A stretch of 64,000 nucleotides of DNA from Morchella semilibera (Eukaryota > Ascomycota > Pezizomycetes > Pezizales > Morchellaceae): positions 1,076,001 through 1,140,000 of the forward strand of contig WBVU01000004.1 in NCBI GenBank assembly GCA_009192285.1, written 5' to 3'. The position numbers and the translations under genes are program-made. Shown here piece by piece: positions 1-64,000 of this stretch (positions are counted from its first letter, which is position 1; each line of letters starts with the position of its first letter). Under the pieces are notes generated by a model, which saw nothing but the letters and a program-made list of their open reading frames with translations, ran no database searches and was not told the DNA's origin.

Positions 1-914
1 CCTAGTCCTGTCATGAGGTACTTAGTGTGCGACTCATGTTTGACTACAATGCTCTTTACTCCGGCCTTGAGATCATCCTCTACATCCTGGTGCGCATATA
101 TTGTATCGTAAAGCACCGTCCAGGCCACATTACTCGCATACAGCAAACCAGCCGTCATTGCAACAGTGGGCTCCATCAGGCTCAACCCCATTGCTGGGAA
201 TCCAAGCATCGCGCCCCACGAAAATGACAACCCTAGTACAAACTGAGGGTAATGCGTGATTCTTTTCATTAGTGGGTAGCACCCGACCAACACCAAAGAT
301 GGGATCCCATAGACGATGGTCTCGTACGGGAACTGTACCAGTACAGCAAGTCCAGCTAGGCACTGCGACGCAGTAAATGCTAATGCGGCCGCAGGTGTTA
401 TAGCGCCTCGGGCAATGGGTCGGAACTTGGTTCGTGTGACCTTGGGGTCGATATTTCGGTCCCAGAGGTCATTGATTGCACAGCCGGCGCCGCGCATAAT
501 GAGGGCGCCCGTACCAAATAGAAGGGTTGTATATACCACGGAGGTAAGAGGATGGACCGGGTCAACCATTGTGGACGCAAGAATGGTAGACCACATACAT
601 GGGAGGAATAGATATATTGTGCCAGTGGGCTTGTCGAGGCGGACGAGTTCGGCATAGGGGACAACGGAGGAAGGGAGATAGGAAATGATGCCAGTTGTGG
701 GTGGTGAATATACCTCAGGAGCTGGCGGTGGTTTTAAATCGGGAATTACGAGGGTTGTAGCTAGACGAGAGGGCTGTGGGTATCGGATTAAAGACACAGG
801 GCGTGGGGTATGCCGTGTAAGTAGCGGGGAGGGTCGAGAGGTCTTTGAGAAGCTCCTGAGCGTGGAGGAGCGCATGGAGGCATGCCTAGTAAGGGGCCGA
901 ATATATCCCAGCAT
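1..914 (-). CDS. COQ2: 4-hydroxybenzoate polyprenyltransferase, mitochondrial (partial, runs off left edge)
   Basis: Attaches the polyprenyl tail to 4-hydroxybenzoate in ubiquinone synthesis, in the inner mitochondrial membrane (UbiA family). The frame is open without introns from 914 to the window edge. The N-terminal ~60 residues are Arg/Ser-rich with no acidic residues at the start, as in a mitochondrial presequence. The first Asp-rich motif NDLWDRNID lies at residues ~148-156, and a second one (DTIYAHQDVEDD) lies near residue 269, as the family requires. Hydrophobic helices fill the space between them. In-frame ATGs at 929 and 965 could also start the protein; 914 was chosen because the presequence looks best from there. 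The C-terminal third is missing because the window ends. The family call is firm, and COQ2 is the usual fungal member with this presequence and motif pair. Confidence 0.93.
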   Translation of the reverse strand, partial: MLGYIRPLTRHASMRSSTLRSFSKTSRPSPLLTRHTPRPVSLIRYPQPSRLATTLVIPDLKPPPAPEVYSPPTTGIISYLPSSVVPYAELVRLDKPTGTIYLFLPCMWSTILASTMVDPVHPLTSVVYTTLLFGTGALIMRGAGCAINDLWDRNIDPKVTRTKFRPIARGAITPAAALAFTASQCLAGLAVLVQFPYETIVYGIPSLVLVGCYPLMKRITHYPQFVLGLSFSWGAMLGFPAMGLSLMEPTVAMTAGLLYASNVAWTVLYDTIYAHQDVEDDLKAGVKSIVVKHESHTKYLMTGL

Positions 915-929
915 TTTAATAGAGCCCAT

Positions 930-1378
930 GGGTTTTACAAGCTTTGGTGATGATGTGGGCAACATCTCATTCCTGGCAGCTTTTATCGGAAAGAATAGCG
1001 CCCGCCAAGAACCCCCCGCCCCTCCCCCGCTTGGGTTTTGTCTCAGACAAAATGCGAGGAAAGGTGGAGGCGATAATGAAATAAAAGAGAAACACCTTGA
1101 CCGTTGACATTAAGCATTATCATTCTTAACTTCCTGTTATTTGGTCGGTACATGTAGTGTTGTGTCTTTGTACCCACCTGTGCGAGCACCACTCCCCTGC
1201 CCTTGAGCCAAGCATGGAGGCTTAAAAGCTTAATTATGAATACTGAGCACAACATACAAGTATATTGTGGATTTGGAGATTCGGGTTAAAAAGGTGGAAT
1301 TATTTAAATCATATCCCGCGCCTTCGACTAGGTGCCTATCCCCCAAATTAACAATCATCTCTATTTGTCGTATCATCC
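930..1378. other. Intergenic, nothing recognised
   Basis: About 450 bases between the 5' end of the prenyltransferase and the 3' end of the next minus-strand gene. It should hold the COQ2 promoter. One TACATGTA palindrome lies at 1149-1156. No convincing gene is seen. Confidence 0.5.
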
Positions 1379-2254
1379 CTACAACTGGCCAAGGTCAGGC
1401 CAGAAGGGAGAGCACAACAGGCGTACATCTGTTTCGAATACCGCAGCCCAACCTGTTTCGCCGATGGAAGTATCTTCTGAATCATGGTGTCGATTATACC
1501 ACCAAGTGCTCCCCAGCTGAAAGTACCCCCCTGCCTTTCCAAACCCCTCCCTAAATCCCTGCTCCATCCACTCCCTAGAACCAAACTCATATTTCTCACC
1601 CCCGCCAACAAAACCCCCCGGAGAAAACCCATCAACGGGAGAAAGGCTGTAATCCCACCTCAGCTTGTCTCCGCAGAGTGTCCGGAAGATATCCCCCACC
1701 TTCTTTTCTGAACAAGTGTAAATCTGGACAAATTTAAACCCGGTTTTATCGGTTTGCTTTCTTGTGAGATCTTCGAGATAAATCTTAAGTGAGTGTGTTA
1801 GATGTAATTGATTTTTCCTCCTGATGTTCATTCGGAGTACTGATTCGATGGCTCGGAGTATCAAGGCAATTGGCTCCTCCACACGTACCAACTCTCCCGC
1901 GAAGAAGTCATGCTCCAAGTATCCTTCCATCCGAGGTAGCTTACGCAACGCCTCATGATACCACATGAGAATGCAATTGTCAATCTTGAGGACGTAGTTA
2001 GATTCGAGGTGTGGAAAATAGAGACAAAGATCGCTATCTTCAAGGCACCGGTCCCACTTCTGGACATATCTAATCTCATCCACTTTATAGGATTTCTTCC
2101 TCATCTCCTTCTCAAGTTTGCGTAAGCAAGGCTCCATTTCCGAAACGATGGTGTGGATATTTGTAATTAGTGGCTTCTTTTGAGGGCCAGTGACATCAAA
2201 GCCGCTGTAGACGGCGTGGTCGTCGCTCGAGCGTTCAATTCGGAAAATACTCAT
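1379..2254 (-). CDS. Hypothetical protein, 291 aa
   Basis: A single open frame of 291 codons that I do not recognise. The N-terminal two-thirds is rich in charged residues and Leu, likely helical. The C-terminal third is Gly- and aromatic-rich with short GGG/GGE runs. No signal peptide, membrane span or catalytic motif is evident. It lies head-to-head with the PPC decarboxylase gene, with 239 bases between the two start codons, so they probably share a divergent promoter. Length, an AUG start and the lack of a good competing frame support it as a real gene. A short 3' intron altering the last ~40 residues cannot be excluded. Confidence 0.6.
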   Translation of the reverse strand: MSIFRIERSSDDHAVYSGFDVTGPQKKPLITNIHTIVSEMEPCLRKLEKEMRKKSYKVDEIRYVQKWDRCLEDSDLCLYFPHLESNYVLKIDNCILMWYHEALRKLPRMEGYLEHDFFAGELVRVEEPIALILRAIESVLRMNIRRKNQLHLTHSLKIYLEDLTRKQTDKTGFKFVQIYTCSEKKVGDIFRTLCGDKLRWDYSLSPVDGFSPGGFVGGGEKYEFGSREWMEQGFREGFGKAGGYFQLGSTWWYNRHHDSEDTSIGETGWAAVFETDVRLLCSPFWPDLGQL

Positions 2255-2493
2255 TGCAATGGATATTAGTGTGTGTTTGGGTGATAAGGATGGAGGAAAG
2301 GGTGGAAGTGTTTAGTGACCAAATTACTCCAACTAACAGGTAGTGTGAAGCCCCCCTTCGAAAATAGGTGTACTCGAGAATTTATTTGCGAGTGATCTCT
2401 TATGATGCATGTGTTACCTTTCCCTAAACGGCCCAGCGTTGCCGCACCACCGAAATCCTGAACAACGCCAGAACAAAACCCCACCAACGCCCA
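2255..2493. promoter_or_regulatory. Shared divergent promoter region
   Basis: The 239 bases between two opposed start codons must contain the 5' leaders and core promoters of both flanking genes. No clear TATA element or known operator was identified. The assignment rests on position alone. Confidence 0.4.
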
Positions 2494-3189
2494 ATGGAGT
2501 CTCCGAGGTCCCTGCCTCCCCCAAAGCCGTTCACCGCGCTTCAACACTCCACTGATGCCAAGTTCCATCTTCTTCTTGCATGCACTGGCTCTGTTGCAAC
2601 TATAAAGCTTCCACTTATCGCCGCTACACTCTCCGAACGGTACGGCGACGCACTCACTATTCACGTTATTCTCACGTCATCAGCCGCCAAATTCCTACAG
2701 AACCCATTGAATATTGATGGTGTAGAGAAGGTCTGGACTGACCATGACGAATGGAGCTTCCCCCATAATAAGAGCGGGACATGGGAGCGTGGCGATCCAG
2801 TTCTACACATTGAGCTGAGAAGATGGGCAGATATGATGGTTATTGCGCCTCTGTCCGCAAATAGTATGGCGAAGATTGTGGGAGGATTGTGTGATAACTT
2901 ACTTTTGAGCGTGGTGAGGGCGTGGGATACGACTGTTCAGCCAAATTCGGTTGAAAAAAAGATCATTCTAGCACCAGCAATGAATACGGCAATGTGGAAT
3001 CATCCGGTTACGGCACAGCACATTGAAATTTTAGGGAGGTGGGAGTGGATGGAGGTCTTAAGACCAGTAGAAAAAACTTTAGCCTGTGGAGATATTGGTA
3101 CAGGGGCAATGAGGGAATGGCAGGACATTGTTGCTCTTGTAGAGGAGAAGTCCGGGTTGAGCACCCGGAATACACTATCAATATTTTAG
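2494..3189 (+). CDS. Phosphopantothenoylcysteine decarboxylase (Hal3/Cab3-type flavoprotein)
   Basis: Decarboxylates 4'-phosphopantothenoylcysteine to 4'-phosphopantetheine in coenzyme A synthesis, using FMN, in the cytosol. The protein is 231 aa from a single exon. Seen in it: the flavin-binding TGSVA at residues 31-35, the catalytic His in VLHIELRRWAD (His105), the substrate-binding PAMNTAMW at 161-168, and the catalytic Cys in LACGDIGTGAM (Cys198). All hallmark residues are present, so this should be an active decarboxylase and not only a Hal3-like phosphatase regulator. It lacks the long acidic tail of yeast Sis2/Vhs3. The stop codon is about 90 bases from the stop of the convergent cytidylyltransferase gene. 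Confidence 0.95.
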   Translation: MESPRSLPPPKPFTALQHSTDAKFHLLLACTGSVATIKLPLIAATLSERYGDALTIHVILTSSAAKFLQNPLNIDGVEKVWTDHDEWSFPHNKSGTWERGDPVLHIELRRWADMMVIAPLSANSMAKIVGGLCDNLLLSVVRAWDTTVQPNSVEKKIILAPAMNTAMWNHPVTAQHIEILGRWEWMEVLRPVEKTLACGDIGTGAMREWQDIVALVEEKSGLSTRNTLSIF

Positions 3190-3279
3190 GCCTATTTATA
3201 AGATACCTCTATCAAATCTAAACAAACCATCTCCAACAGACGGAAAGTGGATTTTGAAGCTCAATTAAACAAGATATAA

Positions 3280-4686
3280 TTAATTCATCATGTCGTCCTC
3301 TTCCCGCGCTTTGGCGCCCTTTCTCCTTTGCCGTTCTTCATATAATTCCCGCTGCTTCAAGATACGGCCCATAATTTCCCCCGCATTAACACCCGCAAAT
3401 TCGTGTGTGTCGATTTCTTGGAATATGCCCATTTCTTTGGCTTCCGCATAACTATTTACCAGTTGTAAGCTCAAGCTGAGTGAGAGAGGCTGGGGAAGTT
3501 ACGTGTCTTCTTCCCCGGGCATAAATTGCGTGGGTCCATGATAGACTACATCTGGGATTCCAGTAGGGAGTGTTGATAGAAAGGCTTTTGTTGGGCAGAA
3601 TGGGGCGGACAAAATTATCGAGTTGATGTACTGTTTGTGTTACCACAATTAAGTCATTGATAGTTCCTTAAGCCATTAGGAACGGTAAACAAACCCGACA
3701 CTGGAGGACGCAAAGTCCTCTTTCAAACATATTCATAATTGGATAGTTAAGACCTTTCCAATGGTTTATAGTCTTGTCATCATGCACACCCGCAACAACA
3801 TATATGTCATCATTCCCATCCTCTTTCTCTTTCTCGACTACACGCCGAAGAAATTCGATATGTCCGCTTGAAAATAGATCAAAACCTCCATCGACATAAA
3901 CAATCCTTTGACCCTCCTTTGGCCCTAACCCAGTAACAAGTGGATTGCAGGCCTTTGTTCGAGGAGTATACACAAACACCGTTGAGCCTTTGCCGACGAC
4001 TCCAAAAGAGTCGGAGGCGTATGCTTCTATCCGCTCCAGTAGCTCAGCAGCCTCCTTGGTCTCTCTGTCATCCTTCTCCGGATCCGGGTCAATGGCAGAT
4101 AGTAGCACCCCACCCAAGTTACGAAGGTGATGTGTCTTAGTGCACAGTAACATCCTGCCCACTAAATCAGTTGTAGAGATCCCGGGGGTCCGTTTCACAA
4201 CCTTGAAGCGTCCTTCGGCCTTAACGACACGATAACAATCTTCTCCCGTAGCATCCGTAGTAACATCATCGCCATGAACAACATATTTGCACCCATAAAG
4301 GTCCATCCAATGGGGATCTGTTACATAAGGAGAGCCGGGCACGGGGAGATCAGCCCACTTACAAGCGGCCGTAGCAGCCATGCGCTCGCGGAGGTTCATC
4401 ACTGTGGGACCCTTATTTTCCATGATCTCTTCATCGCTGTGGACACCTACAACGAGATATTTACCAAGCTGTTTAGCCTGGAGCATAGCACCGGCATGAC
4501 CTACAACATGTTATTATGCAATCTACAGGGACCAAAGGTATATATATAGTGAGAGCATAGACGGAATATACCATGGTGGGTAAAGTCGAAGCATCCGTCT
4601 ATCCAGATTCTATCTTCGCGCATAGGAATGGCCTCCTTAGGTGGATGCTCAGGCAATGTATCTGCCATCATAGATGCTATGGGCAT
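3280..4686 (-). CDS. ECT1: Ethanolamine-phosphate cytidylyltransferase
   Basis: Makes CDP-ethanolamine from CTP and phosphoethanolamine, the rate-setting step of the Kennedy route to phosphatidylethanolamine. Four exons are inferred: 4686-4572, 4500-3695, 3630-3503 and 3451-3280, giving 406 aa. Two tandem cytidylyltransferase domains are visible. The first has the HHGHAGA motif at residues ~37-43 and the RTPGISTTD signature. The second begins at VYVDGGFDLFSSGH, where the first His of HxGH is replaced, as is normal for the second domain of this enzyme. The join into exon 3 gives a continuous conserved stretch (VLQCRYINSIIL). In the 51-nt last intron the acceptor at 3452 was chosen because it restores a conserved TYAEAKEMGIF segment. 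The start could also be the ATG at 4668. Confidence 0.94.
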
Positions 4687-5796
4687 GCTGTATGTCTTGC
4701 TGTGAATTCCTCAGCAAAGAAGTTGGTTTGGTTGGATAAATCGATAATATATTTGGTGAAGGTTTAAATCGTTGGATAAAGATGTGAACTCCAAATGTTG
4801 ATGAGGATGATGTTGGAATTCGACGAAGATGCCAGGGAAACCCCGCCAATGTCAACCCTTTCCCAGCTCCAACCCTAACCTCTCTGCATTGGTGTTGGCG
4901 TTCGTTCGCTCGCTTATAGACCCTGACATCTCAAAGTCGCTAAGCAGCCAACGACAATTTAAGCAGCCAACGACAATTCCATGAGGAAAACGTGGGGTTG
5001 CTGCTACTCTACTCAATTTATTTAGTGATGCATATAGAACGAATTGAATGGCAGACCCCAGACCCCCCTCTAAATAGCTCTAACAGAGGAGCCGCGCTGT
5101 TTCAGCCTGCGCATAAGGGTCTCACTTTTGCTTTGATTTGAACCAGATCTTTTCGCCATCGGTTGGTAGATCCTATACCCGCACTTTACCCAACGAGGAA
5201 TTTAGATTCACCTAACCCTACGATCTAGACGTCTCATCCCATTCTGCCCCCTTTCCTCGGTGCCTGTGGGTGTAGCAACCCCCCCAAGAACTCTTTACAT
5301 AACTGTTGCCATCCCATACCATCCCTTTCTACGCGTCGCTGAAGCTTTCCCCTCGCGTCCTGCAAGCCCTCCTTCCGGCAATTGCGCAACTCTCGGTCCC
5401 CCCGTTGCCTTCCCGTCTGTTCACATTCATTTACCTTATTCATACATCATACCCCTCGTATCCTCATACATTACATACATTTTCTTTTCCAGAGGTTCTC
5501 TAGACTCCTCTTCGGTGTTACTCTCTCTCTTACTGCCGCATCTTTGATCACCCCCGTTACGGGTTTTCCCATTTAGATTAACCTCTTTGGCTATTTCTTA
5601 AATTCTTTCGTTAAACAGCGGGGCTATAGTGTTTTATAGTGCTGCAGATCGATTAATTGCCCTGTAGAGTATATCATAAACTTCGGGTACGGAATACCCT
5701 GATCTGCTGCTCCTGCGTAAAGTACTATTGCGGCACCACACTAGAGGGCAACAAGACAGCTTGCGGCAGGCAAAAGCTGTCCCCTAAAGCGCAATC
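4687..5796. other. Divergent intergenic region with a tandem duplication
   Basis: About 1.1 kb between the starts of ECT1 (-) and the next gene (+). An 18-base unit beginning aagcagccaa is present twice in tandem at 4942-4978. The stretch from 5220 to 5560 is pyrimidine-rich on the plus strand, as in fungal promoters and 5' leaders. The short open frames here are low-complexity and not supported. Confidence 0.5.
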
Positions 5797-7369
5797 ATGT
5801 ACGATCAGCGGAAGCCTTCACTCTCTTCAACGCCCGCTGCTTTCATCACCAAGGGTATCCTCTCCCACAGCACAAACGTCTCTACTCCTGACGAGGGTCC
5901 CGCAACTTCATCATTAGGTGGTTACTTCTCACTGTCACGTTCTGCATCAAACAAGAAAAGGCGACCTTCAGCTGCTGAGGTTCCACCAGTATATCTATAC
6001 CAAGGGCCACCGCCTGCTGGCCCCCCTCCTAGTTCCTCAGGGAAGGGAATGTTTTCCCGTAGCAACACATCAAGAGGTGGTGATTTCGTTAATGCTAGTG
6101 CTGCTCCTGCGACTAGTGGAGGGATGTCAGTAAGTTCAGGTGGTGGAACCACAATAGGGACAGGCCCTCAAAGTCCAAATGCGCTATATGAGACGCTACA
6201 TGAGTTAGCTACGAAAAGAATTGCAACTCTGGACTATTTACGAAGAGCGTAAGTTTTGCCTCATTTTTGGTTTAGATTATTTCATTGATTTACGTAACAT
6301 GAAATTTGATAAATCACAGGATTAGCGTTAATAGTTGAATCTATACAGACATGAGGGCAGAGTTTACTGGTTTAATACTATGTTGTTTACAAAATCTGAT
6401 TTGCAACGAACTGTGTACCATGATCATAAAAAACTTACAAGAAGGTACGCCATTTTTTATAACTCTTGCTCCTGAATATAAACTCACTCTTAACAGAGCG
6501 AATAATTATTTCATACTTGGAAACTCGCTCCCCGCCATACTCGATCTTGGAACATCTTCACCTCTTGATTATCTTAAAGCCTTTAACCATCTTCTTCAAG
6601 AATACGAAACTCACATCGCTCTTCCCCCCTCACGTCAACCCACCCGAGGCCATTCATCAAGCATATCATCATCACATAGTCACCATCCTATTAGCACATC
6701 AGCCTTAAGCTTAGGCAGACTCCCTAAACTCTTTTCTCGATCATCATCCAAGCCTCGCCGTGGCTCTTCGGCCAATACACCATTAACAATGACACCTGCT
6801 ATCACTCCACCTTCTACTGCGCCTGATAATGTGTCATTATTCTTGGAGCGTACCCGCTCCGCATCTGGAAACTCCACTACCCTTCCAAGTTTGCCTCCAC
6901 AAGTAGTGGTGGCTATCCTAATAGCAATATCTCATCTTATAATACCAACCTCTCTACCACGCCGGCAGCATCAACGACTGATCTTGATCTCCTTCCACCA
7001 CTACCCATGACTTCTAGTATCGGGACTCCGCCATTGCCTACAAGTAATCCGATGTTTCCTCCCCCTATAACGAACGGTGATTTATACCTTTATCTATCAA
7101 CACCGGCATTGCCATTTGAACCAGACTATTATGAGACGTTTTCGACACTGTGCGATGTATTGATTGATGCATATCAACGAGTGCTAAGCTTGGTTGGTGC
7201 ACCAGAGTCATGCAATCAGTTAGTTTACGAAGCATTCATGAAGGCAGACACGAAGGTGAAAAAGGCAGTAGTTACGGGAGTAGTCAAGGAGTTTGAGGAG
7301 GCTTGTAAAGCTTCAGTGAAAAGGGAGATTGGAGGCTTAGGAAAGGAGATTCTAGGAGGGTTGCTGTAA
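5797..7369 (+). CDS. Conserved fungal protein of unknown function with low-complexity linkers
   Basis: Exons 5797-6248, 6349-6444, 6497-6888 and 6969-7369 join to a protein of about 445 aa. The first two introns are well supported: joining them gives the smooth helical stretch TLDYLRRAHEGRVYWFNTML and then KLTRRANNYFILGNSLPAIL, which resembles conserved sequence I have seen in other ascomycete proteins but cannot name. The third intron (6889-6968) is tentative; it is needed because the frame changes between the Ser/Thr/Pro-rich middle and the C-terminal domain (PFEPDYYETFSTLCDVLIDA onward). The N-terminus and middle are Ser/Pro/Gly-rich and probably disordered. The C-terminal 100 residues look helical and conserved. 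No catalytic motif is evident, so no function is proposed. Confidence 0.75.
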
Positions 7370-9526
7370 ACCTATGTTAAATCTGTTTATGCTTCTTTGT
7401 CGGATACCCTTACCTTTCCACACAGCTCCCCTTCGCCCCCCCCCCCCGCGCTCCACTGTTGCTACACACTCTCTCGACTCATATAGTTAAATGAAGAGAG
7501 GATCTTATCAATTTACTGGGTATCGTCATTTTTACTTTCTTTTAGCTAATTTTCATTTGTTTTTATTTCTTCGCCGGATAAGGGAATTAAGGGTGGTTTG
7601 GGATTGAATGGGAAAGGGATAAACTGGGATGGTTACATTGGGTGTTTCCTTTTATCGGTCTATTTGGATATATGGGAATGTTTGGCTCCTGTGGTACATA
7701 CTAAATGGCGAGTGATATTGTGTGATCGTCTACTAATGATCCCGCGTGATCATTATTTGACTTGGCATAAGAATTAGTTGAAAGTGGCGGCCAGAACGCC
7801 ACTTGCCACACCATATATATTGCCACACCAATATATTGTGTCTGACCTTTCTAGAACAACGTGCTTTGAGATTGATACGAGTCGTAAATGATCTACGATA
7901 GCTCCTTAGTGTTCTGGAGGTTAAAAGGTTTACGTTCTTCGACTTATTTTTTCTTCTTTGCAGTGCGTGCCTCAGTTTCAGTAAGGTTGAACCACTGCGC
8001 ATGCTACCATGTACTAATGAATCTTGTAACACCCTGGGCAAAAAAGAAAAGCAGTACTTGCTCCAGGATCTATCGCTCAACACTACAGGGGACCTGCAAA
8101 AGCGACCTTTTTTTTTTTTTAGTCTAGGTACATGTATACATCACCTCGTTATTGAAACAATGTTCGTTTTTAGGCCGAAGGCTTCCTATATTATGCGAGA
8201 GTCTATACGACTCAGACACTGAGTCCACATCCAATACACCCCTAGACTCATGGTCTAGTAGGTAATACAAGGATCCGAACCTCGAAACTCTATAGAAGAT
8301 AGGACGAACCTCGACGAGCATGGCGCATAGCCCTATCCCATGACCTCATGATTGCACTACATAGTACTGCACTTCTACTGCCTGAAATGCCCCCCCCCCC
8401 CCGGGCTGGTCTATGCGTCTATCTGGGGCGTAGGCACATGTACTGTAATGAATTAACTAATTAATTGCAAGCGCCAAACGCCATGTGGCGATGACGGTAG
8501 CAAAGAAGGCTGAGGCTTACTTTACATGTTCTTGGTACTTTATATGTACATACGTGCCTTATCAACCTCCCCACACAAACCCGTGGCGTTGCCATAGAGA
8601 ACCTTTTTAGGGTCTTGGGAATATGCATGTCTTACCAACATGTAGAACTATGGGGTGAAGCGCCGGCCTAGATGACAGGGCCCAGATTTTGTCGGGGCTA
8701 CATACTGTGATCCTAGCCTTATTGTGCACACACTTGTAAAAAATTCCACGATAGAATCCGGAGCCTATGTATGCATGGAGTGCACACAAGGCTATCTATT
8801 GTATGGTGGGATATCTAAAACCCCAAGACCACTGGTACTAGTTGGCCCTGATACCCCTGCCAGATCGGTTCTTCGTCCGACCCGAGATCATGGGGTACGT
8901 TCCGAAGGATGCAACGAGGCGAGCTTAACCTTGTGAGTGGGAATGTTTACCGGACTCCTAACTAGGGGCAAATGTCGTACTGATATGAGACAAGGCGTTA
9001 AGAAGATGTCAGGAATGCGGCATGGTGCGCCTAGCCAGCTTTGTAGATACATGTAATTATCAGGACCCGTTGATATGCAGTTATTTTTTTTCTTTTTAGT
9101 TTCCAGTGCGTAGAGTGTTTTATGTAGGTGATATATGATGTAATTTGTCTTGTATTTCGGAATTACCTTGAGGCTCTACCGAAAACCCTCATCTCAATAA
9201 TAAACTGGTTCAAGAGGCTGGTGCCTATTCAATTACGGATCCCCTTTAGGTTTTGACAAAGAATAGACCGCCTACGACTCCAGAAGCCCGCCCCCCCCCC
9301 CCTTTCCCCCAGTAACATGTAATTAACCCCAGCCAGCCCTTAACGCCGTGTAAAGTATGTAGAATGACCAAATCTAACGCTATAAAAAAATATATGCAGA
9401 TCAAGTAGAGACGCCCCATTAAGACATAAAGAAAAACCTATCGCCGCTGACGCTACCCAAACGAAATGAAATAAAACAATGAATATATGAGTTCATGAGT
9501 TCATATCAAACAAACCCATCAAACCT
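7370..9526. other. Gene-free stretch, 2.1 kb
   Basis: Lies between the 3' ends of two convergent genes. It holds C-tracts near 7437, 8390 and 9290 and a T-tract near 8109. No open frame with family resemblance, and no RNA gene, was seen. Confidence 0.5.
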
Positions 9527-10962
9527 TCAAAAGGTCACCCGACTCAACAGTTTTGGGGAAGGCGATCTTTTCTCAATCTCACTATCAACGCTAACGCTCT
9601 GCTCAATGGCAGTTGTCTTGGTGATCCCCATCCCTCCCGCAAGCGTATCATTGCTCGCGATAATATTCTCTTCACTCTCATTTGGCGCTTTACGTTCACC
9701 AGAAACACCGCCCCCTCCAGCATTACCCATTGGCCAATGAAACCAATTACCTCCCCCTCCGCCGCCGGCTGTACAACCCTTGTTCGAGATAGCAGTAGTC
9801 GAGATATGTGCTAGCGGGAAAGCACTTCCTACAAGTGTGAGGTCGCCACCGCTGAAAGAGGAGCCTTTAACGATACTACAGCGGGAGTGGGAAAGGTGCG
9901 ATTGGTCTTCGTATTCACCATGGTAGAGACCTGGCATGACCTTTGCAAGTAGAGGTGTCAATGAAGGCAAAGAGGCGCAGAAAATGGCAAGTGATGCTTC
10001 GAGTATGGTCCAGATATAGGAGTGGGTAAGGTATCCTATTGTTAATATAGGTTAGTAAGTTTAGTTGAGGGTTGTTGCAGAAGAAAGGTTTACTGGTAGT
10101 GTCAAAGTCTTGCATAGTGCGAATGGTATATGGAATTCGTATGACTGACGCAGCACATACACTAAAAAATCGTTAGTATGGGTCAATGATAGTATACTCG
10201 TAGAAGAAGCGAATGTTACTGACATCCCGCCCAGAACAAACAACCCCAATACCAACGCCCTTTGCTTCCCTCTTAACCCCAACCCAAGTATAAGCTTTGA
10301 AGGTAAAGTCCACAAGATCAAATTCATTGCCGTATCTACTACTGTATGCGCAATAACTCCTGCCCCAATGTTTGCACATCTTTCTCCGGGTTGACGGTTC
10401 GTCCTCCATGCTGCTTTAACTGGATTGCACTGTGCAATGATACTTGCTGAAAATCCAAGTGCCCAGAGTGCTACCACCACAATATAGATGTATATTATCC
10501 GCCTGCATATTCCATTATTAAATAGGCGAAGGTAGAAGATGCATATTGAAATTTTTGTGAAACAAAGGGACCAGGTGAAGAATATCTCAGAAATCCAAAG
10601 TAATTTAAGTGAGTTCTCTGCAACGGGCGGAAGGAGATCGTAGATATGGAACCCCCAACCACCGTAGAGGCTTGCGATGCAAGTTGTAGTTGTGAGGCCG
10701 ATACAGGAAAGCTATGGGTCGGTTTCGTTAGTACATGATTCTAACTAACTTTGACTTTTTCATGAGGACATCTTACAGTCGCTAGAATGATAAGCCAATC
10801 CTCTAAACAAAACTTGCTTAGAAAAGCTTTGGAATAGATCCTTAGGCCCACAGTAATGGTGACAAGTACGATAAGTACTAGCCCCACCACCACTAGTGCG
10901 AGTCTCGAGGGCTCGTCCCCTGTAAATGGATCTACTGTAGGCATGTTTTTCCCCTCATTCAC
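9527..10962 (-). CDS. Fungal rhodopsin-fold integral membrane protein (7 TM)
   Basis: Belongs to the large fungal membrane family often called fungal rhodopsin domain or PTH11-like without CFEM. Exons: 10962-10777, 10711-10224, 10161-10094 and 10035-9527. Seen: a first TM after a short polar start, the family stretch KFCLEDWLIILA, then GWGFHIYDL, then a TM rich in Phe/Trp/Cys followed by KISICIFYLRLF, and an extracellular CNPVKAAW. After the second intron the frame restores GGIVCAASVIRIPY, a strongly typical segment, which fixes that junction. The C-terminal ~150 residues are a cytoplasmic Gly/Ser-rich tail. There is no retinal-binding Lys context, so the name refers to fold only. The ligand is unknown. 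Confidence 0.85.
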
Positions 10963-13094
10963 TTGCTTTCTTTCCTTTCTGTCTAGATTTTCGTTGTTAA
11001 TTGCTGGTTGGCTGTAAGGCGGCTAGATGATTTATGTACTGCACTGATACCGTATCGAGGTCGACCTGCAACGGAAGAAAGCCCTTATTATCAAGTTTGC
11101 AGGATCCTGTCAGAACCCACAGCTTTCTCAGGGTGCGGTATGCGGGTGTTAAAGTTTGTGTGTGTGATGGTAAGGAAAAGAAGGGAAGGAAAGGAAAGGA
11201 AAGGAAAGAAGCTAGGAAAGCAGGAAAGCTTAAGGATGGTAACACCCCCGGAAGGGTTACAGCATCGCGCCATACAAGTGCGTACCCGAAGGTTGTGATA
11301 CTATCGCATTTTTTATTTTTATTTTTATTTGCTATGTACTTTATGTAGGTGGAGAGTAGAGTAAGTAAGGGTAGGGCGGATACAGCCAATTACAGCCCAT
11401 GAGGCCAATTCTGCTTGATTTTCCGCGCTAACAGAATAGGTAGAGAGTAGTATGCCACAGTTTTACCCTTGAGCCAACAGGATGGCATATTTCAGGTAGC
11501 CAACCTGGAAAATTCCATGCTAGGATTTAATACCTATCGGTGTTTTAGCACCCGGGAGGCATAGGTGGGGGTGGGGAGGGGGGGTTGGGGGAGAGGGAGA
11601 ATCGATGGATAAGCCGTTGGAGAGAGGTAGAGCATGTAAGTGCCGTATGTCGCATATCGTGAGGGGAAATGCCTACTCGTGATAGTGGGGCACCTTGGTA
11701 GTATATAATAGTAGTAAGTAAGAAGTGGGCAGATTAATGTAGGCAGAGAGCAGGACAGGACAGTATGCGTGATGCGAGTATATTATTCGGGGGGGAGGGT
11801 ATGCCTGTCTGCAACAACCCAAACTATCCATGGGTTTTTTCTTTTACCTCATTAATTGTGAGAGGTTCAAAGTATGTATGTATAAGCGTTACGACGCTTC
11901 TGGCGGTTCTTTATTTCCTTTTAATCGATCATCGTACTTTTTTTTTTACACAAGGCACGTTGTTGGCAGGTTACATGTAGTCTAGGTAAAAAAAAAAATT
12001 CTATTAGACGCCTCTACTTTACTCCCTTCGTATGTATGTGCCTACATCTTCTATTCGCGGACAACTAGCTGAACCATGACTAGTGGCATAAATATAGACC
12101 TATCTATCCGTACCTGTCAACTTGCAGATCTACTAGAGAAGGATATTATATTTCCTACATGTAACCAATTCTGGAAATGGTAGTCTATGAACACTGGTGG
12201 TGGTGGTACTCTACTGTGTATGTACCTACATCATCCACCCTGTCAGAAAAATAAAATAAACTTTTTCGCTCATGCGTCGAGATTAGGAAATACAGATTTA
12301 ACTATATGTAGGGTAGCGGAAATCCTTTTTTTTTTTTACCCTCCCTCTCGTATGTATGTGGTACATACGCCGGATGACAACGTGGTGAGCAGAAGCACGT
12401 TTTACACATGGGACTGGGTTGACAGCTACGCCCATGTGCTATGAGTGGTCCGTGTGCTACCACACGTGTTTCTTCTTCTTTGTGACGAGTGCGGCGGATA
12501 CTGTGCGCAGTGTGACGACGATAAAGCTAGAGCATCTATATGCAGAATTGCCTGGGATGAGGTTGACGGGGCACCATTTCGAATTTTTTTTTTTCTCTCT
12601 CTCTCTCCAAAAGCCTGTGATAACGAGAGGGAAAGAGAGCAATTCTTTCGGACTGATAGAGTTTTTCCTCGCTCGGGATTGTAATCTCTCAATTCAGGTA
12701 TCCGGCCACCCAGTTACATCTCCTTCTTACCTAATGCTCATCCAGGACATAGCTATATAGAGTAGGTAGTAGCAGGCCCAGTAGATCCTTTATTGTGTGC
12801 GGGGGAGCCATTAATTAGATGGGATGCATACCTACGCTTGATTTAGCTTATACAGAGCTTGGAAAATGAAAATTTAACACCCGGGCCTAGACAATTATAA
12901 AAGTACAAGTATCTAGATCAAAGGTGATTAGATTAGTACATGTAGATATACATGTTTCTTTCTTTCTCTCTTTCTTTTTTAGATATACGTGTGGGTACGT
13001 ACATAAATGTACATACTCGATCTATATACGTGCATAAAAAACATCATAGTGAATCACTTATAATACGTCTAATCCTCTTTCTCCACCTTATTAT
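10963..13094. other. Gene-free stretch with purine microsatellite
   Basis: About 2.1 kb upstream of the rhodopsin-fold gene and downstream of the CorA-like gene. It holds a GGAAA-type purine repeat (11171-11210), A/T homopolymers near 11940 and 12325, and TACATGTA at 12937-12944. Open frames on both strands are low-complexity; none is supported. Confidence 0.5.
11171..11210 (+). repeat. (GGAAA)n-like microsatellite
   Basis: Near-perfect tandem AAGGA/GGAAA units on the plus strand, upstream of the rhodopsin-fold gene. Confidence 0.85.
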
Positions 13095-15620
13095 TCACTG
13101 GTTCCTTTTGTTCTCTCTGTCCCCTTTTCTCTTTCCCCGGCTTTGCCTGGGCTCCCCTCTACCACGATTATTTCCCAGCCGGGCCAAAATCTTAACGTTA
13201 AGATTACCTCTTTCAAGGTCTACCCGGTTCAATCGTGACCGCATTGGTCGACCTGAGATTAACCACTGCACGAGTCCCATTTGTCCATTTTGCCCACTTT
13301 GGTTGTATAGAACAATAGCCTTCAATACCAAGATACATCCAGTGACAAGTATAAATAGCGGTATCGTAAGGGCAAAGTATACCCAAAGGTCTGGGCTACT
13401 CAATTGAAATACGTTCATTCCAAGTATGGACTAGTTAAAAGTGTTAGCTATTTAAACCAGTAACGACATTTCAATAGTTAAGTTAGGTCTTACAGCGCCA
13501 AGGGACAGAGGGAGAAATATAAATGTGAGCCATGTCAATCGGCCGATACTTCGCCCCTGGTCTACAGCTGCTCGGCTTTCCTCGATCGAAATGGTGTTGA
13601 ATATCTGCGGGAAAAATCGTCACATTAGACCAGGCTACAGAAAGAAACTTTCCCCCAAGATACAATGGGACTCACAAGATTATGAATATCATCACACTGT
13701 TTCCTCATCCTCTCAAACTCGATAATCTTCTCACCTAAACCATCCTCAATATCTCCAAATAAAAGCGTCGCATTCTCAGGCCAGAACATTGATTCACTGA
13801 CTTGCCGAGTACGGAGTGCTGATATCATCGTTTTCTGGAGACTGAGTAACGACAGATGTGTATCCAACACAGTCTTTTGGCGATATAAGTCTCTCGTGGT
13901 TTCTAGCATAGGCATACCGAATGCCTCCTCTTCCTACCCGTTGATTGATGTTAGATAAAATACCGTATAGATGGGTTTGTGCACGCACGAGAGCACTAAT
14001 TCTTTGATAATGTAGAGACAAGACCCCATTCCACCTAAATACTTGTTTCATATATCGAGTTAAAAATTCGAATACGTTTTCGGATGTCCCTTCATTGTCC
14101 GGTTCCGCAGTTGGGGGTGACGACCTTGCCCTCAGACGTGGATCTTCACAGAATCTACTCATGTCCCATTGCGCAACGGGACCGGCTCGTATCTTTTTTG
14201 ATTTCTTCGGTTCTGTATAAAATATAGCAGTAGTCCTCCCCGTTAGTCGGTCCCTATTTATCCATATCACTGCACGTGCTATGCCAAAAACCCGATCTCT
14301 ACATAAAACACCATTATATGAGCTGAAATGCTGTGGTATCATAAGGCAAAGCATCAGTCGATTCTTACTCATCTCCCAGTTTCGAGCCAAGGGAATCCCA
14401 TTTCCAGGATAGAATATGATCCCTCCTTGTATTTTCAAGTTCTGTAAAAGCTTGCGTGTGAAAACGGCGCTCCCCACCGGGCGTGACTAGGCGAACGAAA
14501 TCGAAACTGAGGGCGAACACTAGTATTCAGATAGCTATCAGCACTAAGCTATTGATGAAACTTCAAAATTTTGCGGGATTTACCATTTTCAGAGGGTGGA
14601 TGGAGGTGGGCCATGAATCTATCTACGTATATGATCTCATAAAACGTTTTGACGTTGATATCGTAGTGAATAAGCAGGGCTTTCATCACATCCGAGGTTA
14701 ATCCGGTTAGAGATCTGAATTTCATTAGTCAGTAAAATATTCATTTCGAGCCCTTTTCTTTTTGGCTGTTGACATTAATATGAACTTATTATCTCTTGCA
14801 CTCTATGTTTTTAGGTCAGTTACTTGTCCCATAGAAGCGGGAGCTGCTGACTTGATCTAACCCTCGTTGGTTTAGAAGCGTGAGCTACTGATAGCCATTT
14901 CCATAACCCAACACCACTAGTATTGATGTAGCTAGCAGCTTGATTTGAAAGATTGTTAGTTTGTTACGGCCGATGACCACACATATATAGAGGAGCAGGC
15001 TATACCTTCGCTGGGCTTGGGAGAGATCCAGGCCTCGACTAATATTTCAGATATTTGGCCAGGGTTTGCCCGGAGCCATTTCTCCCGCGCTTCACTGAGT
15101 TTATCAAGGATAATGAATAATACTCCAGGAAATTGTGGAGGCCTCTTGGTAGAGAACCAATCGTTCACGACTTCTTTGACTAGATTAATTAAGTGGTTAT
15201 TGATTAACTTTAGACTCAATAAGCACGTGACTGTGGAAACTTACATTCGGTATAATCGCTGTCGTTTAAATCTAAATTTCTGGCCTTTCCCAGCCGTTCC
15301 TTTCGCTCCTGTTTCCTCTTGTCCCTCAACTCTTCCCTCAATTTTTTGAAGCCAGGAGTCCCGTATGAGGGGGTAAGCGACGGAGACAGTGACGGAGACA
15401 GTGACGGAGACAGTGGCGGAGACAGTGGCGGAGACAGCGGTGGAGACGGGTCAGACAGTGACGAAGACGCGGGATAGTGTTGAATTTGTTCTTCTGGATG
15501 CTCCTCATGCTCAGGTTGCTGTGGATACATGGTACACTGATTACTAGAGTACTCGAGTGTTGAGTAACCGATTGATGCGCGTGTAGAAACTCGAGGTAAA
15601 GGCTCCAAGGTCGAATTCAT
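13095..15620 (-). CDS. CorA-like (Mg2+ transporter-type) membrane protein
   Basis: The 3' exons are clear: 13933-13676, 13604-13494 and 13430-13095. They join to IFNTISIEESRAAVDQGRSI, then a first TM (LTWLTFIFLPLSLGASI) followed at once by GMNVF, the CorA signature Gly-Met-Asn, then a second TM and a basic tail. An upstream exon ends at 13989. The 5' exons are 15620-15245 and 15179-15006; they encode a Pro/Ser repeat, a Lys/Arg-rich stretch and an N-terminal domain. Between 15005 and ~14480 the model is unsure: a coding piece around 14700-14590 is likely, and a 38-nt intron near 14367 is possible. The start may instead be the ATG at 15530. Such fungal proteins keep the CorA pore region with a divergent cytosolic part; transport has not been shown for most of them. 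Confidence 0.75.
15378..15447 (-). repeat. 12-bp coding tandem repeat (Pro-Ser-Leu-Ser type)
   Basis: About six copies of a 12-base unit (GACGGAGACAGT on the plus strand) with single-base variants. On the coding minus strand they give a run of SPPLSPPLSPSLSPS-like residues in the N-terminus of the CorA-like protein. The length is likely to vary between strains. Confidence 0.9.
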
Positions 15621-16160
15621 ATATTGACATGACTGATCCCTAGAGCTTAACCGCAGACCGATGCGACATAGCCGATCCCTGTTACGCTATAGACGCGTTA
15701 GGGCAGACCCGAACCCGAAACAGGGGCCACCAGGCTTAAATAGAAATAAACAAAATCTTCTCTCGTAGAGTCGTATGTACGAGCTTCCTCTAGATCGGGG
15801 AGCTGAGGCGCCCGCAAGTTCATGACGGAAAGAGGTTCAATGCGGATACATGTAAAGTGTGTTGTAGCCTTACATTAACTCCGAGTGACACTGCATGAAG
15901 AGGACTTCATACACGAGAACGAGGAATGCGCCTATATCCTGTATACATCAGCCAATAACGAACACACATGCTTTATCTTCATTGGTGCATATGAACTCTC
16001 GCATCGGATGATGCGAATATCTGGCATCATTAATTTCCCTATTAGAAGAAGGGTTTTTATCTTACCATCTCCTACTTACGCATTCCGTATTCGTTTTGCT
16101 CCGCTTGCTTGATTTATACATTTCGCTTTTTAAAAGATCACTTCCCCCTTTCTACACAAA
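15621..16160. other. Divergent intergenic region
   Basis: About 540 bases between the starts of the CorA-like gene (-) and the cysteine-rich gene (+). A pyrimidine-rich stretch lies just before 16161. Nothing else was recognised. Confidence 0.45.
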
Positions 16161-17177
16161 ATGACATGGCAAACCCCCCTCTCAATTGGTATCCTCTACT
16201 TATGTGTTGGAATTCTGTTTTTCAATTCGGGTATCTTTAATTACCCAGCTTATAGCCATGGGATTTTAACAGTGGCTACTACAACTACGACTGTTTCAAC
16301 GTGGAATCTTCAACCAACTCCCATCATCCTACCAGATGGATATCTCCCTTATAAAGAGCTCTTTATATCAGGACTAGGAAGTACGAGAGAGTTTGGGGCC
16401 GAAAATATCCCAGCCAAACAAGCAAGACAACAGCAGGATGTCGCCCCGGGCTGCCCTTCTGGGAGGAAACCGTGTAGCACTCTAGGCCACCCTGTAAGTT
16501 TGCCTAACCCCAAAAACCATTTATCTAGCTGGCATTAGAGTATATTCAGTATTATATCAGTAAAATTCTTTTGCTTATCGGTTTGTTAGGAGATTTGTTG
16601 CAACGATGAACACACATGCTTACCTACAAATAATACAATTAATGGTGTCTATTGTTGCCGCTCGCCCGATCCTGTTGGCTTGCCCTGTGATGAAGAGAAC
16701 CTCAAGTGTGACCCAGGTTGGTATGAATGTCCTGCATCTGCTAATGGTGGCTGCTGTAAATACGGTCAGAGGTGCGGTCTTCTGCAGTGTTTTGATGGGG
16801 GTGGGCCGAGAGCTCCCGCTACAACTACCACCTCAACAATGATAACATTGAGCTCTGTAAACGATAAAGATAAAAGCTCAGTGGAGGGAACAACGACGAC
16901 CATAACTTCAACCTTAACGTCATCAGGGGCGGCCGCAGAAACACTATCTAGGACTTCATATACCCCAATAGTTTATAATACACCAGTCCCAGTCACATCA
17001 ACAGGTGATGTGTCAACTAACACTTACCGTAATGGTGCGCCGGTTACCTATACAGCCCATAGTACTATAGCTACTACTACAAGTTCAGCGGCTGGGGCAA
17101 GAGCCAAGGTTGGACGTCACTGGAGCTGGTTGGTAATATCTTGGTGGATAGTTGCAGCCCTTTTTGAAGGATTTTAG
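16161..17177 (+). CDS. Secreted cysteine-rich, probably GPI-anchored cell-surface protein
   Basis: Two exons, 16161-16493 and 16590-17177, give ~306 aa. The N-terminus has a hydrophobic signal-like segment (residues ~6-26). After the intron comes EICCNDEHTC and then one full cysteine module of the form C-x2-G-W-x2-C-x6-GGCC-x2-G-x2-CG-x3-C. A long Thr/Ser-rich region follows, likely O-glycosylated, and the protein ends in a short hydrophobic tail, as in GPI-anchored wall proteins. The same module occurs several times in the protein at 24686-26162. The role is unknown; a structural or adhesive wall function is inference. Confidence 0.8.
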
Positions 17178-18011
17178 AGCAGAGCTGGTCAGAAGAGGTA
17201 CGGACATCGTAACCTGGTGGCCTAGGGCCTGGTATACGATTATACTTACTGTTTTAATAATTTCTTCTTGCTTTTATATCCTTATTTCTTTCTATTCCTC
17301 GCGATAATCACCACTGTAGCAATACGTATCTGTATTATCGTTGAAGGGCGAATTAAAGCGAATCGAAAAGATTCGATATACACAAATCGAGTTTATGTAA
17401 CTCTTGTTAAGTGTCCCAGGAGCAGAAATTGGTTCAAGACCTAAAGGTGATTTTTGGTAATACATGTAGTAGCTAAACTTTCCTACGCACAGACTGGGAA
17501 GCTGTGGAATGATAAACCGGTAACGCCTAAGGCCGGTCCAAGCTATGCATGGTTTAGTAAAATTAAAAGCTTTATCTTCGATGGTGATTCCTATTATTTA
17601 TCAGTCATAGACGCCGGGGTGTGGAGCCCACTTTGGTATTGTAGCTGCTTAGAGAGTGTAACTACTGTATTACCAATTTTAGTTTCTGGGTCCATTAGAT
17701 GATATTCCAACGTTGGAAGTGCTAGTGCCTCTAGAGAGTAAACTGTCGCACCCGAGTGATTTAACATGACCATCAAAACTCTGAGATGGCATGCAGCTGG
17801 AAGGTACATAGTAGCCTGTAGGGATTAATCCTATAAGAAGATTCTTTGGTATTATCCAAACAAATTATATACAGAGGTGACCAATTAGGGGGTCAATGTC
17901 GTTGGTAAAATATATACATGTAGTACATGTATATATATCACTAGCCCAAGAAACAAACACCCAAACATATAAAGAAAAAACGCCAACAAAAAGAGCCCCA
18001 AAAAGCCCCAC
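17178..18011. other. Intergenic, convergent 3' ends
   Basis: About 830 bases between two convergent genes. TACATGTA palindromes are at 17461, 17915 and 17924. No gene is supported. Confidence 0.5.
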
Positions 18012-18603
18012 TCAAAACATCCACTTCCACATGCTATAATTCTTCTTCTTCTCCCCCACATTAGCAGCGTCCTCCTCAGCAGCCACTTGCGCATAAGGTC
18101 TCTGATCCTCATAGCCGGATGTTGGGCCTGCCGGGGCCGGGGCGTCCCTGAATATCGGTTTGGCAGCCTCCAGGTCGGCGGCCTCCTTACTGGCGGCCTT
18201 GGCCTTCGCTGGTTTTCCGGGCTCCAATTTCGCCGCATCCATTCTCTTGTAGGCGGCCATCATACTCTTGTGCCATACTGCTATGACGATGACAAGGATG
18301 AGAAGGGCGATAACCCCGATCACCAACCCTATTATCGCCCCGGTGTTTCGCGCAAGGCTATTCAATCGTATCTGTCAGACAGGAATCTAGCGGATCAATT
18401 GTATGAATATAAAGTACATACCCACCACCACCCAGTCCACCTCCGAAGGTATTACCCGATCGACCACCACCAGTGCCTGCACCACCTCCACCACCGCCGC
18501 CACCACCCCCGGCCCCGCCGCCCTTCGCGGAAATGAGTGTAAGGTTAAGAAGGATCAACAGTAGGGCTTGAAGCACGGTGCTTGGTAACGGTTTTGCGCG
18601 CAT
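18012..18603 (-). CDS. Small glycine-rich single-pass membrane protein
   Basis: Two exons, 18603-18418 and 18371-18012, about 181 aa. Order: a signal peptide (residues 1-26, Leu-rich, ending LISA), a poly-Gly stretch starting KGGGAGGGG, a second Gly-rich patch, then after the intron a strong transmembrane helix (AIIGLVIGVIALLILVIVIA) and a cytosolic tail rich in Ala and Lys. The donor at 18417 (GTACTT) was picked because it alone keeps frame; the nearer GTATGT would run into a stop. Type I topology is predicted. The function is unknown. Confidence 0.7.
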
Positions 18604-20543
18604 CTTGGGGATATATATTATGTCGATATAGGAAATATGTATAGAAGCGGCAAAGGTTCGGATTGAATGAAGTTAAGGTGTGGAGAAATGGACCCTTTTA
18701 TGAAAGTGCAGATATATTGTGCAGTTCCGAGTACAGCAGAACTGACAGTGAGTAGGAGACTGTCTCCCTTTATCTGAGGGGAGATAGTGCGCTGACCCAG
18801 TTGCTCAAGGTAGGGTAAGGCGGTGTTATTGGGCAGTGTAAGGAGCCCGTGATACTCAAAATTAGTAGAATAATGGCTTGGTTAAAATGAAGGGGGAGGG
18901 GAAAAAAAAGTGGAATGCCGATGGCCTTTAAACCTAGTGGCTGTGCCATATAGAAGGATGTAGGGGCATAACTCAAATCCACCTACTTGTCTATCACCTC
19001 GTATAAATGCCTGCCAACACAGCAACACAACTTATTTTTACTGATCGCAGGCCTAGGGCTGAACTCACAAATTCAGTGTTACTTGTTACTTGTTAGCCCT
19101 CGACAGATCTTAGACAAGCGAGCGGAGACTTATTGGGCGATCTTACTTCAAGTACCGGTCATGCATACCAAGAGCGGTTAATCGACGGCCACAATGCCTG
19201 AACCTGGATATGCATGTCAATTAAATATTACTTGCTGAAGAATAAAGTATGGTCTCCAAGGTGAGCCAGAAAGCAACCGGGGTTGAGACCATACTTTTTT
19301 TTCCAGCAAGTACTGGCGGAGTAAGGAGTTGTTACACCTCGAGAGGAGCTGCAGTCGATAAAAGCTTAAAGTAAATTTCCTTCCGTCCAGTCAGTGTGGA
19401 CACATTACATATAGACAACAGTATTCCCTTCCCTGTCTACATATAAGTATATACATCATGTAGGTAAGTATATAACCTTAGATGATCCAGCTAACTCTTC
19501 AAGGAAGACATGAACCCCCCACCCCGTTACAGATATTACACAAATCGAAGATTCTTTGCAGTCATGCGTTCAAGCATCTGCATGGTTGGACCAGATCAGA
19601 GTACCTACATTTATATATATGTACCTACCTTCTTCTACCCAGACATTATGAAACCCCCATTCTCACCCATCGCTGTGATGGAAACCCTATTTAAGACTCA
19701 AGACATCTCGAGCAAAAAAAAGTCATTTTTTAATGCAATCTCGGGACCGGATCTGCCCGTACATACATATAACGTCCCGTTGACATATAAGCACCTACAT
19801 GTACTTACATGAGTACCTACAGACTAAGACTAAGGCTACAGTACTCTACCAGTACTGTAGCTTGAGCTTGAGTCTCGGAAGGTTTCAACGGTGCACAGTA
19901 CCGCCTGCGATTGGTCGGTGGGATCGGGTACACGATTAGGAATATGATCGGGGGGGGCTGTGTTGAACTTGTGTATAGGTAAGACTCGCTATCATTGACC
20001 CCCCCCCCCTCTCCCCATGATGCTGCTTCGATACAGATACGTGTTAGGCGCAGGGAAAAGGGACTAATACTTAAACGTAGTCCTATAAAGTACATGTCTC
20101 CATTGGTATGCCGGTTGGAGGATGTCAATGACTGGCCTGGGCTGATATATGTTGGTGGTTACCTGAGTAAGTATGATGAGTATATACACATGTACAAGTA
20201 TATATTTTGACTTTTCACCCCACATTCAGCTAGGTAAGTAGGTACACTGACGTTTCTCATTGGGCTCAGATGTCAAGATTCGGGGCTGACTTCTTTTAAT
20301 TACGAGATACTTACCTGTGTATAGGAACGAACCCCCCACGAATAAGTCGACCCAATTGAAAGGAAATCTATCATTGAGCTGAATTAACCAAGTACAAATA
20401 TCTAGCGTAATTAAAACTCTCTTATATTATCATGGTCTGAGCCCCCAGTTATATTACTCCAAGCCCCCTCCACATTAATGCCTGTATACATGTAATTAGT
20501 TAACTCTAAATGCGCCCTACACGATCCTAACTACATGCCTAAA
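18604..20543. other. Gene-free stretch, 1.9 kb
   Basis: Between the start of the Gly-rich gene and the 3' end of the But2 gene. It contains the foldback element at 19229-19312. The short open frames were judged spurious. Confidence 0.5.
19229..19312. repeat. 84-bp foldback (imperfect inverted repeat)
   Basis: The outer arms TACTTGCTG and CAGCAAGTA and the inner arms AAAGTATGGTCTC and GAGACCATACTTT are exact complements, separated by short unpaired patches. The transcript would fold into a long hairpin. It may be a tiny non-autonomous element. Confidence 0.8.
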
Positions 20544-21212
20544 TTAGTGAACCCTCTCCACCAACAGCCCCTTATTCAGACTCCACGTTGCGCTATTCCC
20601 ATACCGTCCTGCTCCTCCACCACCACTTTTATCCGCCTCGCCCGCCCTAATCTCCCACACCTTCTCTCCCACCGGACACTCAAACACCTCCGCGCCCTTG
20701 ACAAACTGCGCGCCCACATCCCCATCCCGATAGCGCCTCACCTCCACGGGGTCCACATCGAACACTGCCAGCAGCGCCCCCGAGCGCGGCCGCCCCTCCC
20801 ACGTCGTCTCCCCATCCACCCACCCCTCCCCCTCCTCGTCCGCAACGCTCCACACGCCGCCGTACCCACGCCCCATGTCCGCCGGCCCCAGCAGGAAGTG
20901 GAAGCGGCACTGGCGCCCAGCGAACTCCTCGGCAGGGAAGTCAAAGACCTCGTAGGTGGTCGTGTCCCCGTTGAAGTGCCCTCCGCCGCCGCCGCCGGAG
21001 AGCGCGCGCGTCGGCTGCGACGACTGCACCTGGTGGTAGAGGATGGGCGCGAAGAGGCTGTGCCCGTTGGGCAGCGCAGCGGGGTACTGGTAGTATTTGA
21101 GGTGGGAGACGTCGGTGCCGTGGCGCTTACGGAGGGGGGCGCCGAGGCCGAGGCTGAAGGTTGAGGCGGCGGCGGCGGCGGCGGTGAGGAGGAGGTGGAG
21201 GGAGAGCTGCAT
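20544..21212 (-). CDS. Secreted protein with But2-like C-terminal domain
   Basis: Single exon, 222 aa. The N-terminal signal peptide is Leu/Ala-rich (residues ~1-25) and followed by RKRH, a possible Kex2-type processing site. The rest matches the layout of the fungal But2 C-terminal domain: FPAEEFAGRQCRFHFLL, then WSV...TTWEGRP, then FDVDP, and FECPVGEKVWEIRAG near the end. Members are small secreted beta-sandwich proteins of unknown role in filamentous ascomycetes. The coding region is strikingly GC-rich against its AT-rich flanks, mostly at third codon positions. Confidence 0.8.
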   Translation of the reverse strand: MQLSLHLLLTAAAAAASTFSLGLGAPLRKRHGTDVSHLKYYQYPAALPNGHSLFAPILYHQVQSSQPTRALSGGGGGGHFNGDTTTYEVFDFPAEEFAGRQCRFHFLLGPADMGRGYGGVWSVADEEGEGWVDGETTWEGRPRSGALLAVFDVDPVEVRRYRDGDVGAQFVKGAEVFECPVGEKVWEIRAGEADKSGGGGAGRYGNSATWSLNKGLLVERVH

Positions 21213-22748
21213 TTGGGAGGAATTGATGCGGTAGGGACAGGGTGGTGGGTTTCTGTGCTTGATCTGCTAACGAGAGAATAAGGGTAGGTAGCAATTGTTC
21301 ACGGTGATGTTAACGGGGGACGGGAGGGGACGGGAGGGCTTTAATAAGGATTGAGCTCCAAGGCGTACAAAGGGCTGTGAAACGGTCCCGAGATCGACGT
21401 AAGATTTAAGTGGAACCCCCCCTTCCGAATCAGCCGTAGATGCCAACTAATTAATATTTGCCTTACCTTAGTGAATTAGTGGCTTGATAGATAAGATTAT
21501 AATACCACATGTACCATTTGCAATTGAGGGTGGTGGTGGGCTACTCAATCGGATTATATACATATACTTGAGCCTAAGCTGCCCCCCCCCCCCTTTTTTT
21601 TTCCAACATTCCTTCTCTCTACTGATCTGCTCTAGCTACATGGTGGCGGTGGATCTCACCCACCCACTGTGGATTAGGATTGGATTACACATGTAAGTTA
21701 TGTAGTTAATATATAGTAGTGCTTATCGTACATAAATACATGTATATATTGTGATTATTATATATAAGTATATATACTGGCATCATCAGCTGAACCCCCC
21801 GCGTATGTGTCCCCGGCCAATGTTTAGTTATCATGGGATCGATATATAGTACGATACGTACCAAGTACCTATCTCCTGCATGGAAGCTGTCCGCGGGGGC
21901 TGCGGGTTGTCTGCAAGACCGACTCGCCTGGCCCGCATGGTACATAACATGTTTTTCAGCATCATAAACAATCACTCGCTGCTCGCGGCGCTAGCTATTT
22001 AGTGCTTCTAGGGTTAGGTTAGCCACACACACTACACAACCCCTAGTGCCTGTTTGTCAATGTCCCTTTTCTATCGTGCGTTATATACTCTACTTGGGTT
22101 CCTCTAGCGAAGGAGGATACACTGGGTCTTTGTAAGCTGTGGTAAGTAACGCCCAGTTGAAATCACACATAGGGGGCCAGAAGCTCACTGTTAGTGGATG
22201 AAGCAATACTTAGGTCAATATCATACCCATAGTCTAGCGGGCCCTCTACAAGAGCACCATAGTCTCTATCGATGGCATCTACTTAACTAATACCAACACC
22301 GGCGCATGCAAGACTCTCTAATTATGGGGCAACCAAGGTTACATAATTACTGGATATCCCCATATATCGGGAGGGGGTGGGTTGTGTTGTTGTTGTCGTC
22401 GCCGGGGCCCTCGGACTGGAAATGACCGGATTGGCCGTTTTTGGTGGGCTAGCACTAGCTTGTGCCGCGCCGGAGAATAATCCCAATCTACAACGTCAGT
22501 GTGGAGGAAAAAAAAAGGGGGGGGGAGGTTACAGAGAGCGAGGAAATGGTAGTTCGATCCTCGTTCCCCTTTTCCCTTTTCCCTCCAGTACTTAAACCCC
22601 CCCATCCCCAACTTGCCCCCCCCCCTTCCTATTGGTTCTTCCAGAGTGATATCTAACCCCCATCACTACCATTATCTCCACCATCAGCTGGGGAAGGCCT
22701 CTCTTTGAAGAACAAGATATACCTACCCCCCGAGAAACTAGAGTCGAC
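21213..22748. other. Gene-free stretch, 1.5 kb
   Basis: Upstream of two divergent genes. It holds a C/T homopolymer junction near 21583-21602, a TACATGTA near 21737, and poly-C and poly-G tracts from 22500 to 22626. No gene is supported. Confidence 0.45.
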
Positions 22749-23354
22749 ATGTCGCCCAAAGGCGGAGGAGGAGCAGGCGGTGGCGGTGGCGGCGGCGGCG
22801 CAGGTGGTTCTTCCGGCGGTGGACGCGGCGGTAGCAGCGGCAGCAGTAGTCCTAGTGGCAGCGGTAGTAGTAGCAATAGCGGCGGCGGCGGCGGCGGTAT
22901 GGGAACCGCCGTGGGCGCCGGCCTCGGCGGTGCTGCGCTCGGTGCCGCGGGCGGATACATGGTTGGCTCCCACAACAGCAACAACGGCGGCGGCGGCGGC
23001 GGTGGGAATGGGAACTATACGGCGGCGGCAGGGGATCCGGGGCACCAGAAGTCTGGGGCGGTGAGGAGTATGGTGTTGGAGGGGTGCTCGATGAAGATTG
23101 GGGTCATCTTGGGCGTGCTGGCGATCTGGACGTTTTGGACGGTGATGTTTGCGGCTGTGGAGGCGGAGGAGGGGAGGATTGTGGGTTCGTGGGTGGGGGA
23201 GGGGAGGGGGAGGAAGGAGGGGAGGGGGAGGGAGGGGAAATGGTTGGGGAGGCGGGGTTGCAGAGGGCTATTGCGGAGGAGGAGGATAGACTTGGGGGTA
23301 AGAAGGTGGATAATAAACTTGGCTCTGGAAACGATTCTAGGTTCGGCGTGTTGA
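22749..23354 (+). CDS. Glycine-rich membrane protein (3' end uncertain)
   Basis: The open frame begins MSPKGGGGAGGGGGGGG and continues with Gly/Ser runs, then a Gly/Ala-rich patch (GTAVGAGLGGAALGAAGGYM). A hydrophobic segment follows (KIGVILGVLAIWTFWTVMFA), likely transmembrane. It resembles in plan the minus-strand gene at 18012-18603 (poly-Gly plus one TM). Downstream of the TM the plus strand is very purine-rich. The frame used here ends at 23354, but another frame stays open to 23425 and gives a less biased acidic sequence. An unseen intron after ~23160 is therefore possible and would change the C-terminus. Confidence 0.5.
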   Translation: MSPKGGGGAGGGGGGGGAGGSSGGGRGGSSGSSSPSGSGSSSNSGGGGGGMGTAVGAGLGGAALGAAGGYMVGSHNSNNGGGGGGGNGNYTAAAGDPGHQKSGAVRSMVLEGCSMKIGVILGVLAIWTFWTVMFAAVEAEEGRIVGSWVGEGRGRKEGRGREGKWLGRRGCRGLLRRRRIDLGVRRWIINLALETILGSAC

Positions 23355-24116
23355 GGCAGAATCTCGGGGCAGGTGTTGAAGACGCTTTCTGGTGGTATTT
23401 GGACTGTTGTGTCTTTGCCGGGTGAAGGGGTAATTATGTAGGTAGAGCACCTACATAACTCTGATACATCACATATCAAATCAGATACTCTAATTATTTG
23501 ATTAGTATTTATGTATTTCAACTGGGAGGAGACGTCTACCTACTTAAGTACATACAACTGCCGTTTATCCTTTGTGTGTGTGTTTTATCATGTGCATTCT
23601 GACTGGTGATTTGATTTCGCCAATGTAGACTTAAGTACATGTACTTTATTGATTCCAATACGGACAGCTGTACCATAGCTTTTTAGTTCAAGTAAAAAAA
23701 AAAAAAAAAGGTTGAGCGATCGCATGAACAACACGTGGCCAGCAATTGTGTACCTGCATATCTCCAATCGCTGGAGAGGGGGGGAAGGGGAAGGGGGGAA
23801 GGGGGGGGAGGGGGTTTATGTGCACTGCTACATATACATGTAGTTAGCTAGTAGGTACATGTTCTAGAGGGTAGGTAACGTACCTACACCCTCCATTCGT
23901 CTGTGCAGCCAAATTGGATACACCTACTCTACTCTAGTCCCCACCACCCCACGCCCAATGCAAGATCTCTCGCTTGTAACTGGCTGCTCGACTGCTAACC
24001 CTAAATTCTAATTCAATTAGAGGGACCAGGGAACCAGCCAGGGATTATCTTATTTGTTCTTGTTGCCCTCGCAACTGGACTGGACTGGACACCACCACCA
24101 ACTGGTGCTGTGGTGC

Positions 24117-24135
24117 TGTCTGTCTGTCTGTCTGT
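24117..24135 (+). repeat. (TGTC)n microsatellite
   Basis: Nearly five perfect tandem tetranucleotide units. Confidence 0.9.
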
Positions 24136-24610
24136 TGCAGCCGTAGAACAACAAACCAACGCACCCCAATCAATCAATATACACACTAATACATACATGT
24201 ACTTAACTCTAACTTTCGGGGAAACTCCCTGAACCCGTGTGTCTGGGCCGCGCTGCCTGCACGATCATACTCTACCTAGAGGTGGGGAGGAGACGGCGCT
24301 TGCTTTTTTGTACATACAACCTTTCTTCCCTTCTCTTCCCTTCCCTCCCCCTTCCTTTCTTCTTCATCCTCCTCCTTCTCATCATCTTCTTCCGCTTCTC
24401 CCCCCCCCCCCCCCACCCTTCCTCCTCCTTTCTTCTTTTGTACGCTTCGGCTCCAATCTAGCTGCAGTCAAATCTCGCTTCGATTTAGAGTAGGGCCTTG
24501 CAGATCACGAATTAACGTTTTGCGCATACCACACAAAACCTTGTTTACTTTTTTTTCTTCTCTCTACATTCCAAGTCCTTTTTTGTGAATCTGTAATTCT
24601 TTGTCATTCA

Positions 24611-24630
24611 CTACTACTACTACTACTACT
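24611..24630 (+). repeat. (CTA)n microsatellite in 5' leader
   Basis: Nearly seven perfect trinucleotide units, 55 bases before the start codon of the cysteine-rich gene. Confidence 0.9.
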
Positions 24631-24685
24631 GAACTAGTAAGAGAAGAATCCAAGCTTAGCCTTATTATTGTCATCTCATTCCACA

Positions 24686-26162
24686 ATGAGATCCACAATA
24701 CCATCCCTCGGCCTGCAGCTCCTTTTACTCGTGCCCTCACTACACTTCGCCGCCGCAACACCAGCTTATGACTGGCCTGCTGGTGTTGACCCATCCGAAA
24801 AGTACTGGCCCCCCGGCACCGGGCCGCCCTCGAAGCGTTCGCTGCAGGAATACACCGACTTCAACCAGACGGATCGCTGTTCCGCCGTCAGGAAGGTTTC
24901 TGCCGAGAACCCCGGCGAGAAATACTACTGGGACTGGGAACATGAGGCGACGAGCCAGCAGGGGTTCCTGCTGGGGCTAGGCAACAACAACTTGGAGGTT
25001 GATGAACCGGAGCTGGACGACGAATGGGAGGAAGAAGGGCAGCAGGAAGGGGAGGGGGATGTAGTGGTTGTGGTAGAGGTGGAGGAGGAGGAGGAGGAGG
25101 AGACTCCCCAGGCCAACAAGTATAGTGCACCACTTAGGATGAGGAGTTTTGCCTCCGATGACGGCATAATCGGTGTGTTGCTGGGGAAGAGGCAGAACTT
25201 CCAGTGCCCGACGGGGACGTATGCTTGCACGAGCATTGGTGTTCCTGGGAGCTGCTGTCGGACAGATGAGATCTGCGAGCGGATCCCCGACACCGGCATG
25301 GGTGTCGTCGGGTGCTGTCCTAGCGGTTAGTTACTCTCTCTTCTTTCAATTGATCGGCTTGCTCATTCACCCCCCTCTAGGCCAAGAATGTGCGGGAAGA
25401 CTCTCAGGCTGCGGTTCCAACATGAAAACCTGCGCCAGTAGCCAAGGAGGCGGCTGCTGCATCGAAGGCTACTCTTGCTCTGCCAATGGCTGCATCCCCG
25501 ATTCTGCTTCTGGCGCCGTCACAACCTGCTCCAGCGGCTTCTACGCCTGCCCTTCCAACGTCGCCGGCGGTTGCTGCCCCTCTGGCCGTCTCTGCGGTGT
25601 CACCGATTGCCCCACGCAGACCGCCACGCCGACTGGAACGGGCGGCGACACGTGCCCGACGGGCTACTACACCTGCGCCCCGCAGTACAATGGTGGGTGC
25701 TGCAGGATTGGCCGCGACTGCGGCATCACGGAGTGTCCTGAGAGGGCCCTTACGATTAGTGCGGGTGGCGCCGGGGGCGCTGGAGGTGTGCTCACGATGA
25801 CGGCGCTGGCGAGCTGCGCGTCGGGGTGGCAGAGCTGTGCAAGTAGTCTGGGGGGTGGGTGTTGTCCAAATGGCTATAACTGCGGATCTACAAACTGCCC
25901 GGCGGTCACGGTGGGGAGCACCGCGTATGCTATTTCTGGAAGCGTATGTTGATCACTCCCCGAAATTTCTGTGTTGTGAGGATTGTGACTAACGTTGGAA
26001 CTTGTACAGACTGTGACGACGGCTCTCGTGCTGCCGGCTACGAATAAGGCACAGCCTACGGGTGCATCGATTGCCATTCCGAACGAGGGGCCGAGGGTGG
26101 AGGGTGTGCAGAAGGTCTTTGTTGTGGTTGCGGCTATTGTTGGTGTTGCAGCTGCTGCCTAG
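24686..26162 (+). CDS. Multi-module cysteine-rich, GPI-type cell-wall protein
   Basis: Three exons, 24686-25325, 25381-25943 and 26010-26162, about 451 aa. Residues 1-25 form a signal peptide. A propeptide-like region with a long Glu run (EEEEEEE) follows, and then KRQ, a possible Kex2 site. Next come about five cysteine modules; the last three share the pattern C-x2-G-[FYW]-x2-C-x6-GGCC-x2-G-x2-CG-x3-C. The third exon restores a hydrophobic C-terminal tail (VFVVVAAIVGVAAAA), the mark of a GPI-anchor signal, and the intron before it has a GACTAAC branch site. The last module is the same type as the single one in the gene at 16161. The modules suggest a disulfide-rich extracellular repeat protein. 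The ligand and role are unknown. Confidence 0.85.
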
Positions 26163-27127
26163 GCAGACAGACAGAGGCGGACGAAAAAGTTGAGGGACTA
26201 TATATCGGAGTATAATGGGTTTTATTTTTATTTTTTCTTTCTTTTTTTGGCCTGCCGTCTACGCTGATGATATCTCATGAGGGTTTTTCTTGTTTTCTTT
26301 CCCTGTGAAGTTTCCCTCTTCCCTTTCTTCTTTTTGGAGGTGGTAGGTGGCGGAATTGTTTTTTTTCTTTTTTTTTTGTAATGATGAGACGACAATGATC
26401 ATTGACATTGTTGATGTTGATGCGACGAATACATACACACTTTTAGTATAATTAAAGCAATATTTGACCTGGACATCTTTTTGAGAGTTCGAGGGGTTCG
26501 TAGGATTGGGGTTGTCCTGTTCCCAGGCCGGGCAAATATTGTGTGGCCCCCACACACCTGCCCATGGGGGCCGATCACATGATTTTGAGACTGGCCGAGT
26601 GAGATTGTGTGATTAGCCAGTAACTCAAGTATTTGACGGGTAACTTGGGTGGGTGAGGGTGGTTGGTTGGTTGTTACAGTGCTTCACTTACCCTGATATG
26701 GTGTCTGTGGATGGACCGGTGCGGTCTGGAGCTGTCATAGCGTAGGAGGGCAATGACGGGCAGGTCCTGGTTTTAAAAACAAGTCCAGGTACATCCATCC
26801 GTGCAGTATACTAAAAAGCATCCGTACGTCGCAGCGGCCGGTCGAGGCCTCACAACTATGTATGTACTTGAGCAGGCCTCATAGTACTAGCTAGCTAGGT
26901 TGCGATGCATGGGGTTGTTGCAAGCGGCTTGAGCAGCTTAATTATAACGAGGCTGTGGATCTGTAGTGCAGTGGTTTAGGTTTAGGTGACCCCCATTACC
27001 GCGGTATGTCCACTGGCAATAATATTGGGTGGGGGGGTTGCTGTAGTATTACCAGTTCATGCTCACTCTACAGCCCAGGTGATTAATTGGGGGGGGGGGG
27101 GGGGGGTTCTGGACTATCACTGTGGGT

Positions 27128-27292
27128 TAGCTAGATTCTGGGAGGGTGCGGTGTGGATTATGACTCTGAGTGAACAGTGGGGGGGGGGGTTCAGATTTTC
27201 TAAACGTCAGATTTCTAAATGCCAGAATTAAGCCCGGAAGGAAGCAATATGGACTGGTTGGTTGCCATGATAGCCAGAAAATCTAGGCTCTA
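27128..27292 (+). repeat. Degenerate relative of the 29840-30006 element
   Basis: It shares with the element at 29840 the order: Leu-like TTAGATTC/CTAGATTC start, G-tract, CAGATT..CTAAA, a GGTTG..TTG patch and a closing AGCCAGAAAATCTAGG block (GGCCAGAAAATCTAGG there). Terminal repeats are not preserved. The borders are approximate. Confidence 0.5.
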
Positions 27293-28792
27293 AACCTCCA
27301 TTTGGCTGTGCGGACCACTACATGATATGATGTATCTAGGTTGTCGACGACACCCAACCGTGGAGTACATGCATGTGGTAGTACTAGGACACAAGTTTTG
27401 GTAGATTACACCTTTTACAGCCAGTGTATCCATCCATGTTTAGCGAGTCGGCCTAAACCAATCACTCAACATTAGGAAAAATTAAAGGTTCTCACCACTT
27501 AGGGGGTCGTCTAGATGGAGCTAGAGTTTTGAGTCCGTTTTTCAGGTGTGTGTGATGTATTTTTCAAGTTGGCCTTTCAACTACATGTAGTGTTACTGGG
27601 TCCCATACAAATCTTGCATTGCAACGGACTGTAGGTGATTGTTAGGGTTAGGGCTTTTGGCCATAGGTTCTGTAATATGTTGGGGTTTCTTTCCGTCGAC
27701 CTTCACATACTCTGGCACTTCCTGCATTATATAAGTACATGTACGTGTACCGGGCTGGCCCATAGTGAGGGTCTGCCCAGTCTTAATGCATGTAGTTTGA
27801 CTGACTGACTGGCTGCAATTATATTATCAGCGTAAGAAGTAAGTACCCGGATGTATCGACAGAATCTAGAATATAAAATAAAGGTTGGTCGGGTTAAACC
27901 CCCCGCTCCCCCATGCGCAGCTGGGCATTATGTACGTACCGCCACCCCATCGATTGATTTTCTTCCGGCGACGCATGCATGGTGGCGGGTGCATGGCCCT
28001 CTCTGTATATATGGCCTACTTGATACGCGGGAGATCTAGAGATAAGATGATCTAATCTGGATTGTTGATAGAAGAGAGAGGGAGTCTTAGACTCTTACTC
28101 TAGCCCTCTCTCCTCGAAACGGGCAGGTATTAAAGACATTTGCCACCTATCATCACTGGTCTCTTACATAATACCTAATCCTTAGTAATTGTGGTGATCA
28201 TGGTATATACTACCACACCTCTACGTCCCAATACAAATACATACAAGTACGATCAACTCTAAGTGGCAGTACTCGGACCGCACATTTCAGTATAGTGCCC
28301 GGTGCTGGGGCTGCTTGACATCGCCTTGTTGTCGTCTATGGGATGAAGGGATGTATAGGAGGTTAGGCGTGCCTACACCGCAAGTTTAGCTGAAATTAGT
28401 AGTGACTTGTAGGCAGAAGGGTCTCTTGGATCTGATTACTGTCAACTACTTATATAGCCCTTAAAGATAACTCCAGTCAAGGGGAGGGGCGGGTTAATGA
28501 ACCAATTGTGGATCTCCTTCTTCTTCGCCACTTCGATAGACATTCCTCAGCCCTCAGGAACTAATTTTATCTTGGTGATCCTGGCTGCAGTCTCGCAGTA
28601 CGTTTACTGACATCTCAAGCCGCACGTATCGATCTTGATGTATCTACTAGCTGCTAATACCCTTTAATTTTTATCTGTTGGGATGTAGATTGGTGGTTGG
28701 TGTGTATAGAATTTTCCGGCATTGCCAAGGAGATAGGCCCGTAAAAGCACTGCGACGGGGGTCAAAATTAATTGCGGTGTTGTTGACGGCAT

Positions 28793-28866
28793 CGTGGCGT
28801 GGCCTAGTGGTAATACACTGGGCTTCGTCATATGACCACTTACCGGTTCAAACCCGGGTGGGAGCA
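28793..28866 (+). repeat. tRNA-derived, SINE-like unit
   Basis: An A-box-like TGGCCTAGTGG at 28800-28810 and a B-box-like GGTTCAAACCC at 28845-28855 have tRNA spacing and order, as in an internal RNA polymerase III promoter. The acceptor arms do not pair and the anticodon arm is poor, so this is not a working tRNA. A SINE head or decayed tRNA fits best. Confidence 0.55.
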
Positions 28867-28944
28867 GTGATGAGAATGCCCAACATGGTAGCGACGCTCT
28901 TGAGGGATGACACTCATTCACGTAAGACTTTTGCCATATTTATA

Positions 28945-29027
28945 TACTTGCCAAATTTTTATCAATAGGACTTCGGTTGCTACAGCCATTACCTACCCTT
29001 GTCCTATTGATAAAAATTTGGCAAGTA
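28945..29027. repeat. Perfect 26-bp inverted repeat, 31-nt loop
   Basis: The arm at 28945-28970 (TACTTGCCAA...ATAGGA) is exactly complementary to the arm at 29002-29027 (TCCTAT...TTGGCAAGTA). No mismatch over 26 bases. Confidence 0.95.
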
Positions 29028-29150
29028 CATGAGGGAAGGCAACTGAATGAGTTGATGAGGCCATTAATATAAGCGAGTGATTTTGAGTGATCCAAACCCG
29101 TGACGGTAGTGGACCAGTCGCATATTGCCTCACGCATATACATGTCAGTA

Positions 29151-29299
29151 TATACAATACCAAAAAGGGGTGAGTGGGATTACTATCCCGTCAATACGCT
29201 AGTAATGCGGTATTGGTACAGTGCTCTTAATTCCCCCAATATGCAAAATGCAATGCCGGTTTAATTCGGTATTCGTCACTACATTCCGTAGTGCTATGG
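29151..29299 (+). repeat. Dispersed ~150-bp repeat, copy A
   Basis: Starts with TACCAAAAAGGGG and ends with CCGTAGTGCTATGG. It is alignable along most of its length with 47440-47587, sharing blocks such as ATACGCTAG.AATGCGGTAT and ATGCCGGTTTAATTCGGTAT. It lies ~120 bases after the inverted repeat. Confidence 0.85.
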
Positions 29300-29839
29300 T
29301 CTCGTTTTCATACGAAGAGCCCAGCGGAGCTCGAGAAAAGGTTATATAATGATTAGTACTAGATCCAATCCGCAGACCTGATGAATCTAGGGTTATATCT
29401 CTGGGGAGGAGGGCGCGTTGTTCCTAGCTCCCCTATAGCCTAGCTAGGATGACTTCAAGTGTGATAGGACTTGCAAGACACCTTACTGCAAAGAAACCTG
29501 GCGTTATATTGTAATCATTTTCGACTCGCGTGCCACCATCCATGGTAAATTGGAGCCTATATATAGCTCATTCACTTCGCCGATAGTATATACACCTTTA
29601 ATTTTTGATAGCAATAGGTTTAATCGGCTTTTTGCTGATAACTACCATGTGAGTCGTGACATAGGCATGTAGGAGACTGGATTTTAGTTTCAGTCTACCG
29701 CCATTACTCGAAAATTGGCTATGCATATGAGATCAAAATTACTATAAGCAGACCTGATCTACGCCCTACAGCCAATCGTGAAGGAGGTAATCCCTGGCCG
29801 GAGATAGCCAATTTTTCGAGTTTTTGCGGTATATTGGAT

Positions 29840-30006
29840 ATGACTTCCCGTGGAAATTTAGATTCCAGAATCCGAATCTGAACAGAGGGGGGGGAGGGGT
29901 CGGTCCAGATTCCTAAACTCCAGAAACCTGGAAACCAGTAATATGATTGGTTGTTCGTGATCCTTTGCCACACTGGCCAGAAAATCTAGGTTCTACGGGA
30001 AGTCAT
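29840..30006. mobile_element. MITE-like element with 12-bp terminal inverted repeats
   Basis: ATGACTTCCCGT (29840-29851) and ACGGGAAGTCAT (29995-30006) are perfect inverted termini. The similarity continues inward for another ~16 bases with mismatches. The element is 167 bp and has no coding capacity. A related sequence lies at ~27128-27292. A target-site duplication is not clear. Confidence 0.65.
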
Positions 30007-33000
30007 GATTGTATAGTGTGGGATCATGGTTACCTCCACGTTTTAGGAGTAATTGTTTTAAGAGCACAAAAGATCACTCGGTGGACCTCGCCACAATATA
30101 TTAGGTAATAAAAACTACTGACTAATTTCTACGTCCTGACTGGCCATCTCCATTACATTAACCCAATTACTTAACTTATACTAGCACGTAGGCCTCTCTA
30201 GCATCTCGCAATCGTATCTGCAGTGCAAAAAATGGCATGACAACCCTCATGACACAAACTTTGTTGACCCGTTAACCGCAATAATTGGGCAACCACCCCC
30301 TCAAACAGATCCATATATATGTTGTATGAGGGAAGGCCTAGCCTTCTACTACTCGCATACGCGTAAGAATGTAGATCTCTTCCTACCGTCGTTTACTGGA
30401 AGCCGGAGGTGGTTAGTGTTGTGGGAGAAACAAAAACTCCGGCGACGCTCTGTTATCTTTGTCAGGATATAATGGCGACAGACGATTGGATTAGCGCCAG
30501 GAATCTAGATTAGTCCTCAAGGTGTATACCCGATCGAAACTTTATATTGCTTTGCCCAAACCGATCGATGAGGTCAAATATCAGATTGTGAGAGGTAAAA
30601 AAAAAAAAAAAAAAAAAGAACGGTTGGTCACACAACACGCTGATTGAGCAGGTTGATCAACTGAACTGCAGGTATACAGGTGAACGTAGGTCAATATGGT
30701 ACACTATATGGACTTCAGTAAGCGGATGACCGAGTATCATGATCCGAGTGCTTGTTTCCCCGCATAGAGTGTGTCGGGGAGATCCATAGTCTTAGGAAGC
30801 CTGTTGCCAACAATTTGCCAACACACAAATAGTGCCCATCCACCTATCCGTCCGTACATTCAGCCATCTCGCTATCAGTTGATAGATCAGTAAGAGCCTA
30901 TAAGCTTTAATAAATTTAAAATAATTAAAAAAAAATGTCTTCGTCACAAAAGTTGTGGGCCAGACAGGGTTGAGAGGTCCGGGAGGGTGCCATATTCCAC
31001 CTGGGCTGTTTTGGAACATCCTTCAGCTATAACCAGGTTACAGCAATCCATCCCTCTTACTTCTCTCTGCAAGCCACGATTTATGATCGAATTTCTGTGT
31101 ACTACAGCTGCGGTGCATGTTGTATAGCTGGATGATTTATTAGCTAATCGTATCATTTTGATGTTCGCATCCCCTTCACCCCCTCCCCCTTTAAGTGCCA
31201 ACACATTCATTATTCTTTCATATTGACCTCGGTTTCCTTCCTCTCTGGTTGAGATATCACATGCTTTGTATGTAAAGACTCGGTAGTTCGTTCTCGGGAT
31301 ACTCTTTGTAGAAAATTTTCCCAATAATTAAACATACGTACTGGAGTTCTCAACAATTTTCTGGATATGAGCCATTTTGTGTTGTGTGGAAGTGGATAGG
31401 TATCTTAAGAAAGAAAGAAAAAAAAAATAAGATACTAACCCGTCTTTCTGCTCCCCTCAAATTTTGATTTGGGGCATACGTACGTGCCAATGTTATTCTT
31501 AGCTCTTTTCCAGAGTTCTAAATGCTTAGCTATGCATATCCAATTGGCCAAGCTTAATGAAGAAGAAGAAGACAGATGGGCCTTATGCACTCTAAGTGCT
31601 CTCATGGTCAAATGCGGACGTTCAATTGCCGAATTATATCCCGAGCCTGTATCTGTGCTTGATATCAGATCACGCTCAGGGGCCTGAGACGATAAGCAAA
31701 GGTTTCAAAGTTACATGTAGGTCGACGTTGTTACGCAAGAGGTTGGATGCGGGTCTTCTTGGCAGGGAAAGTTATGTGGTCTTAGCGCCATACATTATGT
31801 ACATGTATTTCTTAGTTTTATATTGTGAATCCGAGGCTTGCATGTATGTAAACAGGAGGCTCAGGAGGTTGCAGAGATATATGTAATAGCTATTTATCGA
31901 AAGAATCACTTGCTTATAATTTGTGCTATGTATGTACTAACTGACATTAACATAGGTAATCATATTTAAATTAAATTAAATAAAGAATATCTGTTGCTAC
32001 TAATATAATATAACAGATTGAGTGTAATTTAACTCTAATTCCCCGAGGCACATTGATAAGCCTAACCATGGTTAATAATTTCTCCGGGGGTATGGAGTAC
32101 TCAGAGATCCATAATGGTCGATCATTAATCTTTGCATATAGGAGAAGAATACAAGAAGGGAGATCAAGAGAAAGCTTCCGGATCCAAGTACCACCTGCAG
32201 AGAAGGAGTCCGAAATGTCTAAGTTTGATACCTCAAATCCACGGACGTACCACGTCCCAGAATCTCGAACACATTGGTCAATTTTGCACGAGAAATACGT
32301 TGTCATAGCGAGTGTACATCTCAGATTTTCAACGGTCACAATGGATCCCCAGGTCCACCTCAGGTTCTGTGTCTTATGTCACTGCCACCTTCAGGTGCTA
32401 TCTAGTTTAAGATGCATTCACTGCATAACGAGACACGTGCACCAACGGTTCTCCCTTCTAGGTAGGGCACTTTTTAGGACACTACATGTAGTGGCCGGCA
32501 ATTGAATACATGCATGGGGTTGAGGTTGGAATATCACCCCTGTTCTTGAACCTTTTCTTTGGGTAACAGTTCATCGAACGATACTTGCATGATGATGATG
32601 ATGCCGCACAGAGTACATGGCTTAGTTAAACCTGGGCCTTCATGGAAAATCCGCAGGCACATATTCTAATCAAATACTTGCAGATTTCCGTGGAGAACCT
32701 CCCGACATATGTATATGCCCAATCTACATGCCGGCTGGTGAGCCTAGTCCACTGTCAGCCTCCACCATAAAGAACAATGCAGCAGCAGTAGAATATGCTA
32801 ACTGCTCGGACAAGAAGGGTTGGTATTGTGAACATGTTGGAGTCAACTATGACCAATCACAGAAGCGGAGGACGTCAAGCCGTACCTCCGGCAAATCGGA
32901 GTTGGGCCTGAAGTCTGCTTTGCCTACGCTACTCCACACAGAATGGCATCTAAAAGAGGCATTGTGCTGCTGCGCGCGCCTTTTTAAAAGCTGCGGCAAC

Positions 33001-33957
33001 TATGCTAAAGCTAACCAGGGTTCACACTAGATTAACTTTAGTGGAGAAGCAACCAAAATCTATGCGCACAATGAATGTGCTCGGATTTTAGTGCGTAGAT
33101 ATCGAGGTAAAATTAAGGTCCTAATGGCATTGGCAACCCCTCCAAACTTGAAACCCCACAAATCAACACTCAATAGCCACAAAAAAGTAAATGAAATTTC
33201 TGCTGACCTATGTGATTATCCTCATGTTTGTTTGTGGGTGGTGAGTTGAAGGAAGTGGTTAGGTCGGTGGTTGAGCTGCCGGCGAAAGACAATACATGTA
33301 CTTAATTTCACCGCGAGTACGATATCGATATTAAAGCCAGAATGACCATTAATGATCAAAGCTCCCTCTTATCCATCCGCAGGATTACCGTGCCATTAGA
33401 GCTAGAGAAAGTATCTACATGTACTATGGTCACGCAAGGTTTAGCAAGCACCTCCCTAGCTTAGGGATATAGCTCTCTACTCCGGCTCATAATTAGAAGA
33501 TCTTCAGTATGTGCTACCGCATTTTTTCGAAGGTGAACCACTGTGCTGTACTCTACTGGTTGTCCAGGGGTTGGGGACGAGGCTCCTAGTTCACTCTCCG
33601 GCTAAATAGCAGACATGCAAATATCGTACTATTGTAACACTATTCCAGGATATGTACTTGTAGCGATCGCACTCACGTTTATCACACTGTATCTTTTCAA
33701 TTCGATCTCATGCAGCCTTTTTAGCTAGCTGCAGCTGTTGGTGGCTTCAAATAGAAATTTGAAGTAGACGGCTGTACCAAAAGAATGTTGGTAGTTTTGG
33801 GATAGCAAATGCTAAAATTCCTCCTTTTTCAAAAAAAAAAAAAAAGAAAAAAAAAAAGTTAATTGACTGGCCTTACTAGCTCTAGCACTAACTAACTTTT
33901 TTTCTGTTGGCCTAATTCTCGGAAATTTGCTCTCTATACAGCCACTGACTATTCCAT

Positions 33958-36331
33958 TCAATTCACCGCCAAAACTGCGACCGTCAAATCCGGCAGCTCA
34001 AACGCGAACCTCCCATCTGCACCTTTAGTAACCTCCTTTTCTATCCAGATACTTGTCTCATTCTTGGGACTATTCTCGGAGAATGGAGAAGGTGCACTCA
34101 AAGTTGTAAGTTTACCCTTGACAACCTTGCCAGTGTCAGGGACCTCAAAAGTGACGGTGGTTGTCGTACCGTTGTAATTGGCAATTTTCAGGTAGTATCC
34201 ACCATCGTCAGTGCTAGACGCGGACCAGTATAATGGCCCAAAATTGGCATCTGAAATGACCGGAAGTACAGTTGTTCCGTGATGGGTCGAGAAAAGCTTG
34301 AAGATGTCACAATTATATCTTTAGATACGAGTGCTGAGCTACATACCTTTTGTAGATAATAACTGATCGAGAGTGCCGTCTCTGTTGGGTCGGCTGTGAA
34401 GGAAATCAAGTCGGGCTGAAAACCAAAAAACAATCAGTTATCTATACCCATTCGAACCCGGGGGTTATGGGTTCTTACACTCCACTGGTAACTATTCAGG
34501 TTCTGCAAAATTGGTGCATACGCCGTGGCCCTGACCAAATCCGCATTCCTCTCCATTCCAATCGCAAATACTGCCTCTGAGATCATCCCTATCAATGTTG
34601 TATATGGGGATCTCCATGCTCCTCCCCATTCTGGTCCTCCACCACCTGGTTTATTTGGTTGAATGTATGCGTACTCGCCTACAAATACCGGATGACTTCT
34701 ATTCCAATTATCAAACATGCCAAAAAGCGACACAAAATCATCCGGTCTGGTGTATCTGTGATAATCCAACCATGCACCCTCCGGAATAGGATCGATTTTG
34801 GGAGTGGAGCCAATGATCGTCATGTGTGGATATGCAGCTTTGATGGCGTTCCGGAACATTGGGAAGCGGTAGGAGCTATAGGATTCACCCCCGCCAATAT
34901 CATCCTCGTTGCCGACTTCGACATAGTTAATAACCCAAGGCTCAGGGTGACCCAGCTGGGCACGGAGGGAACCATAGGGAGTGTCAATAGAGCCCATGAG
35001 AAATTCGAGCTCGTTGAGGACGTCTTGAACATAAAATTCTAGCTCGTTTTGAGGGATTGTAGGCCCCGAGAGGTAATAACCAGCCCAGACGTCAAGAATT
35101 GGTTCCAGATTCATGTCTTCGCACCACTGTCCAATATTTAGCTAGATTCTTTTTCACTTTTAGTTCATTACATACCTCCATATATTCGACCAATCCTAGG
35201 CCATCGGTGTTTTCATACCCCCATGTACCTTAATTCGTTGAGTAAGTACGTTGCTTCTAGAAAAACCTAGCGGAGGAGAAATTATTACCTGGACGACCAG
35301 GGCGGTCTATCAGTGGACCAATTGTTTCATTCCATTTCCAGTGGTACGGAGGTTCATCTCCCTCGCTTGATAAAGACCAATATCAGTAAACCACATTTAT
35401 CAACGGGAGCTGAAGAGACGTTACAGATTGTTTCCACCCGGAAACCTCAGAAAAGTGGGTCTAAACCCCTCCAAGTGCTCCGCCAAGTCCTTCCTTAACC
35501 CATTCCTCCTTTAATACATCCTTATTAAAATGTGCCGTATCTTTTATCATTTCAGATGGTCACATACCTTCCATGATATGTTGGTGGAAATAGACTAATC
35601 ATGCTAAACCACAACCCCTTCGAACCCTTAGCATTGAACGTAATCTGTAATGTATTGTTCACATTAGGCGCGGCCTCTGGATGCAACACAAACTCATGTT
35701 TCGTCCATGCATCTGGTTTCGACGCGGACCTAACCTTCTTTTGCGCGTACACCTTGTTCGTAAGGTTCGACTCGAGTGAAACTATGAAATCTCCGTTATA
35801 TTCCCCTTTGACGTAAAAACTTCCGGTATACTCCTGATCCTTCACATTAATTCCCCAGAATCCTTCATTGAGGAAGCCCACTCGGGTGGCGTTTGACGAG
35901 GTTGGGGTAACCTTCATTACATTTTTCAGCGCGGGGGAGAGCGGGTTAGCGGTATCAATGGAGAGGGTGGCATCGCCAACGGCGCGATAGGCGGCAAGGG
36001 TTGGGTTTGTGGTGCTGCCAGAGCCTTGAAAAGCACGGTTGCGGATTAGTTCAGCATAGAGACCGCCGTCGCCGGAGTGGTTGATATCCTGTTGCTACTA
36101 TCAGCACTTCGTACGTAGTATACTACATATACATGTATGTATATAGCTAGCATTAAGTAACAGGTACATCTTGGCAGATGGGGTAACACTACGCACCTCA
36201 AACATGAGGCCATACATGATGGGACTCGTTTTGTTTCCATAGTCGCTCGTAACCACAAGGTTTACCCCAACTACGGTTGTGCACAGCTTCAAAAAGGCGA
36301 GGATTGTGGGCCCTAAGAATTGGTACCGCAT
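33958..36331 (-). CDS. Secreted alpha-L-arabinofuranosidase, GH51
   Basis: Releases terminal arabinose from arabinan and arabinoxylan outside the cell. Eight exons (36331-36197, 36088-35568, 35508-35425, 35365-35289, 35228-35176, 35126-34479, 34415-34347, 34296-33958) give 641 aa, usual for fungal GH51. Residues ~1-25 form a signal peptide. Seen in order: MYGLMFE/DINHSGDGGLYAEL at the start of the mature enzyme, FLRFPGGNNLEGD and WKWNETIGPLIDRPGR in the barrel, the acid/base Glu in EVGNEDD, and the nucleophile Glu in VFVGEYA. All junctions are phase-consistent and restore family sequence. Several Asn-X-Ser/Thr sites are present. It stands alone, with ~7.8 kb and ~6.4 kb of gene-poor DNA on its two sides. 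Confidence 0.95.
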
Positions 36332-39300
36332 TTCTATGAGAGTTTGGCGAAACCTCCTCTTTGAGATGAGGTTCAATCTACGGGGCCCTGACTTGTTATA
36401 CTTATAAAATTGAAATCGACACACAAAATTACGGGTTAATTTCGCCCGTTGAGTACCATTCTCATGACTTGCGGTGCCTTTTAGCTGCCGTCAATCAAGG
36501 ATGATATTATCCGCGATAGAGGAACATCACTGGAGTCGTCCATTGCAGTTAATATAATAGGTACTCCATAGCTAAACATCTCTTCGGCTATTAAGATATA
36601 TAGCCAGAATAAGGTTTCTTTCCCCCCGCACGAATTCTCGGGGAAGTCGTTAGATATACATCTAGATGATGTGTTTCTCTGTAGGTACTAGACCAAGCTT
36701 AAAGCCGCTCAAACCCCCCACAATTGTTCTCGAGTTAGCTTATAGGTAGTTGGGGAATGGGAGTGGGAATAAAGCGATATACCTTTTGGCTCGAGATGCC
36801 ACCGCATCTTGATCAAATACATGTACCTACAGCTACAGGCAGCATGAACCTATCTGGCTAAAAGGACCTAGAGCTGGGAGATCCAAGGTTTCGTTTAGGA
36901 ACTGGTTAAGCCTAAGCGACAGAGCCTTGATTACCCCGAAAAGCAATAGGCTTCTATTCCCGGGATATCTCAGCGATCTGGGCACAACCAAGCTGCGTCG
37001 TTGTGCTGCCGTAGTACGGTATGTCCCGCCCGGACCGAAGAGGTGGAGGGGCCGAGTGGTGGTAGTAGAAAGTCTGTAGGTATATTTAAGTATGTATGTA
37101 CCTATGAAGATCAATATTCAAAGTTGGGCAGAGCACATATACGTGATGTAGAATGCTCTCTACTACATTTCATGTATGTACATGCCTGCATCGCTTCCGG
37201 TCCTACAGTGAGTACTAAGGTGTTGAGGGTAAGTGATCAGAATCTGATAAGTGAATGTTGCGGTGGATACGTGTAAATTCTCTTATCAGATTCTGATCAC
37301 TTTTCGCTACACCTGGTACATACGTATGCATCTTGATATTCCAGATTTGTTTACCTGGGTGGGAGGTGTGCGGTGATATTGAGACATAATAGGCCCTCCG
37401 CCCCAGGCACTAGCATAAGTGCATTGGTACTCCAACATAGTCAAGGCGTCAGGAAAAAGGAATAAGTTTATGTGTTGTTTGACTAGCTCTAGGTGGTTGC
37501 CAATGCCGGTGCCTGGCTTTCCTCGTGGGTTTTCCGAACGGCGAGGATCAAACGAAGTTACATAGGTAAATAACTAGAACGGATTCTTATTAACTGACGG
37601 GGGTACAAAAGTCAATCGCAGATCGCATGCGGTATATTATATCACGGTGAGAAACACAAGAAGACACCGGCGACCAGATCGAAAGTACGTGACCGTTCGA
37701 GATGCATGGGCATGGCGCCTAGAACGGTTGGTGGTGGAGTTTGGGGGGGGGGGGGGGGGATTGCCAGCTAAAAAAACCATGAGACAATGGAGTGTTCGAA
37801 GTTGCGGTAAGTGCCCTTAAACTGTAAGTGGTAAAAATCAAAAAGAGTATGTTGACACCGAATACCTCCTTCGCTTCGAAGGTGTCTTCAGAGTAACGAA
37901 TACAAGATCTTCTACCACTAATATTGGTCGCCAAACCACCCCCAAAAATTTTCGAACCACGAACGCCCCCCGAACTGGTCTGAGGGTCATTTTTGTTTTG
38001 TACTTCTCTGGGTTAGTGCCAACTAGGTGAATCACAAGCATTCTTAGACATCGCAGATCGAAAGCACCACAAATCAGAAAATCGATGGTCCAATGGTGCT
38101 TTCCGGATGTCATTTAGTGGTTGTCATGTACAAATCAGGCCACTCTAATACATTGATCGAGTGACCTTTTATGACTCCAGGTCTCCAACTTTGTATAACT
38201 GCGGGTACATAGCTGTAAGGCGACGTGTAGGAGCTCCACCATCTAGCTGATCAAATTGAAAAGTCTGCATCATGTAATCGAATAGTTACTTAAACTTGAG
38301 CTTATAACATCTATTACGTACGCGCACTGTTCTCAAGCTTATATTGATTGCGCAATTAAACAGTCGCTAAGCCAGCTAGCACGAAAACAACTGGCTAGCT
38401 CCAAGTTCACTGCATTGTTGTACTTTTCTTGTTTTCATAATATTAGGCCCAACCGAACAGCAAAGTTTCTCCATTAGGGAACTCGATATGCCCCTTCTGA
38501 CATCTCAAGTTAAGGCTTTGGCAGGGTTTCCTGATGAAGCTATGTGAATTACCCAGAGAGGAAAGTAGTTTATGTTTTTAGAAGATGCGCATTCTGTGTT
38601 ATGGCGCTCGGTTGAGCCTAATATTATGCAGATAGCTGTAATCCAATGGCAATTGCACCTCAAGATTTGCATTTTTGGGCAGTCTGCTGCAAGTACATGT
38701 CACGCATCTAACATAGCAGATAATTGAGTTGCCAATTTGGGCCCGAAATGTTTGAGTTTGTGGTATAGTACGGATAGAATATACGTACGTAAACTAAGTA
38801 CTTCTCGGAGATTCAGGTTTTACCTCAGCTCTGTATTGGCTTTTATAATTCTGAGAAACCGCTTGATATGATGAGACGCGACAGATTCGCCGGAGCTCAA
38901 AGGTTTTCGGCCCTATGTACTCACCCCATTGATCTAGACCGCCTGGCGACGTTGGCCCGCCAGTTCCTTCGTTTTTCTGCGACTTGGCTTACCGTGTGTG
39001 CATGTATGTATCTGTCTATCTGTCTGCATACACTGCAGCTTTATGATTTGAGAAACATAAAGGATGGCTGTATTTCCTGGTACTGTTATGTGCGGCTTGC
39101 CGCACAGACCTAGCTAGCACTTCAAAAGCCTGGATGGTCTCCGAAGTCTTCGGGGGACGTTCGGACGCTCTTTCTCAAAGGCCTCTCGGCGATACCTGGA
39201 TAGCTAACCAATTCGAGGATACCCAAAGGCACCGAAAGATCTCCAAGAGTCCAAACGAGGCACTAGTGTCGTGTGTCGATTAAAAGAATGCACAAGCACA

Positions 39301-42300
39301 TGCACAATGATAAAATCTGATTGATTGATTGATTCATTCAAAGGCGAAATCTACCGGTATGGGAACAATGAAAGCTTGCATTGATTTCATCCCACCAGTG
39401 CTAGATAACCCAAATCTTTTGAAACAAGTGCGTACATAATCTTGTTGTCTCTCTAGTGTTTTCCCAATTAGCTTTGCCAGGTCCCTGGCATGTTATAATT
39501 AGGCACCCTCCGAGACATAGCCTGGCCCTCAAACTCTCTCACACAGGGCAAGTGATCCACAACCGTTGGGATACCAGATATCGACCCTATTACACACCAA
39601 CACCTAGATTTAGGCAAGATTAGACGATGACGGTGTTGGCCTGTGACATATCAGCCAGATAAGCAACGATTTACAATCGTCTATAGGGAATCTAGCACCA
39701 CTCCTAATAGTTCTGCTCGGGGTAACCCCTAGGCCCTGAATTCCTTCCACCTTGTTCGTGTATTGAAACGTGTGTCCACATCATTCATTGCCGTAGAGCA
39801 ACAATTGAACCATTAAAAGGAGGAATGACAGTGCTTCGATCGCAAGCATCAGCTCCGCCGCCCTTGCCCATACTACATTTTCGGCTGTTTCGGTTGGTCC
39901 AACTGGACCAGTGTACATACAATGATCATGACTTACTTCCTATTGATACCCCAGAGAGAGTAATCAGCAAATTGCGTCACACACCTACATACACATTTAT
40001 CTGCATGCCAACTATTTCGGTTTTGTCATGCTAAGGATTTATTTCCCCCAGCCCAAGTAATGCCAGCCTTTTTCTTTGTTATTTCCTTTTCTTCCCTGAT
40101 TTTTCCCCCCCGCGGAGCGGCTCGTGCACCACAGGACGGAAACGATATCGATACGTTAATTCTTGGGTGAGGAGTGAGAGGTATTCTGAAGATGGATAGG
40201 TAGACAGAGTAGGTAGGATCCGGGTAGCGGGGTGTATTCGGAAATATCCGCCCTACAAAAGTGTCATAGAACGTTAATAGCGGGCCTTGTGACATTTTTC
40301 TCACCGCTCTTTACTGCGAAATATCTATTCGACCAGGTGATCAATGTTTAAGAGTGTAGCTAGCTTGCTAGATAACAAAAAGTCGGCGAATACCCTAGGC
40401 CTTGATGAGATATTCCGGCAGACTCGCCAGCGTAATGCAGAATACAAGGTCACATCAGGAGCCTGAACACTTCGGCAGGTCTAACAGATCAAATGAAAAG
40501 ATTTGCTGCACAGCCATGGCTGGTTTTTCCCTTAGACATTGCAACATTACAATTCACCGCCGAACAACGAATGCCAAACAGGGGTTTTCTCCCCGGCAGG
40601 AATTGGGCTTGGGCATCTTGGCTCATGTTACTGTGACCCCTACCCGGCCAATGGCTAGTATGCGTTATGTGGCTGCAATCAAAACCGCAATCCATGGTCA
40701 CATTGGTGGGTCATGAACTATCACTCGCAGTACCCCTACAAGAATGCTTAGAAAATTCAATTTCGGCGACTACTGAAGCGACTACATGATGCAAACATTC
40801 AAATTTATCCAATCTAAAAGAAGTTATAGTAACATGTACTGTCCTTGGATCTTCCCGGGAGATGGGGGCGCTTGATAATCCCCGCAATTGTTTTCATTCT
40901 CATCGTACGTATGACATGTCACCTGTGCTTTGTCCTGAAATCCATAGAATTCTAGAAAATATATGATGTACTTTTGAGTTTTCCACCCTCCAATTATTTA
41001 ACTCATTCAAAATTCTATAAATAAATGGGCCTGGCTACTTTTGATAGTGAAACCTACTTCTTACATGTGCTGAACAATGCAAGATCTAGGCTAGTATATG
41101 TATTTTGTCATTTCTCCTTCTCCTTAATTGGCCTCAAATGCATCGATGAAAATAAATATCTTAAACGGGCGAATTCGAAATAACGTGTTATTGAGGCGTG
41201 GTGTAATCTCATAATGCCATACTTCGGTCGCCCTGCGCAAGGACCCCGCTGCGGCACCCGACATCGTCCACGGCTGCTTTCAACGGAGCGAGATCTCGCT
41301 TACATCCTTGCAATTGTACATCTAGGGTTCAACTTCATCTGCCCTCTTGATCAGGGAATGCTTGATAATGCCCTTGGTAATGTAATCATAAAATGCTAGC
41401 TATTGTAGTTACGAGAAGCTGAAGCCTTGATGCGTGCACCGCAATCATTTATAAAAGTGGAATTGAAGGTTCGGTAGTTGTCTAGACCTGGTTTTTAGAG
41501 GTTCTGTTAGTACATGTATTCACATTATTGGGTGTGTTAGCCATCATGCCAGTTGATCCTGCAGAGCCGACCAGTTAATGAATGCGAGTACTTATGGTTG
41601 CAACGAATTCAAACGAACCCTAGATGATAGGAAAATGCGGTTCCGATATCCGCAGGATTCTCTAAATCGTTCCTACTACGTGCGTATACAAGTCGATCTC
41701 ATTAGATCTTCCGAAATTGGAGTCTTCGCCGGGCCAAAGGTGCCATGTGCTCTTGAAGAAAATTTTTGTTCACATTACAGCAATGGTAAGTGGTGTTAAT
41801 TACATATAGGTGGAGGAGAATGAGGGACGTACGATGTACAGGAGGAGTGTCCCTACTTTGATGAAACGGCCAGCGCTACTGGGTAGACCCCTAAAACACA
41901 CCCAGTCGAAGTTGACCCTCTAAATAAGGCTACATGATATGTCAACATACTCTATGAACTGAGGTAACTCGTAGTTCCCAAGTTCCCCCCCCCTCCCCAC
42001 CCAGGCTGTAATCGGGCGAACGACTTTACATCCCCGGTCCCTGTTCCCTTATGTATGGGCAGACTTATACTTTCCCAAATCTTTGGCTTAAGTACCTACA
42101 TGTAGTGATCCCCTCTTCTCCCACACACACACCCCCTCCCCCCCCCCCCCCCAGAATTCCTTAAATCTAACATTGGCTATATATGTATAGATACCGTTGA
42201 AGAGATACAGCTGTCTGTGCGGTCGAGTCTTCAATTCAGTACGATCTTGGATCGTGGCTCACGAGCTGACCGTGCAGAAAACGATCCCTGTATGTGTAGC

Positions 42301-42720
42301 TAGAGTATGTACGTATAGTACGCCCTCATTGAGAGTGGACTACCTAGCTGGTGTAGACTTTTTTTTATGCAATTCAATGCGCATGTAATGTCTCAACGTC
42401 GCGTTCCTAGCCAACTAAAAGCCCCACATTAAAAAGTATTGTCTACATGTATGTTAGTGTCACACCGACTCACACGGAGTTCCCCTTATCCTTTTCCAAA
42501 CCTGCTTAATTCATATACATACATACATCGCTGCCCTCAAGTCTACCCATACCACTTTCAACACACAAAGATACGGAATCCAAGAGAGGGAAAAAAAAAA
42601 AAAAAAAAAATCACACCTTCAGTACATTTCACTCGCATCGATCCATCCGCCCAGCAATTTACTGAGTTTGTCTTCATCCCTTTCATCTCACCCCAGGGTA
42701 GCCCTTATAATCGGAACTCC
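36332..42720. other. Gene-poor region, 6.4 kb
   Basis: No supported protein gene. It contains a perfect inverted repeat (37231-37302), a G-tract (37743-37759), C-tracts near 41985 and 42138, a 20-A tract in the leader of the next gene (42591-42610) and TACATGTA palindromes. The frames at 38868-39113 and 40402-40716 show nothing recognisable. Confidence 0.5.
37231..37302. repeat. Perfect 20-bp inverted repeat, 32-nt loop
   Basis: AAGTGATCAGAATCTGATAA at 37231-37250 is exactly complementary to 37283-37302. Each arm also contains the near-palindromic core ATCAGAATCTGAT. Confidence 0.95.
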
Positions 42721-45214
42721 ATGGCAGGTCCTGGTACTGGTGGTAGTAAGGCATCACGCAAGAAAGCAGCGCCCCCAGCACTTCCGCGCTGCACTCACAT
42801 AATCCAGTTTTACGAAGCCGAGTGTTTTTTATACGATGCCGTTTCGAAATTTATTCTTCCCTCGTTCTTCAGTACAGAAAACGCTGCTATTATCATTGCC
42901 ACGCGGCAGCATCTTGATGGGCTCGAGGCTCATCTAAGAGAGCAGAATCTTGCACCCGGACTTCTTAAGGAGCGCGGCCAACTAATTCTTGTGGATGCGG
43001 ATGCTTTATTACCAACGCTCCTGAACGGAGATAAAGTCGATGGCCAGGCATTCGAGGCCTATTTTGGGAAGGTTTTCCAGGATGTTCGGAAGCAGTATCC
43101 AAGGATTCTCGCTTATGGAGAATTGGTCAACATTCTCTGTGAACGTGGATCACACTTACTAGCTCATGAACTGGAGCAGGTATGGGAGCGTTTCCTAGCG
43201 GCTAATGGAAAGGATGCATCGCTCCTCTGTGGGTACGATATGTCTGCTTTCGAGGCGGATGGTCTTAGCGATGTTTTCCAACAAATCTGTCTGTCTCATT
43301 CTCATGTAGTCCCTGGTGAGAAGAAATACCCACTTCTAGGCGACTCACAAGATCGAGATACCATTGTCGCAATGCTTCAGCAACAAACTAGATGTTTAGA
43401 GGCAGAAGTCGTTCGTCGCAAGATTTCGGAAGCAGCGCTGCAGTCAACGCTGGACCACTTTTCAACAAAAGCAATTGAGAATAATACACAACCCCCGGAT
43501 CCGAGTGGACATCAAGGCTCAGTCCCTGTGGGTATATGTGGGAGAACCTCTTTCGAGGGACGGAGTCAATATTTTGTCAACGAACGTTTCTGCGAGATAT
43601 CCGGTCTGCAAGATTATCGAATACGGCCAGACGGTAATTGGTTAAGCGCCGTACATCATCTAGACAGAGAACGTGTCTCTAGGTTCTTTGCATTTGAAGA
43701 TGGGAGATTGCGAAAGCAAGATTATCGCTTCGTTCATTCGAATGGGGATGTTCGTTGGGTGTCTGGAGAGTTCACTGTGAACGTGTACGGATATGTTCAC
43801 ACAATCGTTGATATCACCCACGCAAAAAGCCAACAAGCTCAGCGAAGCAATATGATTGGCAACCAAAGGATGCAAAATTGCGGCGCCGAGTATACAAATC
43901 AGCAGAAACAAAATCAATTCACAGATGCCAATCACCCAAGTGGAGATGATAGCAGTGTAAATTATACCGAGAATTCCTTCGTAAGAGGTGATCTGCAGAA
44001 CTCAGATGAAGCATTACAGGTAGGTATTAACGAACACCTCGTCTTTCTGAACTTGAACTGATCCCCTTAGACAATTTCTAGCGAGCAAAATCGACGTGTA
44101 ACGGGTGATCGCATCAGAGCCGAATCCGAAAACATTGCTCGGCTTTTGAGCGATATTGCTAAAGACGATAGTCTCCCGCAACATTCGTTTAGTTTTCCAA
44201 CTATTAAAACTCACATGGATAAGCTTCAGGCTTGGTATAGTTGTCTGCCTGGGCCACTTGCTCTCAATATGGTCACACTCGATCACTCGATCACACAGCC
44301 ACAGAAAGCAACTATGCTCCAGGCCTACTGCGCATATTTGAGATCCATCGTTATTCTTACTCGCCGTGTTTTGCTTAAAGTAGCCAATACTGCGACGCGA
44401 TCGAAATGTCCGCAGGAAAATGGATCACTCGAGGTTTTTTATGCCAACAAATGTATTGGCGCAGCAAGGGGACTGTGCAAAGTTCTCAACATGCTGTTTG
44501 AAGGGGATAGACAGCAAACAAATGGATGGCTTACTATGTAAGATTTTCTCATCAACTCCCTTTATAAGTTATCTTGTTGGTCATTTCTAACCTGAATACA
44601 GAAGTTCGGCTTTCACAGCATGCATCGTGGTTTTTCTTGATATTTCTCTGCGGCCTGTTGAGGAACCTCCTATCCTTGATGATATCACCGATATCATTCC
44701 AAAATGTATTGGCACACTTAAATTAAGCCCACGCCCAGATCACCAAATCTGCAAACAATACTTAGAGACCTTGATACCATTTTGGATGGCCCTAAAACCA
44801 CCAATACCCTCCGATCCACAATCGCGACGGATCTTATCACCAGATCAGACCTCCCCACAAGCATTGTTGGCACTAGATCACCCGTGGACGAGCACATGGT
44901 CTCTTGGGCAAGCTCTCAACACTACTGATGACCTTCTAAAAATATTGAGGGAACCGTGTGGAGGAGTAGATCATAAAGATTGGATTGCACGTTCATGGGA
45001 TTGGAGGTTTTTACTTCCTACTGATTCTGCTGAAATACGGAATATAGAATCTACCCCTACCTTGAATACGCCCTGGAACAATATTGGAAACAAACGAAAA
45101 GCGAAAAGGCCTAAAGGTGATGACGAGTCATCAAATCACTCACAATCGTCCCACAATTCATCAGGCTCGGGCCGAACATCTGATAGCCGGGATACCCCCC
45201 TTCCCCCTTCATAA
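42721..45214 (+). CDS. MEDS-PAS sensory protein with fungal transcription-factor-like C-terminal region
   Basis: Exons 42721-44019, 44071-44537 and 44602-45214 give 792 aa. Residues ~24-200 match the MEDS (DcmR-type sensory) domain of prokaryotes: THIIQFYE near the start, AAIIIATRQHLDGLEAHL, then ILAYGELVNILCERG and HELEQVWERF. A short coiled-coil-like stretch follows. A PAS fold (~residues 265-370) carries FVNERFCEISGL, QDYRFVHSNGDVRWV and VDITHAK, typical of PAS class 3. From residue ~434 the sequence resembles the middle/C-terminal region of fungal zinc-cluster regulators (PTIKTHMDKLQAWYSCLPGP, then KCIGAARGLCKVL). No zinc cluster is seen, so DNA binding is unproven. The open frame extends upstream to 42439, but that part spans an A20 tract and is better read as leader. 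A sensor-regulator role is inference. Confidence 0.85.
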
Positions 45215-46384
45215 CCCAGCAAACTTCCTCGCCATCTATCTTTCGATTTTTCATTTTACATGTTGCTTTCCATTGCACCATTTGTATATCTCATTGGACG
45301 TGTATATCATTATCCGGCGTTTTCGGTTTTCGGGGTTTTACTTTTGCATAACCTTTTTTCTTTATGTTTCTATAGGGCCATACTTAGGGTTATTACACTT
45401 CATTTGTTTCGTTTTTGTGGGGGGTTTTTTGACAAAAAGTTACATTTTTACTGGAAATCTTCAAATGGATTGGCATCCGGTGTCAGCAGCATGCATGCAT
45501 GTACCCGTTTCTGAGTTTGCCAAGGACCAGCAAGTTTGTGCTTCCGTTGAGCGCTGGTACGAATAGGATCTATATGGTCTTCTTACTTAGAGCCGCGGGT
45601 AACTTTGCAGCTAGATTTGCAAATAATAATTCACTGAGGCAATTGAGGCAGGGACCCCTCCGTCAACAAGGTAAGAGAGTCCAACGACGACATCATGGGC
45701 CAGGGCCCCCTCCTACAAGGCGGGCAGCAGGCGCCTATCCTCCTTAATTGTTGATAAACCCTTGTGGATTAAGTAGGGCCTACAAAATCTGAGACATTTT
45801 TGACTCAAATCATGTAGCTCTGAATCAGAGTTGTTCTTGGTGTCTGGTGCATCATATATACCATCACCAATTTGAAATTAATTAGTTCCACATGTCCACG
45901 ATTTCAGATCACTTCTACTGGATGTTTAGCGAGTCGATTACATATAAACGGCACTATTCTCTTGGAGGGTATAGAATTGGACCTGAATGACCTCAATTAA
46001 CTTGCCTTGTTTATATGCAGGAAAAAATGCGCCCGCCTCAAAGCGGTGTCAAAAACGATCAACGAATGCCTTGCGCAGCTAGAGTACCAGAAATCTTCTC
46101 ACAGTATATGCACCACCACTCGATACAGTTCTTTTCTCTCTTTTTACCCATGAAAATTGGAGAAGGTAAATATCCAAGTAATATTAGTGGTCTGTAGAAA
46201 TCTTTTTTTTTTTTTTTGGTTACCAGAAGTTAAAACCTTACGAATGGAACGAAAGTGAAGGATTGCGCCATCAACTGGTGGCAAGCCTTAACTAAGTTTA
46301 AGACATCGGCCTATCATATGCTCAAGATGAAGCTCCAGCCCAACAGGAAAGAATTACATGTAGAGTGGTGGTGATACCAAGAAA

Positions 46385-46450
46385 GTACTACGGGTGTAGG
46401 GGTAAGTCTGTAGAGTTGCAACAGCAGACTTACCCCTACACCCGTAGTAC
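46385..46450. repeat. Perfect 26-bp inverted repeat, 14-nt loop
   Basis: The arm 46385-46410 (GTACTACGGG...AAGTCTG) is exactly complementary to 46425-46450 (CAGACTT...CCCGTAGTAC). With a 14-nt loop this is the tightest hairpin in the window. Confidence 0.95.
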
Positions 46451-47439
46451 AGCATCAATAGAAAGTCTAGAACATTGGACAGCATTATTGCTTTTTGTGC
46501 CACAAAAGCGAAGCTGTCTAGTGGGCAGCCGACTGACCGCGGTCAAAACCCCACCCACCACTGATGCACAGGAGGATCATTTTGGCGGATCGGGGTTGGG
46601 TTGTGTTTTGCCGCCTGTGTCTACCGAGATCCTACCGGCCCGAGAGACTGGAATTTTTTTTTCAGGTGGCAATATCTCAACCCATGAGGTCTGGGCATCT
46701 GAAACAACTGTTTCTCGGTAGGCGCCGTTGTTCTATGAAAACATTAGAGGATGAGAAAACAATAATAGCAGTACAATAAGCTTATTTGCACTTAACCCTG
46801 TCATTAGAACCAACTTGATAACCATATATTATATCGAAGGAAAACTGGTGAAAGAAATGGTTACCCAGGCTCTTCTGCCCTTGAATCGAATGTTAGGCAC
46901 AGCTACAGATCAAGAGACGCCTGGAAGCTTACTATCATTGCCCAGGAATCACCTGGTTTGGGTCCCCGCTTATTAAGGACCCTTTATTCCCCGATTGGTC
47001 TAACATAAGCGATATTGCAGTTTTACTGGAGGGGGGCGAAACAGATAAGGCAAACCCAGAGACACCTCGTGCTATGTCGTCGTGAAATGAAGCAGAACGC
47101 ACTGTGGATTTGGGTGCGCCTCGATTATGGGACTCCGTGTGATTTGCTATTCCTCTTGGTTCTGCATTGCGCGAAGTTGAGAGTGGTGGTCAGCGGAGAG
47201 AAATCGTCATGGCCTACGGGCTGAATACAGTTAAGAATTAGTAACAACCCATATCTTCTTAAGCGAATGATAATTCATGATTTGACACTCTATGTTTAGC
47301 TTTGAGTACATGTAGTTACATGTATGTCTATGATGGCTGTCCCATAGGGTGGGTGCGTACCGATTCATGTAGTTACTTACATACTTACATGTATCCCAGC
47401 ACATCGACCCACAAGCTGCTATCGTCATGACTAACAAGG

Positions 47440-47587
47440 ATACAGTACCAAAAAGAGGGGCGGGATCACTACGGTATTCCCGTTGATACGCTAGCAATGC
47501 GGTATAGAGAATACGGTATTTGTACAGTACACTTCATCTAATGCCGGTTTAATTCGGTATTTGTCATTAAATTCCGTAGTCCTATGG
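47440..47587 (+). repeat. Dispersed ~150-bp repeat, copy B
   Basis: Homologous to 29151-29299 in the same orientation, with substitutions and one insertion. It ends with CCGTAGTCCTATGG. A third, weak match to its first ~20 bases (AGTACCAAAAAGG) is near 48808. Confidence 0.85.
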
Positions 47588-49081
47588 AGTGACCTCACCC
47601 CATTTCTTCATTCTGTATGTATGTACATGTAGTTCTATATGGGGTTTGGCTGTGTGACCTAGCTATATGGGCTGTATGGCCGATTCACTCTTTATATCCA
47701 ATTATCCTCCATATCATCCTGCGCAAGTATGCACAAATACATGTATGCCTAAGTATCGACACCCACCCATAGGTCCGGTGTAGGGTTTTTGGGAGGTAGA
47801 AACTTACAAATTACAATTACTACGATAACCTATGGGTCCGGATTGAGGTTAAGGGATGCATAGTAAATTCGAACTCCCCTTGCTTTTAATGACGTTCTAG
47901 ATCAGTTCAACAAAAAGTCATCCAAAAGGCAAGGTCAGAACCGCATTCACCCAGAATTACCCTGAGCGAGATCCAGAGCAATAAACTATGAGTTGGGCTG
48001 GGGTGAGCAAAGTTATCCCAAGCCAATTGATTACCAGCCGTATGAATCCGAAAGCCACTGGCGCATACATATTGTCCCTAACTAAGCAGAGGGGCTTTGT
48101 ATTCAATACGGATCGATTAACTTGACTGGGTTAAGGTTCCCCGTACAGAAGCATTTCTCTCGGAGGTCCCGGGGTCGAGTTACACGGAATAAGGGGAATT
48201 TCGCTTATTTGTGCTTGACTTAGTCGCCGGGCAACATGTATCTCGTGGCTTGTTCTAGGTGGGGTATTCACCTACATACGTTCCTCTTCCGGGTATGTAT
48301 ATCGAGTGATGCCGTGTGCATTTATAATTATGTAGATTGAAATTTATCTGCACATCCTACAAATGCCATACGATACCTAATAGGGAAAGAGGTTGATAAT
48401 GGATCAAGTCCGTCAAAAGGGATTTGAAAAACTCGGGGAATGATGCTAACTTATTTGGCGTGAAAGCCGGATGTTGATGACATAAGCTTTTTCTTAGATC
48501 CATACAGTACCTACATGTACTCTACAATGTACTTGGGTGTTTCAGTTCTCGGGGTCTCAAATCGGATTTCTACATTGGGGGTTTGGCATCCTATGTGTTT
48601 GTGTTCCAAATTATCACCTGACCTAATGGTATGGTAGATTATTACATGTATATACTGGCTACATAGGATACATTTATCCCTCCGGAGTCTAGGAGACCAT
48701 TCTTTCTAGCATTAATAATAACACGATCCGTACATACATGTACGTACGTACATCATATGGAATCTGGCCTAGTAATGTAAAGCCGTCCGTATAGCTAAAT
48801 AAATTATAGTACCAAAAAGGTGGATGGGGTTTGTATTTATACCTGCATGTCTAAGACTGATCCCGGTAGAATTCTTATACGCCCCGCCGAAAATTACCTA
48901 TCATCTTTCCATTTTTGTTCCTTTAGTTTTGTTACTTCAATTTATATATAGTTAATACCAGCCTAAGAACCATTAAAGAACACTACATGTACAGGAATGG
49001 TATAAACGCAAATATTTTCAGGCTTTTCAGACCCCCCCGAAAATTTAGACTTCACACAACCATTCTACCCCTTTACGTCTC

Positions 49082-51304
49082 TTATTTGCCGTTCACTTCC
49101 GCTGTAGGTGCCCACTTTGACCTCGACCTGATCCTCGACCCAAACAGGAAGAAAGAAATCGGTATTGGTATCATCGCAATTGCAATGAATCCTAGTAACG
49201 AGCCTGCCCAGTTGACACCTAGATTATGGAACATCTGCCTTCCGAATAGTGGAAATCCTGCCGCAAAGACAGAGCGCAGAAATGTGTTTGCGGCAATTGC
49301 GGAGGCGGCACTATTGCGAGTGTTAGAGATAGTTTGATAGAGGAAAGTAAGGATTGAGGGGAGGCTTACAACATAAGATAGGCGTCAATGAGGTAGTTGA
49401 GGGACTGGAGAAAGATGGTGATGAGCCCGATCCCTATGGGGATACCAGCTAAAGTGGGAACTACCCAGTGAACGTTGGGATAGTTTCCACTATATGTTTC
49501 ATGTCAGCATTGTTTTTATGATAACTCATGGCACAATAACGAAGATAAGAACGAACCTCCAAGAAAACCAAAACAGTCCAATAGGAAAAACTATGCTCCC
49601 TATGATTGCGGGCACCAATCGATCCTCTGGGATTGGCACATTATTATTCGCTCGCATTCTTCTATTGGTCCATGGTTGAAATGCAATGACCATAAGACCT
49701 CCCACAATCATCCCGATCACCATCCCCAGGTATGGCAGTGCAGCAACACCAAGGGTATAGCCTCTGATTTCGCCAAACACTATGGGGTACGCTGTAAGGA
49801 AGATATACAATATTCCGCTTTTGGTTGTTAGTATTATTGATTACTAATTTGAGAATTGATTTCCAACTTACTAGATAAAGGCAGTATAAAGACTCAGCAG
49901 GAATATGATCGGCTCACTAAAGAGTAACTTCAAAGGCCTTCCAAAATTCTTTGATATCAACTCTTTGAAATCGACTTCAATCTCCTCCTGTTTTGCATGG
50001 ATCCCCCAATTCCGTGTGAGCCTTCTCAAGTGTGATGCCTTCTCAACAAGAATAATTGGCGGATATGTTTCTTCTAGAAAGAAGATATTTAGGAATAGTG
50101 CAAAAAAGCCCCTAAGATTATGCCATTAGCTCATTTCACCTCGACCCAGGCACTAAAAAAAAAGGCAAACATCAACACCTACATGATAGCCGTAACGTAT
50201 TCTGTCCACCTCCACCCCAAATGGCTCTCCGTGATAAAACCCCCGGCAATTGGTGCAATCAACGGCCCCGAGAAAACGGCCATACTAAACACGGCAATCG
50301 CGGACCCGCGGGTCTCCTGTGTGAATATATCCGCAAACACGGCCCCAACGACCGCCAGAGGACAAGATGCAAAGAACCCACCCCAGAAACGGCATATCAG
50401 CACTGTTTGGGCATCTTTGGCTACAGCAACCGCAATCTGGAAGATGGAGAATCCGAATATACCGAGGATGAGAGGAATACGGCGGCCCTTGAGTTCGGAC
50501 ATGGGCGCCCAGATTAAGGGGCCACTAGCAAAGCCGAGGACCTATGAGTTATTAGAGACGTGACTACATTCAAAGATTGCATGCAACTGAGGATGTACAT
50601 AAAACGAGAGCCCGAGAATCGCAACTTCGGCGCTGATGCCGAAAAAGACTGCAGAACATAAGATTTTAGCTGTTTGCTCCTAATCACTATGAAGGCTATA
50701 ATATGTAAATACTAACTTGCTACATCTTCCGTCGCAGATGAAAATACGCTGCTACCCCATGCCGAAACCAAAGTGGTGTACCCTAAGACTGCAGCTGTAA
50801 CCAGCCTGTAATGCTAAATTAATATATACCCTTTCAGTGATATATCGACATATCGGTACAAATACTACAACAAACATACTTCTTCTTCAGAGGCCAATTT
50901 TGCCCGTGCATCGGATCATCACTGCCTTCGAAATCAACCACATATTGCTCCCTATGCGGCAGTTGTGGCGGATACTCCTTCCCACCACCAAACGGAGGCA
51001 GCTCATCCTTCGCCGCATAATCATCCACCATACGTCCCACCGTATTACTATATATCGATAAGTGTGTCCGCTGCCTCTCGAGCTGGATCCTGTTTGAGCC
51101 TTCACCTCGAGGTTCGGGAATGATGTCGCGGTGTGTACATTGTCTACTCAGATCATCGTCATTGTTTGTATGTGTATGAGAGGAGCCACTAGAGGGGTAT
51201 TCAGGTTCTACTGGGCTCCCCATGCTTGGGGGATTGTGGAGTTGGTGGGAAGCTTGTCGTTCTGCTCTTTCGATATCGAGGGAAACATCACTAGGATCCA
51301 ACAT
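49082..51304 (-). CDS. MFS transporter, DHA1 drug/polyamine exporter type
   Basis: Proton-coupled exporter of the plasma membrane, 12-TM DHA1 family (Flu1/Tpo-like). Eight exons (51304-50880, 50805-50717, 50648-50599, 50541-50183, 50111-49872, 49817-49557, 49489-49370, 49310-49082) give 590 aa with all phases consistent. The N-terminal ~140 residues are cytosolic and polar. Seen: DPMHGQNWPLKKK just before TM1, the TM1 start AVLGYTTLVSAWGSSVFSSA, the motif-A equivalent WAPMSELKGRRIPL between TM2 and TM3, FLEETYPPIIL after TM6, and SAIAANTFLRSVFAAGFPLF late in the protein. The family is certain; the substrate is not readable. Confidence 0.92.
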
Positions 51305-52849
51305 TGCTTCAAGTAAAAAACACTGACTAGCTGGGAAAAAGCTGGGAAGAGGAGTTACAGACAAGATATGAAAACGACGACAAAAAAAAAAAAAAGAGAC
51401 AGAGTGCCGCCTATAGGGAAAAACCCAGTATATGTAACGGCTGCATAACTAATAGGACACGAGAAGTTCTCCCAGTACCTATTATCAATACTGAGAATGC
51501 CGTAGACCCGGGAGTGAGTCTAGCATTGTCCCCCTATTGAAAATATTGAAAACACTTGGACGGTAAAGTACCCGGTAGGCGCGGGAGGTGTGGAGCTCAA
51601 GTTAAAGGTTGCCTGCTGCACAGGGGTTTTTGTTTAGACAACCTGTCTTGGGGGGGTGTTTCCATGGGCTCGGGAGTCGGCATTATAGCCCGCATCTGAA
51701 GCGTGCATTAAAAAAAAAAAACCCCCCACCAGGTGACGTAAATTGGTGATAAAACCCAAAGGCCTGGTCAAAGATTTTTTTTCTTCCCCTTCGGCATATT
51801 GACAGACGCACAGGTCCTTGAGGAAGAAGGGGGGGGGGGCAGGGGGCAGACTATAAACTGCTATACAAAAAGAAATGCGGAGGTTAACTCTACAAGTCAC
51901 CACAACGAACGGACAAACCCGACTATGATAGAGAAATAGAATAGCGGTTTTTGGTCGGCAATTGATTGCTTGGTGCACAGCCGGCAACAAATTAGGAGCC
52001 GCTTGCGTCATGTCATCTCGTATGGGGCACTCGAGTCGGCCACCACGCAATTTATCGGTAGTTGAGTAAGGCACCATGTAGGAGCAGTACACGACATGAG
52101 CGACAGGTAGGTCGTGCACTGGTAACAGCATGCCATCCCACCCTCCTCCTAATGTTCCCTTTTCATCTCCCATCATGTCAAATTGCCGGGAGGAGGAGGA
52201 GTGGCAGGCTACATATAGTTTCAGAAAAAAAGACGAGCTGGGAGGAGAGAGGCTTTGACCCTACATGTTATAGTAACTTTGGTCATCCAGCGTCACTCGC
52301 TTGGATTACTAGTAGTGTGCATGCCGAGGTAGCTAACTTAAAGGTATTGATTGATTGTTGCTGACAGGATTGGTATGGTTTATTATTTATTAGTACTAAT
52401 AGGCCCTGGTCATGTTCGATCGGTCGTGGTATGGAGTAGACATTCTTTATTAGAAACTACAGGTATGTACTGTAATTAGTTACTTTGCACGTCCCTACTT
52501 TTGGGTTATATTTACATTACAGTAAGAGCTGAGCAGAGCAAGTTAGTACCTGCATGTAGCGCTCGTTAGCAGCAGTTGATTTCAGTAGGTACCTACAAGT
52601 ACGCAGATAAGAGACATGCAAAAACCGACTAAAACATATGAAATGAGCCACCGAAGGAAGAAATGTAATACCCCCCACTCCACGAGAATTAATAAGAGAG
52701 CCACGCGGAATCGACAGAAACAAAAACAACCCAGCCTTCAAAGTCCTTTAGAAAATATCGAGAAAGAAATGCTGAAACAGTGCGTAATTTCTAGCTTGCT
52801 AGTAAGATATACTCATAATGCCAATAAAAGCCCTAACTCCCTTTCACCC
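51305..52849. other. Intergenic, 1.5 kb
   Basis: Upstream of the MFS gene and downstream of the F-box gene. A 180-codon minus-strand frame at 51634-52176 has no family features and spans homopolymers; I take it as chance. Confidence 0.45.
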
Positions 52850-55800
52850 TCAAACCTCAACACAGGGCCTGAGGATAACCCCAATCTTATCGCAATACTT
52901 CTCCTCCGCTCTATCCACAATCCATGTAGTGTCAACATGCATCCCGGTTATCTCCTCTCCGTCCTGCACGTCTACGGCGCGCTCATGGTAGTAACGTTCA
53001 TCCTCCCAGTTATCAGGGGCCGTTCCTAAAAATATGTGTCTCCCAAAGTTCGTCTTTAACTGTATCGAGCATAACCATGGATTGAACACATATAGCACCT
53101 GTGTGATTCTCTCGCCACCGAGTCCGTCAATATCGATCCGTTCGACCTTCCACCCCTTCACGCCGCTGTCCTCACCGTTCCGGATAAGGGAACGGATACG
53201 CGTGGTATTCAAGTGTGACGAAGGATCCCCGATCAGGATCTCGTCCATCTTTTCAAAGTCGCGGAACTTGACATGGCAGATGGCGGCGACCCTCCTCCCG
53301 CAGACAGGCAGCGTTGTATACCGCCAGGACACATATATCCTCTTTAATCTTTCTGGGTCAAAAAGGGCGAACGTTCGCTTATGCTCAACAGCAAGAAGCG
53401 TGTCAGGACCATCAACTTCCTCAATTCGTAGAGCCGCCTCGAAATGTGGGCTCGTGATCAACGGTGCCATGCGGCTATTGCGCGGCAGCGAGAGTACATC
53501 GCTCCTCCATAATCTTTTGGTCTCATTGCATTGTGGCTCATAAAACTCTGTGATCGGATCCGACGATGGAGATGGCCTCTCATCTGATGCGGCCCGGATA
53601 AGCTCTTCCCCTGGTTGTGCTGCGCGACAGAGTAGTCCAAACTGATTCTTGACATAGTCAATATAACCTTCCGGACCATAGTTCCCTAAGACGTGAGTTA
53701 CCTGAGTCTTTATGCTGTAGACTCCTATCGGAATCCAGTCTTCGTTTACAGGGATTTCATATTCGGTCCCGCGGCGCTCTTTTCCAAAGTACGGACTTGC
53801 CTTTGTGGCTGTCGTAAATGCGACGGCGTCGAGCCAGGGCCCGAGTCCCATACGGTAGAATGCTCGCTCTATTCGGCCTCCCTCAAGCTCAAATTTGGCC
53901 ATAGTCTCGCCGATTTCGCCGAAAACGTCGCCCCAGCCTGAGCCTTCTCGACGGAACCGTAGGCCTTTAAACGGTTTCCATGCGCCAACTCCCATATATG
54001 CTATTATAGCCTCTAGTTTCTCGCCATTGTCCCCATCGAAGAATTCGTATTCGTATTTTCGGAGGTATGGAATAGGTGGGGTCGGGATTGTTATGCTGTT
54101 TGGGAAAAGCGGGTGTGTGGGGTGCTTGTTACCGGACCTGTAGACAACCTTTGGCCTAGGTAGTTTTTGAAGGTACTGTGGTGCATATGGTAGGCTGAAT
54201 ATTGCGGCCAACCCACGAATGGAATTTACAGTATGGTTGAACTTGTACCCTGCCGGGAGTGTTTTTGGCTTGCTCCCCCGCGCAATTCGAGTGCGAAACT
54301 ATAAAGCAACAGCAACCCGTCAGTAACCTACACTAAAAGGAACATGGGGCTAAACTCACTTTCATTTCTGTAACCTCTGTACAATCCCAATCGTCATCGT
54401 CCAAGTCCTCTTCATCCCGATAGTCTGCATCATCCCACCCCTTCCTTGGGCCGTACTCACTTGCCCAACTAGTCTTCGCCTTCACTTTACCCCACGAGCA
54501 GCTCACTAACCACCGCCCCTCAGGCTCCTGGTACTCGGCTGTCTTGACTTTTTGGCCTTTTCCCACGAGCCCAAAGCTCTTCACCGTCCCATCGATAAAC
54601 ATAAATCGTAAACCTCTAACCTCGCCCCAGACCTCTATCCGCCGAAGTGCCTTGTGCGTCCAAACAGACCCACACCATGTGATCCACCCACCGTCAATTG
54701 GGTCCTGCCTGATCTTATCCTTCTCAATAACAAAATCGTTGGCGCTCGGCATGACATCCTCCCATAGATTTCCTTGCCCGTCGCGCGACTCGAAGGGGAG
54801 AATCGTTTGCGCGGACTTCAGCATCCACTCATTATGTTCGCGGTATACATTCATATCAACTACCTCTTTACCCTTGCCCTTGGTAATAGCTTTAACTGCC
54901 TGTATAACCGCGACTACACCAAGGCGGGTGAATCGCTTCTTGGTGTTAGAGTACGCGTAGTGGAGTGCGCTTACTATCCGGTCGTCTTCTCGAGCTAAAG
55001 GCCCCCGGCCAGGAACAAAGTGGGTCGGGCAACCTACGAACTTGGGTCCAAAGAATTCGCTACAGCGTCCGAGATTTGTTACAAACTGCAACAATGAATC
55101 ATAGTTTAGCTTCAAATTTTCTCTCCAAAGGAATAGGGTTAGGGTTTCTTGGAGCGAGAAACATGAGAAATCACTCACCGCAATAGATGCAGCTCCTTCC
55201 CGCAATCCACCTGTAACTATTACCCCTTCAATCATTTCTTGGTGGCCGAAGTCTAGTTGGAAATGTTCGGAAAACTCGCCGGACCGTTCTCCTACGCTGA
55301 TTTCCTCTTGGTTATGGCTCTGGAATACTAACCCTCTTAGTCCGTTTTCGTCCCACCATCCGCTCACCCTTACTACTCCTTCAAAGGCTACTATATCCCC
55401 TGCTACTCGCCCTGCAAAAGCAATATCGCAGTCACTACCCACGCTACTCATGAGTCCTTCTGGAACATCGAGAGCCCGCCAGGGACCAGTAACAGGCTTA
55501 TGATCATCATCGCCGCCTGTATAAGCCCTTATCATGGGAGTTTCGTCATAAACTTCTGCAGATGATGAAGGTGTGTCGGTTATCATAGGATCACCTAGCG
55601 GGAGGTATTCATCCTGCAGGACTTTGAGCGGCGCAAGAAGCCCGATCGCCCGGATCCCATGCTGATCACATATTCCAGTAATCCCCACTAGGTGCTCTTG
55701 ACGAAACATCCGCGGGATTACGAGTTTATAGTAACCCACTCCAGTCTCATCACTACCAAAGTCTGGTGGGAGTCCGAAATATTCGGTACGAACAGTTGCA

Positions 55801-57653
55801 CCACCAATCATAAGCAAGAACTGAATCCCCATGATGCGACTTCCCGTACCCAGCGCTACTATGAACCCTAGAATTTTATCAAAATTTGTGATATCGGTGT
55901 GCAGCCCAGTTGCGAGTCCAAATCGGCGCTCAGACCCAGGGGTTTCACCAAGAAACGAGAGACCTGTCATACGTCCTGTTTCGGGGTTCGTATACACTCT
56001 GATTCTGATAACACCATTGTCTCCAAATAAAGCCGTCTCTGCTGTTCCGCCCTCTACGTCGTAACCTCTGACTAAACCCCCGTCATGGAGGGTAAATGTG
56101 AAATTTTCCCAATCCACCTCGTTTTTTCTAAGCTCTCTCAAGGTTCGTGGCGCAGTTTCGCAGAGCTCTTCCGTTAAACTCTCTATGATCTTATAGATGC
56201 GTTGTTGGTTCTTGAATGGCCCCGGAACCCCAAGTTTTTGGTTGAAGAGTATTAGTACAGCCCTCCAATCGATTTTGTAACGTTGGGGGCCAGATAGGAA
56301 CCCTGTGAGGACGTTACTGGAGAAAAAGCGGTACTCTGTGTGGAGAATACGGCGGAAAAGGGATTGAGGTAGATTCACAGCTGCCATGGGGCGAGAAGAG
56401 ATACGGAGGTTACATATATCCCGGGCGGGGAGGAATGTAAAGATATTGAGCGCAATATCGGCAGGGAGAGCGTTAAATATGTCATTGGAGGATGGAGGAT
56501 AGTGGATAGGCGAGGTAAGTGAGGGGGGGAATGATGATGGGGTCAACTGGGATGAGGGTGCCATGGGATGTGTGGGGAGTACCGCGAGAAGTGGAGGATT
56601 GGCAAGTATGTCCGATATAGATTCTTCAGAGGGCTCACTTAACCACCACTAATACCATTTGTTAATGAAATAATGGAGATAGACTTTGGGTTGAAACTTA
56701 CACCTTCACCCTTCCTAACCTCCCATCTGCCCTTCTCATGATTTTCGACGATCCTTCTGCCATATGCCCACCTCACCATCTGCAATCTCTCATCGACCGC
56801 ACTATCCCAATACCCCACAGTAAAGAATCTCCACACAACATCACTTGAAAGCCACCATTTGATCCCATCGTACAGCTTGACTCCCGCGTCCTGGCACCAA
56901 TATCGCATGGCTTTCATAAACTCCTCCCAGCAATGCTCGTGTACCGGTATCATCTCAATCCCTCTCTCAGCGTTATCATTAACTGCTGTGTAGAACTGGT
57001 ATTCATCCTCGCTGCCGTCTTCATTGTCGGGCGTGACCGTCACCCCATAGCCATGTGGCAACACACCAAACTCAGACTCGGATTCGGAAACGTACCCCAC
57101 ACCTGTGATGCGAGTAGAGATTCCGCTAAATGTACGGCGATTCCGCCGTTTCCTCTGGGCAGCTGGCGTAGGTGAATCTAAAGGTGAGGGAATGTTCGTG
57201 TCGTTATTTCCGCCATCGTTTTCGTTTGTTGCGGGAGGCACCAGAACGCCATCGTCACCATCACCACTAATATCTCCTGTCTCTGAGTCCTCCTCTTCGC
57301 TAAACTCCTCGTCGTCCGAGTCCATATCCGGGGGGTTTAATACCCAATCATTGTTATTCTTTACCACAATCCCGCGGAATCGTTCAAACCACTGCAGCAC
57401 TCATCAGTTACAAAACGGTATTGCTCTTCAGTAGATAGAGAAGTCATACTTTGTTGGGAATACTGGTGATATCCTCACCAGGAGCGGAGATAACGCTGTC
57501 ATTATTACTATTAGTATTTGTGCCTAGCCAGTGCTTCTTCTCGGCTTTCTGGTCCTTGAGACAGCTATTAATGTCCACGTCGATTTCGGCAGACAAGGGA
57601 CCGCCACACATAGCGCAAAAGTGAATGCGTGGGGGGGTCTCGTCGTAAAGCAT
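52850..57653 (-). CDS. Very large F-box protein, ~1543 aa
   Basis: Four exons (57653-57450, 57391-56702, 56648-54360, 54298-52850), all joined in phase 0 with good GT/AG sites (GTAAGT, GTGAGT donors). The N-terminus carries HFCAMCGGPL, a short Cys motif seen at the start of related ascomycete F-box proteins. An acidic low-complexity stretch follows, then a conserved VHEHCWEEFMKAM block. The F-box is internal, about residue 340: DIFNALPADIALNIFTFLPA followed by CNLRISSR. After it come ~1100 residues, probably substrate-binding, with no nameable domain. F-box proteins recruit targets to SCF ubiquitin ligases. An ATG at 57914 is in frame, but 57653 sits just before the conserved start. Two separate genes (split at 56648 or 54360) are possible, but the splice sites favour one. 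Confidence 0.8.
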
Positions 57654-58538
57654 CTTCAAGGTCTGCGACACATACGGTATGCGAGGTAGTGAGGTGGGTT
57701 GTGGGTGCGCGTTGCTGTAGACGTGGTTATAGTGGAACATCAAGAGGTGAAGGCTGAGATGGAAGGAGCTACCTAGTATGGTAGGTATTGAGCTCTTATC
57801 ACCTACCAGTCGTGTGTGGGCGAGGGAGTGAAGTGAGGTGAGAGCAGTTCTGTAATGTTTGCTTGCCTTGCCAGTGCAGCTTGCTTCCCTTTTTTGCTTT
57901 TTGCTTTGGTTCAAACAGGGGATACTTTACATCCTACAGGGGTGTGTCGGGAGAGAAGGTGGGTCACCGTGGGTGGCTTTACATGCATGCACAATAGAAT
58001 TGTGGAGGTGTAAGGCCCGCAATGAAGTGAATCACTATTCAGGAGTTTTTCTCTATGCTCTAGTGGCCTGGCGTTTTGAGACCTCAGCGGCGGTTGTCTC
58101 TATGATGCATGTTAATATTCAGCGTGGGTTAGGGTTGTGGTGTAGTACCACATACATGTAGTCCTTAATAAATCAGCCCCCAGCCGCGGTACAGGCGCTT
58201 ACGAGCGAGCAACTGACATTTGGGTATTTTTGTCACAGAAGTTTTGTACCAATCATAAGCACATACATGTAGTATAGTACACAATTAGCATACATGTAAA
58301 GGAAAGAGCCCACGCATTACAATGTCCCCCCGTACTCTAAATTTGTTGAACGAAACGCCCAAAAAAAAAGAAAAGACCTGCAAGACTCCCAGAAAACGTA
58401 GAGAAAAAAAGAAAGCGTAAAACCCAGCCATTAAGCAAATAAGTAAATGAAGACAGCATTACAAAAAAAAAAAGTGTCCAAAGCCAGCCGGACGCGCGAT
58501 TTTCCGCCCCCCCGAAAGCCCTCCTTGTAACCCAAACC
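57654..58538. other. Intergenic, ~0.9 kb
   Basis: Promoter side of the F-box gene and 3' side of the acyltransferase gene. TACATGTA occurs at about 58153, 58264 and 58291. No gene is supported. Confidence 0.45.
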
Positions 58539-59726
58539 CTACAAGTCTTCAAGCACCCTTACCACCTCTTCCATCTCTTTGATATCAAGCCCCGTCGCGC
58601 ACAGAACACTAGGTGGCCCCCCCTTTACCTCTCTGCCGACCAAGTTTTTCCCCACCTTCCCCGGCCCAATGCCCACCCATCTCTCTACACCTTGCACTCT
58701 CTCTAAGTATCCAATGCTGCCCTTCCATTGAACAGTTTCTACTGCCTGCGCTGCCAGGTGCTTCTTCATAGGCTCAACACCTTCATACGGCCTCCCTGTG
58801 GCATTTGCTACCACCTTTTCAAAGCCTGACCGTATCTCCATTTGATCCAACAAGTCTTTGACAACTCTAACCGCTGGGTACATTATATGCGAGTGAAAAG
58901 GAGCGCTAACATTCAACCTAATAGCACGCGGGTCGCTCCCTTTGAATTTCCTCATATAGCACAAGAACGCCTAGATCGCTCTTACATACCCGCTTAGCAC
59001 TATCTACGTTGACGAGTTGATGTTTGCCATCTCGAGAAACTCGTCATCAGGTAGGACCTCTGAATGGATAAAATCGTAGAATTTTCTCATTAAACCCTCC
59101 ATAAGGTTCGGTTCTACCATAATCGCCCACATACCTAGTTCGCCCGGTGTTGCATCGGCGCAGAAGGCCATCTTTTCGCCGCGCCGCCGAACGAGGGTCA
59201 AGGCATCTTCAAGGGAAATGACATCGGCTGCCACGAGCGCAGAAAATTCGCCGAGCGAATGACCAAGAAGATAGTCAAAGTTTGCCGTTCTGAGACCGAA
59301 GTCTTGCTCCAATACGCGTAGGATTGAGATAGAGGTGATCAGAATGGCGGGTTGTGCATTTGAGGTGTGAGTGAGCTCGACACAGGGCCCACCAGAGATT
59401 ATTTTGCGTAACCCAGGACAGGTAGCCTCGAGAACTTCAAGAAGTGGTTTGAGAGTACGTGGGAAGTTCTTTATAAGGGGCGTTAGCATTCCTGGTTTCT
59501 GGGTGCCTTGGCCTGAGTCATATTGCATGTTAGCTTGCTATAAACATAATTATATAACAAGAATAGGAAATAGAAATATGGGCCGTAGGTACCTACCAGG
59601 AAAGAATAAGGCTGTCTTTGGCCTCTGGGCGATAGAGGTGTTTGAGATATATCGGGAAAGACAGGGACGACGGAATGTCTGCACCTGTTTTGAAAGGGCC
59701 GGTATTAACCTTGTTTGGGGGTTCAT
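58539..59726 (-). CDS. MCT1: Malonyl-CoA:ACP transacylase, mitochondrial, with two in-frame UAG codons
   Basis: Loads malonyl groups onto mitochondrial ACP for type II fatty-acid synthesis. Exon 1 (59726-59597) gives an Arg/Ser-rich mitochondrial presequence and TALFFPG. After an 84-nt intron, exon 2 continues QGTQKPGM, PAILITSISILRVL, the nucleophile motif GHSLGEFSAL, NVSAPFHSHIM with the catalytic His, and WVGIGPGKV. One reading frame runs from 59512 to the stop at 58539, but it contains TAG at 59006-59004 and 58973-58971. The residues around both are family-like (NINSST-stop-IVLSG, then ...stop-AFLCYMRKF). An in-frame 57-nt intron (59007-58951: GTAGAT...GAG) would remove both stops, but also the conserved IVLSG. 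The gene may be split, spliced, edited or dead. Confidence 0.8.
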
Positions 59727-61458
59727 GATTCCTAGTTCCTAGTAGGCAGGCGTCTTATTCTGCGGGTGGGGGGTCTGGTGTGGACTAGATCGACGTTTGA
59801 CGGTACGGTACGATATCTCATATCCCTCAGTAGTTGTGGTGGTGGGTGGGGGGGAGGTTGTTTGTTCTCGTTGCGGAATATCCATCGAGTGCTTAGTTGT
59901 GATAATGTTGGAACGGAAGTCTCTCGGCTGTCGGTTGTAGTCGGCCAGACGGATGATTGTTATTATCTTATCAGATCTTGAAGGTGCTAGGGTCGTTTAC
60001 TTGGGGAAACTTAGGCTGTGGACCGCAAACTTTAGACGAATATCCTTCCAGTTTCTAGAAACCACTAAAATACCCGTAGGGGATAAGTACAGTACTTACT
60101 TATGTAAGTATGTCTACACCTCTTACAATATGTATGTACATATATGTATGTATGTACGTCGGTCTACTCTAAATACTTACATGTAAACCTTAGTCCTGTG
60201 AATTGAGCTCTTAGAAGACTACATGTAGTAAGGAAGTCTCATAATTTGTAACCACATAAATATAGCCAAGCCTACAGAGGCCTACAATTTAGATATCACT
60301 ACGCCAGAGGCGCTTAAATACATGTACCTAGCAATTGGGCGTGCGTGACTAGCGATGAGCCCTGTGACGGTCGGTGAGCATGAGAAAGTATCGCTTTACT
60401 ACATGTAATCTAGAGTATGTCTTCGGGCCCAGCCACACAGTAACCCAGCTACCAGGCTCCTCCCTAGCTAGCACTTGCACAACTCAGAGCTGAGGTATTG
60501 TCGGGTGTCATAAGGTAAGCGGACATTCGCATTGTATGGGAACGCAACTTCAAATAATTATTACTCCACAGCCACCAGGGAATTAGGGATGAAAAATCTA
60601 TAGATAGACTCCCTGGTAGTGATAATATACTTAGCTCAAGTGTCGCATCAACAGCGCTACTTTCAAATTTTTGACTTACTGGGTAGTTTTGGTGTCTGCC
60701 CCCGCTTACTTGAGACACCCGACAATACTACATTCCTGTATACGTAGGGGATGGAAGCATACATGTATCTCCGACATGTTTCGAGAAAGGACCCCGACTG
60801 TATGTTAGGTCAAAACAAACCTTCTAGTCGAGGTGTATGTCCTAGTGTCAAAATCTGCCCGCTCCGTAGGGAAAGATAAGGAGAAGGGGGTCAAGTGTCA
60901 ACTGGGACACCCAGGCTTGGAACTAAGGCTTATTTTGACCCCGGAAGGTAGCTCGGAAGGAGCCCCTCCTACAGGAGGGGCTAGAACGAGCCTATATATG
61001 TAAGTAATACATGTATGGCCTATAGGCCTACATTTAGCTGCTAATGTACATGTATTCTACCGGCGTAGTTCGTGGCAGGCAGCAAGCTATTCTACTCGAA
61101 AATGTATATAGCTGCATTGCGTTGGCGTGTCCTCTTTTAGTCCAATAACAGGGCTAATTCAGAGGTAAATCTGGGGATTCCTCATTGGCCCTGTCCACGG
61201 AACTATGTGCGTACTTCATATACGCCCCCACCTGTACTCTAGAATAAAGTACCTACATACATGTGCTTACATTAAGACCCTAAAGGGTTCAATTCAATGC
61301 ATGTATTCCTTTTCTTGTGAATTTTCATCTCCACTCCGCCCGTATATATACTTAGAAGCCTCGAGAGCCCCAGATCCTATTGGCATTACCACCTTTTATA
61401 ACCACTACTCAGGTACCAATATTAGGTCCGTCGTCATCTGAACGAAATATAAACAAGT
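59727..61458. other. Intergenic, 1.7 kb
   Basis: Between the divergent transacylase and P450 genes. TACATGTA is frequent (about 60179, 60219, 60320, 60400, 60762, 61008, 61028). Nothing coding is supported. Confidence 0.5.
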
Positions 61459-63353
61459 ATGGTGCTAGTCCTAGGAACGTCAGCACCCCAGCTGTCTATG
61501 ATTCTAGCATATCTCACACCCAAAAACATTGCAATAGCCATAATAGCACTCATACTAGAATATATTATCAAATGGAGATTCTTTGGCCCATTAAGACACA
61601 TACCAGGCCCGTGGTGGAGCCATTATACACAGCTCCCTGACTGGTGTAAGTAGTCTTCCCCTTCCTTACCATCAATGTTATACTAAAAATTCTTATAATG
61701 AATGCATATATACAGATCATCTTATGTGCGGTGATCGAGCACTGTACATTCACTCTCTCCACCAGCGTTATGGACCCACCATTCGGTAAATGAACTCTTA
61801 TTGCACTCCATAAATTCACGGCTAACCTCTTCGCTAGCATCGGTCCGACCCTTGTCGGAGTCTCTGGTACCACTGGCGTAAAAACAGTATATGGGACTGG
61901 CCTGAAGAAACCATTTTCCCGGGACCCTGTAGTAACAGAAATGTTCAATTTCCAGCGCAGGCCAGAGGCAGATAACATTGCATCCTTCCATCTGCCTGAA
62001 GATGCGCTGAAAAGAAGAAGAGCATATGGCAATTTATTCTCCAGAGGGAATATTCTTTCTATGCAGGAGGTTTTCAAGGGGCGAGTTCTTAATTATGGTG
62101 ACGGATTGAAGTGGACAATGCTAATATAAAAGGCAGATGTTTTAAGAATTATCTAGCCAAGCTTGAATCGCTCCGGGCGGCTTCACCAAATGGAGTTGTG
62201 ACCATGGTCCGCTGCTTCCGAGCATTAGCCCTAGATGTTATCAGTAGGTTCTCTTGCGCCAGCATGTTCACTAGGTTGTACTCATAAGAATGTCACAACA
62301 GCCGAACTATCGTTCGGTGGCTTTTACAAAGGCGCTTCTGATCCCGATCACCAGATGAGGCTTCTTGATAACATCATGTCCGCCAACCTCGTGCAGCTTC
62401 ACCTCGGAAATACGATATATAATTTCCTTAAATCGCTTCCCTGGAAGCGTCTTGACTGGGTGCGGGCTATGGAAGAATTCTGCAACATAACATCAGACTC
62501 GACGGCTCTTTACCTTGCCAACCGCGCAGCCCACCCCGGAGTTGCTCGCAAAGATGCAGTCTCGCAGCTACTTTCAAGCGGACTGTCTACTCCCGCTTTG
62601 GAGGGTGAAGCTTTAGCTGGAATGTTTGCCGGGACGGACACGACGGCAAATAGTATGGCGTTTATCACCTGCGAGATACTCAAGAAGCCGGAAGTGCATA
62701 TGAGACTGTTTGAGGAACTCTTTAGAGTTTTTCCGGAGGCTGAGTATTGCCTGGGGGATATTATGGATTACAGAAAAGTCGATGCCGAATGTAAACTCCT
62801 GAAGTGGTGTATCAAGGAGGGTATGCGGAGACACTCGTTGGCACCTGGACCGGCACTAAGGGTGACGCCTGATGAGGGGGTTGTTATTGATGGGATTTTT
62901 ATCCCAGGGAAGGTTTGTGGCTTGATGACTTATTTCTAGTATGTATAATACGACTAACAATACGGTGATGACAGGTGAATATATTTGCACAATCCCATAC
63001 AGCCACCCATAATGAAGCAGCTTTTCCCCAGCCGGAAGAATTTTAACCCTGATCGTTGGGAGAATGAAACGAGTGATATGAGGACCCTATGGACGGTGTT
63101 TGGGTCTGGACCAAGAATTTGTATCGGTGAAAGGTACGCCCCATAACCCTGACGTCCCAAGAAGGTTAGTGGTGGGTGCTAATGAATCTCGGCTAGTCTT
63201 GCAATGATGGAATTACAGATGATGCTTGCGCTCTTATTTAGAAATTACGAGCTGGTCCAGGTTCCAGAGACAGATATGAGAATTACAGAGTTCTGGCTGA
63301 GAGGGATGAAGGCCGGGGAATTACATCTAAAGTTGGTTCCTAGGACTGCATAG
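61459..63353 (+). CDS. Cytochrome P450 monooxygenase, probably frameshifted
   Basis: Microsomal heme-thiolate oxidase. An N-terminal anchor helix and RHIPGPWW are at the start. Exons 61459-61645, 61716-61785 and 61838 onward give YGPTIR and MFNFQRRPEADNI. The I-helix FAGTDTTANS, the K-helix EGMRRHS, NPDRW and the heme loop FGSGPRICIGE are all present. Later exons are 62302-62912, 62975-63133 and 63197-63353. Two places break the frame. Near 62097-62132 either a 35-nt intron (GTGACG...CTAAT...AAAAG) or a 1-base loss must be assumed. At the T4 run 63041-63044 one extra T separates FPQPEEF from NPDRW. Either these are sequence errors or the gene is a recent pseudogene. Catalytic Cys, ExxR and the oxygen-binding Thr are intact. 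The substrate is unknown. Confidence 0.8.
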
Positions 63354-63631
63354 TGGACTTTGGGGCTCTTTTATGATAATGATGGAATTGTTTTATCTAT
63401 GTGCCATTTAAAGTTGATCGACAGCCCAGACGGGAATTCATTTGTATGTGGTTTTATTATGAGGTAGCATTCATACCATACTCAAGACATAAGAAAGAAG
63501 AACAGTAATAGTGGTGGTAAAGTAAAAAGAAAAGGTAGAAGTAAAAGTACAGGTACAAGTACAGGAAGTCCAATTACGATGTAGCATCCCTTAAATAACT
63601 CTCTATCCGAAACGAAAATTAATAATCAGAT
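63354..63631. other. Short convergent intergenic spacer
   Basis: 278 bases between the P450 stop and the stop of the last minus-strand gene. Nothing recognised beyond likely 3' ends. Confidence 0.5.
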
Positions 63632-64000
63632 CTAGTACCGCCTAGTAGTCCTAGTAGTCGCATGGCTCCCTCTTCCATCAGTTCCTCTCATTCTTCTTGT
63701 TCCGGCAGCCTATAACCGAAAGAGTTAGCATCCGAATATGATGTTATACCATAGTACTGTTGCTAAGTATAATTATAAGGGGATTGTGTAATTTACCTTA
63801 ACACCAGGGCGTCCGGTCAAACTGCCTCTCAGCTTCAAAAGTGCACCGGAGATTTTGTCGCCAATGCTAGGGCGACGTCTCTGATGGTGCATCGGTGCCG
63901 CAGCGCGGGTACCGCGATGGGTTCGGCTGGTAGTAGTAGTGGTTGTAGTTGTAGTGGCATGGCTACGGGGGGCTGCACGGCGACCTGTGATGCGCGAGAA
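63632..64000 (-). CDS. Small basic Thr/Arg-rich conserved fungal protein (partial, runs off right edge)
   Basis: Two exon parts are seen: 64000-63797 (5' part outside the window) and 63709-63632, with an 87-nt intron in phase 0. The first part has an Arg/Ala/Thr-rich low-complexity stretch, then RRPSIGDKISGALLKLRG and SLTGRPGVK. The second part gives AAGTRRMRGTDGRGS and ends RRY-stop. This C-terminal pattern is one I have seen in small, conserved ascomycete proteins of unknown function. The basic composition may suit RNA, DNA or membrane contact, but that is speculation. The start codon is not in the window. Confidence 0.75.

Follow-up and report, generated by a model that had tools for sequence, protein, structure and literature searches.

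Why does the MCT1-like gene of a morel, whose reading frame otherwise looks like that of its family, carry two TAG codons ahead of its catalytic-type histidine? The enzyme, a mitochondrial malonyl-CoA:ACP transacylase, is required for respiration that depends on lipoate. To address this question, we examined the gene in the window (the whole stretch of DNA that was analyzed, 64,000 nucleotides) and in the genome assembly from which the window comes, which we took to be that of strain M10M26, named Morchella crassipes in PMC7014384. The available text of that paper describes M10M26 as a monospore isolate whose genome was sequenced on Illumina and PacBio platforms, with mycelium/sclerotium RNA-seq from the parent M10 (PMC7014384). 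The reads are public (SRR10230725-SRR10230733).

The MCT1-like frame is open and family-like except for two TAG codons

The MCT1/FabD gene lies on the minus strand (59726-58539) and has a single 84-nt intron (Table 1). The joined exons give 1104 nt in frame from an ATG at 59726, and in this 367-codon model stops fall at codons 213, 224 and 368, the last being the normal stop, which is also a TAG (58541-58539). Besides the two internal TAGs, the frame contains neither a TAA nor a TGA and has no frameshift. The in-register frame with two TAGs that the original prediction described is thus confirmed, and sequence alignments show that collinearity with FabD holds on both flanks of the stops.

When exon 2, its two stops written as X, was compared with the PDB, 63 sequences matched at E <=0.001, the best being FabD 3qat (E 5.9e-32), and human MCAT 2c2n was among the matches (E 1.4e-16). 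The NCBIfam model TIGR00128 (fabD) aligned with residues 1-293 at 163.2 bits (E 8.9e-48), below its cutoff of 260.9, in a library that serves bacteria and archaea and in which a fungal mitochondrial protein may score short of the cutoff. Pfam PF00698 covers just the N-terminal part (the first 118 residues), whether or not the stops are read through. Read through the stops, the Ser of GHSLG, the Arg and the His of PFHS all stand in one collinear frame, and the catalytic motifs flank the stops on both sides, both when the frame is aligned to four FabD sequences (A1) and in a 46-row alignment of the morel frame with 45 of 80 bacterial loci (A2). The histidine of PFHS, H206, is presumably the catalytic one, as in the FabD family. 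Alignment A2 has 25 invariant columns, distributed before and after the stops. Highly conserved columns, defined as those in which at least 90% of the 80 bacterial homologues agree, number 57; 48 of these are kept in the morel frame, and of the nine that are not, four precede and five follow the first stop.

As a second view of the frame, the structure of exon 2, translated with Gln at the TAGs, was predicted by an alignment-based AlphaFold run (mean pLDDT 93.5, pTM 0.92), and a Foldseek search with this read-through model returned FabD 3qat at the top (TMq 0.86) and human MCAT 2c2n at rank 10. Read with TAG as Gln, the frame is confidently predicted to have the FabD fold. We read the product as Mct1 with a probable mitochondrial address; the presequence in exon 1 is presumed from its position and not from a predictor.

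Table 1. Features of the MCT1-like gene and its surroundings. Coordinates are those of the window; A1 and A2 are the alignments described in the text.
Feature	Coordinates	Strand	Remarks
MCT1-like exon 1	59597..59726	-	Start codon; presumed mitochondrial presequence; ends ...ALFFPG
Intron 1, 84 nt	59513..59596	-	GTAGGT...CTAAC...CAG; exon joining gives FFPGQGTQ in frame, FabD-like
MCT1-like exon 2	58539..59512	-	Closes with the normal TAG stop
GHSLG nucleophile motif	59250..59264	-	Ser85 in exon-2 numbering; from FabD alignments
Catalytic-type His codon, PFHS motif	58893..58895	-	3' of both stops; H206 invariant in A1 and A2
First in-frame TAG	59004..59006	-	Codon 213; position 169 in exon-2 numbering; near-invariant Gln site
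Second in-frame TAG	58971..58973	-	Codon 224; position 180 in exon-2 numbering; mostly Glu/Asp site
Hairpin with second UAG in the loop	58963..58983	-	7-bp stem, 7-nt loop; four of five flank lengths
MITE-like dispersed element, 234 bp	60495..60728	-	Terminal inverted repeats of 15 bp (GTATTGTCGGGTGTC); ~770 bp 5' of the MCT1 ATG

The first TAG most simply replaces a glutamine codon

Glutamine had been expected at the first site, and 77 of the 80 bacterial homologues have Gln there, with Asn in the remaining 3. The second site is more varied among the same homologues (Glu 49, Asp 12, Ala 6, Gln 5, Asn 4, Lys 2, Ile 2). In the AlphaFold model, position 169 opens a strand (169-175) and position 180 lies within a helix (176-187). 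The residues of the relatives at these sites, together with the modeled strand and helix, indicate that the stretch is family coding sequence and that the first change was from Gln. The first TAG would most simply have come from CAG, and the second, less surely, probably from CAG as well. The implied CAG to TAG change fits a C-to-T transition in CpA context, the direction proposed in the original prediction, which appears likely with the former base read from the relatives. The two TAGs are unusually close, 33 nt apart within 11 codons. Codons one transition away from a stop are still present in the frame (5 CAG, 7 CAA, 1 CGA and 3 TGG); that both stops are TAG says little on its own.

The interrupted gene is the only MCT1 found, and its pathway seems to be retained

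A check of the genome for a second MCT1, as had been proposed, found none by protein, DNA or Pfam search across 56,756,124 bases in 23 contigs, one of them of 7,341,407. PF00698 matched two other places only; by eye they read as a FAS beta subunit and a single polyketide synthase, which is few acyltransferase domains for a filamentous ascomycete.

The other genes of the pathway were sought in the same assembly. A lipB match scored above its cutoff, and the matches to lipA, CEM1-like (fabF) and ACP were clear or fair (best E 2.0e-77, 2.6e-93 and 4.6e-8, respectively), with exon-by-exon scores below the cutoffs; the stops inside the CEM1 and ACP matches look by eye like intron sequence. From these matches, the lipoate/mitochondrial fatty acid pathway seems to be retained in the genome, and with lipA-, lipB-, CEM1- and ACP-like genes in place, losing MCT1 would be expected to be harmful.

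A proposed recent loss-of-function allele

We hypothesize, with somewhat less than even confidence, that the sole MCT1 found is a recent loss-of-function allele that arose through two C-to-T changes. Both changes would have hit the coding strand, at a spacing of 33 nt, and made TAG of a conserved Gln codon and of a nearby codon. Translation would then stop after residue 212, ahead of the catalytic-type His, and no active malonyl transferase would be made from the gene. The strain would survive without the enzyme by alternative respiration, by leaky activity or on lipoate from the medium, and in the wild mycelium M10 the null allele may be sheltered by another nucleus type. This hypothesis builds on the two stops in the assembly, on the failure of the searches to find a second copy, on a frame that is in other respects open and like that of the family and on the predicted FabD fold upon read-through; it supposes in addition that the stops are present in the DNA, derive from Gln codons and are not recoded, and that the strain is viable without the enzyme.

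Support for a null allele comes from the searches described below, in which we saw no TAG reassignment in the Hsp70/CCT matches counted, no CTA tRNA in the loci scanned, no fitting single intron and no substitutions in the stretches compared between duplicate copies in the assembly. Against it, the strain can be grown from a single spore although the one MCT1 known in it is interrupted, the frame, without frameshift, TAA or TGA and with 48 of 57 conserved columns kept, looks like that of a working gene, and the two stops are unusually close. The strongest point against a plain null is the apparent retention of the pathway. Inactivation of the mitochondrial ACP of Neurospora reportedly leads to a respiratory-defective phenotype, going by the title of a paper, which makes survival of a filamentous fungus conceivable. 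According to the part of PMC4991935 available, the lipoate-synthesis genes of Saccharomyces cerevisiae are nonessential for viability and ACP1 is essential, and mitochondrial ACP is essential in Yarrowia, as reported there. A two-fragment Mct1, made by reinitiation at an ATG near 58955, was also considered.

Possible RNA editing at the two UAG codons

We regard it as unlikely that morels keep a single, needed gene with two UAGs and recode it, either by hyphal A-to-I editing to Trp or by the reading of UAG as Gln. Correction of the premature stops by A-to-I editing in general, in which UAG would become UGG (Trp) and full-length Mct1 would be made, perhaps in a stage-specific manner, is in our judgment unlikely. 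The substrate for the editing that the original prediction had raised is there, since both sites are UAG with a U at -1, which is favored in fungal editing, and the A of the second UAG sits in the loop of a 7-bp/7-nt hairpin in four of five flank lengths. Other observations weaken the proposal: the A of the first UAG is paired in four of five flank lengths and in a loop in one of five, leaving only one A in a stable loop, and editing would give Trp, which occurs at neither site in the 80 relatives. Throughout the window, a comparable hairpin was found for 46 of the 1915 TAGs, and 760 fall in a hairpin loop of any kind.

In the accessible text of PMC11156358, fungal A-to-I editing is described as preferring U at -1 and hairpin loops and as correcting premature UAGs. 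Editing is also reported, in the portions of the papers available, from Pyronema, a Pezizomycete like Morchella (PMC11156358, PMC5381528), and for a premature UAG in CHE1 in hyphae of Fusarium (PMC11169179). Fungal editing as reported is, however, mainly a sexual-stage process, while the MCT1 enzyme should be needed in growth, and the editable UAGs of the zao genes have been proposed to stem from G-to-A changes. Among the papers listed that pair Morchella with RNA editing, no title names editing in morels, and the passages available from two of them report none. The stops are not yet evidence of recoding.

A possible assembly error

It is decidedly unlikely that the stops are assembly errors and that the reads hold sense codons at one or both sites. 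The methods of the genome paper, in the text available, name no polishing step and cite an earlier paper for detail (PMC7014384), and some chromosomes stand twice in the assembly, both of which leave room for error. The doubled chromosomes, however, also gave us a means of seeing what kind of error is present. Five stretches (5958, 4692, 4617, 3171 and 3098 aligned bases; as two overlap, 18,582 bases are distinct) were compared between copies and showed 6 gap openings and 0 substitutions over this 18.6 kb of distinct sequence, a comparison in which the copies are perhaps not independent and to which MCT1, being single, contributes no copy to check. The error type visible is the indel, and the MCT1 gene has none. 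An assembly error, which had been named as a possibility, is disfavored by these redundant copies differing by indels and not by substitutions, by the absence of a frameshift from exon 2 and by the improbability of two substitution errors 33 nt apart that both yield TAG.

In the contig pairs C9/C10 and C12/C13, the stretches compared are identical save for a few indels, and the chromosomes seem to be duplicated; C21/C22 may be a further duplicate pair. Doubled chromosomes would inflate the genome size and the gene counts.

Possible splicing

The stops could also be removed by splicing (59007-58951, 57 nt, or 59007-58918, 90 nt) to give a shorter protein, a stretch of exon having turned intron. 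The GT at 59007 would be a product of the C-to-T mutation presumed for the first site, several GT..AG pairs lie in frame, and there is a strong donor-like GTATGTAAG at 58989. We nevertheless hold this explanation to be improbable. The 57-nt model has a weak donor (GTAGAT) and a GAG acceptor, and the five listed models that start from 59007 lack a branch-like motif. The strong donor at 58989 is downstream of the first TAG; it could remove the second stop as a 72-nt in-frame piece but never the first. When in-frame single-intron models that remove both stops were enumerated (38-400 nt, with a branch-like motif sought 8-45 nt upstream), a branch-like motif together with a GTNNG donor and a YAG acceptor occurred in 0 of 198; narrower limits gave 44 in-frame models. 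Two-intron models were more numerous (545 open), and the 24 with passable ends all need a middle exon of 10-18 nt and would lose much of the small subdomain. Furthermore, the stretch is homologous coding sequence, and the expectation that a 57-nt intron would cost conserved residues holds in the model, where it would take away the whole of strand 169-175 and the greater part of helix 176-187.

Possible read-through and TAG reassignment

Reading of UAG as Gln by a near-cognate tRNA-Gln or an unseen suppressor, at a level sufficient for function, strikes us as very improbable. This explanation agrees with the conserved Gln at the first site, with the Gln found at the second in 5 of 80 relatives and with the confident read-through fold from AlphaFold. 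However, two stops multiply the loss from read-through, and the 7204 codons of other genes that were counted contain no exon TAG by inspection. To our knowledge, UAG-AUA and UAG-GCG are not among the known leaky contexts. No excess of the CTA-anticodon tRNA pattern was observed (34 and 35 matches versus 38 and 38 in the reversed control). In the 30 of these 69 pattern loci scanned with ARAGORN, a scan that would miss intron-bearing or oddly shaped tRNAs, there was no CTA tRNA; tRNA-Val(aac) was returned three times and tRNA-Ala once.

A general reassignment of TAG was rejected on the Hsp70/CCT genes, whose 7204 codons include 170 CAG and 53 CAA and whose 15 stops lie in introns or splice sites by inspection. 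These counts come from 28 of 50 matches, the others being 18 CCT matches without a locus and 4 Hsp70 matches that are duplicates on C10/C13; among the 18 uncounted CCT matches, five list stops, one of which (C19:4969847) is intron by inspection. Reassignment of TAG across the genome is thus excluded, and a rare suppressor is possible.

Repeat-induced point mutation and the sequence around MCT1

Repeat-induced point mutation (RIP), which had been suggested for the C-to-T changes, was rejected as the source of the stops: the composition is ordinary (composite RIP index -0.13 and -0.38 over 58501-59500, against a window median of -0.22), MCT1 is single copy and a nearby repeat family has no CpA excess. 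In this family, counted in eight copies and the copy in the window, C-to-T changes were found at 13 of 295 CpA, 13 of 212 CpT, 11 of 183 CpC and 8 of 132 CpG sites. The repeat is a weak test of RIP, as the usual length threshold of the process is longer than this 234-bp MITE-like element. The element has 30 further matches in the genome (E <=1e-10, 70-85% identity), some of them on duplicated contigs. Among the papers listed that mention both Morchella and repeat-induced point mutation, no title contains either term.

The highest composite RIP index among the 500-base bins of the window (+0.84) belongs to 60001-60500; simple repeats there, of the TACATGTA/ATACATA type, may account for it. Elsewhere in the window, an open frame of 542 residues (42433-44058) has a MEDS domain, from a family that takes its name from methanogen/methylotroph sensory proteins, and after it a PAS fold.

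Discussion

If the stops are real and uncorrected, as in the loss-of-function allele that we tentatively favor, the monospore culture of an aerobic fungus lives without the one mitochondrial malonyl transferase known in it, and the extent to which filamentous fungi need mitochondrial fatty acid synthesis would come into question. If instead the stops are corrected, recoding in morels would affect a housekeeping gene and so go further than the editing reported to date, which is mainly sexual-stage, and lipoylation and respiration in the morel would depend on a recoding step. With two named bases and public reads, the question is directly testable.

The morel frame shares with the Mct1/MCAT/FabD family (PF00698, TIGR00128) its collinearity, the GHSLG, Arg and PFHS motifs and the predicted fold, and differs from it in the two in-frame TAGs before the catalytic-type His and in a TIGR00128 score below the cutoff. 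With the edited PUK1, CHE1 and zao genes of Fusarium and Neurospora, it has in common a UAG with U at -1 in a conserved frame, and the second morel UAG lies in a predicted hairpin loop with four of five flank lengths; like PUK1, morel MCT1 has two UAGs. Unlike these genes, it encodes a housekeeping enzyme, and at the first site its relatives carry Gln where editing would give Trp. For the loss-of-function allele, the nearest likeness comes from laboratory-evolved yeast with an MCT1 nonsense allele, in which C292T creates a stop at codon 98, according to the available part of PMC4959659. In both cases MCT1 of a living fungus carries a nonsense change, C-to-T in yeast and presumably so in the morel, whereas the yeast allele arose in a fermenting organism under laboratory evolution and has one stop, and the morel gene has two (PMC4959659).
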